From positions 33,886 through 97,885 of the forward strand of contig JAFMIA010000001.1 in the NCBI GenBank assembly GCA_017854255.1: 64,000 nucleotides of DNA, written 5' to 3'. Below are positions 1 through 64,000 of this stretch, piece by piece. The position numbers and the translations under genes are program-made. The notes below the pieces were generated by a model that saw only the letters and a list, made by a program, of their open reading frames with translations, did not search any database and had not been told where the DNA came from. Origin of the DNA: Pseudomonadales bacterium (lineage in GTDB: Bacteria; Pseudomonadota; Gammaproteobacteria; Pseudomonadales; Azotimanducaceae). How positions within the stretch are numbered: position 1 is the stretch's first letter; the number at the start of each line of letters is the position of its first letter.

Positions 1-1
1 T

Positions 2-184
2 GTGATGCACAAAATCATTTTTAAGCATTGGCAAACTGGTGAACAGTTAGAAGTCACTGGCAGCATCGACCCCCAACTAAACCACCCATCCTCTGACCGA
101 CTCGTGGTAACCAAGCCCGATGGCTCCTTTGAAGATATCATTAAGACCACCGTCATAGAGCAAGTCGAGTTCGGCCCAAATTAA
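2..184 (+). CDS. Small hypothetical protein, possibly cut by the window edge
   Basis: A 59-60 residue acidic, soluble-looking protein. GTG at 2 is followed directly by ATG at 5, and the true start may lie upstream of the window. It has an ordinary amino-acid composition and a conserved-looking run (SSDRLVVTKPDGSFEDIIK), so it is probably real, but I do not recognise the family. There is no signal peptide or membrane segment. It is the only plus-strand gene in the first 20 kb. Confidence 0.55.
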   Translation: MMHKIIFKHWQTGEQLEVTGSIDPQLNHPSSDRLVVTKPDGSFEDIIKTTVIEQVEFGPN

Positions 185-220
185 GAAGAGCGGCGCCCGA
201 CGCTCGCGCAGTCGTGTGGA

Positions 221-272
221 GCCTACCCATTGGTTATAGTGAATCAGTCATCTATGTTACTAAAGGGTAGGC
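221..272. repeat. 8-bp perfect inverted repeat
   Basis: GCCTACCC at 221-228 is matched by its exact reverse complement GGGTAGGC at 265-272, with 36 nt between. It lies just downstream of the plus-strand gene ending at 184 and could be a weak transcript-end hairpin. No T-tract follows, so a terminator call is not supported. Confidence 0.35.
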
Positions 273-311
273 GCTGACAGGCGGTACTGGGGGACTGCTG
301 CCAGACCCTGG

Positions 312-440
312 TTACTCGTCTTTGTAATCGTGCTCGAGGACCCCTTTTTCCTTCAACGTTTTAATCAGTTTTTCAAGTCGAACCAGTGCAACAACGCCAA
401 CCAGACCAAAACAAAATGCTGCAGCTGCCAAACCTTCCAC
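312..440 (-). CDS. 42-residue single-span membrane protein
   Basis: Minus-strand GTG start at 440 with a good Shine-Dalgarno run (AAGGA, five bases before the start), ending in TAA at 312-314. The protein begins MEGLAAAAFCFGLVGVVALV, a clear transmembrane helix over residues 3-20. A charged, helical, probably cytoplasmic tail follows (RLEKLIKTLKEKG...DYKDE). The Lys/Glu heptad-like tail looks conserved in style. I do not know a named family or function. The well-placed ribosome binding site and the helix-tail design make a real gene likely. Confidence 0.6.
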   Translation of the reverse strand: MEGLAAAAFCFGLVGVVALVRLEKLIKTLKEKGVLEHDYKDE

Positions 441-548
441 ACGCGGATCCTTTTTAATTAACTTTTATTGCTTAACGCACATTGTCTCGGTCTATCTTGT
501 TCTGAAAAAAAGCATTCTTTAGTTGGTTTCAAAAGTTAGGTAGCACCT

Positions 549-655
549 CAGGTGGATAATCGTTTCACTATTGTTGTCGAATGATATTGGGTCGTGTGGT
601 TTGTTGATAGATTTAGTAACTTAGTTTTTCCACGGTGACTGCTTTGAATTGGTTG
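549..655 (-). pseudogene. Decayed partial copy of the small gene at 865-1017
   Basis: Read on the minus strand, this stretch encodes TKLLNLSTNHTTQYHSTTI, matching TKLLDLLTNHATQNISTTV at the end of the 50-residue gene at 865-1017. Nucleotide similarity extends upstream, interrupted by a short insertion. No start codon or membrane helix remains. It sits directly downstream of the gene at 667-834, so the pair of small genes seems to have been partly duplicated in tandem and then decayed. Confidence 0.5.
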
Positions 656-666
656 TACCTGTTCCC

Positions 667-834
667 TTATTTTTTATTTGCAGAAACTTCCAACCAAGTT
701 GCAATCCAGAGAACAAGGTAAAGAGGAAGGATATGTTCCGTTCCAATTCCAAAAAATATCTCTCCAGATAAACTCCCTATAACAAGAACCCCTTGCAGTA
801 ATACAAGTGTTTTTATTGATATGTTAAGTTTCAT
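667..834 (-). CDS. 55-residue small membrane protein
   Basis: Minus-strand ATG at 834 preceded by AGGA seven bases upstream, with TAA at 667-669. The protein (MKLNISIKTLVLLQGVLVIG... to ...VSANKK) shows two hydrophobic segments, about residues 8-20 and 37-48, joined by a short loop. It lies 30 nt after the stop of the 50-residue gene at 865-1017 on the same strand, so the two probably share a transcript. I recognise no family. Base composition is much more AT-rich than the neighbouring glmS, suggesting acquired or fast-evolving DNA. Confidence 0.55.
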   Translation of the reverse strand: MKLNISIKTLVLLQGVLVIGSLSGEIFFGIGTEHILPLYLVLWIATWLEVSANKK

Positions 835-864
835 CTTTGTTCCTGAAAACGGTTACAAACAAAA

Positions 865-1017
865 TCATTCGACCGTGGTCGAAATATTTTGGGTAGCGTG
901 GTTTGTTAATAAATCAAGTAACTTGGTTCCCGGTTGGAATTGTAGGAGTAGAAAAAACACTCCGAGAATGACCAATACTTTCTTGACTCTTACCTTCTTG
1001 GAAAACTGATTCATCAT
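865..1017 (-). CDS. 50-residue single-span membrane protein
   Basis: Minus-strand ATG-ATG at 1017/1014 after a G-rich run (TGGGG), ending in TGA at 865-867. A basic N-terminus (NQFSKKVRVKK) is followed by one hydrophobic helix (VLVILGVFFLLLQF, residues 14-27) and a polar C-terminus (TKLLDLLTNHATQNISTTVE), the layout of a small inner-membrane protein with a periplasmic tail. No family is recognised. Its 3' half recurs in degenerate form at about 549-655, and a trace of its very end recurs near 1030-1050. Confidence 0.55.
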   Translation of the reverse strand: MMNQFSKKVRVKKVLVILGVFFLLLQFQPGTKLLDLLTNHATQNISTTVE

Positions 1018-1074
1018 AAACCCCACTACTCAAAATCATTCCACGGTAACGGAGTATCCATAACCAAATTATAT

Positions 1075-1269
1075 TTACCCATAATTATCTGAATAATGTT
1101 TTTCTCTCTCTTCTTTCTTCATGCCAACTGTATCATTCATAAAGTTATTTCTATCTTCTCTAGATTTGAAAACCCAAATACAAACGGTGTCATGCGAATG
1201 ATAAATTGCTTTTAACTCATCATCTATTTCACAAATTTCTTTTGGTATTTCTGTTTTAATACAAATCAT
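1075..1269 (-). CDS. 64-residue hypothetical protein downstream of glmS
   Basis: Minus-strand ATG at 1269, 45 nt after the glmS stop. The product is soluble, charged and rich in Glu, Lys and Asp, and contains a hydrophobic strand (DTVCIWVFKS) and a strongly helical charged C-terminal half (REDRNNFMNDTVGMKKEEREKHYSDNYG). Only a weak AAGA-type ribosome binding site is visible. No family is recognised. AT-rich composition groups it with the other small genes at 0.3-1.0 kb. Confidence 0.45.
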   Translation of the reverse strand: MICIKTEIPKEICEIDDELKAIYHSHDTVCIWVFKSREDRNNFMNDTVGMKKEEREKHYSDNYG

Positions 1270-1314
1270 GGTTCAAATCTTAATATGGTTTGCGACCAAC
1301 CAGGAAATTTTTCT

Positions 1315-3147
1315 TTATTCAACAGTAACGGATTTCGCGAGATTCCTCGGTTGGTCGACATCCGTGCCTCGAAGCACTGCTACGTGATAACTCAAAAGCT
1401 GTAGAGGCAACACAAACGCAATCGGCGCAAGCATCGGGTGCACCGTCGGCAGAATAATGACTTGAGTTTCACTTAAATCTGAAAAATCGGCTTGATGGTC
1501 GGTAAAAACATACAGCGAGCCACCTCGAGCCGCGACTTCTTGCAAATTAGACTTCACTTTTTCGAGTAACTCATCGGTAGGCGCCACACAAACCACCGGC
1601 ATCTGCTCGTCCACCAAGGCCAGCGGCCCGTGCTTGAGCTCCCCCGCTGGATAGCCTTCAGCATGAATATAAGAGATCTCTTTAAGTTTCAGCGCGCCTT
1701 CCATCGCGATCGGATAATGCAGGCCTCGACCTAAAAATAACGCGTGATCTTTAGCGATGAATTGTTCCGCCCAAGCCTTAACCTGTTGATCAACCTCAAG
1801 CGTTTCTTCCAGTCGAGTTGGCAAGTCGTGCAGCGCCTGAACCAGCTCGCTTTCCGTCTCGGGCGTTAACCCATGATATTTTCCAAGGGCCATCGCAAAC
1901 ATCAATAGATCTGCTAGCTGAGTGGTGAAGGCTTTGGTGGAGGCCACGCCGATTTCCGTGCCGGCTTCGGTCATCAAACACAGATCCGACTCACGGACCA
2001 ACGAACTGTTGGGCACATTACAAATGCACAGGCTGCCTAAATACCCTATAGACTTTGACTGCCGCAAGGCGGCCAAGGTGTCGGCGGTCTCACCTGATTG
2101 AGATATGGTTAAGAAAAGGGTGTTCGGGGCAACTGCCACCGTTCGATATCGCCATTCACTCGCGATCTCAACTTGGCAAATCAGGCCTGTTAACGCCTCA
2201 ACCCAATATTTCGCGACCAACGCGCTGTAATAACTGGTGCCGCAAGCCACGATCTGCACCGCTTGGGTTTGTTCGAACAAGAGACCGGCTTCAACCCCGA
2301 AGGCTTGACTTAAAATACTGTTTTTACCGATTCGGCCTTGGAGCGTGTTACGAATGGCGTTGGGTTGCTCGTATATTTCCTTCAGCATAAAGTGCCGGAA
2401 AGTGCCTTTATCTGCCGCATCATCTCGGGAATCGAGCGTCACGGCTCGGCTTGCAACCGAACCTTCTCGACCGCCAAAGATCGACACTTCGCTTTGCGTC
2501 AACTCAACCAGCTCACCTTCTTCTAAATAAATGAACCGATCCGTCACCGGGCGCAGGGCTTGGGGGTCTGAGGCAATAAAATTCTCACCGATCCCAAGAC
2601 CCACCACCAGCGGACTGCCCTGCCGGGCGCCAATCAGGCGGTCTGGAAAGTCACGATGCTGGACCGCGATGGCGTAGGCGCCTTCTAAACGGGTTAACGC
2701 TTCAGTCACCCCTTGCCGAAAATCACCACAGCCGGCAACCAAGTGATGGATTAAATGCGCCATAACTTCGGTGTCGGTTTCAGACTCAAAGCGATAGCCT
2801 TGCGCGGTTAATTCTTGACGAAGCGCTTCATGGTTTTCGATGATGCCGTTATGAACAAGCGACACCGTATCGCTCGACACGTGTGGATGGGCATTGGTTT
2901 GCGTTGGCTTACCATGGGTAGCCCAGCGGGTATGGGCAATTCCAATAGATCCGTTAGGCGACTCAGCTCGGCAGGTGTCTTTTAAGGCCTGGACCTTGCC
3001 GACCGCCCGATAGCGCTTGAGATCCTGCTCGGCATTTAGAACCGTTAATCCGGCCGAATCATAACCACGATATTCCAATCGTTGCAGACCTTCTAACAGA
3101 ATCCCAACAACATTTCGTTCGGCTGCTGCGCCTACGATTCCACACAT
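1315..3147 (-). CDS. glmS: Glutamine-fructose-6-phosphate aminotransferase
   Basis: Makes glucosamine-6-phosphate from fructose-6-phosphate and glutamine, the first committed step to UDP-GlcNAc for peptidoglycan and LPS. At 610 residues it has the usual length. The catalytic Cys follows the initiator Met (MCGIVGAA), as in class II glutamine amidotransferases. The glutaminase domain spans about residues 1-240 (HTRWATHGKP, HNGIIEN). Two SIS isomerase domains follow (CGTSYYSALVAKYW, SQSGETADTLAAL, LGRGLHYPIAMEGALKLKE), ending in the conserved PRNLAKSVTVE. It is three bases downstream of glmU and probably cotranscribed with it, as in Pseudomonas and E. coli. No ribozyme or riboswitch is apparent. 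Confidence 0.97.
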   Translation of the reverse strand: MCGIVGAAAERNVVGILLEGLQRLEYRGYDSAGLTVLNAEQDLKRYRAVGKVQALKDTCRAESPNGSIGIAHTRWATHGKPTQTNAHPHVSSDTVSLVHNGIIENHEALRQELTAQGYRFESETDTEVMAHLIHHLVAGCGDFRQGVTEALTRLEGAYAIAVQHRDFPDRLIGARQGSPLVVGLGIGENFIASDPQALRPVTDRFIYLEEGELVELTQSEVSIFGGREGSVASRAVTLDSRDDAADKGTFRHFMLKEIYEQPNAIRNTLQGRIGKNSILSQAFGVEAGLLFEQTQAVQIVACGTSYYSALVAKYWVEALTGLICQVEIASEWRYRTVAVAPNTLFLTISQSGETADTLAALRQSKSIGYLGSLCICNVPNSSLVRESDLCLMTEAGTEIGVASTKAFTTQLADLLMFAMALGKYHGLTPETESELVQALHDLPTRLEETLEVDQQVKAWAEQFIAKDHALFLGRGLHYPIAMEGALKLKEISYIHAEGYPAGELKHGPLALVDEQMPVVCVAPTDELLEKVKSNLQEVAARGGSLYVFTDHQADFSDLSETQVIILPTVHPMLAPIAFVLPLQLLSYHVAVLRGTDVDQPRNLAKSVTVE

Positions 3148-3150
3148 CGC

Positions 3151-4569
3151 TTAATCTCCAACCTTTGTCTTAGCCGATTTTTTAACAAGACCCGGTGCAT
3201 CCAGCACCTTTTCAGGACGCGGCCAAGCGTCAATGTTACGCTGACGGCCCCGCGCGACGCCGAGCGCAGCATCTGGAATCACGCCAGTAATGGTCGACCC
3301 TGCGCCAATGGTCGCGCCTTGACCCACGGTCACGGGTGCAACAAGGGCGGTGTTGGAGCCGACAAACACCTCATCTTCTAAAATGGTCTGCCACTTATTC
3401 ACGCCATCATAATTACAGGTGATGGTGCCCGCGCCAATGTTGACCCGGGCGCCAATGGTGGCGTCGCCCAAGTAACTTAAATGACTGGCCTTGCTGCCCG
3501 GCCCCATTGTGGTTTGCTTCACTTCGACAAAATTGCCAATCGCCACGCCAGCACCTAATACCGCGCCCGGTCGTAATCTGGCATAGGGTCCAACCTGACA
3601 GTCTTGGGCAAGACTTGCACCTTCCAGCGATGAATGCGATTTTATCAGGCTGTTATCCCCAACCACGCTATTTTTAATCACACTCCCAGCTTCGATCACA
3701 ACGCCATGACCAATCTGACACGGACCTTCAAGGACAGTATTCACATCCAGCACCACGTCACGACCAAAGCTCACAGCACCCCGAATATCAACCCTCGCCG
3801 GATCCAACATCCGAACGCCCGCACGCATCAATTGCTGCGCTTGTCGGCGTTGGAAAAACCGCTCCGCTGCGGCGAGCTGAACCAGGTCATTCACGCCACT
3901 GACCGCCTCAGCCTGATCGGTCGTTACAGAAGCAACCGTCAGGCCTTGGTGCACCGCAATCGAGATGATATCCGTCAGGTAATACTCCCCTTGCCCATTA
4001 TCATTCGATAACGGTGCCAAGAGGCCCGGCAGTAAGCCTGGGTTAATTCTGAAAATGCCCGTATTGATCTCAGTTATGCTGCGCTCGGCTGCCGTTGCAT
4101 CTTTATCCTCAACAATCCCGAGGACCTGCCCTTCCGCATTACGTTGAATCCGGCCATAGCCTGCGGGGTTTTGTAAATTAACGGTGAGCACCGCAACGTC
4201 CGCTGGATCCTCAAATAAAGGCTGAAGCGTTTCTCGCGCCAGGAGCGGTACATCACCCAACAACACCAGCACCGCAGCATCGCCGTTGATGAATGGCGCC
4301 GCTTGTTGCACGGCGTGACCGGTGCCGAGCTGTTCTGTTTGAACCACCCAATTCAAATCACCCTGATCTTCGATAGCGGCTTTCAGGCCAGCATGGTCTT
4401 CTGAAACCACCAAATGGGTTTTGGTCGCCTTCAGGGCCCGCGCAGTTGAAACCACGTGGGCAATCATCGGCGCGCCAGCAATCGGCTGAAGCATTTTAGG
4501 GACCAAAGTCTTCATGCGAGTGCCTTTGCCGGCAGCTAAGATACAAATTTCGAGGGGCGTATTCATCAT
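3151..4569 (-). CDS. glmU: Bifunctional GlcNAc-1-P uridyltransferase / GlcN-1-P acetyltransferase
   Basis: Carries out the last two steps of UDP-GlcNAc synthesis in the cytoplasm. The N-terminal pyrophosphorylase domain has the signature LAAGKGTRMKTLVPKMLQ near residue 11. The C-terminal left-handed beta-helix (about 250-455) shows repeated hexapeptides (VIEAGSVIKNSVVGDNSLIK, GNFVEVKQ, ATIGARVNIGAGTITCNYDG) and the acetyltransferase ARGRQRNI end. Length (472) is normal. Two ATGs are adjacent (4569 and 4566) and the ribosome binding site is weak. It lies downstream of atpC in the same direction, 159 nt away, and upstream of glmS. Confidence 0.97.
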   Translation of the reverse strand: MMNTPLEICILAAGKGTRMKTLVPKMLQPIAGAPMIAHVVSTARALKATKTHLVVSEDHAGLKAAIEDQGDLNWVVQTEQLGTGHAVQQAAPFINGDAAVLVLLGDVPLLARETLQPLFEDPADVAVLTVNLQNPAGYGRIQRNAEGQVLGIVEDKDATAAERSITEINTGIFRINPGLLPGLLAPLSNDNGQGEYYLTDIISIAVHQGLTVASVTTDQAEAVSGVNDLVQLAAAERFFQRRQAQQLMRAGVRMLDPARVDIRGAVSFGRDVVLDVNTVLEGPCQIGHGVVIEAGSVIKNSVVGDNSLIKSHSSLEGASLAQDCQVGPYARLRPGAVLGAGVAIGNFVEVKQTTMGPGSKASHLSYLGDATIGARVNIGAGTITCNYDGVNKWQTILEDEVFVGSNTALVAPVTVGQGATIGAGSTITGVIPDAALGVARGRQRNIDAWPRPEKVLDAPGLVKKSAKTKVGD

Positions 4570-4728
4570 GAGAGTTTACCGCGCCAGCAGCGAGGGAACC
4601 ACCGCGGACTGAGCGCTAGATTGAGGTTTTATCGGTGGGTTACAAACAAGACGCTACAAAAAAACCGCTAAGCGCTTGATGTCTGGCATTACGACACATT
4701 GCCGTTTTCAATCTGGGTTCTGCCGATA

Positions 4729-5157
4729 TCAAACTCTGTTTTTCTGGTCTCGCATTTTTCGGACGGTGCGCAACATGGCTGCTTGCTCTTGAAGATCAGC
4801 TGTCACCCGCGCGAAATCAACTTCCGCACGTTGATCCAAAAGCTCGGCCTGCGCTTTGCGCTCAGCTTCGGCCGCTGCCGCTTCATCAATGTTGTCCGCT
4901 CGGATCGCCGTATCGGCCAAAACCGTGATCGACGTTGGCTGGACTTCGATAAAGCCGCCGGAGGCGAAAAAGATTTCATCTACGCCCCCTTCCAAAACCA
5001 ATTTAATCGGCCCCGGTTTGATGCCGCTCAACAAAGGCGCGTGACCAGGCAGTATCCCGAGCTCGCCCATCGTCCCAGTCGCCACGACCATCTCAACCAA
5101 ACCAGAAAAAATTTCCTGCTCTGCGCTAACAATACTGCAATGTACGGAGGCGGCCAT
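4729..5157 (-). CDS. atpC: F1Fo ATP synthase epsilon subunit
   Basis: Central-stalk subunit that couples rotor to catalytic head and inhibits ATP hydrolysis. The N-terminal beta-sandwich contains the conserved [19 protein letters not shown] (about residues 31-49) and [20 protein letters not shown]. The C-terminal two-helix region is Ala/Glu-rich ([15 protein letters not shown]). 142 residues, usual length. It is the last gene of the atp operon, 29 nt after atpD. I see no convincing terminator between it and glmU. Confidence 0.96.
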
Positions 5158-5186
5158 ATCTTATCCTTGCTAATCCGATTTCCGGC

Positions 5187-6566
<1,380 letters not shown>

Positions 6567-6597
6567 CTATCCTCTCTTTTTTTCCTGCGGTGCTGTC

Positions 6598-7458
6598 TTA
6601 AACTGCTGCAGCACCACTTACAATTTCAGAAATTTCCTGCGTGATCGCAGATTGTCGTGCATTGTTCATAATCAGCTCGAGCTCATCGATCAAATCGCCG
6701 GCGTTGTCGGTCGCACTTTTCATGGCGACCATTTTTGCAGCCTGCTCGCAGGCCACGTTTTCAACGACCGCTTGATAAACCTGCGCTTCCAAATAACGCT
6801 TCAATAGCCCATCGATTAACTCGCGTGCATCGGGTTCATACAGATAGTCCCAACGATGTTGAAGGCCTGTGTCTTCGGTTGGATCCAGCGGCACCAACTG
6901 CGCGACCGTTGGTTGTTGCACCATTGTATTCACAAACACGTTATTCGATAAAAAGATCTTATCGACCTTGCCGTCTTCAAAGGCATCCAACATGACTTTG
7001 ATCGAACCAATCAAATCATCAACCGCCGGGGTTTCGCTTAAATGTTGGCTCGCGGCCAACACTCGCCCGCCGTAGGTTCGAAAAAACTGGATCCCTTTGT
7101 TACCAATCAAACACAAATCCGCTTCTACGCCCTGTTCAGCCCACTGCCTCATATGCGCAATCGTGGCTTTCAAAAGGTTGACGTTCAAACCACCGCAAAG
7201 GCCTTTATCTGTGGTGACGACAATGTAGCCCACCCTTGCAACAGCCCGCTCGCGCATGAACTGATGGGGATACTCGCTCGAGGCGTTCGCCATATGGCTG
7301 ATCACCGATCGAATCTGATCAGAGTAGGGCCGACCCCGCGCCATGCGTTCTTGGGCTTTGCGCATTTTACTCGCAGCAACCATTTGCATCGCACGGGTAA
7401 TCTTCTGCGTGTTTTTAACACTGCCGATTTGTTTTCTTAGCTCTTTTGCATTCGCCAT
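6598..7458 (-). CDS. atpG: F1Fo ATP synthase gamma subunit
   Basis: Rotor shaft of F1. The N-terminal coiled-coil helix begins [31 protein letters not shown], the family signature. The DKGLCGGLN motif is near residue 83. The C-terminal helix carries the family-typical [36 protein letters not shown]. 286 residues, as in E. coli. It is 30 nt after atpA and 34 nt before atpD within the operon. Confidence 0.97.
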
Positions 7459-7488
7459 AGCATTCTCTGCTGTGCTAATCGAGAACGA

Positions 7489-9033
7489 TTAGTAGGTTTG
7501 AGTCTTTTTAAACGCTTCAACTGCTGACCGCATGGTCGCAACGACCTCATCGTTGTAGGCGCCTTCGCGATCAACTTGGGCCATAAAATCGCCGTGCTCT
7601 GCGTGCATATAGCTCAGCAGAGCCGCTTCGAAATCTAAGACTTTATCGACTGGCACGTCTTGCAAGAATCGTTCGTTTGCTGCAAACAACACCACACCCA
7701 TCTCGGACACGGTCATTGGCGCATACTGTTTTTGCTTCATCAGCTCATTAATGCGCTCGCCGTGCTCTAGCTGCCGGCGGGTTGCTTCATCCAAATCGGA
7801 TGCAAACTGTGAAAACGCAGCCAGTTCTCGATACTGTGCCAAAGCCAACTTAATGCCACCAGAAATCTTCGACATAAATTTCATCTGGGCGTCACCACCC
7901 ACACGAGAGACCGAAATGCCCGGATTCATCGCAGGCCGTTCGCCCGAATTGAACTTGTCACTTTCCAAAAAGATTTGACCATCGGTAATCGAGATCACAT
8001 TGGTCGGAACGAACGCCGAAACATCACCGGCCTGGGTTTCAATAATCGGCAGCGCCGTTAAAGACCCTGTTTTGCCCTTTACCGCGCCGCCGGTAAATTG
8101 TTCGACGTAATCCGCATTGACCCGTGCGGCACGCTCGAGTAACCGCGAGTGCAAGTAGAATACATCGCCGGGATACGCTTCTCGACCAGGTGGTCGACGC
8201 AGCAACAAAGAGATTTGACGATACGCCCAGGCTTGCTTGGTTAAATCGTCATAAATAATCAGGGCATCTTCACCGATATCTCTGAAGTACTCACCCATCG
8301 TGCAACCGGAGTAGGGCGCGATATACTGCATGGTTGCAGGATCCGACGCGCCAGCAGCAACGACAATCGTATTTTCCATCGCGCCGTGCTCTTCTAACGT
8401 ACGCACAACGTTTGCGATGGAGGATACTTTCTGGCCGATGGCGACATAAACGCACTTAATACCAGACTTTTGCTGATTAATGATCGCGTCAATGGCAATT
8501 GCGGTTTTACCCGTTTGCCGGTCACCAATAATCAATTCGCGCTGACCCCGTCCAACAGGAATCATTGAATCGATACATTTCAGTCCGGTTTGAACTGGCT
8601 GATCAACGTGCTGACGGGCAATCACGCCTGGCGCAACTTTTTCAACCGGCGCGGTTTGCTTGGTATTAATCGGCCCCTTGCCATCGATCGGATTACCGAG
8701 TGCATCCACAACGCGGCCCAAAAGCTCCGGCCCGGTTGGCACTTCCAGAATTCGACCTGTGCAGCGTGCTGTTTGGCCTTCTTTAAGCACTTTATAGTCG
8801 CCTAAAACAACGGCGCCCACAGAATCACGCTCAAGGTTCAAAGCAAACCCAAAGAGGTTGCCCGGAAATTCAATCATCTCGCCATTCTGGACATCGGCTA
8901 AGCCATGAATTCGAACGATCCCATCAGACACACTAACGATCGTGCCTTCGTTTCGGGCTTCAGAGGTCACGTCGAGCCGCGCAATTCTCTGTTTTATAAT
9001 GTCGCTAATTTCTGAAGGATTCAGTTGTTGCAT
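7489..9033 (-). CDS. atpA: F1Fo ATP synthase alpha subunit
   Basis: Non-catalytic nucleotide-binding subunit of F1. I chose the ATG at 9033 ([17 protein letters not shown]), which has a GAGGTG ribosome binding site and matches the E. coli start. A GTG at 9042 would add three residues. Walker A is [15 protein letters not shown] near 169-183, and the family signature [17 protein letters not shown] is near 367. 514 residues (E. coli 513). It lies between atpH and atpG. Confidence 0.97.
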
Positions 9034-9057
9034 GTTTCGCACCTCAAGAGTGTTAAT

Positions 9058-9600
9058 TTACTGTAGCGTTCCCGCCAGTTTTTGCAGTTTTCCGCGGACC
9101 GAGTCATCAATGACGGTATCCTCGGTTCGGATGACCACACCACCCAGCAATGAGCTGTCAGTTTCAGTTTCTAATTCAACGGTTCTTTGCAGCCGACGAT
9201 TTAAGGCATCTTTGAGCGCGTCCTGTTCAGGGCCCGACAATTCATAAGCACTGACAATCGCGACCTCAACCGTTTTTTCATGGTTTGCTTTGAGCACTTC
9301 ATATTGCTCAGCAATCGTTGCGATCAACGCCAAACGATCGAAATCAGCCAGTACTTTAACGAAGTTCGCCCCCGAGGCGGTTAGATCATCACCCATAAGG
9401 TCGGTCAACCATTGGGCTGCGACCAATCCAGAATTGGCAGGATTATCGAGCATACGCTCAACGGCAGGTTCAACGACGGCCGCGCCAAGGAGCGCCAACA
9501 TTCTTGACCAGCTGACTAGGCCATCGGCTTCCTCTAATGCGGTTGCAAACGCGGCGCGAGCATAGGGCCTGGCGACGGTTGCTAATTCTGCTTCAGCCAT
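9058..9600 (-). CDS. atpH: F1Fo ATP synthase delta subunit
   Basis: Peripheral-stalk connector between F1 and the b dimer. The protein starts MAEAELATVARPYARAAFATALEE, matching the conserved N-terminal helix. The C-terminal family signature reads ETETDSSLLGGVVIRTEDTVIDDSVRGKLQKLAGTL. 180 residues (family about 178). It lies 8 nt after atpF and 24 nt before the chosen start of atpA. Confidence 0.95.
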   Translation of the reverse strand: MAEAELATVARPYARAAFATALEEADGLVSWSRMLALLGAAVVEPAVERMLDNPANSGLVAAQWLTDLMGDDLTASGANFVKVLADFDRLALIATIAEQYEVLKANHEKTVEVAIVSAYELSGPEQDALKDALNRRLQRTVELETETDSSLLGGVVIRTEDTVIDDSVRGKLQKLAGTLQ

Positions 9601-9608
9601 CGGGTCTC

Positions 9609-10079
9609 CTAAAGCTCTTGTGAAAGCTTCGTTAACATCGCCTCGTGCGCCGCGCGATCAATCGATTGCGACAAGATCTTCTCAGCACCTTCAACCGCCA
9701 AATCACTCACGCGCGCGCGCAAGGATTCTCGAGCCCGACTGATCTCTTGATCAATTGACTCCTGAGCGCCATCGATGATGCGCTTGGCTTCTTCTTTTGC
9801 TTGATCCTTCGCTTCATCAACGATCTGATTCGCTCGGCTTCTCGCCTGCGTAATCAATTCGCCCGCTTCTCGCTTTGCGGCTTCAAGCTCATTGGCTGCG
9901 GACTCGTTCGCTTGCAGGAGTTGCTGCTCCGCTCTCGAGGCATTTTCCAAGCCATCTGCAATCAATTTCTGGCGCGTTCGCATCATTTCTGTGAGCGGCG
10001 GCCAGACATAGCGCATGCAAAAGACCACAAACATCACAAAAGCAATGAGCTGACCCAACATGGTAAGATTAATATTCAC
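9609..10079 (-). CDS. atpF: F1Fo ATP synthase b subunit
   Basis: Peripheral stalk of the synthase. It has one N-terminal membrane helix ([29 protein letters not shown]), then a long charged right-handed coiled-coil helix rich in Ala, Glu, Lys and Arg to the C-terminus. 156 residues, identical in length to the E. coli protein. A single b gene, with no b' paralogue, fits a gammaproteobacterial operon. Confidence 0.96.
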
Positions 10080-10116
10080 GCGTCACCTCTTCGATGATCA
10101 GTTCTTCGGATAAAAC

Positions 10117-11264
<1,148 letters not shown>

Positions 11265-11309
11265 TCAAACCTTCTACTGGTTCTGCTTTAGCAGAACGAT
11301 TCTCACGGG

Positions 11310-11669
11310 TTACCGTCCCGTCCTAAGCGCCTTCGCACGCTGTATCCCCACTCGAGCCCAAATCAATTGGCTTACAACCGCTCCAATTAAAAAACCGGGT
11401 AGCATCAGCTGGGGCCAAGTATTCAAAACCCCTATGGTGCCCAGTCCGAGCAGCAGCCACTTTACCCCCTGCGACCACCAAAGCGCGCTAAAACCGTTAG
11501 CGTCTAGCAAGAACCCCTGAGCAGTTGCCGCAATACCGGCGATCACCAGACCCAAAATCCCAGACCATGTTGCGCTCCACCCAGTGATTAAGGCAATGCA
11601 AACTGCCACAACCACCAAAACAAAATGTATCCTCAGCGCCGACTTCAACAGTCCCTGCCACTTAAACAT
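11310..11669 (-). CDS. atpI: ATP synthase accessory protein AtpI-like
   Basis: First gene of the atp operon: a 119-residue, four-helix hydrophobic protein. It is placed as AtpI, an accessory factor implicated in c-ring assembly or Mg2+ handling. Family sequence conservation is low, so the call rests mainly on position, size and topology. The C-terminal tail is basic (RVGIQRAKALRTGR). It lies 93 nt upstream of the chosen atpB start. Confidence 0.75.
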   Translation of the reverse strand: MFKWQGLLKSALRIHFVLVVVAVCIALITGWSATWSGILGLVIAGIAATAQGFLLDANGFSALWWSQGVKWLLLGLGTIGVLNTWPQLMLPGFLIGAVVSQLIWARVGIQRAKALRTGR

Positions 11670-11734
11670 GTCGCCCCTTCAGGGCCATCTTCCGTCTTAC
11701 AACACCCACTTCGGACCCAGTTTTCGGCGGGCAG

Positions 11735-11763
11735 AGTATAGAGATATTAGGATCGACCTTCAA
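11735..11763 (-). promoter_or_regulatory. Predicted sigma70 promoter of the atp operon
   Basis: On the minus strand a -35 TTGAAG (11758-11763) and a -10 TATACT (11735-11740) are separated by exactly 17 nt. Transcription would start near 11728, giving a leader of about 60 nt before atpI. It lies in the 132-bp gap between the end of parB and atpI, so the atp genes need not depend on read-through from parAB. Confidence 0.65.
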
Positions 11764-11801
11764 CTTTATCCTTGAAGAAATTCGGTTTTCACTCGGATTG
11801 G

Positions 11802-12716
11802 TTAATTACGGTCTTGCTGAGAAAAACCAGCTCGGTTTAAAACCCCTTCGAGCTCGTCAAAAGAATTATAGTCGATGATCAACTGGCCTTTACGCGCCCC
11901 TTTCTTTTTAAGTTTAACCGCCTGCCCAAAATACTCAGACAATCGATGTTCTAAACGAGCAACATCTGCATCTTGCCGAACAACGGACGTTTCGACGGCC
12001 GGCGCCAGTCGCCGCTTCACCAAGTTTTCAGTCTGCCTAACGGTGAGTTGCTTGGCCACAATTTGGCGGGCAATTTGGCCCTGGGCTTCTGGCTCTAAGG
12101 TCAGTAGCGCCCTCGCGTGACCCATCTCTAATTGACCGGCCAACAGCATCTCAGCGGCAATGCCGCCCAACTTCGATAACCGAATTGCATTGCTTACGGC
12201 GGTTCGACTTTTACCCACCGCGTCACCCACTTCCTGGTGGGTTAGTGAAAACTCTTCTACCAAGCGGCTCAGAGCGCGCGCTTCTTCAAGGGGATTCAGG
12301 TTTTCTCGCTGAATATTCTCAATCAACCCCAGAGCCAACTGATTCTTCGGCTCAACTGATTTAATCAAACAGGGCAGCTGGTCTAAGCCTGCGAGCTGGC
12401 TTGCTCGCCAGCGTCGCTCACCAGCAATTAATTCAAAGCGGCTCGCTTCAATCTGGCGAACTAAAATGGGTTGCATAATGCCATGCAGCCGAATGGAGGC
12501 CGCGAGTTCTTCAAGTTTCTCGACATCGAATTGGTGTCTTGGTTGAAAACGACCCGGCTGAATCCACTCGACTGGAATGAGGCGCAGGGTCTCCTGATCA
12601 AGTGGAACGTCGTTTACACCCGCATTTTTAGCCGCATCATCAACCGTTGCCACCACTGGCGTTGGACCGAGCAGTGCATCTAATCCGCGCCCCAACCCCC
12701 TCTTTTTACCCGCCAT
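11802..12716 (-). CDS. parB: Chromosome-partitioning CTPase ParB
   Basis: Binds parS sites and spreads as a CTP-dependent clamp to organise the origin region. It starts with the typical KKRGLGRGLDALLG. The ParB/Srx-like CTP-binding fold contains GERRWRASQLAGL (about residues 98-110). The helix-turn-helix region (LTHQEVGDAVGKSRTAVSNAIRLSKL) reads parS. The C-terminal dimerisation domain ends the 304-residue protein. Two strong parS sites lie in recF, about 13 kb away. It follows parA by 46 nt. Confidence 0.96.
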   Translation of the reverse strand: MAGKKRGLGRGLDALLGPTPVVATVDDAAKNAGVNDVPLDQETLRLIPVEWIQPGRFQPRHQFDVEKLEELAASIRLHGIMQPILVRQIEASRFELIAGERRWRASQLAGLDQLPCLIKSVEPKNQLALGLIENIQRENLNPLEEARALSRLVEEFSLTHQEVGDAVGKSRTAVSNAIRLSKLGGIAAEMLLAGQLEMGHARALLTLEPEAQGQIARQIVAKQLTVRQTENLVKRRLAPAVETSVVRQDADVARLEHRLSEYFGQAVKLKKKGARKGQLIIDYNSFDELEGVLNRAGFSQQDRN

Positions 12717-12762
12717 GTTATTGCTCCCTAGAACACCCGACTTACGAATGTCCTAATATTGA

Positions 12763-13604
12763 TTAATCGGTTTGGGTCACTGCGTCTTGCGCGCCAAGAA
12801 CCATTAAGGATGCCGCATCCTGTTCGCGCCGGACCAACTCTCCCGCAAGCGCAAGGTAGGCCTTGGCACCAGAAGACGTGGGGTCATAAGCCACGATCGG
12901 CAGCCCATGACTGGGCGCCTCGGCTAAACGCACGTTTCTAGGAATCACTGTTCGATACAATTTATCACCAAAATGTTGTTGTAATTGCTCAGAAACATCT
13001 TTCGTTAAGCTGTTGCGCGGATCAAACATCGTCCTAACAATGCCCTCAATCTGTAAGCTTGGGTTGAGGTGCGCAACAACGCGTTTGATGGTTTCAACCA
13101 GGGCGGACAACCCTTCAAGTGCATAGTACTCGCATTGCATCGGGATAATCAGGCTCGTTGCCGCCGTAAGCGCATTAATGGTGAGCAGGTTCAACGCGGG
13201 TGGACAATCAATGACCACATAATCAAATTCATCCCTTGCACGGCCTAAAGCCGATTTTAGTCGGTACTCCCGGTCTTCAAGGTCCAATAGGTCGATTTCG
13301 GCACCGGTAGATCCAGTAGGTCGATTTCGGCACCGGTCAAGTCCGCGTTCGCGCCAACAACCTTTAAGCCCCCAGCCCCATCAACCATCACGTCCTGTAA
13401 ATCATGATTTAGGATCAGTACGTCGTACACTGATTCTGTCAGCGCAGCCTTATTCACCCCGCAACCCATCGTTGCGTTGCCTTGGGCATCTAGATCGATG
13501 AGTAAAACGCGACGCCGCATGGCCGCAAGACAAGCTGCTAAATTAACCGAGGTTGTGGTTTTTCCAACCCCGCCTTTTTGATTGACCACTGCAAAGACTT
13601 TCAA
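12763..13604 (-). pseudogene. parA: Chromosome-partitioning ATPase ParA, frameshifted by a 29-bp duplication
   Basis: ParA/Soj-type deviant-Walker ATPase that acts with ParB in origin segregation. The likely start is TTG at 13604, with a perfect AAGGAG six bases upstream (LKVFAVVNQKGGVGKTTT; the deviant Walker A is intact). The reading frame is lost at a tandem 29-bp repeat (13280-13337). Upstream reading ends in ...TGAEIDLLDLPVPKST..., whereas the downstream frame resumes as TGAEIDLLDLEDREYRLKSALG and continues intact (DYVVIDCPPALNLLT, GIVRTMFDPRN) to the stop at 12763. Removing one 29-bp copy leaves 813 nt, an intact 270-residue ParA of normal length. Either a recent inactivating duplication or an assembly error; I favour the latter. 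Confidence 0.9.
13280..13337. repeat. 29-bp tandem duplication inside parA
   Basis: Two directly adjacent 29-bp units, 13280-13308 and 13309-13337, differ at two positions. In coding orientation both read Thr-Gly-Ala-Glu-Ile-Asp-Leu-Leu-Asp. The differences are CTG/TTG (Leu) and GAT/GAC (Asp), both silent. The 29-nt length shifts the frame of parA. Confidence 0.95.
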
Positions 13605-13635
13605 CTGTGGCTCCTTGATCGATTCACGTGGTAAT

Positions 13636-14295
13636 TCATAGACGTTCTGATCGCGGCCTGATTTCAATCAGGAACCGGTCCTCCTGCAGACCAGGCACCG
13701 ACAAGGGCCACAGCTTGGTTGTGGCTTGCAAGTCCAACTGGTGCAAGACCTCAGCTTCGGGCGATTTGCCCAACATTGCGAGTATAACGCCATCTTCCTT
13801 CAGCAAGTGTTTTATTGCGGGGACCAGACGCTGCAATGGTTTGAAGGCTCGGCAGAGCACTTGATCAAAGCCGCCCACTGGGATTGCTTCAACCCGGTTA
13901 TGGATCACCGTCAGGTTTTGAAGGCCCAGCGCGACCTTAGCCTGCGTTAAGAATCTTGTTTTTTTACTGTTTGAATCGACCAGTACAAAGTCTTGGTTCG
14001 GTAAACAAATCGCCAGCGGAATGCCCGGCAGACCCGCACCCGTGCCAACATCAATGATTTGATCCCCGGAAACGAAGGGCAGAATAGCGAGCGAGTCCAG
14101 CAGATGGCGGATGACCTGGCCGCGATCATCTCGTATCGCCGTCAAGTTGAACGCCTTGTTCCAATGCTGCAGCAATCGAAGATAATTTAAGAAGGCATCT
14201 TCTACCGCAAACACATCCAGCGAGAAACTCGGTCGCATTTGTTGTTGTGCCGCAAAGGCCTGCAACCCATCCGCTAATTCAGTTTCTAAGCTCAA
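13636..14295 (-). CDS. rsmG: 16S rRNA (guanine-527-N7) methyltransferase
   Basis: SAM-dependent methyltransferase that modifies G527 of 16S rRNA. The SAM-binding loop is [18 protein letters not shown], followed by [14 protein letters not shown] and the conserved VEAIP and CRAF segments. 219 residues, family-typical. The start is TTG, overlapping the mnmG stop as TTGA, so the two are translationally coupled. It is followed after about 31 nt by parA. The order mnmG-rsmG-parA-parB is the standard gammaproteobacterial arrangement. Confidence 0.94.
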
Positions 14296-16169
14296 ATGGC
14301 CGCTGCCCGCTTGGTTAGGCCGCCCTTACGTTTTAAATGAACCAAGAGCAATGAAACCGCAGCGGGCGTCACGCCAGAAATTCGACCCGCCTGACCGATA
14401 TTCTCAGGCTTTACCTGCGCCAGTTTTTGCCTGACTTCATTCGAAAGACCCGAAATCGACGAATAATCGAGGTCCAAGGGAATCGCGAGCCCTTGCTGCG
14501 CTTTGAGCCTAGAGATTTCTTGGGTTTGCCGGTCGATATAACCTTGATACTTAAACTCAATTTCAACCTGCTCAATAACCTCTGACTCGGGGAGCGGCCG
14601 TCCAGCGGCCTTCAGTAAATCGGGTAGATTCACTTCTGGACGCTTGATCAACTCCGATAAACGATACTCCTTATGCATCGGCTCACTCAAAACAGCGTCC
14701 ACTGCGGCATTACCTGCAAACACCAAGGCGGATTTCATCTCACCTTTTAACGATTCTATCGCTTCTTGTTTTTGCTCGAAGGCCTCAAACTGTTCATCCG
14801 ACAACAACCCGAATGTCCGAGCGGCGGCGCACAGCCTTTGATCGGCATTGTCTTGCCGAAGGATGAGCCGATATTCTGCTCGGCTGGTAAACATTCTATA
14901 AGGCTCTAAGGTGCCAAGGGTGATCAGATCATCAACCAGGACGCCAATGTAGGCCTCCGATCGTGCAGGCGACCAGGCTGGATCACCCCGAGCTTGTAAG
15001 ACGGCATTAATGCCAGCCAAGATACCCTGAGCGCCGGCTTCTTCGTAACCGGTTGTGCCATTGATCTGGCCTGCAAAAAACAAACCGTTTAAATGCTTGG
15101 TTTCTAAAGACGATTTGAGCTCTTTTGGCTCAAAATAATCGTACTCAATCGCATAACCCGGTCGCGTGATGTGCGCGGATTCAAACCCCGGGATGCTCCG
15201 TAACAGCTCAACCTGAACATCATAAGGTAGGCTGGTGGAGATCCCATTTGGGTAAAGCTCGTGGGTATTAAGACCTTCAGGTTCGATGAAAATTTGGTGA
15301 GCGGTTTTATCCGCAAAGCGTACGATCTTATCTTCAATGGAGGGACAATAACGTGGCCCGATGCCGTCAATCACACCAGAGTACAAGGGTGAACGATCGA
15401 GCCCTGCTCGGATAATATCGTGGGTTTTCTCTGTAGTATGCGTAATGTAACAAGGCACTTGCTCAGGGTGGCACCCATCGGCAGACCAAAATGACATCTT
15501 GGGGGTCGGCTGATCTCCCGGTTGCGGCGTAAGCGTACTGAAATCGACGCTGCGCGCATCAACCCGAGGCGGCGTACCTGTTTTTAAACGACCAACCGCA
15601 AAGGGCAGCTCTCTTAAACGATCCGCCAAACGGTTTGAAGCAGAATCCCCAGCGCGGCCACCACTTTGCTGGTTTAAGCCAACATGAATGATCCCACCTA
15701 AAAAAGTGCCCACCGTCAAAATGACCGAGCGGGCCATAAAGCGCTGTTGCATTTGGGTGACGACCCCCACGACTCGATCCCCCTCAACGACCAGGTCATC
15801 AACCGATTGTTGAAAAATTCTAAGCCTGGGCTGGTTTTCCAGTCGAGCCCGAATAAATTGTTTGTACAATTGCCGATCTGTTTGGGCTCTTGTCGCTCGC
15901 ACCGCAGGGCCTTTTCGGGCATTCAACACCCTGAAGTGAATGCCAGCAGCATCTGCAGCTTCCGCCATCACCCCGCCCAAAGCATCAATTTCTCGAACCA
16001 AATGACTTTTGCCAATCCCGCCGATGGCCGGATTACAGGACATTTGACCCAAGGTCTCGATATTCTGGGTCACCAGTAGTGTTTCAGCGCCCATGCGCGC
16101 AGCCGCCAAGGCCGCTTCGCTACCAGCATGGCCTCCACCCACAACAATCACATCAAATGTCTCTTGCAA
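14292..16169 (-). CDS. mnmG: tRNA uridine-34 cmnm5 modification enzyme MnmG (GidA)
   Basis: FAD-dependent partner of MnmE that adds the carboxymethylaminomethyl group to U34 of several tRNAs. The N-terminal dinucleotide-binding motif is [19 protein letters not shown]. Signatures include [23 protein letters not shown] and the conserved [16 protein letters not shown]. 625 residues (E. coli 629). It overlaps rsmG at its 3' end. A 200-bp spacer separates it from mnmE, with no clear promoter that I could settle on. Confidence 0.97.
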
Positions 16170-16369
16170 TGCACTACCCTCGAATTAATGGTTACCCCTA
16201 TCGGGCCCAATGCGTGTGACGGCGCTCGAGCCGTTATTCAGCGACAACACACTATTAGAATGACGACCGCGTTCCTAATAACAACGGGTTGCAGCACGAC
16301 TGCGAATCGCCAAGCCACATCGCAATGTTAGGACGCTTTGGCTCGGATCCCAAGCCTTACAATGGATCC

Positions 16370-17815
16370 TTACTTACCGATACAAAAACTGCTGAAGATT
16401 TTCCCGAGCAGATCATCACTCGTGACTTGCCCAGTAATTTCACCCAGCGCAATTTGGACCTGCTTCAGGTCTTCCGCCATCAACTCTCCCGGCAAACCTG
16501 CCAACAAACTCTTTTTCGCCTGAGTCAAATACTGGGCAGCTTCGGTTAAGGCAACGATATGGCGGGTCCTGGCCGAAAATAACGACTCCGAATCATCGCC
16601 AACACCCACCATCTGCTTAATGCCCGACGCTAAATGGTCCCAGCCGAGACCGGTCTTAGCGGACACGAGAAAGGTATGGGAATCCCCTGCCAACAAATCC
16701 GATAGCGCGCGCTGCATCGTTTCAGGCAATAAATCCATTTTATTCAACACAACCAATCGCTTAACTGTCGCATCATCCTCAAACAAACCCGCCTGGGCGG
16801 CGATCAAGTTCTGCTCAAGTACACTGCGGCAAAGATTCAAGGGCGTTAGATCCAGTGCCGTTACATCGATTATCCATAAACACAGATCGGCCATTAAAGC
16901 CGTTTGGCGCGAACGTGCTATGCCTTCTTGCTCGATCGCATCCATGGCTTCACGAATACCTGCTGTGTCAGCAATTTGGATCGGGTAGCCATCCAACAGT
17001 AGCTGCTCACGAATCACATCCCGTGTCGTGCCGGGAATCGCCGTCACAATTGCACTGTCTTGGCCTGAAAACCGGTTTAAAACACTGGATTTACCTGCGT
17101 TCGGTGACCCAACGAGCGCAATTGAAAACCCCGCCTGCAGCCTTCGACCTTGCTCAGCCTGCTTTAAAATTTGCTGCAATTGCGCATCGATCCTTGTTAT
17201 TCGCTCTAGCACAAAGGGCTCGGCTAGAAAATCGATCTCCTCTTCCGGGAAATCGATCGACGCCTCGATGTAAATCCGAAGTTCAATCACGGAGGTAACC
17301 AGCGCATTGACTGCTTTTGAAAAAACGCCCGTTAAAGATCCTAGAGCACTTTTTGCAGCTTGCTCGGACGCGCTCGCGATCAGGTCGGCCACACCCTCAA
17401 GTTGCACTAAGTCCATCTTGTCATTCAAGAAAGCCCGCTCACTAAATTCGCCGGGCCGCGCCATTTTAGCGCCCATTTCAACGCAAGTTTGAATCAGTGT
17501 GCTGACCACGATGGGGCCGCCATGGCCCTGAAATTCAACGACGTCCTCGCCCGTAAAAGAATTTGGTGCCTGGAAATACAAGACCACGCCCTGATCAAAC
17601 ACCCGACCGCTCGCGGTCTTAAGCGATCGAAAATAAGCGTGCCTGGGTTTACTGATTCGTCCTGCGACACCCTGCGCGATGGTGAGGGCGCTTGCCCCCG
17701 AGAGCCGCACTACCGAGATACCAGCGTGGCCCGAAGGTGTTGCTTCAGCAACAATCGTCGCTAGCGCATCGGAGGTACTAGGCTCTGGGTGCGTTTTCAA
17801 GCTGGCGCGTAACAT
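16370..17815 (-). CDS. mnmE: tRNA modification GTPase MnmE (TrmE)
   Basis: GTPase subunit of the MnmE-MnmG complex. It has an N-terminal formyl-THF-binding domain (ATPSGHAGISVVRLSG), a central helical domain with an inserted G domain (GSPNAGKSS, DTAGIRE, NKMD), and the C-terminal CIGK box with its Cys. 481 residues, slightly long. The ATG at 17815 overlaps the end of yidC by 38 nt; an in-frame TTG at 17800 is a possible shorter start. Canonical homology begins only near residue 19 (DALATIVAEATPSG). Confidence 0.95.
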   Translation of the reverse strand: MLRASLKTHPEPSTSDALATIVAEATPSGHAGISVVRLSGASALTIAQGVAGRISKPRHAYFRSLKTASGRVFDQGVVLYFQAPNSFTGEDVVEFQGHGGPIVVSTLIQTCVEMGAKMARPGEFSERAFLNDKMDLVQLEGVADLIASASEQAAKSALGSLTGVFSKAVNALVTSVIELRIYIEASIDFPEEEIDFLAEPFVLERITRIDAQLQQILKQAEQGRRLQAGFSIALVGSPNAGKSSVLNRFSGQDSAIVTAIPGTTRDVIREQLLLDGYPIQIADTAGIREAMDAIEQEGIARSRQTALMADLCLWIIDVTALDLTPLNLCRSVLEQNLIAAQAGLFEDDATVKRLVVLNKMDLLPETMQRALSDLLAGDSHTFLVSAKTGLGWDHLASGIKQMVGVGDDSESLFSARTRHIVALTEAAQYLTQAKKSLLAGLPGELMAEDLKQVQIALGEITGQVTSDDLLGKIFSSFCIGK

Positions 17816-19487
17816 AAAGTTGCTGCAACACAGAAAGGATGTTGTTAATCAGCCAGTACAAAACCAAGCCGGACGGGAACCAGAGGAAAAAAACGGTGAA
17901 AATAATCGGCATAAACTTGAACACTTTAGCCTGAACCGGATCTGGTGGTTCCGGCTGCATCATTTGGGTCAAATACATCGATATGCCCATTAGAATCGGC
18001 AGGACGAAGAAAGGATCCATAACCGACAAGTCGTCAATCCAGAGAATAAAAGGCGCATGACGCAGCTCAACACTCTCCATAAGGGTCCAATACAGCGCTA
18101 AAAATACGGGCATTTGAAGCAGAATCGGTAGGCAACCGCCGAGGGGGTTCGCGCCTTCTTTTTTGTACAACTCCATCATCGCTTGACTGAATTTTTGCCG
18201 GTCTTCGCCATACCGCTCTTTCAATCGAACCATTTCTGGCTGCAACTTACGCATCTTTGCCATTGATTTAAAGCTTGCTGCTGACAGCGGATACAGCAGG
18301 GTTTTAACGCAAACCGTAAGTAAAATAATGGCAAAACCCCAGTTATTCACCAAAGAGTGAATCCACGTCAGCGCCGAGAATAGCGGTTGCGCAATAAACC
18401 AAAGAAAACCGTAATCGACCGTTAAATCAAGGCCTTTAGAAATTTCGGCCAAGGTTGCTTGGTTTTTAGGACCGGCGTAGAAGGATCCGCCCAGTTGTCC
18501 ACGCCCGCCTTGTGCGACGGTTAAAACGCCCGATGTGAACCCTAAGGTATATAGGTTTTGTTCTGGCTCAGCCGTAACATTCAAAGCACGCGCATAATAA
18601 CGAACCGAGTCGGATTGGGTGGGGACCCAGGCACTTAAGAAATAGTGTTGAAGAAACGCAATATAACCACCTGTAAAATCTTGCTGGTAAGCCCCATCTT
18701 CTAAATCGGATAGGTCAATTTTGTCATACAGGTCTTCTTGTGTGCGCGTTGCAATACCGAGATAGGGCTGTAGTCCCATAGCATTATCAACTTGAAATAA
18801 AGGCGGTCTACCATCGCGTTTAATTTGTCCGAAAAACGCCATATTCACCGGGCTGTTTGAGCCGTTCGTGATTTCATAACGCACATCGATCAAGTAGTTT
18901 TGCGGCTTAAAGGTGAATATTTTAGAAATTCGTACGCCGTTCTCGTCAGGGTATCTCGGCGTGAGGACAACCTCGAGCTCGGATTGGCCTGTTTTGAGCT
19001 CGAAGTTCCCAGCACTCGTTTCATAATTCGGGCGGGCACCATTCTTATCCGTGCCATCGGGTCCAATTAAGCCGCTTTGGGCAACATACTGGTTACCGGA
19101 ATCCATTAGTTTTAAGGGTCGATCTGGCTCAACCAGCGCCGCGGGATATTTTGGCAGCGCCAAAGAAACGATATCGCCGCCCAGCAAATCAATGTCGATG
19201 CTGAAGACATCGGTTTGAACGTGCACGATATTGGCGCTCAAAGTGCTCGGCACGGATGTCGGCGCGGCCTCTACATTTGGAATAAAAGTATCAGACGAAA
19301 GCGTTTGGGCGGGAGACTCTCCACCAGCGGCTGCAGGCGCTGATGGAAAAGCATCAACCGTTGCCGTGGTGCTGGACTCAACTTGTGTTCGAGTGGCTTG
19401 ATGACCGTAATCTTCCTGCCAAGCCAGCATGAGCAAGTAACCGGTGACCGCCAAACCCATAAAAATTAAAATTCTCTGATAATCCAT
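17778..19487 (-). CDS. yidC: Membrane protein insertase YidC
   Basis: Inserts and folds inner-membrane proteins, alone or with Sec. It has an N-terminal signal anchor (MDYQRILIFMGLAVTGYLLMLAW), a large periplasmic beta-supersandwich (about 50-345), then five conserved helices from about 350. The conserved positively charged groove segment (SAASFKSMAKMRKLQPEMVRLKERYGEDRQKFSQAMMELYKKEGANPLGGCLPILLQMPVFLALYW) is intact in order. 569 residues, normal for Gammaproteobacteria. It lies between yidD and mnmE. Confidence 0.96.
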   Translation of the reverse strand: MDYQRILIFMGLAVTGYLLMLAWQEDYGHQATRTQVESSTTATVDAFPSAPAAAGGESPAQTLSSDTFIPNVEAAPTSVPSTLSANIVHVQTDVFSIDIDLLGGDIVSLALPKYPAALVEPDRPLKLMDSGNQYVAQSGLIGPDGTDKNGARPNYETSAGNFELKTGQSELEVVLTPRYPDENGVRISKIFTFKPQNYLIDVRYEITNGSNSPVNMAFFGQIKRDGRPPLFQVDNAMGLQPYLGIATRTQEDLYDKIDLSDLEDGAYQQDFTGGYIAFLQHYFLSAWVPTQSDSVRYYARALNVTAEPEQNLYTLGFTSGVLTVAQGGRGQLGGSFYAGPKNQATLAEISKGLDLTVDYGFLWFIAQPLFSALTWIHSLVNNWGFAIILLTVCVKTLLYPLSAASFKSMAKMRKLQPEMVRLKERYGEDRQKFSQAMMELYKKEGANPLGGCLPILLQMPVFLALYWTLMESVELRHAPFILWIDDLSVMDPFFVLPILMGISMYLTQMMQPEPPDPVQAKVFKFMPIIFTVFFLWFPSGLVLYWLINNILSVLQQLYVTRQLENAPRA

Positions 19488-19492
19488 TACCG

Positions 19493-19720
19493 TTACCTTT
19501 CGCTTATCTCGGGTACTTCATCAACGCCGCCGGCATGAAAAGGGTGGCATTTACCAATGCGTTTCAAACTTAAAACAAGACCTCGAAAAAAGCCGTGCTT
19601 TTCAAAACTCTCCAGTGCGTATTGAGAACAAGTGGGTGCAAAACGACAGCGGGGCCCAATGATAGGACTGATAAAGAATTGATAGCCCTTGATCACGATC
19701 ATCATCAATTTACTGATCAT
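19493..19720 (-). CDS. yidD: Membrane protein insertion efficiency factor YidD
   Basis: Small membrane-associated protein that aids YidC-dependent insertion. The family signature GPRCRFAPTCSQYALESFEKHGFFRGLVLSLKRIGKCHPFHAGGVDEVP is present almost in full, with three conserved cysteines. 75 residues. It overlaps the end of rnpA by 11 nt and precedes yidC by 5 nt, the conserved rpmH-rnpA-yidD-yidC block. Confidence 0.95.
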   Translation of the reverse strand: MISKLMMIVIKGYQFFISPIIGPRCRFAPTCSQYALESFEKHGFFRGLVLSLKRIGKCHPFHAGGVDEVPEISER

Positions 19721-20078
19721 CGGGCGCCCCTGCAGCGGCGATTTTCAAAAACGCATCATCCAGCGCGCGTCTGAGGGTTTTCTTGGTTTCCGTTTTTGGT
19801 GGTCGCTTCGCTAACACAACGTAGTCAATATTGCGTGTTTTAAGGTGCCGAAAAGATTCCCTAACAATTCGTTTGAACCGATTGCGGGCGACTGCTTTTG
19901 GAATATTCTTTTTACCAACGACCAATCCAAGTGTGCCAGGTGTACCGCTGAGATGTTTCGCTAATACCAAGAAGCTTGTACTGTGGACTTTTTCACTCGG
20001 TGTTTTGAACACCGAATCAAATTCGGCGCTGCTGCGCATGCGATGGTGGGAAGAAAGAGACTTCGTGGGACTTGCCAT
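19710..20078 (-). CDS. rnpA: Ribonuclease P protein component
   Basis: Protein cofactor of RNase P, which matures tRNA 5' ends. The RNR motif region (GKKNIPKAVARNRFKRIVRESFRHL, about residues 55-79) is intact, and the protein is strongly basic. 122 residues. It lies 40 nt downstream of rpmH and is cotranscribed with it in known relatives. Confidence 0.94.
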   Translation of the reverse strand: MASPTKSLSSHHRMRSSAEFDSVFKTPSEKVHSTSFLVLAKHLSGTPGTLGLVVGKKNIPKAVARNRFKRIVRESFRHLKTRNIDYVVLAKRPPKTETKKTLRRALDDAFLKIAAAGAPDDQ

Positions 20079-20118
20079 CGGTTCGTCAACTCAAAGTGAG
20101 GTCAATAGATGCCTCAGC

Positions 20119-20253
20119 TTAAGCAGACAATACCTTTCGGCCTTTCGCACGGCGACGCTTTATGACAAGGCGACCGCCTTTTGTTGCCATGCGCGCTCGA
20201 AATCCGTGGGTGCGCTTTCTCTTGATAACACTTGGTTGAAAGGTACGCTTCAT
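20119..20253 (-). CDS. rpmH: Ribosomal protein bL34
   Basis: 44-residue, extremely basic large-subunit protein, [22 protein letters not shown]..., matching the family along its whole length. I place the start at the ATG at 20253, as in all relatives, rather than at upstream in-frame codons. A strong promoter lies 32 nt upstream. This gene marks the left border of the origin region. Confidence 0.98.
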
Positions 20254-20284
20254 CGTTTTAATCCCACATGACTTTGGACGCGCG

Positions 20285-20313
20285 ATTCTAAAGACTCTGG
20301 TGGACTCCGTCAA
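20285..20313 (-). promoter_or_regulatory. Predicted sigma70 promoter of rpmH-rnpA
   Basis: Minus-strand -35 TTGACG (20308-20313) and -10 TAGAAT (20285-20290) with a 17-nt spacer, close to consensus. The start would be near 20278, leaving a leader of about 25 nt before rpmH. It reads away from oriC. Confidence 0.7.
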
Positions 20314-20339
20314 CGCGTTTGTATTACTGGATGATCAAA

Positions 20340-20660
20340 TCTAGGGGCTTTGATAAGCCTTAATATAAGAGATTAGTTATATATATAATTTATTATTGTT
20401 GTTTTTATTAAGGCGCGTTTTCCTGTGGATAGGTCGCTTTTTAATTGCGATAACAGTTGGTTACGCAAAGCATGACTAGGTGGATAAGGTGTGCGCTATT
20501 GCTGCATAGCGTGTGCGTAAAGATGGTATGAAAGCATAGGTTATCCACATAGAGATGCTGGGGATTTCATAAGATTCGTTTCACTGACAGGCTACCCACA
20601 AGTTATCCACAGGTTTTGCAATAAACCTTTGAATTAATATCAGTTTTTTAACGCAAATAA
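20340..20660. other. Chromosomal replication origin oriC
   Basis: Intergenic region between rpmH and dnaA, the oriC position known for Pseudomonas. DnaA boxes: exact TTATCCACA at 20541-20549 and 20603-20611 (plus strand), and one-mismatch boxes on the minus strand at 20424-20432 (CTATCCACA) and 20479-20487 (TTATCCACC). A degenerate box CTACCCACA lies at 20592-20600. An AT-rich run at about 20360-20410 is the likely unwinding element. Nested inverted repeats are present: TTACGCA (20461-20467) with TGCGTAA (20514-20520), enclosing CGCTAT (20494-20499) with ATAGCG (20506-20511). The switch of gene direction around this region supports the call. Confidence 0.9.
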
Positions 20661-20712
20661 GGCTTTGCCTCTGGCCATGGTTCTCGGTTTAGGGTTAGTA
20701 TCGAGGTTCGGA

Positions 20713-20800
20713 TTTTAGTAAGCAATCTCGGATGTCTCAGCGCGCAGGATTGGCTAACTTACTAAAAAACCTAAATTGGGACGCATAGGTTCAGTCCTAT
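20713..20800 (+). promoter_or_regulatory. dnaA control region: promoter, 10-bp inverted repeat, leader hairpin
   Basis: A candidate promoter has -35 TTGGCT (20750-20755) and -10 TAAATT (20772-20777) with a 16-nt spacer. A perfect 10-bp inverted repeat, TTTTAGTAAG (20713-20722) and CTTACTAAAA (20758-20767), has its right arm between the -35 and -10, so a bound dimer or looped repressor could block transcription. Just before the dnaA ATG, ATAGG (20785-20789) can pair with CCTAT (20796-20800), and no ordinary Shine-Dalgarno sequence is visible. Confidence 0.5.
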
Positions 20801-20804
20801 CTTG

Positions 20805-22172
20805 ATGAGCGATAAGAGTAGTAAAGTTGTGGTGTCCTCGATTTGGCAAAATTGTTTATCTCGCTTAGAAACTGAGCTCACTGCTCAGCAATACAATACC
20901 TGGATTAAACCGTTACAACTTGTCGGTACCACTGACGACGGCGTGGTTTATGCGCCGAATAAGTATATTCTTGATACGGTTGAGCGCCAATTCTTAGTCC
21001 GGATCAAGGCAGTGCTCCTTGAATCCGGTATGCAAACCGTTGCGCTTAAGATAGGAAGCCAACGAGGCGAAAACCGCTCTGATCCCAGACCCAGTACGCC
21101 TAAAACGGCTCGGCAGAACAGTTTTTCTGAACGAGAAGCCTTTTATCCACTCCTTGAGCTCAATAAATCATTTACGTTTGATTCCTTTGTCGGTGGGCGC
21201 TCGAACGAGATGGCCAGAGCGGCGGCGATCCAGGTCTCAGAAAACGTGGGCGGATCCTCATACAACCCGTTGTTGTTGTATGGTGGGGTCGGTCTTGGCA
21301 AAACCCACTTAATGCATGCTGTTGGCAACGCGATTGCGGAGCGGCATCCTGAATTGAAAGTGGCGTACATGTATTCCCAGCGCTTCATGGAAGATATGGT
21401 CCGGGCAATTGAGCACGGCGCAATGTCTGAGTTCACGCAATATTATCGCTCAGTCGATGTGTTACTGATGGATGACATCCAATTTCTAGCAAAAGGTTCT
21501 AAAAGCCAAGAAGAATTCTTTCATGTTTTCAATCGGTTACAAGAAGATGGGCGTCAAATCGTGTTGACGTGTGATCGGTATCCTAAAGAAATCCAAGGCC
21601 TTGAAGAGCGGTTGGAAAGCCGGTTCGTTTGGGGCATGACGGCCGCGGTTGAGCCGCCAGAGCTGGAAACGAGAGTGGCTATATTATTGAAAAAAGCTGA
21701 GCGTGAGGCGGTCTATATCCCCTCTGATGCCGCTTTTTTTATCGCCGAGCGCGTTCGATCGAATGTCCGTGAGTTAGAAGGTGCGTTAAGGCGAGTTATT
21801 GCCAATGCTCGATTTGCTGGGCGACCGATATCGATTGACCAAGTGAAGTCTGCGCTGCGGGATTTGATTGCGATCCAGGCCCGTCAGGTTGGCATCGATA
21901 ATATCCAGAAGACCGTGGCTGACTATTACAAACTTCGAATGAGTGATCTGCTCTCGAAAAAGCGGAATCGATCCTTAGCAAGGCCGCGACAAGTCGCAAT
22001 GGCGCTTTCAAAGGAACTGACAAACCACAGTTTGCCAGAAATTGGGGACGCGTTTGGCGGTAGAGACCACACAACCGTTTTGCATGCCTGTCGAAAAGTC
22101 GAAGAATTGAGGGAAATGAATCCGGAAATTAAAGATGACTATCGAAACTTGCGACGGATTTTAACCAGTTAA
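20805..22172 (+). CDS. dnaA: Chromosomal replication initiator DnaA
   Basis: AAA+ ATPase that opens oriC and regulates its own gene. I use the ATG at 20805 ([22 protein letters not shown]); a TTG directly before it is less likely. Domain I (about 1-85) is followed by a short linker. Domain III has Walker [11 protein letters not shown] and Walker [11 protein letters not shown]. Domain IV ends with the DNA-binding signature [18 protein letters not shown]. 455 residues, normal. It is followed by dnaN after 198 nt, a spacer in which I see no DnaA boxes. Confidence 0.97.
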
Positions 22173-22370
22173 AATTTTTATCCTTAGCGGTATCGGTAAG
22201 GGCAGCAAGCGACGGTTTTAGGTTAAAAGTGGGTTCTTCAAGACTGAATATCGATGGTAAACTGAAATCCCGGGTCGCGTATTGTGCTTCAGAGGTCTTG
22301 AAAAAGATTAAAAGAGAAATCCGTCCGTACAACTGTGAACGCTTAACGGTGTCACCTTAAGAGTAGTGTT

Positions 22371-23489
22371 ATGAAATTCTCCCTCAATCGATCAGATTTG
22401 CTAGAACCATTGTCGAAAGTGGTGAGCGTGCTTGAAAAACGACAAACGCTACCGATTTTGTCGCATGTTTTGGTTGTGGTGAATCAGCAAGGGATTACCC
22501 TCACGGCAACCGATCAAGAAGTGGAGCTGCAGACTCAGATTGGGTTTGACGGTGGTAGCCTCAATATTGAGGCAGAAGGTGGCTGCGCCTTGCCTGGTCG
22601 AAAGCTCTTGGAGATTTGTAAGCATTTACCTGCAGACGCCCGGCTAGATTTTAGGCGGCGCGATAAACATGTGGTCTTGAGCAGCGGTGCCTTCGAGTCC
22701 CAGTTTTCAACGCTCCCCGCCGAAGACTTTCCAAATATTGATGGGCAAGGCCAAGCGATACAGTCTTTTCGTATTGAAACGCAGCCGTTTCGACAAATGT
22801 TGGCTAAGACGGTTTTTGCCATGGCGCAACAAGATGTCCGTTATTTTTTTAATGGCATGCTGTTTGAACTAAGCGAAGGCGCGGTGCGTTTGGTGGCAAC
22901 GAATGGCCAAAGGTTGGCTGTTGTAAGCAGACAGGTTCAGCATGAAGGCGCGTTACAGGGTAGGCCGATCGTTCCGAGAAAAGGTGTTTTGGAATTGGTT
23001 AAATTGTTGGACGAGGTGGATACCGAGGTGACCTTGTCATTTACGGAGAACTGCCTGTTGGTTGAGATGACCGGCTGCCGATTCCTTTCAAAGTTGATCG
23101 ATGGCGAGTATCCGGATTACGAGAAGGCGATTCCAACTGGGTCTGACAAGCACTTTTCTTGTGATCGCCAGGCGTTTCGGGAAGCGTTAATTCGGACGGC
23201 GGTCATGTCGAATGAGGTGTATAAAAACGTTAAATTATCGCTTGAGACAGGTCGGTTGTCTTTGTTTACCAATAACCCGCTACAAGAACAGGCGGAAGAA
23301 ACGCTGGCGGTTATGTATGAGGGCGACGACTTAGAGATTGGGTTCAATGTACACTTCTTGATTGAGGCTTTGAATGCGGTGGGAAGTGACGTCGTGCAGG
23401 TCGCGCTGTCAGGACAAACAAGTCCTTGTTTGATAACGGACCCCGAAGAAGAGCAGGCTCAGTTTGTCATTAGCCCAATGGTTATATAG
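22371..23489 (+). CDS. Divergent sliding-clamp paralogue (first of two DnaN genes)
   Basis: Full-length beta clamp (372 residues, three clamp domains), intact and clearly homologous to the following gene, roughly two-fifths identical by eye. Fold landmarks are kept (RQTLPIL, FSTLPAEDFP, QQDVRYF, VPRKGVLEL, TNNP, EIGFNVHFL). By alignment to E. coli numbering, the partner-binding cleft is rebuilt: L155F (F160), D173N (N178), H175Q (Q180), R246K (K252), V247A (A253), S346P (P352), M362S (S368), R365V, L366I. The C-terminus reads FVISPMVI instead of the usual YVxMPMRL. Dimer-interface positions also differ (L108F, I272V, L273M). Probably a specialised clamp with different or few partners. It occupies the usual dnaN place, 198 nt after dnaA. 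Confidence 0.93.
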   Translation: MKFSLNRSDLLEPLSKVVSVLEKRQTLPILSHVLVVVNQQGITLTATDQEVELQTQIGFDGGSLNIEAEGGCALPGRKLLEICKHLPADARLDFRRRDKHVVLSSGAFESQFSTLPAEDFPNIDGQGQAIQSFRIETQPFRQMLAKTVFAMAQQDVRYFFNGMLFELSEGAVRLVATNGQRLAVVSRQVQHEGALQGRPIVPRKGVLELVKLLDEVDTEVTLSFTENCLLVEMTGCRFLSKLIDGEYPDYEKAIPTGSDKHFSCDRQAFREALIRTAVMSNEVYKNVKLSLETGRLSLFTNNPLQEQAEETLAVMYEGDDLEIGFNVHFLIEALNAVGSDVVQVALSGQTSPCLITDPEEEQAQFVISPMVI

Positions 23490-23594
23490 GTATTTTTAGT
23501 AGTAAGCGCTAACATACAAAATAATCCAAAGGAAATTTTAAACTTTTTAAAATCGACCTTTTTAAATATTAGCCCCCAAGTTAAGGATTGAGCT

Positions 23595-24694
23595 ATGAAG
23601 TTTTCAATCAGTCGCGAAACGTTATTGCGGCCGCTGCAGCAGGTAGCTGGGGTGGTTGAGCGTCGTCAAACGTTACCTATTTTATCCAATATTTTATTGC
23701 GCGTTGAAGGTTCTCGACTTTCGATGACGGGAACAGACCTTGAAGTTGAAATGGTTGGACAACTTAATGCCTCGGTAGATTTAGAAGGTGAAGTGACGGT
23801 TCCTGCACGCAAGTTTGTTGATATTTGCCGTGAGCTACCGGATAACGCCGAAATCGATATTACGTTAAAAGAGGATCGGTTAGAGATTCGGTCTGGGCGC
23901 TTTCGGTCGAATCTGTCAACCTTGCCGGCGAGTGATTTTCCGGCTGTCGAGACGTCCAGTGCGGATAGTCAAGTATCAATCCAAGCTGAGGTTATGAAGC
24001 AGTTGTTAGATCTAACCGCTTTCGCTATGGCTCAGCAAGATGTGCGGTACTTCTTAAACGGTATGTTGGTTGAGCAGGGTTTTGGCGCCATAAGATGTGT
24101 TGCCACTGACGGCCATCGTCTGGCGTCAAATTATCATCAACTGGGCGAGCGAACGGATGAACCGGCGTCGCAAGTGATTGTGCCGCGCAAAGGGGTTTTA
24201 GAACTGCAGCGGTTGCTCAATGATTGTGATGAGGATGTGTCGCTTGCTTTTGGCGCGAATCACTTGCGGTTATCAACTGGACCTTTTCAGTTAACGACCA
24301 AATTAGTCGATGGTCGGTTCCCAGATTATGAGCGAGTCATTCCAAGAAATGGTGACAAACAGATTATTGCGAATAAGCAAGATTTGCGGCGGGCATTGAA
24401 TCGAACGGCGATTTTATCGAATGAGAAATTCCGAGGTATTCGGGTTAATTTCAGCGAAGGCTTGATTACCCTGAGCACCAACAATCCCGAACAAGAAGAT
24501 GCGGAGGAAACCTTGCCGGTCGACTATACCGGTACGCCGTTAGAAATTGGGTTTAATGTTGGCTATTTATTGGATGTGCTAAACGTGATCCGTGGGGAAA
24601 CCGTTAAAATCACGGTGTTTGATGGCAACAGTAGTGCCTTGATCGAGGATCCTGCGGTAGAAAACGCCCTTTACGTGATCATGCCGATGAAGCT

Positions 24695-24698
<4 letters not shown>
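23595..24698 (+). CDS. dnaN: DNA polymerase III beta sliding clamp (canonical)
   Basis: Ring clamp that tethers Pol III and other replication and repair proteins to DNA. 367 residues. The cleft residues are canonical: RYFLNGML, ATDGHRLA, GRFPDYERVIP and the C-terminal YVIMPMKL (only a conservative K for the usual R). The dimer-interface segment TAILSNEKFRGIR matches E. coli. The start has AAGGA upstream. It is 105 nt after the divergent clamp gene, in an AT-rich spacer that may hold its own promoter. It overlaps recF by 4 nt (ATGA). Most likely the essential replicative clamp. Confidence 0.97.
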
Positions 24699-28193
<3,495 letters not shown>

Positions 28194-28254
28194 ATAAAGT
28201 CGAATGGTTTGAGTCTGCTTTCTGAGCGCTCATGTTTGAGAGGACTCACGCCGA

Positions 28255-30306
28255 TCATTGCAGTAAATTGAAGGCCGCAATATCGGTTAACACTTGATTT
28301 AAGTGGCTCAGCGTATTCAGGCGGTTCTCGCGGATTGCTAGATTCTCATCCATGACCATCACTTCTTTGAAATACGAATCAATGGTCTCCGCGCTGTCAG
28401 CAACGTTTGCGAGGCGGATGTCGATCGATTCGGTGCGAACGGCTTCAATTGATGTAATGCAATTGATCAGCTGCGCTTCTACGGGAACGTTGAAGTGTGC
28501 TGGATTGATGGTACCTGTGGCACTAGGTTCGGCCTTATCAATGATATTTTGCACCCGTTTTTGTGCTGTGATCACCAAGGCGCTTGCGTCGGTTTCTCGA
28601 AAACGATCAAGACTTTTGATGTCTTGCAAAGCGGTCCATAAGTTATGGATGCCGCTCGGTCGCGCTCGGATTGCTCGAATACTGTCCCATTTAGCGCCAC
28701 GTTCGGTTAATAAATTTTCAAATCTATCGAGGATATAGGCCATGACCGGCGCCGTTTCACATTCTGCCGTGTGAAGTCGGGCAGATGCCTGAAGCAAGGC
28801 CATCAGATCTAGGTCGATCGGTGCCTCGATACAGATTCGAACCACTGCCAATGATTGCCGTCTTAAAGCAAAAGGGTCTTTGCTACCGGTAGGCGGCTGC
28901 CCAATGCCAAATAAACCGACGAGGGTATCAATGCGATCTGCAATCGCAACCGCACAAGCGGTCATACTGCTCGGCAATTCATCGCCAGAGAATCGGGGTA
29001 AGTAATGCCCTAAAATACTGTCCGCGATGACAGAAGACTCTCCTTGCGCTTTGGCATAGTAGCTGCCCATGATGCCTTGTAATTCTGGAAACTCACCGAC
29101 CATAAGCGATACAAGGTCTGTTTTCGCAAGTAATCCAGCGCGTGCGGCTTCGGCTTCGTTGGTGCCTAGGCTTTTGGCGATAATGCCTGCCAAAGCGCTG
29201 ATCCGACGGGCTTTATCGCCAAAGGAACCAAGCTCATTTTGAAAAACCACCTGATTGAGTTGCCCAAGAGCGTCCTCGAGCGGTTTCTGAAGGTCCTTGT
29301 TGTAAAAGAATTGCGCATCCGCAAGCCTTGGCCGGATGACGCGCTCATTGCCAGCGATCACTTGCTCAGGTTGTAGACTGTCTAAATTGGCAACGGTTAA
29401 AAAACTAGGCTGAAGCTCGCCCGCTGCATCCCGCAAGTGAAAATAGCGCTGATGTTCTCGCATGGCGGAAATGAGGGCCTCCTCTGGAACCGCTAAGAAC
29501 TTCGGGTCGAAATCACCACTTAAAACGTGGGGCCACTCTGTCAATGCAGTGACTTCTTCGAGTAATCCAGGGTCATCAGCGGCAATCGCGCTCCTTGCTG
29601 AGGCGGCGGCATTCAGCTGTTCATTGATCAAGGCTTGTCGTTTTTCAAAGTCTGCAATGACGAATCCAGCCTCAAGCTTTGCTTCATACTGATCGGCATG
29701 GCTGAGTGTAATCGGGTCGCCGCCGGACATGGCGCGATGACCATAGGTGATTGCGCCAGCTGTTCTGCCATGGAACTGACAATCGAGAATGTCTTTGCCA
29801 TAAAGCGCAACCAACCAACGCACAGGGCGTACAAATTCTGTGCGATAACGCTGCCAGCGCATCCGCTTTGCAATCGGTAAGGTTGCGGTGGCTTCAATCA
29901 GCATCCCTTGAATTTCGGAGCTCAGCGTTGCGCCGGCCTGAGTAGAACGGTATAGCACCCAGGCGCCTTTCTCGGTCTCTTCTTGTTCCAGCAAATTAGG
30001 ATCGGTTATACCGCAGGATTTTAAAAAACCGTTTAACGCCTTGGTCGGCTGTCCATCGCTATCGAAAGCAGCGCTCAGCTTGGGTCCTTTTCGTTGGATT
30101 AATTGCTCAGGTTGAACGTCTTCGCAGGCCGTTACGATCACCGCAAGTCGACGAGGTGTTGCGAATGCCGCAACGTCGCTATAGTTGAATTGACGAGCAT
30201 CCAATGCCTTCTTAAGATTCTCAGCAAAGGCCGTTTTTAAGGCCAATAGGCTTTTGGGCGGTAGCTCTTCGGTCCCAATTTCAAGTAGTAAGGTTTCATG
30301 ACGCAT
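28255..30306 (-). CDS. glyS: Glycyl-tRNA synthetase beta subunit
   Basis: Beta chain of the alpha2beta2-type glycyl-tRNA synthetase. It starts [20 protein letters not shown], the family signature, and has [24 protein letters not shown] and an HD-like domain typical of the subunit. The C-terminal anticodon-binding region ends the 683-residue protein. I place the start at ATG 30306; a TTG immediately upstream is less likely. It overlaps glyQ by 11 nt. Confidence 0.96.
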
Positions 30307-31234
30307 CAATTAGTCCTTTTAAAACAAAGGCGCGATCGCTGTCAGCAGCAAGTGGGAACCCGGCTGCTCGTCGTGTTTCGAAGTAGGATGCGCCGACTCC
30401 CCGTGCCAAGGTGCGAACTCTTAAAATAAAGCGTTGCCGCTCTGTGACTGAAATTGCGGACCGAGCATCTAACAGGTTGAAACAATGCGAAGCTTTCATG
30501 ACGTATTCATAAGCGGGTAGCGGTAAGCCGGCGCTTAAAAACCGGTTGGCCTCGGCTTCAAAATAGTCGAATTGTTGGAACAGACCATCGATATCAGCAA
30601 GGTCAAAATTAAAGGCCGACATCTCGACTTCGTATTGATGGAATATATCAGCGTAGCTGACGGGTTGGCCCTGGCCATTATCGGACCAAACCAGCTGTTG
30701 AAAGTCCTCAACACCTTGCAGATACAACGATAATCGCTCTAGACCGTACGTGATCTCGCCCATGACGGGGAAGCATTCCAAACCAGCAACTTGTTGGAAG
30801 TACGTAAATTGGCTGATTTCCATGCCATCCATCCACACTTCCCACCCGAGGCCCCAAGCACCCAGGGTCGGTGACTCCCAGTTGTCTTCAACGAATCGAA
30901 TGTCATGAACAGCCGGATCTATTCCGAGATGAATCAATGATTCGAGGTACAACTCTTGGAAATTTTCTGGATTGGGCTTCATGACGACTTGGAATTGATA
31001 ATAGTACTGATAGCGATTGGGATTTTCGCCATAGCGCCCATCGGTAGGGCGTCTGCAGGGTTGAACATAAGCCGCAGACCAGCGTTCTGGCCCGATTGCT
31101 CTCAAAAAGGTTGCGGGATGGAAGGTCCCTGCGCCAACTTCCATGTCATACGGCTGCATAAGTACGCAGCCCTTAGCCGCCCAGAATTGTTGCAGGGTCA
31201 GAATAAGATCTTGGAAGGTATCAACTTTGGGCAT
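30296..31234 (-). CDS. glyQ: Glycyl-tRNA synthetase alpha subunit
   Basis: Class II catalytic subunit charging tRNA-Gly. Family segments include [62 protein letters not shown] and [22 protein letters not shown]. 312 residues, normal. It is first in a two-gene operon with glyS and is preceded by a consensus -10 and a palindrome. Confidence 0.97.
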
Positions 31235-31261
31235 GGTCTTTATTAACTGGGAAAAAACGAA

Positions 31262-31293
31262 ATTATACAGGAAGTCTCAGCAGACCGTCTGCT
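31262..31293 (-). promoter_or_regulatory. glyQS promoter -10 with an overlapping palindrome
   Basis: Minus-strand TATAAT at 31262-31267, with a start near 31255 and about 20 nt of leader before glyQ. A perfect palindrome AGCAGACcGTCTGCT (7+1+7) at 31279-31293 overlaps the spacer upstream of the -10, where a repressor or activator dimer could sit. No good -35 hexamer is visible, which fits an activator-dependent promoter, but that is inference. Confidence 0.5.
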
Positions 31294-31407
31294 TCTGTTA
31301 CGGCCGGGCTTTGATGTTTTCGGGCGGGTCCTATGATTCGCTGAGGGGTTTTTGATTGCGGGATTCTTGGCTCGAGTACTGTAAACTTGGCTTAAGGCCT
31401 TTTAGGG

Positions 31408-32292
31408 ATGGGGTGCTTCGTGTACTTGTTGATACGGATGATTGGATTACTGCCTCGACCATTGCTGCAAGTGCTAGGAAGGCTGTTTGGCCTGTGGCTG
31501 TTTTACGCTCGGTCAAAGAGCCGGCGCATTACCGAGATCAATCTTGCGCGGTGTTTTCCGAAAAACACCGCGCGCATTAATCATCGCCTAACGCGGGAAA
31601 GTCTGATTGCGACTTGTCAGACTGCGTTAGAAACGCCGGCTGTCTGGTGCAAGGATGGTAAGCGCTTGCTAACCTGGATCGATAATCGTTTCGGTGAAGC
31701 CCACCTGAAGTCAGCCATAGCCGATGATAAAGGGGTGCTACTGCTTATTCCCCATATTGGTAATTGGGAGCTCTACAACGCGTTTTACGCTCAAACGGTT
31801 GGTCAATTGACAGCACTGTTTAAGCCGCCAAAACAAAAAGCAATGGCGCGTATTATTGAGCGCGTGCGAATGCGTTATGGTAATCAAATGGTTCCCACCA
31901 CGCCTCGGGGATTGGCACGTCTGTTTAAGGTTTTAAAGCAAGGGGGAACGGTGGCCGTGCTGCCAGACCAAGTGCCTGAGGTTGGCTTATTTGTCCCGTT
32001 CTTTGGTCAGGCCGCATTCACAGATCGATTAGCTCACCGCTTAGCGCTTAAATCCGGTGCGACGCCTGTGTTGGTTGCCTTGATCCGAAATGCTCGTGGT
32101 CGTTTTGATGTTCACTATCACCGGGTTCCTGATCTGGGCCAGGAAGATGAAGTAATGGCGTTAACTGCGTTAAATGCCGCGGTCGAAGCGTTAGTGCGGC
32201 AATACCCGACTCAGTACCAGTGGGAGTATAAGCGCTTCAAGAAACAACCGACCGGTTTGCAAGATCCCTACCAAGGATTACGAGAGATCTGA
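31408..32292 (+). CDS. LpxL/HtrB-family lipid A acyltransferase
   Basis: Acyltransferase of the lipid A biosynthesis type, acting at the inner membrane. It has an N-terminal membrane anchor (about residues 5-32), the catalytic HX4E-like motif HIGNWELYN (about 115-123), and the downstream LPDQVPEVGLFVPFFGQAAFTDRLAHRLA block. 294 residues, usual length. The Pseudomonas relative occupies the same position beside glyQ. Start choice is uncertain: ATG 31408, or GTG 31420 just before YLLIR. Which acyl chain and position it serves cannot be told. Its end overlaps the convergent methyltransferase by 15 nt. Confidence 0.85.
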   Translation: MGCFVYLLIRMIGLLPRPLLQVLGRLFGLWLFYARSKSRRITEINLARCFPKNTARINHRLTRESLIATCQTALETPAVWCKDGKRLLTWIDNRFGEAHLKSAIADDKGVLLLIPHIGNWELYNAFYAQTVGQLTALFKPPKQKAMARIIERVRMRYGNQMVPTTPRGLARLFKVLKQGGTVAVLPDQVPEVGLFVPFFGQAAFTDRLAHRLALKSGATPVLVALIRNARGRFDVHYHRVPDLGQEDEVMALTALNAAVEALVRQYPTQYQWEYKRFKKQPTGLQDPYQGLREI

Positions 32293-32874
32293 TCGTGTCC
32301 CAACAATGAGGGACTGGGCGCGAGGCTTTAGTCGAGTCGCCTGGGTGTCCGGTGAGAATCCCTCAATGAACAGCTTGATCGTGAGTCTGCTGCATAACCT
32401 CAGCAGTTCATTGGTTGCCAGTCGATAGGCCTTGTTGGTTGGGCCCGTTGCAGGCAAGTTCTCATCCGTCGTCTGCGTGAAGGTTTGGTAGAACAAGACG
32501 CCGCCGGGCGTAAGGCTTTGGATAATGGCCGGGATGATGTCTCGATCGAGGTACCGGTGAACGTAGATCAGGTCAAATCGCGCTTTACCGAAGGCCTCAG
32601 GCGTTATTTCAAGGCACTTCGTCGCTAAAGAAAGCGCTCGAGCCTTGGCCTCTTTTTGTAAGCGGTTGATCGCAACGCTTGATGCGTCCCATGCGGTCAC
32701 GTCAAATCCTTGGTCAGCAAGATAGAGTGCGTCCGCGCCCAGTCCGCAGGCAACATCCAGTGCTAGGCCTCGTTCTGGCAACCAGTCTCGGTAGCGAATG
32801 AGATCGCTGTTGGGTGCGGGATAGTCCTGTACGGCCGCATAGGTGTTGTCCCAACGCTGTATTTTTTCGTTCAA
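32278..32874 (-). CDS. Class I SAM-dependent methyltransferase
   Basis: 198-residue Rossmann-fold methyltransferase. SAM motif I is ALDVACGLGADALYLADQG (about residues 38-56), motif II is DVTAWDASSVAINRLQKEA, and motif IV is DLIYVHRYLDR. The DASxxAI pattern resembles TehB-like and other small-molecule methyltransferases; the substrate is unknown. It sits 3 nt downstream of trkH on the same strand, so is probably cotranscribed, and overlaps the convergent acyltransferase gene. Confidence 0.8.
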   Translation of the reverse strand: MNEKIQRWDNTYAAVQDYPAPNSDLIRYRDWLPERGLALDVACGLGADALYLADQGFDVTAWDASSVAINRLQKEAKARALSLATKCLEITPEAFGKARFDLIYVHRYLDRDIIPAIIQSLTPGGVLFYQTFTQTTDENLPATGPTNKAYRLATNELLRLCSRLTIKLFIEGFSPDTQATRLKPRAQSLIVGTRSDLS

Positions 32875-32877
32875 AGG

Positions 32878-34323
32878 TTACTTCCGCCAATACATACCGG
32901 TGAACAGAACGAGGATGGTGAAAATTTCTAGCCGTCCCAGGACCATACCGACAACCATTGCGCTTTTTGCGGGATCCGTGAGGCTTGCGTAGTTTTCGGC
33001 AACGCTGCCAAGTCCAGGCCCTAAGTTGTTTAACGCCGCGGCAACGGATGAAAAAGCGGTTAAAAAGTCGGCGCCAGTACCCAACAAGACCAATAAGAGC
33101 AAAACAAACACAAAGACGTAAATCGAGCAAAAGCCCCAAACCGCCTCCATCACGTTATCTGTCATCACCCGATGACTGATTTTAATCGGGAAAATAGCAT
33201 TTGGATGAATGAGCCGATGAATTTCTCGTAAGCCTTGTTTATACAGCAGAAGGACGCGAATCACTTTTAAGCCGCCTCCGGTTGAGCCAGCACACGCGCC
33301 AACGAAGGCCCCTAGGATCAACAAGTAAGGCACGATGTTGGGCCATTCCGCAAAGTTGTCCGTGACAAACCCGGTCGTTGTGAGCATTGAAACCACGTGA
33401 AAAGCGGCTAGCCGGAAGCTCTGCCAACCATCATCGCTGGATCCAGCAAGGATTGCCGTGGCGATCAAAATGGCGATCAGGATAAAGATAAAGAAACTGC
33501 GCACCTCTTCATCTCGCCAGTAGGATCGCAGCGAACGGTCGCGATAACAAAAGAAATGCAACGCGAAATTTAAAGAGGACAACAGCATAAAAATGATGGC
33601 AACGATTTCAATTGCTGGTGAATCAAAGTGACCCAAGCTGGCATCGAAGGTCGAAAACCCGCCGATCGCGACGGTTGAAAAACTGTGGCAAAGCGCTTGG
33701 AAAAAGCTCATTCCCGCGACCCAATACGCAAGACAACAGGCGATGGTTAAAGACAGATAAATTGACCATAACGCCATGGCGGTCTGTTTGATTCGTGGGG
33801 TGAGTTTACTGTCTTTTACCGGGCCAGGCGTTTCCGTTCGATACAACTGCATGCCTCCAATGCCCAGCATGGGCAGAACGGCGACCGCCAAAACAATGAT
33901 GCCCATGCCGCCCAGCCATTGCAGTTGTTGTCGATAATACAAAAGCGATTGGGGAAGTGATTCCAAGCCAATCATGACGGTGGCGCCGGTTGTGGTTAGC
34001 CCAGAAAAGGACTCGAACAAGGCGTCGACCAACGACAAGGCAGTATTGGGCGAGTCAGTAAAAGGCAGCGCGCTAAAGCAGCCGAGGGTGATGTAACAGA
34101 GCACGGTCACTAAAAAGCCGTCTTTCGTGCGAAGGGCCTCGGTGAATCGTCGAAACAGTAACCACAGACTAAAGCCGCTGGCAAAAATGACGGCGGCCGC
34201 TTTGATGAAAATTGCGTGGGCGCCGTCTTGATAAAAAACCGAGACGAACAACGGCGGTAACATGGTTGCGCTGAAAAACATGAGCAGCCCGCCGACAATG
34301 CGAAAGGTGACGCCCAGGCGCAT
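32878..34323 (-). CDS. trkH: Trk-type potassium uptake protein TrkH
   Basis: Membrane channel subunit of the Trk K+ system. Four pore-loop segments with the central Gly are visible: TGLTTTGATVMIG, FSTVAIGGFSTFD, LTTTGFVTDNF and LNNLGPGLGSV. There are about ten to twelve membrane helices. 481 residues. It follows trkA by 2 nt, so channel and gating subunit are coexpressed, matching the Pseudomonas arrangement. Confidence 0.95.
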   Translation of the reverse strand: MRLGVTFRIVGGLLMFFSATMLPPLFVSVFYQDGAHAIFIKAAAVIFASGFSLWLLFRRFTEALRTKDGFLVTVLCYITLGCFSALPFTDSPNTALSLVDALFESFSGLTTTGATVMIGLESLPQSLLYYRQQLQWLGGMGIIVLAVAVLPMLGIGGMQLYRTETPGPVKDSKLTPRIKQTAMALWSIYLSLTIACCLAYWVAGMSFFQALCHSFSTVAIGGFSTFDASLGHFDSPAIEIVAIIFMLLSSLNFALHFFCYRDRSLRSYWRDEEVRSFFIFILIAILIATAILAGSSDDGWQSFRLAAFHVVSMLTTTGFVTDNFAEWPNIVPYLLILGAFVGACAGSTGGGLKVIRVLLLYKQGLREIHRLIHPNAIFPIKISHRVMTDNVMEAVWGFCSIYVFVFVLLLLVLLGTGADFLTAFSSVAAALNNLGPGLGSVAENYASLTDPAKSAMVVGMVLGRLEIFTILVLFTGMYWRK

Positions 34324-34325
34324 GA

Positions 34326-35699
34326 CTAAAAGAAACTCACGGGAGCTTGGAAAAGCGCTTCCACTTCCCTCAGTCGGGTTTTGTCGACCAGGAAAAGAAT
34401 AAAATGATCATCCGCTTCAACGACGACGTTGTCGTGGGCAATGATGACCTGATCCCCTCTGACGAGCGCGCCGACGCTGGTTCCTCGCGGCAGCTTTAAT
34501 TCTCCCAACGTTCTTCCGATGACTTTAGAAGTTTGTTTATCACCGTGTGCAATGGCCTCAATGGCTTCGGCAGCGCCCCGGCGTAGCGGATGGACTCGCA
34601 CAACATCGCCGCGCCGAACGTGGGTTAATATGGCGCCAAGGGTTGCTAATTGGGGCGATATTGCGATGTCGATGTCTTGGCCTTCAATGAGGTCGACATA
34701 CGCTGGGTTGTTAATTAGCGTTAACACTTTACGTGCACCCAAGCTCTTCGCCAGCATCGACGACATGATATTGGCCTCATCGTCGTTGGTGATCGCGCAG
34801 AAAACGTCGGTATCTTCAATGTTCTCTTCAAGCAATAGTTCCCGGTCCGAAGCATTACCGTTGAGGACAATGCTGCGCTCAAGAGATTCTGATAGTGCAA
34901 AACAACGGTTGCGGTTTTGCTCAATAATTCGAACACCGTACCGGCTTTCGAGCTGTATCGCTAAGTTTTCTCCGATATGTCCGCCGCCAGCGATAATGAT
35001 GCGCCGATTAGGGCGCTCATGTTGTCGAAGCTCATTCATAATGCTCTGGATATTCTCAGCCGCTGCAATGAAAAACACTTCGTCGTTTGCCGCTATAACG
35101 GTTTCGCCCTCAGGCACAATGGGTCGGTCGCCTCGAAAGATGGCCGCGACTCGCGTATCGGCCTGGGGCAACAGCGTGCGGATGGTTTTTAGGGCTTGAT
35201 TCACGAGCGGACTGTCCGCCTCGATTCTGAGACCCACCAATTTCACCTGACCGCTCGCAAAGTCCATGACCTGCAACGCACCAGGGTTGTCAATCAGACG
35301 CTTGATATCGTGGGTAATAATTTCTTCTGGGTTGACGATATGATCGACCGGCATGGCGTCGTCCCGAAAAATACCACCACCGGTAAGGTATGCTCGGCTG
35401 CGAATTCGAGCGATTTTGGTGGGGGTATGAAACGCGGTATAGGCCACTTGGCACGCGACCATATTGATTTCATCAGAGTTTGTAACGGCGATTAACATAT
35501 CGGCGTCTTCGGCGCCGGCTTGCTTAAGCACGGGTGGATGCGAGGCTTGACCACAGATCGTTTGAATATCGTATCGATCCTGAAGCTCCCGGAGCTTTTC
35601 GGGGTCGGTATCGACAACGGTGATATCACTCGCCTCTTTGACCAGGTTTTGAGCCAAGCTTGCGCCGACTTGACCTGCGCCCAAGATGATAATTTTCAT
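34326..35699 (-). CDS. trkA: Trk potassium transporter NAD-binding subunit TrkA
   Basis: Cytoplasmic ring subunit gating TrkH. It has two RCK units: Rossmann motif 1 IILGAGQVGASLAQNL (residues 3-18), and motif 2 IIIAGGGHIGENLAIQL (about 235), each followed by a TrkA-C domain (LRIEADSPLVNQAL, IGRTLGELKLPRGTSVGALVRG). 457 residues. Its ATG overlaps the rsmB stop (ATGA). Confidence 0.96.
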   Translation of the reverse strand: MKIIILGAGQVGASLAQNLVKEASDITVVDTDPEKLRELQDRYDIQTICGQASHPPVLKQAGAEDADMLIAVTNSDEINMVACQVAYTAFHTPTKIARIRSRAYLTGGGIFRDDAMPVDHIVNPEEIITHDIKRLIDNPGALQVMDFASGQVKLVGLRIEADSPLVNQALKTIRTLLPQADTRVAAIFRGDRPIVPEGETVIAANDEVFFIAAAENIQSIMNELRQHERPNRRIIIAGGGHIGENLAIQLESRYGVRIIEQNRNRCFALSESLERSIVLNGNASDRELLLEENIEDTDVFCAITNDDEANIMSSMLAKSLGARKVLTLINNPAYVDLIEGQDIDIAISPQLATLGAILTHVRRGDVVRVHPLRRGAAEAIEAIAHGDKQTSKVIGRTLGELKLPRGTSVGALVRGDQVIIAHDNVVVEADDHFILFLVDKTRLREVEALFQAPVSFF

Positions 35700-36958
35700 A
35701 ATCCGGGACTCATTTTTCTGACGTGCGCGTAGTAAAAGCCGTCATGCACACCCTTCGTTGGCAGCAACTGTACGCCGATTGATCTTGGAACGCCAACAGC
35801 CGGTAATGCAAGCGTTTCAACATCATGATGGTTGGCTAAAAACCACACAAGATTATCCTCATTTTCATCGCTAAAGATTGAGCACGTAACGTATAAAAGG
35901 CTGCCGCCCGGACGAAGTAGGGACCAGCACTGGGTTAGTAACTGTCTTTGGGTTTCAATGAGTGTCGCCAAATCCTCTGGCCGTCGTAGGAGCTTAATAT
36001 CGGGGTGTCGGCGAATAACGCCGCTCGCTGAACAGGGGGTGTCGAGTAGAATCCGGTCAAAGGTGCCAAGCTCAGGCTGAGGCTTTGCCAGGTCTAAACA
36101 GCGAAGATCGCCGGTCGCCCCCAATCGCGTAAAGTTTTCTGAAACGCGGGTGAGTCGGTCTGCATCAATATCAACGGAAACCAAATCAAGGGTCGGCGCA
36201 AGCTCTAATAAATGGCAGCTTTTACTGCCGGGCGCACTGCAGGCATCTAAAACGCGTTCAAAAGGTTTAGGTTGTAATAGTTGTGCTGCGAGTTGGGCGC
36301 CAGAATCTTGCACGCTCACCCAGCCCTCACCAAAACCCGGCAAGTCGCCGACTGCGACGGCCTGATCCAGAATCAGTCCGTTCGGGCTGAGGTCGCAGGG
36401 TGTCGCCATGAGGTCCTTGGCAGCCAGCAGGATTTGGTACGCGGCGCGGGTCTGTTTGCCCGCATTGACTCTCAAAATCATCGGCGCGGGGTCATTGTTT
36501 GCGGCGATGATGGCAGCTTTTTGGTCTGGCCAATCCGCCTGAATGCGATCGAGTATCCACAACGGATGGTTTGTCAGCGCAACCTCTGCGTGTATCTCAT
36601 TGATCACTGCCTGCCGGGTTCTTTGAAAGGTTCTAAGAGAGGCGTTGACCAGTCCTTTAGCCCAGGGTTTTTTCAGCCTTTTGGTGGTCTCAACGGCGGC
36701 GTTGACACTGGTATAGATCGGCTGGTTCAGGAACTCTGTGGCGCTAATGCCCAAGATCAGTAAAAGTTTGAGGTCTTGATGTTTTTTTTGCAGGGGCTTG
36801 TCTAAGATCGTTTGCACAATGCTGTCGAGCCAGAAATAGTGCCGTAACGTTGTTTGAACCAAAAAACGGCCTAGGGGGTCCAGTGCTTGTCCATTGTAAG
36901 CATGCCCATGAAGGATTGTTTGCGAAAGCACCGTTACTTCATTAATAAAATCCCTCAT
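35696..36958 (-). CDS. rsmB: 16S rRNA (cytosine-967-C5) methyltransferase
   Basis: The N-terminal NusB-like RNA-binding domain (about 1-140) is followed by a Rossmann methyltransferase domain. Family motifs are DACSAPGSKSCHLLEL (SAM), LDTPCSASGVIRRHPDIK (motif IV Cys) and VTCSIFSDENEDNLVWFL (motif VI catalytic Cys). 420 residues. It directly abuts fmt, with the fmt stop next to the rsmB start, in the def-fmt-rsmB-trkA-trkH operon. Confidence 0.95.
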   Translation of the reverse strand: MRDFINEVTVLSQTILHGHAYNGQALDPLGRFLVQTTLRHYFWLDSIVQTILDKPLQKKHQDLKLLLILGISATEFLNQPIYTSVNAAVETTKRLKKPWAKGLVNASLRTFQRTRQAVINEIHAEVALTNHPLWILDRIQADWPDQKAAIIAANNDPAPMILRVNAGKQTRAAYQILLAAKDLMATPCDLSPNGLILDQAVAVGDLPGFGEGWVSVQDSGAQLAAQLLQPKPFERVLDACSAPGSKSCHLLELAPTLDLVSVDIDADRLTRVSENFTRLGATGDLRCLDLAKPQPELGTFDRILLDTPCSASGVIRRHPDIKLLRRPEDLATLIETQRQLLTQCWSLLRPGGSLLYVTCSIFSDENEDNLVWFLANHHDVETLALPAVGVPRSIGVQLLPTKGVHDGFYYAHVRKMSPGL

Positions 36959-37909
36959 TTATTCGAACCGCTCGCCGGGGTCGAGCAGTTTTGTTTGTAG
37001 GTTTTTTAAGTTCGAGCCCTGGACGATCGTGCCCTTTCCGGTCGGTGATTGCAGTTGGGTAATGTAAAGCTGACCCTCGCCGCATTGAACGCGTATCCCT
37101 GTCTTCGACCTCTCGACAATGGTGCCGGGCGCCGGGGTTGGTGTTGCGTTGTCTGGTTGGCTTGGCGCAACCTCTGCGCCGTAACATCGAAATCGTGTTT
37201 CGCCTTGGTTTGTAAATGCAACCGGGTCTGGCACGAAGGCCCTGATGTGTTGGCAGATTAGCGTGCTGTTCATGGACCAATCGATTTTTGCTTCGGCTTT
37301 CAAAATTTTATGCGCATACGTCACGCCCGATTCCGGTTGTGGTTTAGCAACCAAGCCCGTCTCGGCAATGGTTTCGACAGCATGCAGCAGGGCTTCTCGA
37401 CCTAAGCTCGCGAGTTTTTTGAACAAGCTGTCACTGGTTTCATTCGAGCTGATGTTGCATGGCTGGACGCTGATAATCGGCCCAGTATCCAAACCCTCTG
37501 CCATCTTCATGATGGTCACACCGGTCGTTTGGTCTCCGGCCAGAATAGCGCGCTGCACGGGTGCTGCCCCGCGCCAACGTGGGAGCAGTGACGCGTGAAC
37601 ATTGATCGGGCCAATACGCGGAAGGGCCAGAACCTCTGGCTTTAGAATCTGACCATAGGCGACGACGATCAATAGGTCGAAAGAGAACCCGGCCAAGTGT
37701 TTGGCTTGAAGGCGCGTGGGCTGCAGCACGGTGAGCCCTGCTTCAAGCGCACAGTGTTTAACCGGGGAGGCGATTAGTTTTTTGCCGCGCTTGCCCGGCC
37801 GATCGGGCTGGGTCACAACGGCCACGACGCTAATATCTGGATGCGCAATCAAGCCGTTAAGGTGCTCGACTGCAAATTCTGGCGTCCCAGCAAACAGTAC
37901 TCGCATCAT
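36959..37909 (-). CDS. fmt: Methionyl-tRNA formyltransferase
   Basis: Formylates initiator Met-tRNA using 10-formyl-THF. The N-terminal domain shows [14 protein letters not shown], the VVAYGQIL segment and the catalytic [25 protein letters not shown] region. A C-terminal OB-like tRNA-binding domain follows. 316 residues. Two ATGs are adjacent (37909 and 37906), the second inside the def stop overlap. Coupled with def, as in E. coli and Pseudomonas. Confidence 0.96.
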
Positions 37910-38418
37910 TGTCGTTGCAGCTTTTGTTGCTTCAACAGTTTTTTCCTGAGTAATTGCCGTTTGGCGGGAGACAAGTAATCGACAAAGAGCTTGCCATCGA
38001 GATGATCCATTTCATGCTGAATGCAAATGGCCAATAGGCCGTCGGCCCCAAGTTGAAAGACGTCGCCGTTTTGATCGAGCGCCTCAACTAAAATTTTTTC
38101 GTGTCGAAAGACGCGCTCATAGAACCCTGGTACGGACAAGCAGCCTTCCTGCGTTTCAACGCGCCCCTCTCCTTCAACTAGCCTTGGGTTGATAAAGATA
38201 TGAGGTGATTGTTGGTCTTCTGAGGTGTCACAAACGATTAGCCTGAGATGCACGTTGACTTGAGTGGCTGCTAAGCCGATTCCCGGCGCTTGGTACATGG
38301 TGGCGAGCATCTGGTCGGCGAGCGCCGCTATGTCGCGCGTCACCGTTTGGATGGTTGCGGCCTTCGTTCGAAGCCGTACATCTGGGAATTCCAAAATGGT
38401 TAAAAGCGGTGTTGTCAT
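37906..38418 (-). CDS. def: Peptide deformylase
   Basis: Metalloenzyme removing the N-formyl group from nascent proteins. All three family motifs are present: GIGLAATQV (motif 1), EGCLSVPG (motif 2 with the metal Cys) and [12 protein letters not shown] (motif 3 HEMDH). 170 residues. First gene of the minus-strand def-fmt-rsmB-trkA-trkH cluster, divergent from the LysM gene across 139 nt. Confidence 0.97.
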
Positions 38419-38557
38419 AGATCGATCAATGCTATTTTGTTGGTATTTCTAATATCGAGCGGGTTAATTGCACGTTATGATATCGTAATCCCACGATTCA
38501 TCAGCTCGATTCGCGTTCGTTGTAAATTGTACCGCGAATTGCAAAAGGAAATCGCAT

Positions 38558-39610
38558 ATGTTCACAGCACGCATGGTCTCTGGCGCTTCGTTGCTCCTTT
38601 TTTGTCTGACAATGTTCGCACCCCTCGCCCCGCTTCAGGCGATGCAGATGAAAGGAGATGCGCCCGAGCGATATGTCGTTAAGCGGGGTGACACGCTTTG
38701 GGATATTGCCTCGATCTATTTAGAGGAGGCTTGGCAGTGGCCACAAATCTGGGCACTCAATACCGATATTGCCAACCCACACCTGATCTACCCGGGTGAC
38801 GAGATTTTTCTGGTGATGATCGATGGGCAGCCTCGGTTAAGACTCCAGCGAGGGGAACGGGTTGATCCTGGCGTGGTCAAGCGAGTTCCTAGCATTCGAA
38901 GAACCAATGCTGGCGTTGCGATTCCAGCTTTGGGGCTTGATCAAATCGAGGCCTGGTTGGCAAAAGTCAAAATCGTCAACGCAGCAGACTTTGACCGGCT
39001 GCCGTACATTCTTGCGGGTATTGATGGTAATACCTTGTTAAAAACCGGCGATCAATTTTATGTCAAGGGCGCGCTTGCAGCGGGGATGTCCTCTTTTAAG
39101 ATTTATCAACCAGGTCAACGATATGTGGACCCGATAACGGGCGCATTGATCGGACTTGAAGCCCAAGAAGTGGGTCGGGCCAGGCTGTTGTCAGAGCAAG
39201 AAGGCCTTGCGATCCTTAAAATTACAAACGTTACAGAAGAAGTCACGCCCGGCGACCGCCTCATGATTGCTGAGGGCCTCGATCTGGATGCAACCTTGTT
39301 TCCCCAGCCGCCAAAAAACGCCATGTCAGGACAAATTATTGGTCTGAGATCCGATGGCACGATTGCCGCTGCGCATTCCGTCGTGACCATCGATCTTGGG
39401 TTGACCGATGGTTTGGCAGTAGGCGACCTGCTTGCGGTTGCCCGTCCCGGCGATGTTGTGAAGGATCCTGTGACGGGCAAGGCTGTGACGTTGCCGGATC
39501 AAACAGTTGGACAACTATTGGTTTATCAAACGTTGGATCAAATGGCTTATGCGCTGGTTCTAAAAGCAACCGCTGCCGTGAAAATCGGATTTCTCGCACA
39601 AAGCCCTTAG
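38558..39610 (+). CDS. Secreted LysM-domain protein
   Basis: 350-residue exported protein. It has a signal peptide over about residues 1-28 (hydrophobic SGASLLLFCLTMFAPLAPLQA). One LysM peptidoglycan-binding domain follows at once (YVVKRGDTLWDIASIYLEEAWQWPQIWALN...IYPGDEIFL, about 39-87). The rest is a beta-rich domain without a catalytic motif I recognise. The Pseudomonas gene between def and dprA (PA0020-like) has the same design and position. Probably periplasmic and cell-wall associated. AAAAGGA precedes the ATG. Confidence 0.9.
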   Translation: MFTARMVSGASLLLFCLTMFAPLAPLQAMQMKGDAPERYVVKRGDTLWDIASIYLEEAWQWPQIWALNTDIANPHLIYPGDEIFLVMIDGQPRLRLQRGERVDPGVVKRVPSIRRTNAGVAIPALGLDQIEAWLAKVKIVNAADFDRLPYILAGIDGNTLLKTGDQFYVKGALAAGMSSFKIYQPGQRYVDPITGALIGLEAQEVGRARLLSEQEGLAILKITNVTEEVTPGDRLMIAEGLDLDATLFPQPPKNAMSGQIIGLRSDGTIAAAHSVVTIDLGLTDGLAVGDLLAVARPGDVVKDPVTGKAVTLPDQTVGQLLVYQTLDQMAYALVLKATAAVKIGFLAQSP

Positions 39611-39701
39611 TTCTTGCTTGTCAAAGCGGTTGGCGATCTGCCATAAACTGGCGGCTGATGGATCGTTAACATTCTGGGCATCGTAGATACGTGACCCGCC
39701 G

Positions 39702-40616
39702 ATGATGCCTTTGACGTCTTTTTTAAAACCACCCACACAACAGCTAAACCGCAATAGATTTCCGCGTGGTCTCAAGGAGATTCCCAGCCCGCCATCGCAA
39801 TTGTATTGTGTGGGGCAATTGGATATTTGTCTTGGTCCAAAGATCGCAATGGTGGGTAGTCGAGCGGCTTCTTGGCATGGGTTGCAGTTTGCGGAGGCAT
39901 TAGCCGGTCAATTAGCGGCGCTTGGGTTTGTTGTTGTCAGCGGCCTCGCTCGGGGCATTGATGCGGCGAGCCATCGCGGGGCCTTAGCTGTGGGCGGTAA
40001 GACCATTGCCGTCTTGGGTCAGGGTTGCGATCTGGTCTATCCCAAGCAAAACCAAGCGCTGTATCAAGAGGTTGTGCGGGAGGGCTTGCTGGTCTCGGAA
40101 TATCCGGATGGCACGGGACCGAAGCCCTATCACTTTCCAGCCCGTAATCGAATTATAACCGGCCTGTGCGACGCCCTGATCGTAGTTGAAGCTCGAACGC
40201 GTAGTGGCTCTTTGATTTCGGCCAAATCGGCCCTTGCCCAAGGCCGGGAGGTCTTTGCGGTGCCGGGCCCAGTGGTCGCCGGTGCGGCATCAGGTTGCCA
40301 TGAGTTAATCCGCGAGGGCGCTCACCTCCTGGATTCGATTACAGATCTATTCCGCGAAATGCCCCAACTCTTTCAACACGTTCAGCCAATACAAGCGGCT
40401 CTGCCCACGACTGACCCGCCTGCTGGGCAGGTTGCAACGAACAACCATCAAGATTTACTGGCTCTGCTGACGGCGGGCCCTATGGTCTTTTCGGATTTGC
40501 TCGCCAATTTCGATGGAACAATCGAGTGCTTGGTGGCGGCACTGGCACATCTCGAGGTTTCCGGCCAGATTGAGCACCTTGGGACGCTGTACCAACTCAG
40601 AATGCAGGCAAGATAA
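39702..40616 (+). CDS. dprA: DNA-processing protein DprA, short form
   Basis: Loads RecA onto incoming single-stranded DNA in natural transformation. The Rossmann core is intact: KIAMVGSRAASWHGLQFAEAL, VVSGLARGIDAASHRGAL, GKTIAVLGQGCDLVYPKQN, FPARNRIITGLCDALIVVEAR, SGSLISAKSALAQGREVFAVPG. The C-terminal winged-helix-like domain is present (LLALLTAGPMVFSDLL). At 304 residues it lacks the N-terminal SAM-like domain of about 70 residues seen in most relatives; homology starts at RFPRGLKEIPSPPSQLY. No clear ribosome binding site was found at 39702. It lies downstream of the LysM gene; comM at the window end also belongs to transformation. Confidence 0.93.
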   Translation: MMPLTSFLKPPTQQLNRNRFPRGLKEIPSPPSQLYCVGQLDICLGPKIAMVGSRAASWHGLQFAEALAGQLAALGFVVVSGLARGIDAASHRGALAVGGKTIAVLGQGCDLVYPKQNQALYQEVVREGLLVSEYPDGTGPKPYHFPARNRIITGLCDALIVVEARTRSGSLISAKSALAQGREVFAVPGPVVAGAASGCHELIREGAHLLDSITDLFREMPQLFQHVQPIQAALPTTDPPAGQVATNNHQDLLALLTAGPMVFSDLLANFDGTIECLVAALAHLEVSGQIEHLGTLYQLRMQAR

Positions 40617-40721
40617 GCATTGCGGGACCCAAACCCTCTGGCGATACCCCTGATTTCAGCGTTTTGATGTGGCCCGATTCGTTTTTGGCGCGTCTTGCGT
40701 GCCGATTGATAAAGGAATGCT

Positions 40722-40727
40722 TATAAT
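40722..40727 (+). promoter_or_regulatory. Consensus -10 element upstream of purE
   Basis: TATAAT lies 28 nt before the purE ATG in the 138-bp dprA-purE spacer. No convincing -35 at standard spacing and no PurR-type palindrome were found. Confidence 0.45.
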
Positions 40728-40754
40728 CATCGGCTCGAAAGGTGGAGATAACGC

Positions 40755-41258
40755 ATGGAAATGAAATTTGTAGCGATCTTAATGGGTTCGGACTCAGATC
40801 TACCGGTAATGGATGCGGCGGTCGAGATACTCAAGCGGTTTGGTGTCGCCCTTGAGGTCAAGGTGACCTCTGCACATCGCACACCGGCTGAAACCCAGGC
40901 TTATGTTCAAAGCGCTGAGGCGCGCGGTTGCCAAGCTTTTATTGCAGGCGCCGGTATGGCGGCACATTTGGCAGGCGCGATTGCGGCGCAAACCACTCGG
41001 CCTGTTATTGGCGTGCCGATTGATGCAGGTCCCTTGCAGGGCTTTGATGCGTTATTGTCAACGGTGCAAATGCCGGGCGGCATTCCGGTAGCAACCGTCG
41101 CGATTGGTAAAGCCGGTGCAAAAAATGCCGGTTATTTGGCGGTTCAAATGATGGCATTATCGGATCCCGGTCTCGCCGAGGCCTTGCAGCGTGAGCGACT
41201 AGAAAACGCTAAGGCAATCCTAGAAAAATCCGAAGCAATTGGACAACGCTACCTTTGA
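40755..41258 (+). CDS. purE: N5-carboxyaminoimidazole ribonucleotide mutase (class I PurE)
   Basis: Purine biosynthesis step converting N5-CAIR to CAIR. The active-site loop is LMGSDSDLPVMDAA (residues 9-22). SAHRTPAET carries the conserved His, and GAGMAAHLAGAIAAQT and PVIGVPID follow. 167 residues, typical for class I. GGTGGAGA precedes the ATG. Its usual partner purK is not next to it. It overlaps the tsaC start as TTGA. Confidence 0.95.
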   Translation: MEMKFVAILMGSDSDLPVMDAAVEILKRFGVALEVKVTSAHRTPAETQAYVQSAEARGCQAFIAGAGMAAHLAGAIAAQTTRPVIGVPIDAGPLQGFDALLSTVQMPGGIPVATVAIGKAGAKNAGYLAVQMMALSDPGLAEALQRERLENAKAILEKSEAIGQRYL

Positions 41259-41824
41259 GCCGCGCTCAGATCGGGGGATGCGACCGGGAAGCGCTTTTAT
41301 CCGGCGCGGTGATTGCCTACCCGACCGAAGGTGTCTGGGGATTAGGCTGTTCGCCGGCCTCTGAGGAAGCGGTAATGCGCGTTTTGCAAATTAAGGAGCG
41401 GTCGGTAAAACAGGGCCTCATTCTTGTGGCAGGATCGATTAATCAGTTTGCGCCGTTCTTAGAGAATCTGAAAGAGGATCAAATTCAGCGATTAAACCTG
41501 TCTTGGCCGGGCCCCGTGACCTTCTTAGTGCCGGATCATGGGGTGAGTCCGGATTTTATTCGGGGAGAACACGCAACGGTTGCGTTGCGCGTCTCCGCTC
41601 ACCCAGTTGTGCAGTCTCTGTGTCAAATGCTCGGGGGGCCAATTGTTTCGACCTCAGCCAATCGATCTGGGGAGCCGGCAGCGTTATCTGAGTCAGAGGT
41701 TGTTGAGCAGTTCTCCGGCGAAGTGGACTTTATTATCCCTGGCCCATTAGGCGGTCAGGCCGGCCCTAGTGAAATTATTGACCTGGCAACTGGCCAAGTG
41801 CTTCGGCCCAAGGTGGCGAGATGA
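41255..41824 (+). CDS. tsaC: Threonylcarbamoyl-AMP synthase TsaC/Sua5 family
   Basis: Makes threonylcarbamoyl-adenylate from Thr, bicarbonate and ATP for the t6A37 modification of ANN-reading tRNAs. The YrdC fold signatures are AVIAYPTEGVWGLGC, the KERSVKQGLILVAG lysine-rich motif, WPGPVTFLVP and GGPIVSTSANRSGEP. 189 residues, matching the short TsaC form. The start is TTG, overlapping the purE stop. It overlaps aroE by 4 nt (ATGA). Confidence 0.94.
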   Translation: MSRAQIGGCDREALLSGAVIAYPTEGVWGLGCSPASEEAVMRVLQIKERSVKQGLILVAGSINQFAPFLENLKEDQIQRLNLSWPGPVTFLVPDHGVSPDFIRGEHATVALRVSAHPVVQSLCQMLGGPIVSTSANRSGEPAALSESEVVEQFSGEVDFIIPGPLGGQAGPSEIIDLATGQVLRPKVAR

Positions 41825-42639
41825 TCAACCTTGCCGTTTTCGGCAACCCAATAGCGCACAGCCGATCGCCTGAGATCCATGGTTTGTTTGCGCAGCAATT
41901 CGGGATCGCGCTGACGTATCAGAAAGTCTTGGTGCCGGAGGATGGTTTGGCGCAGGCGGTTGCCGAATTGATCCGCCAGGGCGCACGCGGCTGTAATATT
42001 ACGGTCCCGTTTAAGTCTCAAGCACTGGCACTTTGTGATGAGGTGAAAGGAGACGCGATCGGTCTGGGTGTGATTAACACGCTGGATTTCGCGCCAAATG
42101 GCAGGGTTTATGGCTATAACACCGATGCCCAAGGGCTGATTACGGATCTCAAAGACCATCTTAAGCAATCGATTCAAGGCCGAAAGGTGCTCTTGATTGG
42201 CGCTGGCGGCGCAGCGCAGGGGGTGGTGCCGGCGTTGCTCCGAGAAGCGCCCGAGACGTTGCATGTTTGGAATCGCACGCCTGAGCGGGCTGAGCACCTT
42301 GTTCATTTGGTGCCCAGCTCGCAGCTCTTGGCGAGAACCCATGAGCAGCTAGATGCGCAATACGATCTTGTTATTAACGCGAGTGCGGCGGGGCTAAAAG
42401 GCAGTACGCCGGATTTGCCCAGCCGAATCATTGGGCCCAATTCATTTTGTTATGATTTAAGCTATAGCGATTCTGAAACCCCTTTTTTGCGATGGGCTTC
42501 CGGCTTGGGAGCCCCGCATCAGGCAGACGGATTCGGGATGTTAATTGAACAAGCCGCTGCGGCCTTTCATATTTGGTTTGGGTTGTCGCCGGATACACAA
42601 GTGGTTCGCACAAAAATGCTAGGTAAATCAGACCTTTAA
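41821..42639 (+). CDS. aroE: Shikimate 5-dehydrogenase
   Basis: NADP-dependent step of the shikimate pathway. The substrate site is FGNPIAHSRSPEIH (residues 6-19), the catalytic Lys and Asp regions are GCNITVPFKSQA and NTDAQGLITDL, the NADP motif is IGAGGAAQGVV, and the VINASAAG loop is present. 272 residues, normal. Coupled to tsaC upstream; a TTG-started prlC follows 11 nt later. Confidence 0.96.
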   Translation: MINLAVFGNPIAHSRSPEIHGLFAQQFGIALTYQKVLVPEDGLAQAVAELIRQGARGCNITVPFKSQALALCDEVKGDAIGLGVINTLDFAPNGRVYGYNTDAQGLITDLKDHLKQSIQGRKVLLIGAGGAAQGVVPALLREAPETLHVWNRTPERAEHLVHLVPSSQLLARTHEQLDAQYDLVINASAAGLKGSTPDLPSRIIGPNSFCYDLSYSDSETPFLRWASGLGAPHQADGFGMLIEQAAAAFHIWFGLSPDTQVVRTKMLGKSDL

Positions 42640-42650
42640 GGAGTTGTCCG

Positions 42651-44687
42651 TTGAACGCGTTACTTTTAGAAAGCCCGTTTCCTGATTTTGATTCAATTTC
42701 AGCTGAGCACGTGGTGCCCGCGATTGAGGCTATTTTAAACGCCAATCGGTCTGAATTAGCGTCAATTAAGGATGGGGTTGAGGGCGCTGATCTGGTTCAG
42801 GTTTTTCATGCACTTGAACGGCTTAGTGCCCGTCTCAATGAAGCATGGGCGCCCATCGAGCATTTAAATGCGGTTATGAGCCATGATGCGTTAAGAACAG
42901 CTTATAACACCTGCTTGCCCTTGCTGAGCGCATATGAAACTGAGCTTGGTCAAGACCGGGACCTGCTGGCAATTTATGAGGCGATTGCGGCCCAACAAAC
43001 GGCGCTGCAGTTAACCCCCCCCGAATGTAAAGCCGTTGCCAATGCGTTACGTGATTTCCGATTGTCCGGCGTGGCCTTAAGCGACGACAAACGAAAGCGT
43101 TATGGCGAACTCAAACAACGCCTCAGTGAGCAGACCAGCCTATTCTCCGAGCACATCTTGGATGCCACGGATGCTTGGGAGAAGGTGATCAAAGACGAAG
43201 CGGGGTTGGATGGTCTTCCAGAGACCGCCATCGCGCTGGCGAGACAAGCAGCACAAGCAAAAGGCTATGATGGCTATCTCCTGGATCTAAGCAGTCCAAG
43301 CTATTCATCGGTTATGACCCATGCAACTGATCGAGGTTTGCGGCAAGCGGTTTATGAGGCCTACACGACGCGGGCGTCTGAGCTGGGTCCCCAGGCGGGT
43401 CAATTTGACAACACCGCTTTGATACAAAAAATTTTAGAGGATCGGCTTGAGCTCGCAAATCTGCTGGGATTCGAGCAATTTTCTGAACTGAGTCTTGCGA
43501 CCAAAATGGCGGAGAACCCAGCTGCCGTGATGAGTTTTTTATTGGATCTCAGCAAACATTCTAAAGTGGTGGCAGAGCAGGATTTTGACGACATTGCGTG
43601 CTTCGGGTCGGAGTCGTTAGGGTTATCCTCGATTTACCCTTGGGATGTCGCCTTTTGCGCCGATCGATTGAAACGGCATCGATTTGATTTGTCGGATGAG
43701 GATCTAAGACCGTATTTCCCAGCTCAAAAAGTCATTGATGGCTTGTTCGAGATCGTTCAAAGAATCTTCGGCGTCGAAGTTACCCTGGTGACCGATATGT
43801 CGGTCTGGCATCCCGATGTCACCACCTACTTGATTCATCGACAAGGTGTGCCGCTTGCACGCTTTTACTTTGATTTATACGCTCGAAGCAAAAAGCGCGG
43901 TGGGGCTTGGATGGCGGACTGTCGATGTCGACGGCAGGATCCGGCGAATGGGCTAACCCTGCCGGTGGCCTTTTTGACGTGTAATTTTCCGCCACCGGTT
44001 AATGATCAACCTGCCCTGCTGCGCCACGATGATGTCGTGACTTTGTTTCATGAATTTGGTCATGGGCTTCATCACATGCTGACGCAAGTTGATTGCGCAT
44101 CGGTCTCGGGTATCAACGGGGTAGCTTGGGATGCGGTAGAGCTTCCCAGTCAATTTCTTGAAAATTGGTGCTGGGATCCAGACGCGCTCAACCTTATTTC
44201 GAGCCACGTCGAGACCGGTGAGCCACTTCCCTTGGTACTGTTAGATAAAATGCAGCAAGCGCGGAACTATCAGTCGGGCATGCAGATGGTGCGACAGCTC
44301 GAGTTCGCCCTGTTTGACTTCAGGCTTCATAATGAGTTCGACGGCGAGCCTGGGACGCTGCAGGCGATCTTGGATGACGTGAGAGCGGCCGTTTCGGTCA
44401 TACCCATCTCCGAGACGAATCGGTTTCAAAACGGGTTCAGCCATATCTTCGGTGATGTGATGGGCTATGCCGCTGGCTACTACAGCTACAAATGGGCTGA
44501 AGTGCTCAGTGCGGATGCTTTCTCCAAATTTAAAGAAGATGGCATTTTCAATCGGCAGACGGGCGAACGGTTTTTGACCACCGTTTTAGAGCAAGGCGGC
44601 GCGCGAGATGCTTTGGACTTGTTTATCGAATTTCGCGGACGCGCGCCAACCGTTTCGGCACTGCTTCAGCAGGAAGGTATTGTCTAA
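42651..44687 (+). CDS. prlC: Oligopeptidase A
   Basis: M3-family zinc oligopeptidase degrading signal and other peptides in the cytoplasm. The zinc-binding HEXXH site is LFHEFGHGLHHML (about residue 464), with the third ligand Glu in the downstream AVELPSQFLENW segment. The substrate-closing Tyr-rich motif GYAAGYYSYKWAEVLSADAF is near the C-terminus. 678 residues. The start is TTG at 42651 with a strong AAGGAG seven bases away. Confidence 0.96.
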   Translation: MNALLLESPFPDFDSISAEHVVPAIEAILNANRSELASIKDGVEGADLVQVFHALERLSARLNEAWAPIEHLNAVMSHDALRTAYNTCLPLLSAYETELGQDRDLLAIYEAIAAQQTALQLTPPECKAVANALRDFRLSGVALSDDKRKRYGELKQRLSEQTSLFSEHILDATDAWEKVIKDEAGLDGLPETAIALARQAAQAKGYDGYLLDLSSPSYSSVMTHATDRGLRQAVYEAYTTRASELGPQAGQFDNTALIQKILEDRLELANLLGFEQFSELSLATKMAENPAAVMSFLLDLSKHSKVVAEQDFDDIACFGSESLGLSSIYPWDVAFCADRLKRHRFDLSDEDLRPYFPAQKVIDGLFEIVQRIFGVEVTLVTDMSVWHPDVTTYLIHRQGVPLARFYFDLYARSKKRGGAWMADCRCRRQDPANGLTLPVAFLTCNFPPPVNDQPALLRHDDVVTLFHEFGHGLHHMLTQVDCASVSGINGVAWDAVELPSQFLENWCWDPDALNLISSHVETGEPLPLVLLDKMQQARNYQSGMQMVRQLEFALFDFRLHNEFDGEPGTLQAILDDVRAAVSVIPISETNRFQNGFSHIFGDVMGYAAGYYSYKWAEVLSADAFSKFKEDGIFNRQTGERFLTTVLEQGGARDALDLFIEFRGRAPTVSALLQQEGIV

Positions 44688-44884
44688 TGAGCCGACGATT
44701 TATTGCCGGTGCTCGCTGCCAGGGCTGCGCGGCCGAAGATACCTTATTTTTCGAGACAGACAGCGCAAGTGATGTTGTTAGGTGTGTCGATTGTGGCTTC
44801 ACCGAGGCACGACCCATAACGGTAGCTGTGGCGACGCCCTCCGAGGCGGTCGAAATCGTGCCGTTAAAGTTCCCAATGACTTGA
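44687..44884 (+). CDS. YheV-like zinc-ribbon small protein
   Basis: 65-residue protein with a four-Cys ribbon: CQGC at residues 12-15 and CVDC at 32-35, in RRFIAGARCQGCAAEDTL...VRCVDCGFTE. This is the pattern of the YheV (DUF2387) putative metal-binding family. The start overlaps the prlC stop by one base (TAATG), so the two are cotranslated, and this pairing recurs in Pseudomonas-type genomes. Function unknown. Confidence 0.8.
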   Translation: MSRRFIAGARCQGCAAEDTLFFETDSASDVVRCVDCGFTEARPITVAVATPSEAVEIVPLKFPMT

Positions 44885-45009
44885 GGGTCGGCATTCTCAC
44901 AGCTATACTTGCCGCCGCGGGATTTCGATGACGCTCAATTGGGATGAGCGGCTTGCGAGTTAGGCGCTGAGCGGGGGCTTAAGCCTCCTAGTAATTGAGC
45001 CCGATAAAC

Positions 45010-45048
45010 TGCATCAATAACCCGAGCAGACATAAGCCGATTGATGCA
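45010..45048. repeat. 9-bp perfect inverted repeat in the prlC-coxB spacer
   Basis: TGCATCAAT (45010-45018) and ATTGATGCA (45040-45048) are exact reverse complements 21 nt apart. This lies in the 351-bp gap between the YheV-like gene and coxB. The gap also has a small stem CCTGC/GCAGG near 45135-45155 and a minus-strand reading frame ending in a hydrophobic FYDRIASIGLCLLGLLMQFIG tail. No clear coxB promoter was fixed. The repeat may be an operator or transcript hairpin. Confidence 0.45.
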
Positions 45049-45235
45049 ATTCGGTCGTAAAACATTGATAATCCGGCAGTCATTCTCCAAAGAGCCGTCC
45101 GCTTTCTAGATGAGAGTCGGTTCAAGGAAAAGGTCCTGCATTTAAAGGCAGGGGCAATAATTGAAAAGCGTGGTTGCGAAGCAGCCTCGAAGATCACAAA
45201 GAGTTTAATCGTCAATTAGGTTGGAGTTGCGAGAC

Positions 45236-46414
45236 ATGGCAAGAAAAGAAAGCAAAGTGGGAGAGGGTCAGCGATTGAAAACCTCTCTTCAGTGGTTGAT
45301 CGCACTGGCTGCCTTGAGTTCAAGTTGGCAGGCCCTAGCGGATTGGTCTGCTTTGAATATGACCAAAGGGGTAACGGCAATCTCACGCGAGGTCTACGAC
45401 CTGCACATGCTTATTTTTACCATTTGTGTGGTGATTGGTGTTCTCGTTTTTGGGGTGATGATTTGGTCGATGCTCGTGCATCGAAAGTCCCTTGGGCATG
45501 AACCGGCTACCTTCTCCCACAGCACTAAATTAGAATATGCCTGGACGATCATTCCAATATTCATCCTGATTGGGATGGCGGTTCCTGCAACCAGTACTTT
45601 ACGTGACATGTATGATGCGTCAGGCGCGGACATTGATATTGAAGTACGGGGTTACCAATGGAAGTGGCAGTACACCTACTTAAGCGATGATCCAACCCAA
45701 GAGGTTAAATTCATCAGTAGCCTACTGACGCCCCCTGATGAATATTACAACCGTACACCAAAGCGGGAGCATTACCTGTCGGATGTCGACAATCCTTTGG
45801 TCATTCCGATTAATAAACGGGTTCGGTTCCTGATCACTTCGAACGACGTGATTCATTCTTGGTGGGTACCTGATTTCGCGGTGAAGAAGGATGCGATACC
45901 CGGATTTGTCCACGAAGCTTGGGCGATTGTAGAAGAACCCGGTATTTACCGCGGTAAATGCACGGAGTTGTGTGGCAAAGATCATGGCTTTATGCCGATC
46001 GTGGTCAAAGCGGTTGAGCAAGCCGAGTATGAAAGTTGGCTTGCGATGAAGCAGCAAGAAGCACTGCAGGTTTATGAGACGGTTGGAAAGACTTGGACGA
46101 TGGCAGAACTAATGGAAACGGGCGAGCAAGTTTATGCTCAGGCCTGCCAATCCTGTCACCAGGCCAATGGTCAAGGGATTCCACCCGCGTTTCCGTCATT
46201 GGTTGGGCAGGGTCTGGCAATTGGTCCGGTCGATGCGCATATCGATATCGTTGTAAACGGTAAAGCAGGGTCCGCGATGCAAGCCTTTGCTGCGCAACTA
46301 AATCCGGCTGAGATCGCAGCGGTTGTAACCTATGAAAGAAATGCATGGGGTAATAATGTGGGCGATCTAGTGCAGCCCCGAGCCGTTAATGCACTGATTA
46401 GTAGCGAAGAATAG
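45236..46414 (+). CDS. coxB: Cytochrome c oxidase subunit II with fused cytochrome c
   Basis: Accepts electrons through the Cu-A centre of the aa3/caa3 oxidase. I chose ATG 45236 (GGAG nine bases upstream) over an in-frame TTG at 45221. A signal segment is followed by two membrane helices (about 54-80, 97-120). The Cu-A domain has ligands in VIHSWWVPDF and YRGKCTELCGKDHGFMPIVV. A C-terminal cytochrome c domain carries one heme site, CQSCH. 392 residues. The fused heme domain is the same design as Pseudomonas caa3. First gene of the cox cluster. Confidence 0.95.
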   Translation: MARKESKVGEGQRLKTSLQWLIALAALSSSWQALADWSALNMTKGVTAISREVYDLHMLIFTICVVIGVLVFGVMIWSMLVHRKSLGHEPATFSHSTKLEYAWTIIPIFILIGMAVPATSTLRDMYDASGADIDIEVRGYQWKWQYTYLSDDPTQEVKFISSLLTPPDEYYNRTPKREHYLSDVDNPLVIPINKRVRFLITSNDVIHSWWVPDFAVKKDAIPGFVHEAWAIVEEPGIYRGKCTELCGKDHGFMPIVVKAVEQAEYESWLAMKQQEALQVYETVGKTWTMAELMETGEQVYAQACQSCHQANGQGIPPAFPSLVGQGLAIGPVDAHIDIVVNGKAGSAMQAFAAQLNPAEIAAVVTYERNAWGNNVGDLVQPRAVNALISSEE

Positions 46415-46423
46415 GAGAAAGGG

Positions 46424-48022
46424 ATGAGCGCAGTTATTGAAAATCATCATGACGATCATCATCACGGCCCCGACAAGGGATTGATGCGTTGGGTTTTAAC
46501 GACCAATCATAAAGATATAGGCACCCTTTACCTTTGGTTCAGCTTTGCCATGTTTTTAACGGGCGGTTGTATGGCATTGGTGATCCGTGCCGAACTGTTC
46601 CAACCGGGCTTGCAGCTGGTTGTGCCAGAGTTTTTTAATCAAATGACGACCATGCACGGTCTGATTATGGTGTTTGGTGCGGTCATGCCGGCGTTTGTCG
46701 GTCTTGCGAATTGGCTGGTACCAATGATGATTGGCGCGCCGGATATGGCGTTACCAAGAATGAATAATTATAGCTTTTGGATCTTGCCATTTGCCTTCAG
46801 CATGTTGTTAAGCACCCTGTTTATGGAAGGCGGGGCTCCGAACTTTGGTTGGACGTTTTATGCGCCCTTGTCGACAGAATATGCGCCGCCCAGCGTGACC
46901 TTCTTTATTTTCGCGGTGCACTTAATGGGTATATCTTCGATCATGGGTTCAATCAATGTCGTGGTCACGATTTTGAATCTGCGTGCGCCGGGTATGCGTT
47001 TGATGGATATGCCTTTATTCGTCTGGACGTGGCTCATTACAGCGTATCTATTGATCGCAGTGATGCCGGTTCTGGCGGGCGTGGTGACCATGATGCTCAT
47101 GGATATTCACTTCGGCACGGCCTTCTTTAGTGCGGGCGGCGGCGGTGACCCGGTTTTGTTCCAGCACGTGTTCTGGTTTTTTGGGCATCCTGAAGTCTAT
47201 ATTATGATTCTGCCGGCGTTCGGGATTGTCTCCGCGATTATTCCGACCTTCGCACGCAAGAAGTTGTTTGGCTATGACTCAATGGTGTATGCGACCGCGT
47301 CGATTGCGTTCTTGTCCTTCATCGTTTGGGCTCACCACATGTTCACGGTTGGAATGCCGATTGCAGGCGAGCTGTACTTTATGTACGCAACGATGTTGAT
47401 CGCGGTGCCGACCGGTGTGAAAGTGTTCAATTGGGCGGCGACCATGTGGCAGGGTTCGATGACGTTTGAAACCCCCATGTTGTTTGCGGTTGCGTTTGTG
47501 ATTTTGTTCACCATCGGCGGACTGTCTGGACTGATGCTGTCGATTGTGCCGGCAGATTTCCAGTACCACGACACCTACTTCGTGGTCGCACATTTCCATT
47601 ATGTTTTGGTGCCAGGTTCAATCTTTAGCATTATGGCGGCTGCTTATTACTGGCTGCCGAAGTGGACAGGCAACATGTACGACGAAACCCTTGGTAAGAC
47701 CCATTTCTGGTTGTCGTTTGTTGGCGTGAATGTCACGTTCTTCCCGCAACACTTCATCGGTTTAGCCGGTATGCCACGGCGCTATCCGGACTACGCGCTG
47801 CAATTTGCAGATTGGAATATGGTCTCTAGCGTTGGTGCCTTTATTTTCGGTTTCAGTCAGCTGCTATTTTTGTTCATCGTGATCAAATGCATCATGGGTG
47901 GCAAAAAAGCAACCGATGAAGTTTGGGAAGGTGCTGAGGGGCTTGAGTGGACCATTGCGTCACCGGCGCCCTACCATACCTTTTCAACGCCGCCTGAACT
48001 GCCCGAACGCTCAATGGCATAA
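46424..48022 (+). CDS. coxA: Cytochrome c oxidase subunit I
   Basis: Catalytic 12-helix subunit with the low-spin heme and the heme-CuB centre. CuB and cross-link region: FWFFGHPEVYIMILPAFGIVS, and VWAHHMFTVGMP. Heme ligand region: TYFVVAHFHYVLVPGSIFSIM. A His-rich N-terminus (ENHHDDHHHG) precedes the first helix. 532 residues. It follows coxB by 9 nt. Heme A is the usual cofactor, yet no heme A synthase gene is in this cluster. Confidence 0.97.
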   Translation: MSAVIENHHDDHHHGPDKGLMRWVLTTNHKDIGTLYLWFSFAMFLTGGCMALVIRAELFQPGLQLVVPEFFNQMTTMHGLIMVFGAVMPAFVGLANWLVPMMIGAPDMALPRMNNYSFWILPFAFSMLLSTLFMEGGAPNFGWTFYAPLSTEYAPPSVTFFIFAVHLMGISSIMGSINVVVTILNLRAPGMRLMDMPLFVWTWLITAYLLIAVMPVLAGVVTMMLMDIHFGTAFFSAGGGGDPVLFQHVFWFFGHPEVYIMILPAFGIVSAIIPTFARKKLFGYDSMVYATASIAFLSFIVWAHHMFTVGMPIAGELYFMYATMLIAVPTGVKVFNWAATMWQGSMTFETPMLFAVAFVILFTIGGLSGLMLSIVPADFQYHDTYFVVAHFHYVLVPGSIFSIMAAAYYWLPKWTGNMYDETLGKTHFWLSFVGVNVTFFPQHFIGLAGMPRRYPDYALQFADWNMVSSVGAFIFGFSQLLFLFIVIKCIMGGKKATDEVWEGAEGLEWTIASPAPYHTFSTPPELPERSMA

Positions 48023-48036
48023 TCGAGTAATCACGG

Positions 48037-48594
48037 ATGGCAATGCCCAATCAGAAGCTGCAGACTCGAACCACGCTAAAATTGGTTGGCGTGGTCCTAG
48101 GTATGTTCGCGTTTGGCTTTGCGTTGGTGCCCTTGTATGACATTTATTGTCAGGTGACAGGTGCCAATGGCAAGACTGCGAGTGCCTATGTCGTCCCCGA
48201 AGACGGCATTGCGGTGGACGCGGATCGTTGGGTAACGGTGCAGTTTTTAACCAATAATAATGCCAGCATGCCCTGGTCGTTTAGGCCTGAGGTTCGGAGC
48301 ATGAAAGTCCGACCTGGTGAGATGAACCAAACCACGTTTTACGCGAGCAATCCCGCCGGCTATACGATGACTGCTCAAGCAATTCCAAGCGTTGCGCCGT
48401 TTCACGCGGCGGAATACATGCATAAAACCGAGTGTTTTTGTTTTGAACAGCAGGTCCTAGCAACTGGTGAAGCCATTGATATGCCACTTCGGTTTATCAT
48501 TGATCCTTACCTGCCAGAGTCTGTACAGACGCTCACCTTGTCGTATACGTTGTTTGATATTACGGATATGACAGCATCAGCTGCTGCTGAATAA
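48037..48594 (+). CDS. ctaG: Cytochrome c oxidase copper-delivery protein CtaG (Cox11)
   Basis: Membrane-anchored periplasmic chaperone that delivers copper to CuB. It has one N-terminal helix (LVGVVLGMFAFGFALVPLYDIYCQVTG) and the copper-binding pair in the conserved KTECFCFEQQ. 185 residues, normal. It lies between coxA and coxC, the standard order. Confidence 0.94.
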   Translation: MAMPNQKLQTRTTLKLVGVVLGMFAFGFALVPLYDIYCQVTGANGKTASAYVVPEDGIAVDADRWVTVQFLTNNNASMPWSFRPEVRSMKVRPGEMNQTTFYASNPAGYTMTAQAIPSVAPFHAAEYMHKTECFCFEQQVLATGEAIDMPLRFIIDPYLPESVQTLTLSYTLFDITDMTASAAAE

Positions 48595-48618
48595 TCAGTG
48601 ATTTAATGGAGAATCCAG

Positions 48619-49533
48619 ATGTCCTCTGACTCAACTTATGAAAGCTATTATGTGCCCCATAACAGTCCCCTTCCGATCTTTGCATCCTTAGGGCTGTTCC
48701 TGACGGTTTACGGGGGCGGCAGCCTGCTGAATGAGATCCAGTCTGGATCGGGCGGTAACTTTGGCACGACCGTGTTTGCGCTGGGTGGCCTGGTTATGGC
48801 GGTCACGCTGTTTTTCTGGTTCTCCAAAGTGATCGAAGAAAACAACGCTAAAATGTACAGTCAGCAAATGAATAAGTCTTTTGTTTGGGGAATGAGCTGG
48901 TTTATCTTCTCCGAAGTGATGTTTTTTGCTGCCTTCTTTGGCGCCTTATTCTATGTTCGATTCTGGGTTGTTGATTGGATCGGCGAAACGGACGATGTTA
49001 CGGGTGGGCGGGGGCCCAGTAGCATGATATGGCCAGACTATGTGCCAGAGTGGCCGCTTTTAAATAACCCTAACCCTGAGCAGTTTCCTGCCCCAGCGGG
49101 TGTGATTGGCGCCTGGGGATTACCACTGGTTAATACTTTGCTGCTTGTTGCTTCAAGTTTTACGGTCACGTTGGCACACCACGCAATTAACAATGGCGAG
49201 CGGAAAAAAATTGTTGGCTGGTTGATGGTAACCATTGCCTTGGGTTTGGCCTTCTTAGTCTGTCAGGGCGTCGAATATTATGAAGCCTATACGCACTATG
49301 GGCTGACCTTAAGTTCTGGGATTTTCGGATCAACCTTTTTCATGCTGACCGGCTTCCACGGCGCCCACGTTACAATTGGTACGATCATGCTGATTGTTAT
49401 GTTGGGGCGGGCGATGAAGGGCCATTTTACCAAGACAGACTGTTTCGGCTTTGAAGCAGCGGCGTGGTACTGGCACTTTGTCGACGTGGTTTGGTTGCTG
49501 TTGTTTATCCTGGTTTACATCCTCGGCACCTAA
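48619..49533 (+). CDS. coxC: Cytochrome c oxidase subunit III
   Basis: Seven-helix structural subunit. Typical features are YYVPHNSPLPIFASLGLFLTVYG at the start, WGMSWFIFSEVMFFAAFFGALFY and GFHGAHVTIGTIMLIVML, ending in AAAWYWHFVDVVWLLLFILVYI. 304 residues, slightly long, as in Pseudomonas, because of a loop carrying IWPDYVPEWPLLNNPNPEQFPAP. A ribosome binding site GGAGAA precedes the ATG. Confidence 0.96.
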   Translation: MSSDSTYESYYVPHNSPLPIFASLGLFLTVYGGGSLLNEIQSGSGGNFGTTVFALGGLVMAVTLFFWFSKVIEENNAKMYSQQMNKSFVWGMSWFIFSEVMFFAAFFGALFYVRFWVVDWIGETDDVTGGRGPSSMIWPDYVPEWPLLNNPNPEQFPAPAGVIGAWGLPLVNTLLLVASSFTVTLAHHAINNGERKKIVGWLMVTIALGLAFLVCQGVEYYEAYTHYGLTLSSGIFGSTFFMLTGFHGAHVTIGTIMLIVMLGRAMKGHFTKTDCFGFEAAAWYWHFVDVVWLLLFILVYILGT

Positions 49534-49603
49534 CGCGGGGATTGGAACAAAGACGAGGTTCTAAAAAAGTCTAGGGCTTGAGTCAAGCTTAAGAGAAGGG
49601 CCC

Positions 49604-49831
49604 CTACGACAAGGTAGGGTGCCAAGGGGCCGCAAGGCCCAGCTGCCCGGTAACGAGTCCGTAAACGACGACAACTAACAGCAGTCCCGCGAGCGACACG
49701 CGAATGGTTAAGAATTTAGCCGTTCGGCTCACTTTCTCTTCACCCATATCGTGCATCATTGCGTAGAAAGCGGTACCCAAAGCAATTATATTTGCGATCA
49801 GTAGTAATACGACGATTGTTTTAAGCAGCAT
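49604..49831 (-). CDS. Twin-helix membrane protein, DUF2909 family
   Basis: 75-residue protein with two membrane helices (MLLKTIVVLLLIANIIALGTAFYAM and LTIRVSLAGLLLVVVVYGLVTG). I use the ATG at 49831, which has AGGGG eight bases upstream, rather than a TTG at 49849. In Pseudomonas the same small family lies in reverse orientation between coxC and the SURF1 gene, as here. Presumed to help oxidase biogenesis, but this is only from context. Confidence 0.8.
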   Translation of the reverse strand: MLLKTIVVLLLIANIIALGTAFYAMMHDMGEEKVSRTAKFLTIRVSLAGLLLVVVVYGLVTGQLGLAAPWHPTLS

Positions 49832-49887
49832 CTTATAGCCCCTGGTCAATATGGTGATACGTCTCTCTGACGAAAGAGGTCGACTTG

Positions 49888-50601
49888 ATGGCGATTAGAG
49901 CACAAATTAATCTTCGGCTCCTGATGTTTACGGTGGCCTTCACGGCTTTGTTTATCACACTGGGTTTCTGGCAGCTGGAGCGGGCGGTAGAGAAAACCGT
50001 GCAGATCGCGCAGCATGCCCGGCTTTTAAATCTCCCAGCCGAGAAACTCGAGGGGGTCCCAGGCGATGAGAGGTTGGATGGGCGCCTCGTTCAGCTGGTT
50101 GGTAAAATCGAAGTCGAGCAGGTGTTTTTGCTAGACAATGTGGTGCTTGACGGCCGCGTTGGCTTCGAGGTTGTGCATTCGATGCAGCTTGACCAAGGGG
50201 GCACGGTGTTGATTAATCGAGGTTTTGTTGCAGCCGGGGCATCGCGCGCCGTGTTGCCGAGCGTGCCAGCGTTGGCAGATAGAGGCACCGCATCGGGCCG
50301 TATATACCGCTCTGATTGGATGAACAGTGATCAGGCACTTGCCTATGATGGTTGGCCGCGAATCGTCCCGACCCAGGACCCTGGGGTCTTATCGGGTTTG
50401 CTTGCGCGCCAATTGTTGCCCTTTGTCGTTCGCTTGGAGGCATCGGACCCTAATGGCTTGCCTAGAAATTGGGTGACATCCGTAATGTTGCCTGAAAAAC
50501 ATCAGGGTTACGCGGTGCAGTGGTTTGCCATGGCGGTGGTTCTGATCTGCATGTTTTTATATTTTACGTTCGGTCGTCAAACACAAGGAGCGCCGTCATG
50601 A
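49888..50601 (+). CDS. SURF1-family oxidase assembly protein
   Basis: Membrane protein implicated in heme A insertion or stability during cytochrome oxidase assembly. Two helices flank a periplasmic domain: N-terminal LLMFTVAFTALFITLGFWQLERA with the family FWQLxRA motif, and C-terminal GYAVQWFAMAVVLICMFLYFTF. The signature VLINRGFV lies between them. 237 residues. Its stop overlaps the next gene as ATGA. Confidence 0.9.
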   Translation: MAIRAQINLRLLMFTVAFTALFITLGFWQLERAVEKTVQIAQHARLLNLPAEKLEGVPGDERLDGRLVQLVGKIEVEQVFLLDNVVLDGRVGFEVVHSMQLDQGGTVLINRGFVAAGASRAVLPSVPALADRGTASGRIYRSDWMNSDQALAYDGWPRIVPTQDPGVLSGLLARQLLPFVVRLEASDPNGLPRNWVTSVMLPEKHQGYAVQWFAMAVVLICMFLYFTFGRQTQGAPS

Positions 50602-51176
50602 CGGATAAGGACCTTACTCAAAGTCGTCGGAAATTGTTGCTCGTCGCAGCCACGGCTTTCGTTCCGATGATGATTGCCTATGGCTTGTTTTTTTTCGCGC
50701 CAGATATGATTCCCAAAACGACCACGAATCGTGGCGAGTTGGTTCAACCGAGCATTGATATTTCCGACCGCCTAGCCACGGAAGGGCGTTGGCAGCTACT
50801 GATGCCAATGACGGAGCCTTGTTTAACAGCCTGTGCCGAAATCCTGCAGGGCGTTTTACATCAGACGCGTCAAATCAATATCGCCCTAGGTAAGAATGCT
50901 GACCGCCTGGGTCGCGGTCTGGTTCGCGCAACCCCATTCCCGCCGGCGGAGGGTGAGGCGATGAAAGTCGATTATCCAAATTTGAAATTAATTGTAGACG
51001 CCGCCCTGCTCAATGAGCTCACAGCCGTGTCTTCGATGAGTCAGGCGGCAGCCGGCTATCACGTCTTCTTGGTTGACCCCATGGGGCAACTCATTCTGGC
51101 CTACCCTGCTGCGAAAGTAGATAAGCCATTACTGCTTGATTTAAAGCACTTAATGAAAGTCTCGAATATAGGCTAA
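50598..51176 (+). CDS. Membrane-anchored thioredoxin-like oxidase-assembly protein
   Basis: 192 residues from ATG 50598 (AAGGAG seven bases before, overlapping the SURF1 stop). One N-terminal helix (LLLVAATAFVPMMIAYGLFFFAP) is followed by a periplasmic domain. That domain has a CxxxC pair in MTEPCLTACAEILQGVLHQTRQINIALGK and a C-terminal YHVFLVDPMGQLILAYP strand, resembling SCO-type thioredoxin folds. An equivalent gene follows SURF1 in Pseudomonas. A role in copper or thiol chemistry during oxidase assembly is inferred. Confidence 0.75.
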   Translation: MTDKDLTQSRRKLLLVAATAFVPMMIAYGLFFFAPDMIPKTTTNRGELVQPSIDISDRLATEGRWQLLMPMTEPCLTACAEILQGVLHQTRQINIALGKNADRLGRGLVRATPFPPAEGEAMKVDYPNLKLIVDAALLNELTAVSSMSQAAAGYHVFLVDPMGQLILAYPAAKVDKPLLLDLKHLMKVSNIG

Positions 51177-51248
51177 GCGCCTCTTGTCAATGAATTCAGA
51201 GACCGCATCCGTTACAATCCCAAAATCCAAACGTCTGAAACCCTGAAT

Positions 51249-52151
51249 ATGAGTGATGTTCTTCAAGCCAAGGCCTTCTCTGGATGGCGCGACTACTACG
51301 AGATGTGCAAGCCGCGCGTCGTGTTGTTAATGCTGTTGTGCACCTTGGTCGGCATGTTTTTAGCCACCAATGAGTCGGTCCCTTTTGATCTAATTGTGTA
51401 CTGCCTGGTGGGGGTTGCATTGGTCGCAGGCTCGGCGGCGGCGTTAAACCACCTCGTGGATGCATCGGTTGATCAAAAGATGGCGCGAACGGAGCAGCGG
51501 CCTGTGGCGCAAGGTCGGGTTTCGATGGCCCAGGGCCTTGTCTTTGTTGCGGTGACCGGTGGGCTTGGACTGATTATCTTGGCATTCTGGGTCAACCCGC
51601 TGACCGCCGGTCTGAACTTCCTAGCCTGGCTGGGGTATGGCGTGATTTATACCTTGTATTTGAAACGGGCAACGTCTCAAAATATTGTGATTGGCGGCTT
51701 GTTTGGTGCGGCGCCGCCGCTGTTTGGTTGGACCGCAGTCACCAACAGTGTTGATGGCGGCGGCTTGCTTTTGGTCCTGATTATCTTTGCCTGGACGCCG
51801 CCGCATTTTTGGGCGTTGGCGATTGACCGTCTAAGCGACTACGAAAAGGTCGATATTCCGATGTTGCCGATTACCCACGGCGTTGCGTATACCAAATTAC
51901 ACATCTTGCTTTACACGATTATATTGCTGGTCGTGTCCGTTTTGCCCTTTGTCATTGGTATGAGCAACCTTTTGTACTTGGCCTCAGCTTTGGCACTTGG
52001 GGCTGGGTTCTTGTATTGGGCATTGGTCATGATGTTTGATCGTAATCCGAATGCGCCGATGGAGACGTTTAAGTATTCAATCGTATACCTTGCGGTACTA
52101 TTTTCTGCCTTATTATTGGACCACTATTTGATGCCGACATCTTATGTATAG
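51249..52151 (+). CDS. ctaB: Protoheme IX farnesyltransferase (heme O synthase)
   Basis: UbiA-superfamily prenyltransferase making heme O. The first Asp-rich motif is NHLVDASVDQKMART (about residues 73-87), with the second in DRLSDYEKVDIPMLP. Nine hydrophobic segments. 300 residues. In Pseudomonas a heme A synthase gene (ctaA) sits immediately upstream; here only a 72-nt spacer separates it from the thioredoxin-like gene. It overlaps the SCO1 gene by 8 nt. Confidence 0.95.
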   Translation: MSDVLQAKAFSGWRDYYEMCKPRVVLLMLLCTLVGMFLATNESVPFDLIVYCLVGVALVAGSAAALNHLVDASVDQKMARTEQRPVAQGRVSMAQGLVFVAVTGGLGLIILAFWVNPLTAGLNFLAWLGYGVIYTLYLKRATSQNIVIGGLFGAAPPLFGWTAVTNSVDGGGLLLVLIIFAWTPPHFWALAIDRLSDYEKVDIPMLPITHGVAYTKLHILLYTIILLVVSVLPFVIGMSNLLYLASALALGAGFLYWALVMMFDRNPNAPMETFKYSIVYLAVLFSALLLDHYLMPTSYV

Positions 52152-52773
52152 CGATACGCAAAAAACGGGGATCCGGAAAACCCTTGGGATTCTGCTCGGG
52201 ATCATTATGGTGATGTTGAGCCTTATCTTCTTAAACTATGTCACGCGAGACGTTGCCTTGAGCGCAGAGCAGGCGGCAAAGTTAGGTTACATTCGATTTG
52301 AACAGCCTCGTAATGTAACGGTACCGCGTCTTGTGACGGCACAAGATGAGCGGGTTTTGCCGACGCATTTCCAAGGCCAATGGGACTTGCTCTACTTTGG
52401 TTTTACAGCGTGCCCGGATATTTGTCCGACGACCCTCGCGGTGTTGAATCAAGCACTGAGCACCGTTGAAATACCGCCTCGCGTACATTTGGTGAGTGTC
52501 GATCCAGAGCAAGATACACCGGCGCAGCTAGCCCGATATCTTGGGGGATTCAATCCGGACTTTTTAGGTGTGACCGGCTCGCACGATCAGGTCACCCAAT
52601 TGGCAACCCAGCTGAATGTCGCTTTTGGCAAAGTGCCAGGCGCTGAGCCGGGCTCATACACGGTTGACCATACGGGCTCGATTGTCGTTTTGGATGAGAC
52701 CGGGCGTTATGCCGGTTTTATTAAAGCGCCCCATCAGCCTGGGCAGTTGCAACAAATCATAGTGGGTCTGTAG
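52144..52773 (+). CDS. SCO1/SenC copper chaperone
   Basis: Thioredoxin-fold, membrane-anchored protein that loads the Cu-A site. The copper ligands are the CxxxC in YFGFTACPDICPTTL and the distal His in GSYTVDHTGSIVVLD. An N-terminal anchor (LGILLGIIMVMLSLIFLNYV) is present. 209 residues. Last gene of the cox assembly operon, with its end overlapping the convergent kinase gene by 17 nt. Confidence 0.93.
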   Translation: MYSDTQKTGIRKTLGILLGIIMVMLSLIFLNYVTRDVALSAEQAAKLGYIRFEQPRNVTVPRLVTAQDERVLPTHFQGQWDLLYFGFTACPDICPTTLAVLNQALSTVEIPPRVHLVSVDPEQDTPAQLARYLGGFNPDFLGVTGSHDQVTQLATQLNVAFGKVPGAEPGSYTVDHTGSIVVLDETGRYAGFIKAPHQPGQLQQIIVGL

Positions 52774-53701
52774 TCATTGGCACTGCATGGTGCAACACCT
52801 TAAGGCGCGTCAATTGCGCGTAGGGGTCTTTTCGAAATTGCCCGCCCGCCTCCGTCCCAAATCGGGTTAGCGCAAACCGGGCGGCTGCAATTTGCCGAAG
52901 ATCATTGAGCGCTTGCTGTTCTTCCAGCTCTAGCGGGCGTTGAGCATGATAGCCCTCGAGCATCGCGGTTGCGTGCGCCGGCATGGCTTGGAACTGCTGA
53001 TCCATACACCAATCGTTGAGCGCAATTGCAAGATCCATAAGCCAAAGATCCTGTCCGATGTGGAAAAAATCTAAGACGCCAACCAATACGTTATCTTTAA
53101 ACAGGATATTGTCTTTAAAAAGATCGCCGTGAATGAGCCCCTGAGGCAGATTGCTACTCTCAAGCACTTGGTAGCGATCAATGGTGGTATGCAGCAGCGC
53201 AATTTCAGTCTCGGATAAGTGCGGGCTGACATCCCTTAAGGCTTGATCCATCCAAGCGCTATCGAACGCATTTTTGATTGGCTCTGGGTAAGCGGTCGAA
53301 ATGGTATGTAATCGAGCAAGCATGGCGCCCAATTGTCGACAATGCTCAGGACTGACCGTGTTGAGGTGCTCACCGGGCAGTTTAACCATGAGTAAAGTTG
53401 GCTTGCCTTGGAGATCGGGATGTCCTTGATCATCCTGCGATAGTCTGGGGTTTGGAATCGGCAGGCCATAATGCGCTAAGTGTTTCATGACCGCTGAGAC
53501 CTGTGAAACTTTTGCGGCGTTGTCGCCTTCGACCAGCGTCAGGATTGACAGAAACTGATGGTCATGACGATGGGTTGCGATCAAATAATTACTGTTTTCG
53601 ATACCCTCGGTGATGGCTTCAAAGTAATCTAGCTCACCTAGGTCATAACCCTTTAAATGGGTTTTAATTTCTTCAGCGGTGAGGGAAGTAAAGACGCCCA
53701 T
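52757..53701 (-). CDS. thrB: Homoserine kinase, ThrB2 (aminoglycoside-phosphotransferase fold)
   Basis: Phosphorylates homoserine in threonine biosynthesis. This is the APH-fold type used by Pseudomonas, not the GHMP type of E. coli. Catalytic loop: GLIHGDLFKDNILF; metal loop: VLDFFHIGQDLWLMDLAIALNDWC. The N-terminal signature LTAEEIKTHLKGYDLGELDYFEAITEGIENSNYLI is present. 314 residues. It follows the DUF2782 gene by 3 nt, an operon also found next to polA in Pseudomonas. Confidence 0.9.
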   Translation of the reverse strand: MGVFTSLTAEEIKTHLKGYDLGELDYFEAITEGIENSNYLIATHRHDHQFLSILTLVEGDNAAKVSQVSAVMKHLAHYGLPIPNPRLSQDDQGHPDLQGKPTLLMVKLPGEHLNTVSPEHCRQLGAMLARLHTISTAYPEPIKNAFDSAWMDQALRDVSPHLSETEIALLHTTIDRYQVLESSNLPQGLIHGDLFKDNILFKDNVLVGVLDFFHIGQDLWLMDLAIALNDWCMDQQFQAMPAHATAMLEGYHAQRPLELEEQQALNDLRQIAAARFALTRFGTEAGGQFRKDPYAQLTRLKVLHHAVPMTTDPL

Positions 53702-53704
53702 GGG

Positions 53705-53998
53705 TTACCACTCAATGAGAGTCCATTGTGGGTAGAGATGTTTTTGATCAGTCAAGTCGGTGAAATGCGCTTGTCCCGCGGCTGGGACGAGGTAGTAAGG
53801 ACGGCCGGATTTAGGGATGACCTTAATCATCATTAAAATGCCGTTCTGTCTAAACTCGAAAATACGCTGATCCGCATCATTTTCGACCAGGGTAATGGTC
53901 TCATCGGTTGCTCGTAGATCTGCTTCAGAGAGCGCCGACAAGGCAGGACTTGTTATCAGCATCAGCAGCATGAGGATTGATAATGAGCGAATATTCAA
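53705..53998 (-). CDS. Small exported protein, DUF2782 family
   Basis: 97-residue protein with a signal peptide (MNIRSLSILMLLMLITSPALSA). A compact domain follows, containing EFRQNGILMMIKVIPKSGRPYYLVPA, the conserved core of the DUF2782 family. It lies between polA and the homoserine kinase gene, as in Pseudomonas. Function unknown, periplasmic by prediction. It is transcribed head-to-head with polA, with only 36 bp between start codons. Confidence 0.82.
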   Translation of the reverse strand: MNIRSLSILMLLMLITSPALSALSEADLRATDETITLVENDADQRIFEFRQNGILMMIKVIPKSGRPYYLVPAAGQAHFTDLTDQKHLYPQWTLIEW

Positions 53999-54034
53999 AG
54001 TATGGTTGTCACAGATTTAAGGGGTGAGCGATTC

Positions 54035-56731
54035 ATGTCGAGCAAGTTTAACGTAATCCTAGTAGACGGTTCATCTTACCTGTTTCGGGCTTTTCACGCT
54101 CTGCCGCCATTGGTTACATCGCTTGGGCAGCCCACGGGCGCCATCAAAGGTGTGATTAGCATGATACGGCGACTGCAATCTGATTTCCCAATGTCGAATA
54201 TTGTGGTGGTCTTTGATGCGAAGGGCAAAACCTTTCGCAACGATCTCTATCCTGACTATAAAGCCAACAGACCGCCGATGCCGGATGAGCTTCGGACACA
54301 GATTGAACCCATCCACCGGATCATCGAACAGATGGGGCTACCACTCATTGTCGAGCCAGGGGTCGAGGCCGATGATGTTATTGGCACCCTTGCTTGGCGC
54401 GCGGCGGCGGAAGGTCAGCAGGTACTGATTTCAACTGGCGACAAAGATATGGCGCAACTCGTCAACGCGAATGTGACGTTGATGAACACGATGACGGATC
54501 AGTATCTGGACGAAGCGGGGGTTGTAAGTAAGTTTGGGGTTCGACCCGACCAGATCATTGATTACCTTGCCCTGGTTGGGGATACCGTTGACAACATTCC
54601 GGGTGTTCATAAGTGTGGACCCAAGACGGCGGTTAAATGGCTTGCGACCTACGAAAGCCTTGACGGCGTGATCGCCCATGCAGACCAAATTACCGGAAAG
54701 GTCGGCGACTATTTGCGCGAAGCATTACCTCATTTACCGTTGTCTTATGATCTCGCCACGATTCGAACGGCGCTTGCGTTACCCAATGCCGGAGACTTAT
54801 TGGCGACTGCGCCGGATCTAGAAGCGCTCAGTGCGTCCTTTGAAGCCTATGAGTTGCGCGCTTGGCGTGAGGCTTTGGGCGGTGCTGCCAACGCGGAAGC
54901 CGAGGCCCTGCCTGAAGCAGTGCCAACCGATTACGATCTGGTATTAACCCAGGAGCAACTCAATATTTGGCTGGATCGCCTTGCGGCGGTTGAACGCTTT
55001 GCCTTCGATACCGAAACCACTGGGTTGAATTATATGGACGCCGAAATTGTCGGTGTTTCGATTTGCACAACGCCCGGGCAGGCAGCCTACATTCCTTTCG
55101 GGCATGATTATCCTGAGGCGCCGCAGCAATTAGAGCAATCGGATGTGCTCGATCAGCTGTCGGTGTTTCTCAACGACCCGAAGAAGCTCGTGATTGGTCA
55201 AAATTTGAAATTTGATCTGAGCATCTTGGCCCGCTACGGCCGAACGATCAATGCCCCGATCGCAGACACCATGCTTGAGTCCTACGTTTATAACAGCGTT
55301 GCGACCCGACACAATATGGATGATTTGGCTCAGAAATATTTAGGGCGCAAGACGGTGAAGTTTGATGAGATCGCGGGTAAGGGGGTTAAACAGCGCACTT
55401 TTAATCAGATCGAGCTTGAGGCCGCCGGGCATTACGCGGCTGAAGATGCGGACATTACGTTTCAGTTGCATGAGGCGCTCTGGCCGAAAATTTCGGGAGA
55501 TAACCGGTTGCTGCCGGTTTACCAAAACCTTGAAGTGCCTTTGATTCGAGTGTTGTCCCAAATTGAACGCAATGGCGTTTTGATTGATTGCAAAATGTTA
55601 GAGACGCAGTCTGAAGAAATCACCCGGGAATTGGCTGATTTAACCGTGACGGCGTTCGATCTAGCTGGAGAGACCTTTAATCTGAGTTCGCCGAAGCAAC
55701 TGCAAGCTATTTTGTTTGAAAAATTGCAATTACCGGTCCTAAAGAAAACCCCAAAGGGTCAACCTTCAACCAATGAGAGCGTTCTGCAGGAATTGGCGCT
55801 AGATTATCCCTTGCCCAAAGTGGTGATTACGCACCGGGGGTTAAGCAAGTTAAAGTCTACCTATACAGATCAGTTGCCCAAGCTTGTCAGATCTCAAAGT
55901 GGCAGATTACATACGTCCTATCAGCAAGCCGTCGCAGCAACCGGGCGGCTTTCCAGTACTGATCCGAACTTACAAAATATACCGATTCGCACGGAGGCCG
56001 GCCGCCGGGTCCGGAAGGCTTTTATTGCGCCGCCCGAGCGGTCTTTACTGGCGGCGGATTATTCCCAGATTGAGCTCAGGATCATGGCGCATTTGTCGGG
56101 CGATGAAGGCCTGACCACGGCCTTTCAGCAGGGCTTGGACATTCATCGCGCAACGGCCGCTGAAGTATTTGGCGTTGGGCTTGATGCGGTTACCCAGGAT
56201 CAGCGGCGCAGTGCTAAAGCCATTAATTTCGGGCTCATTTATGGCATGTCGGCTTTTGGGTTGTCGAAGCAGTTAGGCATTCCTCGAGTTGATGCGCAGA
56301 CCTACATGGATTTGTATTTTCAGCGCTACCCGGGAGTTCAGCGTTATATGCAAGATATTCGAGCCCAAGCCGCAGACCAAGGGTATGTTGAAACCTGGTT
56401 CGGTCGTCGCCTGTATCTGCCTGAAATTAAATCGTCTAATTTCCAAATGCGTCAAGCCGCGGAACGCACCGCGATCAATGCGCCAATGCAGGGGACGGCG
56501 GCCGATATCATCAAACGCGCCATGATTGATGTTCAGGATTGGTTGAATACCTCGAATGCGCCTGCATCGATCATTATGCAGGTTCACGATGAATTGGTTT
56601 TAGAAGTCGATGATGCGGCACTCGAAGAAACTCAGGCTGCCATCATTCGGTTAATGTGCGGTGCGGCAGAACTGAGTATTCCCCTCGAGGTTGAGGTTGG
56701 CGTTGCGAAAGATTGGGAAGGTGCGCATTAA
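54035..56731 (+). CDS. polA: DNA polymerase I
   Basis: Gap-filling and Okazaki-fragment polymerase. I prefer ATG 54035 (MSSKFNVILVDGSSYLFRAFHALPPL; GGGG about ten bases upstream) to ATG 54002. The 5'-3' exonuclease domain spans about 1-290. The 3'-5' exonuclease keeps its acidic motif FAFDTETTGLN, so proofreading should be active. Polymerase motifs A (DYSQIELRIMAHLSGD), B (RRSAKAINFGLIYGMSAFG) and C (QVHDELVLEV) are intact. 898 residues. A 700-bp non-coding region with two predicted small RNAs follows. Confidence 0.97.
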   Translation: MSSKFNVILVDGSSYLFRAFHALPPLVTSLGQPTGAIKGVISMIRRLQSDFPMSNIVVVFDAKGKTFRNDLYPDYKANRPPMPDELRTQIEPIHRIIEQMGLPLIVEPGVEADDVIGTLAWRAAAEGQQVLISTGDKDMAQLVNANVTLMNTMTDQYLDEAGVVSKFGVRPDQIIDYLALVGDTVDNIPGVHKCGPKTAVKWLATYESLDGVIAHADQITGKVGDYLREALPHLPLSYDLATIRTALALPNAGDLLATAPDLEALSASFEAYELRAWREALGGAANAEAEALPEAVPTDYDLVLTQEQLNIWLDRLAAVERFAFDTETTGLNYMDAEIVGVSICTTPGQAAYIPFGHDYPEAPQQLEQSDVLDQLSVFLNDPKKLVIGQNLKFDLSILARYGRTINAPIADTMLESYVYNSVATRHNMDDLAQKYLGRKTVKFDEIAGKGVKQRTFNQIELEAAGHYAAEDADITFQLHEALWPKISGDNRLLPVYQNLEVPLIRVLSQIERNGVLIDCKMLETQSEEITRELADLTVTAFDLAGETFNLSSPKQLQAILFEKLQLPVLKKTPKGQPSTNESVLQELALDYPLPKVVITHRGLSKLKSTYTDQLPKLVRSQSGRLHTSYQQAVAATGRLSSTDPNLQNIPIRTEAGRRVRKAFIAPPERSLLAADYSQIELRIMAHLSGDEGLTTAFQQGLDIHRATAAEVFGVGLDAVTQDQRRSAKAINFGLIYGMSAFGLSKQLGIPRVDAQTYMDLYFQRYPGVQRYMQDIRAQAADQGYVETWFGRRLYLPEIKSSNFQMRQAAERTAINAPMQGTAADIIKRAMIDVQDWLNTSNAPASIIMQVHDELVLEVDDAALEETQAAIIRLMCGAAELSIPLEVEVGVAKDWEGAH

Positions 56732-56928
56732 CGTCTGTTAAGGCCGTGCGCTCTGCGCAAGGTAATGGCGCGTCTTGGGGGTACTGCTGATAACGTCGAC
56801 TTAAGGTCGCACGCCGGTTTGTCGGCCCCCGCATGATTTGTCGCCCTGAGGTCCCCAAACTTTGCCTCTTTTCCTAAACGTGAACTTTTGCGGAACTATT
56901 ATGGATTTGCCCGGTCATATTATCTGTG

Positions 56929-57018
56929 TTTCATAGTTTCGGCAGAAACTTCGGTTTACCCCATTTTCCGAAGTCTCGGACCCCACTCGTAATCCCCGTT
57001 ACGGGTGGGGTTTTTTTT
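56929..57018 (+). ncRNA. Predicted small RNA, copy 1 (polA-engB locus)
   Basis: About 90 nt with three hairpins. Hairpin 1: GTTTC/GAAAC (56936-56949). Hairpin 2: CTTCGG/CCGAAG with a C-rich loop (56949-56973). Terminator stem of 13 bp with a CCCC loop and eight T's (56981-57018). A -10 TATTAT lies at 56918-56923. A second copy of the same architecture is 415 nt downstream with compensatory base changes. The position between polA and engB is that of Spot 42 in E. coli and ErsA in Pseudomonas, so it may be their functional counterpart. No open reading frame is evident. Confidence 0.78.
56981..57018 (+). terminator. Rho-independent terminator of sRNA copy 1
   Basis: A 13-bp stem from 56981-56993 with 56998-57010 (two T-G pairs), loop CCCC, followed by eight T's at 57011-57018. 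It also terminates any read-through from polA. Confidence 0.88.
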
Positions 57019-57082
57019 CGCGAATGCGTTAACCCAGCCCAACGCCCGTCCTCACGTTAGGCCACGATATTGTTCTGTGAAG

Positions 57083-57129
57083 AAGCCCTTAGCGGAAAAA
57101 AGCCCTTAGCGAAAAAAAAGCCTTTAGCG
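57083..57129. repeat. Three short tandem repeats of AGCCCTTAGCG
   Basis: AGCCCTTAGCG followed by an A-run occurs at about 57083 and 57100, with a third variant AGCCTTTAGCG near 57119, spaced about 18 nt apart between the two small RNAs. Downstream, GATG (57143) can pair with CATC (57159) before seven or more T's, perhaps a weak terminator. Nothing else is recognised in 57019-57300. Confidence 0.6.
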
Positions 57130-57343
57130 TTTCGACGCGGCTGATGTTGGCATTTGGGCATCTTTTTTTCATCAATCGATCGAGAGCAGATTGCGCGGCA
57201 AAGGGCACCTAACCCGCAGTTCACTGCACAATTTTGAAGCAATGCCTTCAATAAGTTGTGCGAGCAGCACTTAAAATTATATTAATTGGTCAAATCTAAG
57301 CGATTAGCGGAACTATTGGGTTTTTGGTGAGTCTTAATATTTG

Positions 57344-57434
57344 TGTTTCAGAGTTTCGACAGAAGCTTCGGTTTTCCCCATTTTCCGAAGTCTCGGACCC
57401 CGTTCGTAATCCCCATTACGAATGGGGTTTTTTT
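57344..57434 (+). ncRNA. Predicted small RNA, copy 2 (polA-engB locus)
   Basis: Same three-hairpin architecture as copy 1. Hairpin 1: GTTTC/GAAGC (57353-57366). Hairpin 2: CTTCGG/CCGAAG around a TTTTCCCCATTTT loop (57366-57390). A 13-bp terminator stem with CCCC loop follows (57398-57434). The -10 is TAATAT (57335-57340). Relative to copy 1, the terminator stem changes C-G to T-A and T-G to T-A, keeping pairing. Single-stranded C-rich loops, conserved in both copies, could pair with G-rich Shine-Dalgarno sequences. The 3' end overlaps the engB stop codon on the other strand. Confidence 0.78.
57398..57434 (+). terminator. Rho-independent terminator of sRNA copy 2
   Basis: Stem 57398-57410 with 57415-57427, one G-T wobble, loop CCCC, T-tract 57428-57434. 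It lies exactly at the convergent junction with engB, whose stop is 57433-57435. Confidence 0.88.
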
Positions 57435-58029
57435 ATGGGTCAATCGATAGCCAGCTGTCTAAAACGCTTTTTAAGGTCTCTAGCCCTTGACCGTTCGGCG
57501 CAGAAAACGTTTGCGCTTTGGCATGTTTCGGCAGGTTCGCGTTCACTTTCAGCAGCGCATTCTGTTGCGCGCCTCTCGCGAGCTTATCCGCTTTGGTCAG
57601 CAGCACATGAATGGGTAGCCCGGCGGTATGTGACCATTCCAACATCATCTCATCAAAGGGTTTGAGCGCGTGTCGGATATCGGTGAGCAGAATGACCCCC
57701 TTGAGGCTCTGCCTGGATCGAAAATAAGTGTCTAAGTGCGTTTGCCAATATTGTTTAAGCGTCAACGGGACTTTTGCATAGCCATATCCTGGTAAGTCAA
57801 CAAGCCTGGCGGTGTCTGTGATCCCAAAAAAGTTAATCAACTGGGTCCGGCCCGGTGTCTTACTGGTTCGCGCCAGTTTTTTCTGTCGGGTCAGGGTGTT
57901 GATCGCGCTTGATTTACCCGCATTAGAGCGTCCACAGAATGCGACCTCTGCCCCCTCATCAATTGGGCACTGACTCATTTGAGCGGCACTGGTTATAAAC
58001 TGAGCCGATTGATAATTGAACTGCTGCAT
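57433..58029 (-). CDS. engB: Ribosome-biogenesis GTPase EngB (YihA/YsxC)
   Basis: Essential GTPase in 50S assembly. G motifs: G1 [17 protein letters not shown]2 region [13 protein letters not shown]3 [14 protein letters not shown]4 LLTKADKL. 198 residues, normal. Located downstream of polA in convergent orientation, as in E. coli and Pseudomonas. Divergent from cytochrome c4. Confidence 0.96.
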
Positions 58030-58074
58030 AGTGATTACTTCGTGACCTGATGTGTCACTCTAGACGGTTTCAGA

Positions 58075-58146
58075 TATAATAGCGCATCCGCTGGGGGGGG
58101 CGCCCTACTCTGAACGGATTTAAAAGATTTCTCCGAGTTGACTCGG
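58075..58146 (+). promoter_or_regulatory. Cytochrome c4 promoter -10 and a 14-bp palindrome
   Basis: A perfect TATAAT lies at 58075-58080. A run of eight G's follows near 58093. The palindrome CCGAGTTGACTCGG (6+2+6) at 58133-58146 is in the leader, 23 nt before the ATG, and could be an operator or an RNA hairpin near the ribosome binding site. Confidence 0.45.
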
Positions 58147-58168
58147 TAACGTTAAACGAAGGTATGCC

Positions 58169-58774
58169 ATGTATAAATTAATGATAACGCTCGGTTTTTT
58201 TCTTGCGAGTGCCGGCGTGCTTGCCGCGGGCGACGCAAAGCAAGGAGAGGCGCTTACAGCAACCTGTTTGGCCTGTCATGGCTCGGACGGCAACAGTCTG
58301 GCTGGAAGCTTTCCCAATATCGCAGGTCAAAATGAGGCTTATCTGTATAAGCAACTGGTTGACATTCAAACAGGCGCGCGTAGCGCTATGTTGATGACGG
58401 GTATTTTGGATGGTTTAACGCCTCAGAACCTTGAAGATTTAGCGGCTTATTATGCCGCGCAAACACCCGCACAAGGCGCAGCAGACCCGGCCTTAGTCGC
58501 GTTGGGTGAGTCTATTTACAAAGCAGGCATCGCTCGCAAGCAAGTGGCTGCGTGCACGGGTTGTCACTCACCGACGGGTCAGGGTAATGGTTTAGCGAAG
58601 TTTCCAATGTTGGCCGGTCAGTGGCCTGAATATACCGAAGCGCAATTAAAAGCTTTTCGGTCAGGCGCACGTGGTAATGATGGCGATAGCAGAATGATGC
58701 GCATTTCTGCGATGGACCTGAGCGATCCAGAAATTAAAGCGGTCGCATCCTATATTGCGGGCTTAAGACCCTAG
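58169..58774 (+). CDS. Diheme cytochrome c4
   Basis: Periplasmic electron carrier, probably donating to the terminal oxidase. A signal peptide (MYKLMITLGFFLASAGVLAAG) is followed by two class I cytochrome domains with heme sites CLACH (about residue 34) and CTGCH (about residue 130). 201 residues, normal for c4. The order engB-c4-dsbA matches Pseudomonas. Confidence 0.92.
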   Translation: MYKLMITLGFFLASAGVLAAGDAKQGEALTATCLACHGSDGNSLAGSFPNIAGQNEAYLYKQLVDIQTGARSAMLMTGILDGLTPQNLEDLAAYYAAQTPAQGAADPALVALGESIYKAGIARKQVAACTGCHSPTGQGNGLAKFPMLAGQWPEYTEAQLKAFRSGARGNDGDSRMMRISAMDLSDPEIKAVASYIAGLRP

Positions 58775-58817
58775 TCGCTTAGGGCTGTTTCGGAAGTCAG
58801 ATCACTAGGAGCGTAAA

Positions 58818-59456
58818 ATGAGTCAATCAATCCTTTTTCGAATGAAGCGGTTCGCTGTTGCGCCCGCGTTGATGTTTGCGCTTTTGAGTTTCGCAGCGCA
58901 GGCCGAGTACGAAGCCGGGGTCCACTACTTTGAATTGCCGACGCCGATCGCGGTGAGTGGGGATGGGATCGAAGTCACAGAGTACTTTTCCTACGGTTGT
59001 AATCACTGTTATCAATTCGAGCCAATACTGGCAGCTTGGGTTAAGACGTTGCCAGAAGACGTGACATTTAATCGAACGCCCGCAATGTGGAATCAAGGGT
59101 ACACCCTGCTGGCGCAGACTTATTACACACTGCTCGCGATGGATCTGTTGGAAACAATGCATCTTGAAGTCTTTAATGCCATTCACTTAAAACGGCAGAA
59201 TATCCGCAGCCCACAAGCAATGGCTGATTACTTGGCCAAGGTGGGCGTCGACCCATTAGCCTTCGTTAAGGTTTTTAACAGTTTCGGCGTTCAATCGAGC
59301 CTCCGCCAGGCGGACGCTCGCGGGCGTGCCTACCGGGCCACCGGCGTACCAACGATCATCGTCCATGGGAAGTATCGGATTGAAACGGCTTCTGCCGGGA
59401 GCACCCAAGGGATGTTGAAAGTCGCCGAATATCTCATCGATTTAGAACGCCAATAA
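58818..59456 (+). CDS. dsbA: Thiol:disulfide interchange protein DsbA, CNHC active site
   Basis: Periplasmic oxidase that makes disulfides in exported proteins. A signal peptide (about residues 1-30, ending ...FAAQAEYEAG) precedes a thioredoxin fold with helical insertion. The active site reads YGCNHCYQFEP, so the usual Pro of CPHC is Asn. The cis-Pro loop TGVPTIIVHGKY is normal. 212 residues. It follows cytochrome c4, whose maturation, like many exported proteins, can involve the Dsb system. Confidence 0.92.
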   Translation: MSQSILFRMKRFAVAPALMFALLSFAAQAEYEAGVHYFELPTPIAVSGDGIEVTEYFSYGCNHCYQFEPILAAWVKTLPEDVTFNRTPAMWNQGYTLLAQTYYTLLAMDLLETMHLEVFNAIHLKRQNIRSPQAMADYLAKVGVDPLAFVKVFNSFGVQSSLRQADARGRAYRATGVPTIIVHGKYRIETASAGSTQGMLKVAEYLIDLERQ

Positions 59457-59471
59457 CGCAGCGAGCAACGA

Positions 59472-61022
59472 ATGCCGGTTTGGCAGTCTGAAGACGTCCG
59501 AGAGGCTGATGAGGCGGTTCTCGGTGTCGCAACGACCGAGATTAGCACGCACCTGTTTTTAACGCCGATCGCGGCGATAGACCATTGGGCTGGGCGTAAT
59601 CCTCAGGCGAGCTGCCTCATCGCTGAGGCGGTAGAACTCTCTTATGAGCAGGTTGCTCAACTGACGCGTGCGCTGGCAGCGGAGTTTAAAGCGCGCGGGG
59701 CTCGCTCCGGTGACCGCGTCGTCCTCGAGTTAGAAAACGGTTTGGGGGTTGTCTTAAGTTTTCTGGCGCTCAACCGGTTGGGCGCCGCGGCCGTCATCGT
59801 GAGCCCCAGACTATCCGAGTTTGAGCGGCAAAAAATTGTGAGTCATGCCCTACCAATTGCGGTTATCACGGCGATCTCACCGCCGAATTGTGACCTGTTG
59901 CAATCTGCATTAACGACGAAGGTGCTGACCACTCTAGGGCTTGTCTGGTCTGATGACGGCGCCGCTGGGCCGCTTGATCGAGCGCAGTACCCGCTTGCGG
60001 CGAATGTCGCCGCGATGATTTATACAACGGGCACGACGGGTGAGCCTAAAGGCGTCATGCTTACCCACCAAAATCTGATGTTTACTGGGTTCGTATCGGG
60101 GAAGTTGCGCGGTCTTGGCGAAGCCGACCGGGTGTTAACAGCCCTGCCCTTATCCCATGCGTTTGGATTATCAGCCGTGCTGTGTTCTGTCCTGACGCAA
60201 GGCGCAAGCCTCGAGTTAATGGCGACATTTTCGGCAACCGGGGTCTTGGCGCGTCTGGGTGATGGCGCCGTAACGGGGTTTCTGGGTGTGCCTGCGATGT
60301 ATACCCAGCTGATCAGTGCTGATAGGGACAACGCTTTGAACTACCCTTTTCTGCGCTTCTTGTTTTCAGGTGGCGCGCCGCTTGACCCAACGTTAAAAAA
60401 AACAGTCGAGACGCGGTTCGGTTTGCCGTTGCATAACGGCTATGGTTTGACAGAGTCAGGGCCCACCATAGCCCAGACCCGACTCTATGCCCCGTTGGAC
60501 GACACCTCGGTTGGTTTCGTGATCCCAGGCGTGGACTATCAGATTGTTGGCGCTTCAACCTCAGAAGAGGGTATTGGCGAACTCAAAGTTCGAGGCCCCA
60601 ATATCATGGCGGGCTACTATCGAAATCAGGCGCAGACGGATCAGGTGTTAATCGACGGTTGGCTAGCAACCGGAGACCTCGCTCGGATCAATGTATCTGG
60701 CGCGCTTGAGATTGTAGGACGCATTAAAGAACTCATTATTAAAAACGGTTTCAACGTTTATCCTCCTGAAGTGGAAGCAGCTTTGCTCAGGTTGCCAGAG
60801 ATTATTCAGGCGGCGGTTATTGGGCAGGCGGTGCCGGGCAATGAAAGAATTATTGCCTTTGTACAAACGAGCGCATCCAAGGTTGACCTTGGTTGGATCA
60901 ATCAACAACTAAGGTCCACTTTGGCAGGTTATAAGTTACTGGATGAAATCCGAGTGGTGGATCAGTTACCAGCCGCGCCCTCGGGAAAAATTCTAAAGCA
61001 TCGACTTGCTGATTTGTTGTAA
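59472..61022 (+). CDS. Acyl-CoA synthetase-like AMP-dependent ligase
   Basis: 516-residue class I adenylate-forming enzyme. Motifs in order: P-loop IYTTGTTGEPKGVMLTH (about 180), A5 NGYGLTESGP, A7 GWLATGDLARI, A8 GRIKELIIKNGFNVYPPEVE, and the C-terminal catalytic Lys in PSGKILKHRL. No carrier or reductase domain is attached. It probably activates a carboxylic acid as acyl-CoA; the substrate cannot be told. No strong ribosome binding site. This gene is not in the corresponding Pseudomonas neighbourhood as I know it. Confidence 0.85.
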   Translation: MPVWQSEDVREADEAVLGVATTEISTHLFLTPIAAIDHWAGRNPQASCLIAEAVELSYEQVAQLTRALAAEFKARGARSGDRVVLELENGLGVVLSFLALNRLGAAAVIVSPRLSEFERQKIVSHALPIAVITAISPPNCDLLQSALTTKVLTTLGLVWSDDGAAGPLDRAQYPLAANVAAMIYTTGTTGEPKGVMLTHQNLMFTGFVSGKLRGLGEADRVLTALPLSHAFGLSAVLCSVLTQGASLELMATFSATGVLARLGDGAVTGFLGVPAMYTQLISADRDNALNYPFLRFLFSGGAPLDPTLKKTVETRFGLPLHNGYGLTESGPTIAQTRLYAPLDDTSVGFVIPGVDYQIVGASTSEEGIGELKVRGPNIMAGYYRNQAQTDQVLIDGWLATGDLARINVSGALEIVGRIKELIIKNGFNVYPPEVEAALLRLPEIIQAAVIGQAVPGNERIIAFVQTSASKVDLGWINQQLRSTLAGYKLLDEIRVVDQLPAAPSGKILKHRLADLL

Positions 61023-61074
61023 CCATGGACGTACCAAAGGGTTCATGAATTTTCGCGTCAAAGGTCACGCTGCA

Positions 61075-61103
61075 TTGAATTGCGCAGGACCATAGAATAA
61101 AAT
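61075..61103 (+). promoter_or_regulatory. Predicted sigma70 promoter of the IMP dehydrogenase gene
   Basis: TTGAAT (61075-61080) and TAAAAT (61098-61103), spacer 17 nt. Transcription from near 61110 would give a leader of about 140 nt that includes the palindrome at 61203-61233. Confidence 0.6.
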
Positions 61104-61202
61104 TCGTCATGGCGCCCAAGAAACTAGTTTTAAAATTGCATCGTTTGTCTCTGAGGGGCCTCCCTCGCCCAGTTTCTGCGCACCCCCCAACTCAACCCGT
61201 CA

Positions 61203-61233
61203 CCTTGATCGGAAGCCCGGCTTCCGGTCAAGG
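61203..61233 (+). promoter_or_regulatory. 31-nt near-perfect palindrome before the IMP dehydrogenase RBS
   Basis: Bases 61203-61217 pair with 61219-61233 over 15 positions with a single T-G wobble. The stem starts CCTTGA and ends TCAAGG, with GGAAGC/GCTTCC in its centre. As RNA it would form a very stable hairpin of about 13 bp with a short loop. It ends nine bases before the AGGAG ribosome binding site, close enough to influence initiation. Confidence 0.75.
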
Positions 61234-61252
61234 CACTGTTTAGGAGCGCCCG

Positions 61253-62782
61253 ATGGCTAAGATTCTGGATGATATTTCACGAACGTTTGGTGAGTACTTA
61301 TTGCTGCCGAGGCTGACGCGTCGTGATCAGCATATCGATCGGATCGATTTATCAGCGCCCTTATCGCGGTCTCTTGACGGCGCACCGGGGTCTCTTTCGA
61401 TCAACATTCCCATTGTTTCAGCCTGTATGCAGGCGGTATCTGGTGTCGATCTAGCGGTCGCACTCGCCCGTCAGGGGGGAATGAGTATGATTTTCTGCTC
61501 GCAAAGCATCGAAAGTCAGGTTGAGATGGTTCAAAAGGTGAAGGCTCACAAAGCGGGTTTTGTTGTGAGTGGCGCCAACATCCAGCCTGACGCAAGTTTG
61601 CAAGCGGTGCTCGAGTTGATGACGCGTAGCGGACACTCGACCATTCCAGTTACCCTTGATGGGTCGTCCGAAGGCGAATTTCTGGGTTTGATTACTGATC
61701 AAGATTTCTGGGAATTTGAAGACGATCTTCAGAACCTGGTAAAAGACCACATGACGCCGAAAGCAGAGGTTATTTTTGGCGTTGAAGGGATCTCTCTTAG
61801 AGAGGCCAATCGGCTTCTGCATCGTCACAAGAAGGATTGCTTACCAATTTTAACGGCCACAGGTCATTTGTCGGCTTTGGTTTTCAAGAAAGATTATGTT
61901 GATCACCAGAAGCACCCCCTTGAGTTATTGGACGAGGGTAAGCGTTTACGAGTCGGCGCGGCGATTAATACCCACGACTACCAGCAGCGCGTGCCGGCAC
62001 TGGTGGCCGCAGGCGCGGACGCTTTGTGCTTTGACTCCTCCGATGGCTTCACGGAGTTTCAGATGGATGGCTTGGCTTGGATCAGAGCGCAGTATGGATC
62101 TGAGGTCGTTATTGGCGGCGGCAACGTTGTTTCCGCAGAGGGTTTTGATTATCTCGCGTTGTCAGGGCTGGTGGATTTCATCAAGGTTGGTATTGGCGGT
62201 GGTTCAATCTGCATTACGCGGGAACAAAAGGGGATTGGCCGAGGTCAGGCCTCGGCTCTGCTCGAGGTCGTTGCCCGTCGCGATGCGTATTTTGAAGAAA
62301 CCGGGGTCTATATTCCCATTTGTTCAGATGGTGGTCTGGCGAACGACACGCAAGTCGTTATGGCTTTGGCGATGGGCGCGGACTTCGTCATGATGGGGCG
62401 CTATTTTGCGATGACGGAGGAAAGCCCAACCTCAAAAATATCGATCAACGGGCAGATGTATAAACCCTACTGGGGTGAAGGGACTGTCAGGGCCCAAAAT
62501 TGGCAGCGTTACAGCGAAGGCATGAGTAGTCGAAAGATGATGTTCGAAGAAGGTGTTGATGCGTTCGTGCCCTTGATCGGCTCAACGTCAGAAGTCTTAG
62601 AGACCACGTTGCACAAGCTTAAAAGCACCATGATTAATCTCGGGGCAGACTCGGTAAAGACGTTTACAGATCAAGCAATCATTACTTTGGTGTCTGAACA
62701 ATCGATTGTTGAGTCTGGAACATCGAATGTTTTCAAGTTCTCTGGGAATCGCGATCTCGATGAATCTGACTGGGGCAACTAG
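61253..62782 (+). CDS. guaB: IMP dehydrogenase, divergent Tritrichomonas-like type
   Basis: Oxidises IMP to XMP, the first step to GMP. 509-residue TIM barrel with an inserted CBS pair (about 105-225). The catalytic loop is GIGGGSICITREQKGIGRGQ with Cys320, unlike the GPGSICTTR loop of typical bacterial GuaB. The flap has NWQRY (Arg419-Tyr420). This loop, the numbering (T. foetus Cys319, Arg418-Tyr419) and segments such as YFEETGVYIPICSDGG and YWGEG match the T. foetus-type enzyme. The product call is firm; using the name guaB for this divergent type is my choice. AGGAG precedes the ATG. No guaA nearby. Confidence 0.88.
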   Translation: MAKILDDISRTFGEYLLLPRLTRRDQHIDRIDLSAPLSRSLDGAPGSLSINIPIVSACMQAVSGVDLAVALARQGGMSMIFCSQSIESQVEMVQKVKAHKAGFVVSGANIQPDASLQAVLELMTRSGHSTIPVTLDGSSEGEFLGLITDQDFWEFEDDLQNLVKDHMTPKAEVIFGVEGISLREANRLLHRHKKDCLPILTATGHLSALVFKKDYVDHQKHPLELLDEGKRLRVGAAINTHDYQQRVPALVAAGADALCFDSSDGFTEFQMDGLAWIRAQYGSEVVIGGGNVVSAEGFDYLALSGLVDFIKVGIGGGSICITREQKGIGRGQASALLEVVARRDAYFEETGVYIPICSDGGLANDTQVVMALAMGADFVMMGRYFAMTEESPTSKISINGQMYKPYWGEGTVRAQNWQRYSEGMSSRKMMFEEGVDAFVPLIGSTSEVLETTLHKLKSTMINLGADSVKTFTDQAIITLVSEQSIVESGTSNVFKFSGNRDLDESDWGN

Positions 62783-62833
62783 GCGTATTTTCGGATATAC
62801 TCCTCGCGCCAATTTTCCAAAGGACCGGCTTCG

Positions 62834-63241
62834 ATGAAAAAACTGCTAATGCTGCCATTTGCTTTCATTTCCTTCCTCGTTTTTGCGGGGCCGATAGAAG
62901 ATGAAATTATTGCTCGTATCCACCAACCGGGCGCGGTTTGTCTTCAAGGTGAGGCATGCGCATCGGCACAAGTGATGTCGGTCGCAAGTACTGGTTCTGA
63001 AAGCCCGGATGCGATTTACAAGCGAAGCTGCGCAACTTGTCATGATTTAGGTATCGCTGGGGCGCCTGCCTTGGCCAATGTCGAGCAATGGGCGCCTCGA
63101 CTTGAAAAAGGCATGGAGACACTCTACGCCAGTGGTATCAATGGGCTTGCGCCAGCCATGCCGGCACGCGGTATGTGCTTTGATTGCTCAGATGACGATA
63201 TCCGAGCCGTTGTTGATTATATGACGGCGTCTGTTCAGTAA
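62834..63241 (+). CDS. Cytochrome c5-type protein
   Basis: 135-residue exported monoheme cytochrome. Signal peptide MKKLLMLPFAFISFLVFA, heme site YKRSCATCHDLGIAGAPAL (about residue 70), and a second Cys pair in ARGMCFDCSDDDIRAVVDYM, the pattern of the c5 family (methionine ligand in PAMPARG). It probably carries electrons in the periplasm to oxidases. It is convergent with comM, 16 nt apart. Confidence 0.9.
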   Translation: MKKLLMLPFAFISFLVFAGPIEDEIIARIHQPGAVCLQGEACASAQVMSVASTGSESPDAIYKRSCATCHDLGIAGAPALANVEQWAPRLEKGMETLYASGINGLAPAMPARGMCFDCSDDDIRAVVDYMTASVQ

Positions 63242-63257
63242 GCTCAAACTGAGCGGG

Positions 63258-64000
63258 TTAGTTTTGCCGAAGCATTAAGGCTTCTTCTAGGTGCCTGCGC
63301 GAGATGGTTTCGGCGCAGTCAAGGTCAGCAATGGTTCGGCCAACCCGAATTAACTTTTGAATGGCTCGGGCTGAAAAATGCAAGGTTTGAGCGGCTTTCA
63401 TTAAAAGCAGTTTTGCATCGGGGTCCAGCGCGTTTTTGTCGGTCTGCTGAGGGCTGGTCTGCAATCTTTTCAGTCTGAAAGCGCGTGCTTGTTTGATCTG
63501 ATCGATCGCGGCGTCATGCTCATGGCGATGGCGGGTTGGGGCTTCCTGAAAAAATTTTTTTGGATCCAGTGCTGGGACTTCAACCTGAAGGTCAATTCGG
63601 TCCAGAATAGGTCCTGAAACCCGATTTCGATATCGCGTAATGTGCTCAACCGAACATCGACACGGCCTGCGACTGCCTAGCCATCCACAAGGACAGGGGT
63701 TCATGGCAGCGATCAATTGGAAATTTGCAGGAAATCGCACTTTGTAATGTGCCCGGCTCAGATCGATACTGCCACTTTCAAGGGGTTGCCTGAGCTGGTT
63801 GAGCACCGCGTGGGTAAATTCTGGTAACTCGTCCAACAGCAAGACGCCAAGATGAGCCAACGTAATTTCGCCGGGCCTCGGCGGGCTGCCGCCGCCGATG
63901 AGTGCCGCAGCAGAGGTTGAATGGTGCACCTCGCGGAAGGGCCGCTCGAGCGTTGGCCCCGGTAAAGATCCCGCAGTGACCGATTGAATACACGCAATCT
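63258..64000 (-). CDS. comM: Mg-chelatase-like ATPase ComM (C-terminal part)
   Basis: Partial gene; the frame runs off the window edge (upstream residues ...ERPFREVHHSTSAAALIGGG). AAA+ Mg-chelatase-family helicase that promotes branch migration in natural transformation. Visible motifs: LDELPEFTHAVLNQLRQPLESG (Walker B and beyond), AAMNPCPCGW, the Cys-rich CRC segment, ISGPILDRIDL-like VSGPILDRIDLQVEVP, and the C-terminal Mg_chelatase domain ending AETISRRHLEEALMLRQ. With dprA in the same window it suggests competence. Confidence 0.93.
   Translation of the reverse strand, partial: IACIQSVTAGSLPGPTLERPFREVHHSTSAAALIGGGSPPRPGEITLAHLGVLLLDELPEFTHAVLNQLRQPLESGSIDLSRAHYKVRFPANFQLIAAMNPCPCGWLGSRRPCRCSVEHITRYRNRVSGPILDRIDLQVEVPALDPKKFFQEAPTRHRHEHDAAIDQIKQARAFRLKRLQTSPQQTDKNALDPDAKLLLMKAAQTLHFSARAIQKLIRVGRTIADLDCAETISRRHLEEALMLRQN

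Follow-up and report, generated by a model that had tools for sequence, protein, structure and literature searches.

Gene organization of the dnaA-recF region

Sliding clamps are rings that hold polymerases and repair enzymes on DNA. We have analyzed a window of 64 kb (the whole stretch of DNA considered here, 64,000 nucleotides) from a metagenome-assembled genome of 3.36 Mb that is 98% complete. The origin-side cluster of this window contains the usual set of genes and one extra gene, a second clamp gene here called N1, which lies between dnaA and the canonical dnaN, here called N2. The genes of the cluster are as follows.

20802..22172, + strand: dnaA, upstream neighbour of N1
22371..23489, + strand: N1, second beta sliding clamp (DnaN paralogue, PF00712) with a rebuilt peptide cleft, 372 aa
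23595..24698, + strand: N2, canonical dnaN (beta clamp), DnaN homologue, 367 aa
24695..25783, + strand: recF, next gene downstream; the order dnaA-N1-N2-recF is conserved
25776..28193, + strand: gyrB, recognised from its translation

N1 and N2 are the only dnaN genes found in this genome. Both match PF00712 (DNA_pol3_beta), with scores of 92.8 bits for N1 and 138.1 bits for N2 against a curated cut-off of 24.4, which places N1 in the DnaN fold family. N1 is 44% identical to N2, and its identity to N2 and to Pseudomonas aeruginosa DnaN lies between 42 and 44%. The gap between dnaA and N1 is 198 bp in the window, 8-18 bp in many relatives, and has a median of 48 bp. The only genes recognised in the 64 kb, judging by ORF lengths and translations, are housekeeping genes, and no antibiotic biosynthetic cluster was seen near N1.

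The AlphaFold2 model of N1 (pLDDT 89.8, pTM 0.86) has the three-domain clamp fold, and its nearest solved structures are those of P. aeruginosa DnaN (TM 0.95 to 6pth/6ams). Residues used by the E. coli clamp for DNA contact or loading are R24, Q149, R152, R197 and K198 (PMC5042465). Q149, R152 and K198 are present in all 43 N1 sequences and R197 in 42 of them, R24 is represented by R or K in 41, and K12 is lost.

Distribution and phylogeny

In about 40 metagenome-assembled genomes, which belong to nine genera of one gammaproteobacterial family, single contigs carry the tandem arrangement dnaA-N1-N2-recF. The tandem pair is absent from the other genera of this family and was not found in other families in a 294-genome sample of the order, in which two genomes of family f24 (G269 and G412) had two clamp hits each. 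When about 85,000 species genomes were scanned for two peptide patterns of N1, 41 matches were confirmed, all in records of uncultured Gammaproteobacteria/Pseudomonadales or Proteobacteria, three of which carry OM182 or K189A clade names. No cultured bearer of N1 was found; all named members are metagenome-assembled genomes. An assembly artefact was rejected, since the same arrangement is seen on long contigs from many independent studies. A viral or phage origin was also rejected: the viral collections held no contig with N1 motifs, phage clamps are at most 37% identical, and the position in the dnaA operon is fixed.

In a maximum-likelihood tree of 102 sequences, N1 forms one clade with 100/100 support, separate from the canonical clamps and not within their clade. 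After removal of the cleft and interface columns the N1 clade still received an SH-aLRT value of 99, and a grouping driven by convergence in the cleft was rejected on this basis. The N1 branch attaches beside the canonical clamps of the sub-clade that carries it, and the simplest account is therefore one duplication in the ancestor of this sub-clade. Several species with a single clamp are nested among the N2 sequences (G097; G175/G176; G177/G028; G189/G190/G200). In each of them one contig shows dnaA followed by the only dnaN and then by recF, and they are thus read as losses, of which there were about four, mostly in small genomes. The repeated loss of N1 implies that its job is dispensable. 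The third-position GC of N1 follows that of the host genome, which is consistent with vertical inheritance.

Elsewhere in the family, the single clamp of genera g8 and g14 (G021, G027, G069 and others) is unusually divergent. Its identity to N1 is 26-29% in the two cases listed, far under that of other family members.

Substitutions in the peptide-binding pocket

The clamp-binding pocket is regarded as practically unchanging across bacterial clamps, and almost all known clients dock there. Residues are numbered here after the beta clamp of E. coli K-12 (NC_000913), and the pocket is defined as the 18 residues listed in a review (PMC11139829). The first-pass annotation of the window had proposed that nine cleft residues of N1 are replaced (L155F, D173N, H175Q, R246K, V247A, S346P, M362S, R365V and L366I) and that the neighbouring DnaN is canonical at all of these sites save for R365K. 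The alignment to E. coli beta bears out both statements. Of the 18 pocket residues, 8 depart from the E. coli residue in N1 and 2 in N2 (R365K and V344N). N1 also has differences that had not been listed: F241Y, K277V, E298L, R103A, R105E, R96H and E301Q. The pocket residues it retains are R152, T172, G174, R176, L177, P242, V360, P363 and M364. The cleft substitutions are located as follows.

22848..22850, + strand: F160 of N1 (E. coli L155F), subsite I; F in 42 of 43 N1, L in nearly all canonical clamps
22902..22910, + strand: N178-G179-Q180 (D173N, G174, H175Q); N in 43 of 43 and Q in 42 of 43 N1, D and H in all canonical clamps
23109..23111, + strand: Y247 (F241Y), adjoining pocket residue P242; in 42 of 43 N1
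23124..23129, + strand: K252-A253 (R246K, V247A), subsite I; A in 42 of 43 N1
23217..23219, + strand: V283 (E. coli K277); M, L, V, T or I in 43 of 43 N1, K in all canonical clamps but one
23424..23426, + strand: P352 (S346P); A or P in all N1
23472..23486, + strand: C-terminus S368-P-M-V371-I372 (M362S, R365V, L366I); S in 42 of 43 N1, residue 365 M, V or I in 41 of 43

The pocket residues conserved in canonical DnaN, L155, H175, V247 and M362 among them, are replaced in 42 or 43 of the 43 N1 sequences. N1 is thus a member of the DnaN fold family that differs from a canonical orthologue on two counts, its pocket and its clade. The R246K change is restricted by genus (R in 28 N1, K in 11), and canonical clamps, too, vary at position 365, which is R or K in them. 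In E. coli, H175 bridges subsites I and II of the pocket (PMC11139829) and M362 is a mobile residue between the two subsites (PMC11139829, PMC10817943). Both bridging residues are replaced in N1, by Q and S respectively.

Sites were counted as fixed and switched if at least 90% of the N1 sequences (42-44) had one residue and at least 90% of 59 canonical clamps another. Exactly six of 366 sites fall in this class: L155F, D173N, H175Q, F241Y, V247A and M362S. Four of them lie inside the published 18-residue pocket (one-sided Fisher p = 5.9e-5; p = 0.0015 when restricted to conserved sites), and the remaining two adjoin pocket residues in sequence. A looser definition of a switched site gave p = 0.03 with the same pocket, and a test with a broadly chosen cleft set gave p = 4.5e-5. 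At a further group of sites N1 has left the canonical residue with no single replacement: 49, 193, K277 (M/L/V/T), E298 (L/Q/M), S346 (A/P) and 347. Within N1 the mean entropy is 0.55 in the cleft and 1.49 elsewhere, and the six exact residues of the pocket region are held, nearly invariant, across nine genera. Such low variability would fit a pocket that binds a ligand, unlike one freed from constraint.

N1 evolves faster than N2 (patristic ratio 2.37). Its dN/dS is 0.03-0.13, with 0.01-0.06 for N2, and its reading frame is open in about 40 genomes; by these sequence measures purifying selection on N1 is shown. Taken together, the near-invariant new pocket, the low dN/dS and the kept fold indicate that the pocket has been rebuilt and maintained, and is not decaying. 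The suggestion that the cleft was altered selectively while the ring fold was kept accordingly holds: the predicted fold and most DNA-contact residues are retained, and the change is fixed throughout the clade under purifying selection.

The dimer interface

Three changes at the dimer interface (L108F, I272V and L273M) had also been proposed. They are real in the N1 of the window, although they are no general trait of N1, being confined to the sub-group of the window (7 of 43 sequences, plus scattered cases). The interface change found throughout the clade is the loss of E298, which forms an ion pair with K74 in E. coli (PMC11139829).

22704..22706, + strand: F112 of N1 (E. coli L108F), dimer interface; in 7 of 43 N1, part of the window's genus
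23202..23207, + strand: V278-M279 (I272V, L273M), dimer interface; same sub-group as L108F
23280..23282, + strand: L304 (E. coli E298), acidic interface residue; L, Q, M, F or N in 43 of 43 N1

Scored on the alignment and not on a structure, the mean number kept of the six ion pairs published in PMC11139829 is 5.9 for N2-N2, 4.6 for N2-N1, 4.1 for N1-N2 and 3.1 for N1-N1. In the window's genus, N1 domain 1 set against N2 domain 3 has two to three like-charge pairs (R103A/E and R105E against E304, D301 and E303), and the N1-N1 interface has at most one. Within N1, L108F occurs together with I272V and L273M, and R105E with E301Q, while N2 keeps L/I/L at the former sites and R or K at 105. The like-charge counts and the joint change of R105E and E301Q favour N1 homodimers in this genus; for the other genera they do not decide the matter. 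In genera other than that of the window the hydrophobic interface has not changed, and most genomes retain four to six of the six ion pairs at the hetero-interfaces.

The N2 of the window's genus has E301D (E in most other genera), alongside R105E and E301Q in N1. Going by sequence, this may be an interface adjustment that separates the two clamps.

Client motifs, partner genes and expression

It had been suggested to look for proteins with a changed clamp-binding motif that co-occur with N1. No such protein was found among six known clients, and delta, DinB/Pol IV, MutS, Hda, DnaE1 and ImuB display no motif change linked to N1 when species with and without it are compared. The motifs are of the NSLSLF/NSMSLF type in delta, the QLxLF type at the C-termini of DinB, the QSDLF type in MutS, the N-terminal QLxL type in Hda, the DLFG type in DnaE1 and the LF type in ImuB; those of Hda and MutS were not recovered from all genomes. 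Since the motifs of these six clients are unchanged, N2 most likely serves them. All 31 genomes with a match have a single clamp-loader delta, whose [LM]SLF plug is unchanged in nearly all, and a second clamp loader is rejected on this count.

Several polymerases were considered as co-occurring partners. DnaE2 and ImuB were rejected, as each is found in species that have N1 and in species that lack it; PolB is missing from the genus to which the window belongs; and DinB tracks N1 just loosely. PolB (DNA polymerase II) was not detected in five members of the window's genus g1 (G000, G001, G003, G007 and G013) and is present in most other N1-bearing genera. As a separate observation, over G000, G001, G003, G193, G192 and G097, a distance of 13-28 kb separates imuB from dnaE2 in several genomes of the N1 sub-clade, and in the window's genome the two genes are on different contigs; in relatives with a single clamp, for example G104, they lie near each other.

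In the window the gap between dnaA and N1 has no LexA-like site, and about 40 genomes gave only two weak CTG-N10-CAG matches. An SOS-inducible clamp was rejected, as nearly all dnaA-N1 gaps are without such a box. N1 mostly follows dnaA directly, and this position together with the missing box makes constitutive co-expression look likelier than induction by damage. Lower translation of N1 was rejected too, its anti-Shine-Dalgarno energies showing no overall difference.

Comparison with other clamps

PCNA paralogues, such as the heterotrimers of Crenarchaeota, PCNA1/2 of Thermococcus and the eukaryotic 9-1-1 complex, belong to a different clamp family and share labour or form hetero-rings; to N1 they offer a works-like analogy of paralogous clamps only. 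N1 resembles the canonical DnaN of E. coli and P. aeruginosa in predicted fold, length, most DNA-contact residues and operon position, and differs from it by the replaced cleft (H175 and M362 included), the lost E298 and its coexistence with a canonical clamp.

Bacillus anthracis DnaN-2, proposed to support replication and not all repair (PMC3290774), is like N1, going by its description, in being a dispensable additional clamp encoded on the chromosome, with a likeness of about 40% to the main clamp and possibly fewer clients; it belongs to a different phylum and presumably arose independently. GriR and MypR are self-resistance DnaN proteins of griselimycin and mycoplanecin producers, and antibiotics of the griselimycin type occupy the clamp pocket, where they touch M362 and R365 (PMC10817943). 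Set beside N1 from their description, they too are second DnaN proteins whose antibiotics bind the same cleft, although they sit in antibiotic clusters near transposases, whereas N1 is in the dnaA operon. An engineered heterodimer of E. coli beta-C and beta, which has a single canonical cleft, loads and works (PMC3022782); beta-C is an artificial deletion of residues 362-366, whereas N1 has a new conserved cleft. In the open-access literature no report was found of the N1 clade or of a clamp with the N1 residues.

A candidate function for N1

Our preferred reading, to which we give a probability of about 0.5, is that N1 has specialised as a second clamp whose ligand specificity is altered. It would go back to a single event in which dnaN was duplicated in tandem within the dnaA operon, in the common ancestor of a sub-clade belonging to one family of marine gammaproteobacteria. 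The cleft was rebuilt once and has stayed near-invariant, while the rest of N1 diverged faster than the normal clamp. The rebuilt cleft comprises the six fixed changes, S346A/P and, at 277 and 365, residues that are mostly hydrophobic. Lacking the divide of M362 and H175, and with a reshaped hydrophobic hole, the pocket would prefer a ligand other than the QLxLF type. N1 probably still forms a ring on DNA, is probably produced along with the normal transcripts, outside the SOS response, and would recruit one or more separate clients that N2 does not serve; less surely, in the window's genus it may act as a homodimer. The first-pass annotation had offered three alternatives: binding of a different motif, a clamp that may compete while recruiting none of the usual partners, and heterodimers with DnaN. 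The evidence supports a change to a different ligand over decay. A stricter version, to which we give somewhat less credence, holds that the two clamps would have orthogonal docking codes, with N2 reading the universal QLxLF-type motif, N1 a different motif, and each having its own clients.

Three points speak against an altered ligand. The six known clients include none whose motif is new and would match, N1 was lost about four times, and the single delta with its unchanged plug leaves the loading of a clamp with an altered subsite I unexplained. The last of these would be met most simply by a canonical cleft in the same ring, that is by an N1-N2 heterodimer acting as a natural one-cleft clamp, in which the N2 cleft takes the loader and one canonical client and the N1 side is silent or holds a different client, thereby regulating polymerases and repair proteins per ring. 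The two genes are always adjacent, with gaps that are usually short, one cleft is enough for loading, replication and viability in E. coli (PMC3022782), and outside the window's genus the interfaces would permit the pairing. We nevertheless think heterodimers unlikely, as a silent cleft is not expected to be invariant, and in the window's genus both the like-charge pairs between N1 domain 1 and N2 domain 3 and the joint substitutions confined to N1 run the other way.

The retained pocket residues and the unchanged motifs of the known clients would also suit a clamp that still takes the ordinary motif, weakened or filtered so that it binds some canonical clients, for which B. anthracis dnaN-2 is the proposed precedent (PMC3290774); weakening, however, would permit many residues, yet six exact ones are fixed in nine genera, and we rate this a little below the heterodimer. 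Lower still stands an inhibitor-resistant spare clamp, which like GriR/MypR would evade pocket-docking peptide antibiotics and serve canonical clients with unchanged motifs. The antibiotics hydrogen-bond Arg365 and displace Met362, both of which N1 replaces, and the producers do have a second dnaN (PMC10817943). What makes this improbable is that N1 lies in the dnaA operon, that the 64-kb window showed no biosynthetic cluster, and that N1 is inherited vertically in a whole clade with few losses and not in a patchy way. A decaying duplicate under relaxed constraint would account for the longer branches of N1, its repeated loss and one degenerate copy (G187), but is effectively excluded by the dN/dS values, the open frames in about 40 genomes and the invariant new cleft.

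With an altered ligand as the preferred reading, a duplicate clamp whose pocket is different and equally conserved would be a natural experiment on a change of docking code. The N1 clade could offer a handle on how clamps choose their clients, as in toolbelt and polymerase-switch models, and a route to new replication or repair clients. N1 is possibly also a natural precedent for resistance to clamp-targeting antibiotics. Orthogonal docking of N1 and N2, if true, would be a bacterial counterpart of the division of labour between PCNA and 9-1-1.

The most divergent N1 is that of G187 (locus L084, N1 at 3387-4484), which has 155Y, 175Y, 362T and 365K. The genome is 2.1 Mb in size, with no detectable Y-family polymerase or DnaE2, and this copy may have lost its N1 client or be in early decay.

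Follow-up and report, generated by a model that had tools for sequence, protein, structure and literature searches.

A T. foetus-type IMP dehydrogenase in the window

The window, by which we mean the whole stretch of 64,000 nucleotides that was analysed, contains an intact open reading frame (ORF) that begins with ATG and encodes a protein of 509 amino acids (Table 1). The protein belongs to the IMPDH/GMPR superfamily (Pfam PF00478, 314.5 bits against a threshold of 25.6, with the nucleophilic cysteine in the loop) and scores 711.7 bits on NF005493 (PRK07107), above the cut-off of 585, with residues 1 to 496 aligned to positions 1 to 494 of 502. Although this model is titled only "IMP dehydrogenase," we read it as describing the enzymes of the type known from Tritrichomonas foetus. 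On TIGR01302, the model of the canonical bacterial IMP dehydrogenase (IMPDH), the protein reaches 340.3 bits, below the cut-off of 481.5; the canonical guaB of a relative reaches 630.6 bits. Among solved structures, the best match is the T. foetus IMPDH (1ak5, 539 bits, residues 1 to 494 to 1 to 492), followed by Listeria Lmo0132 (8ebc, 424 bits, in two stretches), and the top canonical bacterial chain reaches 237 bits. A single Pfam CBS match covers residues 110 to 151.

Table 1. Features of the IMPDH gene and its neighbourhood (positions in the window)
Feature	Position	Strand	Basis
polA, conserved upstream neighbour	54002..56731	+	neighbourhood comparison
engB/yihA-like GTPase, conserved neighbour	57433..58029	-	Pfam: 50S ribosome-binding GTPase
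cytochrome c4-like gene, conserved neighbour	58169..58774	+	neighbourhood comparison
dsbA-like gene, last broadly conserved gene upstream of the insertion site	58818..59456	+	neighbourhood comparison
AMP-binding (acyl-CoA synthetase-like) gene, between dsbA and the IMPDH gene in only part of the carriers	59472..61022	+	
T. foetus-type (PRK07107/NF005493) IMP dehydrogenase, the genome's only full IMPDH	61253..62782	+	ORF, profile and structure matches
Bateman region (CBS pair), residues about 102-222, borders approximate	61556..61918	+	Pfam CBS match, column counts
catalytic loop GIGGGSICITRE, residues 313-324, nucleophile Cys320	62189..62224	+	ORF translation, structure match, alignment
mobile-flap motif NWQRY, residues 416-420 (Arg419-Tyr420)	62498..62512	+	ORF translation, structure match, alignment
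cytochrome c5-like gene, first gene downstream of the IMPDH gene	62834..63241	+	neighbourhood comparison
comM-like gene (Mg-chelatase subunit ChlI family), cut by the window end	63258..63998	-	neighbourhood comparison

A reading of the sequence alone had proposed a T. foetus-like IMPDH at this position. The NF005493 score, the top structure match and the separation from canonical GuaB in a phylogeny (described below) bear this out, and we regard it as confirmed that the ORF encodes a full-length T. foetus-type IMPDH and not an ordinary gammaproteobacterial GuaB. The sequence-only reading had also picked out the catalytic loop, the flap and a residue numbering shifted by one from the parasite enzyme. 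Alignment to T. foetus IMPDH agrees on each point: Cys320 corresponds to Cys319 and Arg419-Tyr420 to Arg418-Tyr419, and Glu433 corresponds to Glu431, with an offset of two.

For a wider comparison, genome contigs were scanned for relatives of the enzyme. The best 80 of 421 loci comprise 52 that are proteobacterial by title (Pseudomonadales, Gammaproteobacteria, Proteobacteria, OM182, K189A or SAR86; hereafter the gammaproteobacterial carriers) and 28 others. The positions of T. foetus Cys319, Thr321, Arg418, Tyr419 and Glu431 are invariant in all 52 gammaproteobacterial rows among these best 80 of 421. In the same 52 (of the best 80 of 421), the loop has G and I at the two positions where nine of nine canonical sequences have P and T, respectively.

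The window gene is the only full IMPDH of its genome

GuaB is needed for making guanine nucleotides. The genome from which the window comes is 98.4% complete, 0.61% contaminated and divided into 163 contigs. A PF00478 search of this genome returned one full IMPDH match, the window gene, and no second full IMPDH, the next-best match scoring 42 bits; a second guaB in this genome was rejected on this result. The genome has guaA, on another contig. Since there is no second IMPDH, the GMP pathway would depend on the window gene, unless the cell obtains guanine by salvage alone.

Across 206 genomes of the window's family, most genomes surveyed here being MAGs, an IMPDH match (E ≤ 1e−50) is found in 188. 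Fifty-nine match NF005493 at E ≤ 1e−100 (58 above the cut-off; the match in G159 is a fragment), and 58 of these 59 have exactly one IMPDH match at E ≤ 1e−50. The other 129 have the canonical type only, including G081, G089, G102 and G137, whose matches are fragments with a per-position score of the canonical kind. Genome G089, at first read as a carrier by E-value, has a canonical gene split over two contigs (317.8 bits over 210 positions) and no NF005493 match. Carriers of the T. foetus type fall in 11 of the 37 genera of the family, and no genus is mixed, save for genome G070 and for genomes without any IMPDH match. When only the 128 genomes that are at least 90% complete and at most 5% contaminated are considered, 126 have an IMPDH, which is of the T. 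foetus type in 33. Outside the family the type is rare: four of 390 genomes in a sample of the order exceed the NF005493 cut-off, all four from the window's family, and the only one of 398 sampled Pseudomonadota genomes with the T. foetus type is the window's own.

The remaining 18 of the 206 genomes have no IMPDH at E ≤ 1e−50, and seven of them (G006, G095, G103, G125, G156, G168 and G192) still had none when searched again at E ≤ 1e−20. We read these cases as probable assembly gaps. Genomes G125 (98% complete) and G156 (93%) have neither IMPDH nor guaA at E ≤ 1e−20; they may have lost guaBA and depend on guanine, or these genes may lie in an assembly gap.

Genome G070 holds both IMPDH types and two guaA genes. 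In the GuaA phylogeny, the copy on the contig with canonical guaB groups with G027 of another family (f4) (support 98/88), and the other copy groups with carrier G022 (92/56). This split points to contamination, although it is not absolute proof of it, and G070 was rejected as a living intermediate with both genes.

The carriers form one clade and share one insertion site

In a GuaA tree (53 of 54 rows, after G012 was dropped for having fewer than 350 aligned residues), all 19 rows labelled as carriers fall together in a single clade (100/99), which also includes G168 and the second G070 copy. A quick PolA tree of 29 rows, from which two genomes of the order (G028 and G029) were left out because the stretch fetched from them contained no PolA, likewise places 19 carriers in one clade (SH-aLRT 99).

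The surroundings of the gene are also shared. We take the GTPase, the two cytochromes and the Mg-chelatase-family gene of Table 1 to be engB, cytochromes c4 and c5, and comM, respectively. At least two of polA, engB, cytc4, dsbA, cytc5 and comM surround the IMPDH gene in all 52 gammaproteobacterial loci among the best 80 of 421, and this neighbourhood occurs in none of the 28 other loci of the same best 80 of 421, two of which have just a 26% match to the AMP-binding gene. In the OM182-like records among the 52 (62 to 64% identity), dsbA lies directly upstream of the IMPDH gene. In the canonical members of the family, the stretches read retain polA-engB-cytc4-dsbA and contain no IMPDH gene (six of six). 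Terminator-like sites numbered 6 against 2.7 expected from shuffled sequences, and promoter-like sites showed no excess (2 found, 2.3 expected from shuffles).

guaB is missing from the xseA-guaA region

Canonical proteobacterial IMPDH genes lie beside guaA. In this analysis guaB adjoins guaA in five of five regions from canonical relatives, with xseA on its other side in four of the five. The IMPDH gene of the carriers, unlike canonical guaB, stands apart from guaA, and none of the 22 guaA regions read in the carrier clade contains guaB. Of these regions, 21 come from carriers and one from G168, itself without an IMPDH match. In 11 of the 22, a distance of 72 to 341 bp separates the aligned end of xseA from that of guaA; in three, the window's own genome included, xseA is on the same contig at 1.6 to 6.7 kb from guaA, and in eight it is outside the stretch read. 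The absence of guaB and the closeness of xseA and guaA suggest that guaB was removed cleanly from an xseA-guaB-guaA arrangement, and other genes appear to have entered the gap later in some genera.

The sequence-only reading had offered two roles for the window gene: it could replace the normal guaB or serve a second function beside it. It had also proposed looking for a standard guaB beside guaA. With no further full IMPDH in the window's genome and no guaB in any of the 22 clade guaA regions, this search favours replacement, as does the single IMPDH per carrier genome, and contradicts a second role, because the genome holds no other full IMPDH.

Two side observations concern the guaA regions. 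At the place that guaB occupies in canonical relatives, the genome of the window has about 6 kb, containing several ORFs, that separate xseA from guaA (L173, G000:C79, 1723-7900), and one of these ORFs is weakly NodU-like (166.9 bits, far under the cut-off of 1000 bits). In two canonical genomes (G116:C13 and G173:C55), two or three separate guaA matches were seen, which are perhaps broken genes or assembly errors.

Relationship to the enzymes of Fibrobacterota and T. foetus

Pairwise identity to the window protein is 63% for a Fibrobacterota sequence (L089), 63% for a sequence of the OM182 clade (L088), 52% for T. foetus and 30% for the canonical type. Fibrobacterota IMPDHs among the best 80 of 421 matches are about 58 to 65% identical to it over nearly the full length. 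We examined these relationships in a tree of 53 chosen rows, comprising 20 of the 53 gammaproteobacterial sequences (the 52 loci and the window), 19 of the 28 other loci and 14 further sequences. In this tree, which includes protist and bacterial types as the sequence-only reading had advised, the window protein groups with the T. foetus type, from which the canonical rows are separated at 100/100. The 20 gammaproteobacterial rows group as a single clade (100/100), and the branch that holds it consists otherwise of Fibrobacterota and a few other records. The nesting of this clade inside Fibrobacterota is weak (86/58), and a constrained tree that held together 15 Fibrobacterota rows, a Myxococcota-labelled row and two others was not rejected (p-AU 0.205). 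A donor nested inside Fibrobacterota is thus unestablished, and Fibrobacterota are the nearest relatives among the matches listed, not a proven source.

The T. foetus type is the sole IMPDH match (E ≤ 1e−40) in 24 of 26 non-gammaproteobacterial carrier genomes, most of them Fibrobacterota by title; since these genomes were picked as carriers (26 of the 28 loci), the count is silent on how many Fibrobacterota lack the type. One of the remaining two adds a canonical gene (G599, locus L113), and the other a further match of about 259 bits. From the distribution more than from the nesting, the best reading would be a transfer from a Fibrobacterota-like lineage into a gammaproteobacterial ancestor. 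Plasmid and phage records give only relatives below 60% identity, and a phage or plasmid origin was rejected.

The gene had also been thought informative about the bacterial donor of the parasite gene, and this is unsupported. T. foetus IMPDH groups with those of Listeria (Lmo0132), Monoglobus and Subdoligranulum (100/99), with Parabacteroides next (99/96), and the gammaproteobacterial clade sits on the Fibrobacterota-dominated branch. The identity of T. foetus to these bacterial enzymes is 68 to 79% (Subdoligranulum 70%, Monoglobus 68%, Parabacteroides 68%, Lmo0132 79% over 281 residues), against 52% to the window protein. Given this grouping and these identities, the gammaproteobacterial gene says little about the donor.

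Related genes were seen in two other settings. Two large genomes from other families of the order (L190, G520:C29, and L191, G451:C4, read in L268 and L267) have a canonical guaB and a divergent PRK07107-like copy (432 to 444 bits, below the cut-off), which is about 40% identical to all others and has Gln at the Arg322 position. In both genomes this copy is transcribed divergently from a LysR-type regulator gene, and it may be an inducible or resistance IMPDH. On a plasmid of Streptomyces sp. NBC_00582 (L320, 7998-9491), a T. foetus-type IMPDH gene lies about 1.4 kb from asnB, which adjoins an amino acid adenylation (NRPS-type) gene, suggesting possible self-resistance in a biosynthetic cluster.

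Probable replacement of guaB through a single gain and a single loss

One carrier clade, one shared neighbourhood and the missing guaB together point to one gain and one loss that replaced an essential gene. We propose, with a probability of about 0.92, that the ancestor of the clade acquired a T. foetus-type gene, which is now the sole IMPDH, and then lost guaB. The point of entry of the gene would be the interval from dsbA to the cytochrome c5 gene, and it would have come from a lineage to which, among the matches listed, Fibrobacterota are the nearest sampled relatives. After this gain, guaB would have been lost from the xseA-guaB-guaA stretch, and both events look ancestral to the clade. 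Judged by its family and catalytic residues, the enzyme would oxidise IMP to XMP with NAD+, and GuaA would turn XMP into GMP.

Other histories fit less well. The spread of the T. foetus-type family over several phyla could reflect an ancient paralogue of early Pseudomonadota, which is very unlikely given that the type is found in one of 398 Pseudomonadota genomes and four of 390 from the order, all four of the window's family, so that very many losses would be needed. Several independent acquisitions within the family, to which the patchy list of 11 carrier genera among 37 might point, are just as improbable: the GuaA and PolA trees recover one carrier clade and reject genus-level patchiness as a mark of many transfers, the gene rows form one clade (100/100), and the site is common to them. 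Bacteria with two IMPDHs do exist, as in G451 and G520 from other families (canonical and divergent copies) and G599 (canonical and T. foetus type together), and the window gene could be such a second enzyme with a special role, its normal guaB having been missed in assembly. We give this slightly less credence still, as 58 of 59 family carriers have exactly one IMPDH match (E ≤ 1e−50), 33 of the 59 are at least 90% complete and at most 5% contaminated, and a missed guaB is at odds with its absence from 22 of 22 clade guaA regions.

Two further alternatives are the least probable. GMP reductases share the active-site Cys, Thr and Glu (according to the excerpt of PMC2525682 consulted), and their models match the window protein weakly. 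It is extremely improbable that the protein is a GMP reductase, because those matches are far under the cut-offs, the best model is the IMPDH equivalog NF005493, the flap Arg419-Tyr420 pair is present (and invariant in the 52 gammaproteobacterial rows of the best 80 of 421), and the genome is otherwise without an IMPDH. The window does come from a 163-contig assembly, and the family includes an apparently contaminated genome (G070); that the gene or its contig derives from another organism is nonetheless barely conceivable, as the same arrangement among gammaproteobacterial genes recurs in 52 of 52 loci (of the best 80 of 421) and PolA of the same loci tracks the host clade.

Predicted change in the control of the enzyme

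Canonical proteobacterial IMPDH is controlled by an ATP/GTP switch at the Bateman domain. In Pseudomonas aeruginosa IMPDH, R136, K181 and R198 hold the phosphates of ATP and GDP and D137 and D199 lie at the riboses, and in the Escherichia coli enzyme the corresponding D-to-N changes abolish inhibition by GTP and GDP (excerpts of PMC9462843). We located these positions by a hand count of P. aeruginosa residues on the chain alignment. The two conserved aspartates are kept in the window protein (D151 and D214), and the equivalents of D137 and D199 are retained in 52 of 52 gammaproteobacterial carriers (of the best 80 of 421 matches). The equivalent of K181 is Cys in all 52 carriers (C196 in the window; of the best 80 of 421) and Lys in nine of nine canonical sequences; the R136 position, Arg in the same nine, is Gln in 32, Lys in 16, Arg in 3 and Asn in 1 of the 52 (of the best 80 of 421). 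The window protein has Gln at the R136 position and Lys at the R198 position. T. foetus IMPDH has Arg at the R136 position and Ala at the K181 position.

Because a nucleotide contact of the regulatory domain is replaced by Cys in 52 of 52 carriers (of the best 80 of 421), altered feedback control is predicted; a different ligand or binding mode is also conceivable. We consider it possible, if somewhat doubtful, that the swap of guaB also changed the control of guanine nucleotides, in that the enzyme may not respond to the ATP/GTP switch, or may respond to a different ligand. If so, a whole bacterial clade would run the GMP pathway without the usual feedback. The replacement offers a natural setting in which to ask whether IMPDH can do without feedback by GTP.

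Significance and comparison with known IMPDHs

A clade of uncultured Gammaproteobacteria thus appears to rely on a type of IMPDH known from T. foetus and also present in Fibrobacterota, its normal GuaB being lost. The enzyme joins an already known family. The unusual feature is that an essential gene was exchanged so cleanly: the place where the new gene entered and the closed-up site from which the old one disappeared can both be read, with guaB-keeping relatives as a control. To our knowledge, cases in which a distantly related foreign gene supplants an essential housekeeping gene seldom retain the traces of both events, and searches of open-licence PMC papers turned up no title or abstract that describes a guaB replacement of this kind. 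The comparison also sets the origin of the parasite enzyme, whose nearest relatives here are from Firmicutes and Bacteroidota, apart from its gammaproteobacterial look-alike. Inhibitors tuned to canonical bacterial IMPDHs might act differently on such lineages.

With T. foetus IMPDH (1ak5), the window enzyme shares a full-length alignment, the loop GGGSICITR, the NWQRY flap and the Cys, Thr, Arg, Tyr and Glu positions. It differs in that Arg241 and Trp269 of the parasite enzyme are His and Phe in the window, identity is 52%, and the parasite enzyme groups with those of Listeria and Clostridia rather than with the gammaproteobacterial rows. Canonical GuaB (TIGR01302; P. aeruginosa IMPDH) has in common with it the PF00478 catalytic core and the two Bateman aspartates, whereas identity is about 30% and the canonical loop is GPGSICTTR. 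The PRK07107/NF005493 IMPDHs of Fibrobacterota resemble it in usually being the only IMPDH match of the genome (E ≤ 1e−40; 24 of 26 non-gammaproteobacterial carriers searched, most of them Fibrobacterota by title), and differ in that the neighbouring genes conserved in Gammaproteobacteria are all missing from around theirs.
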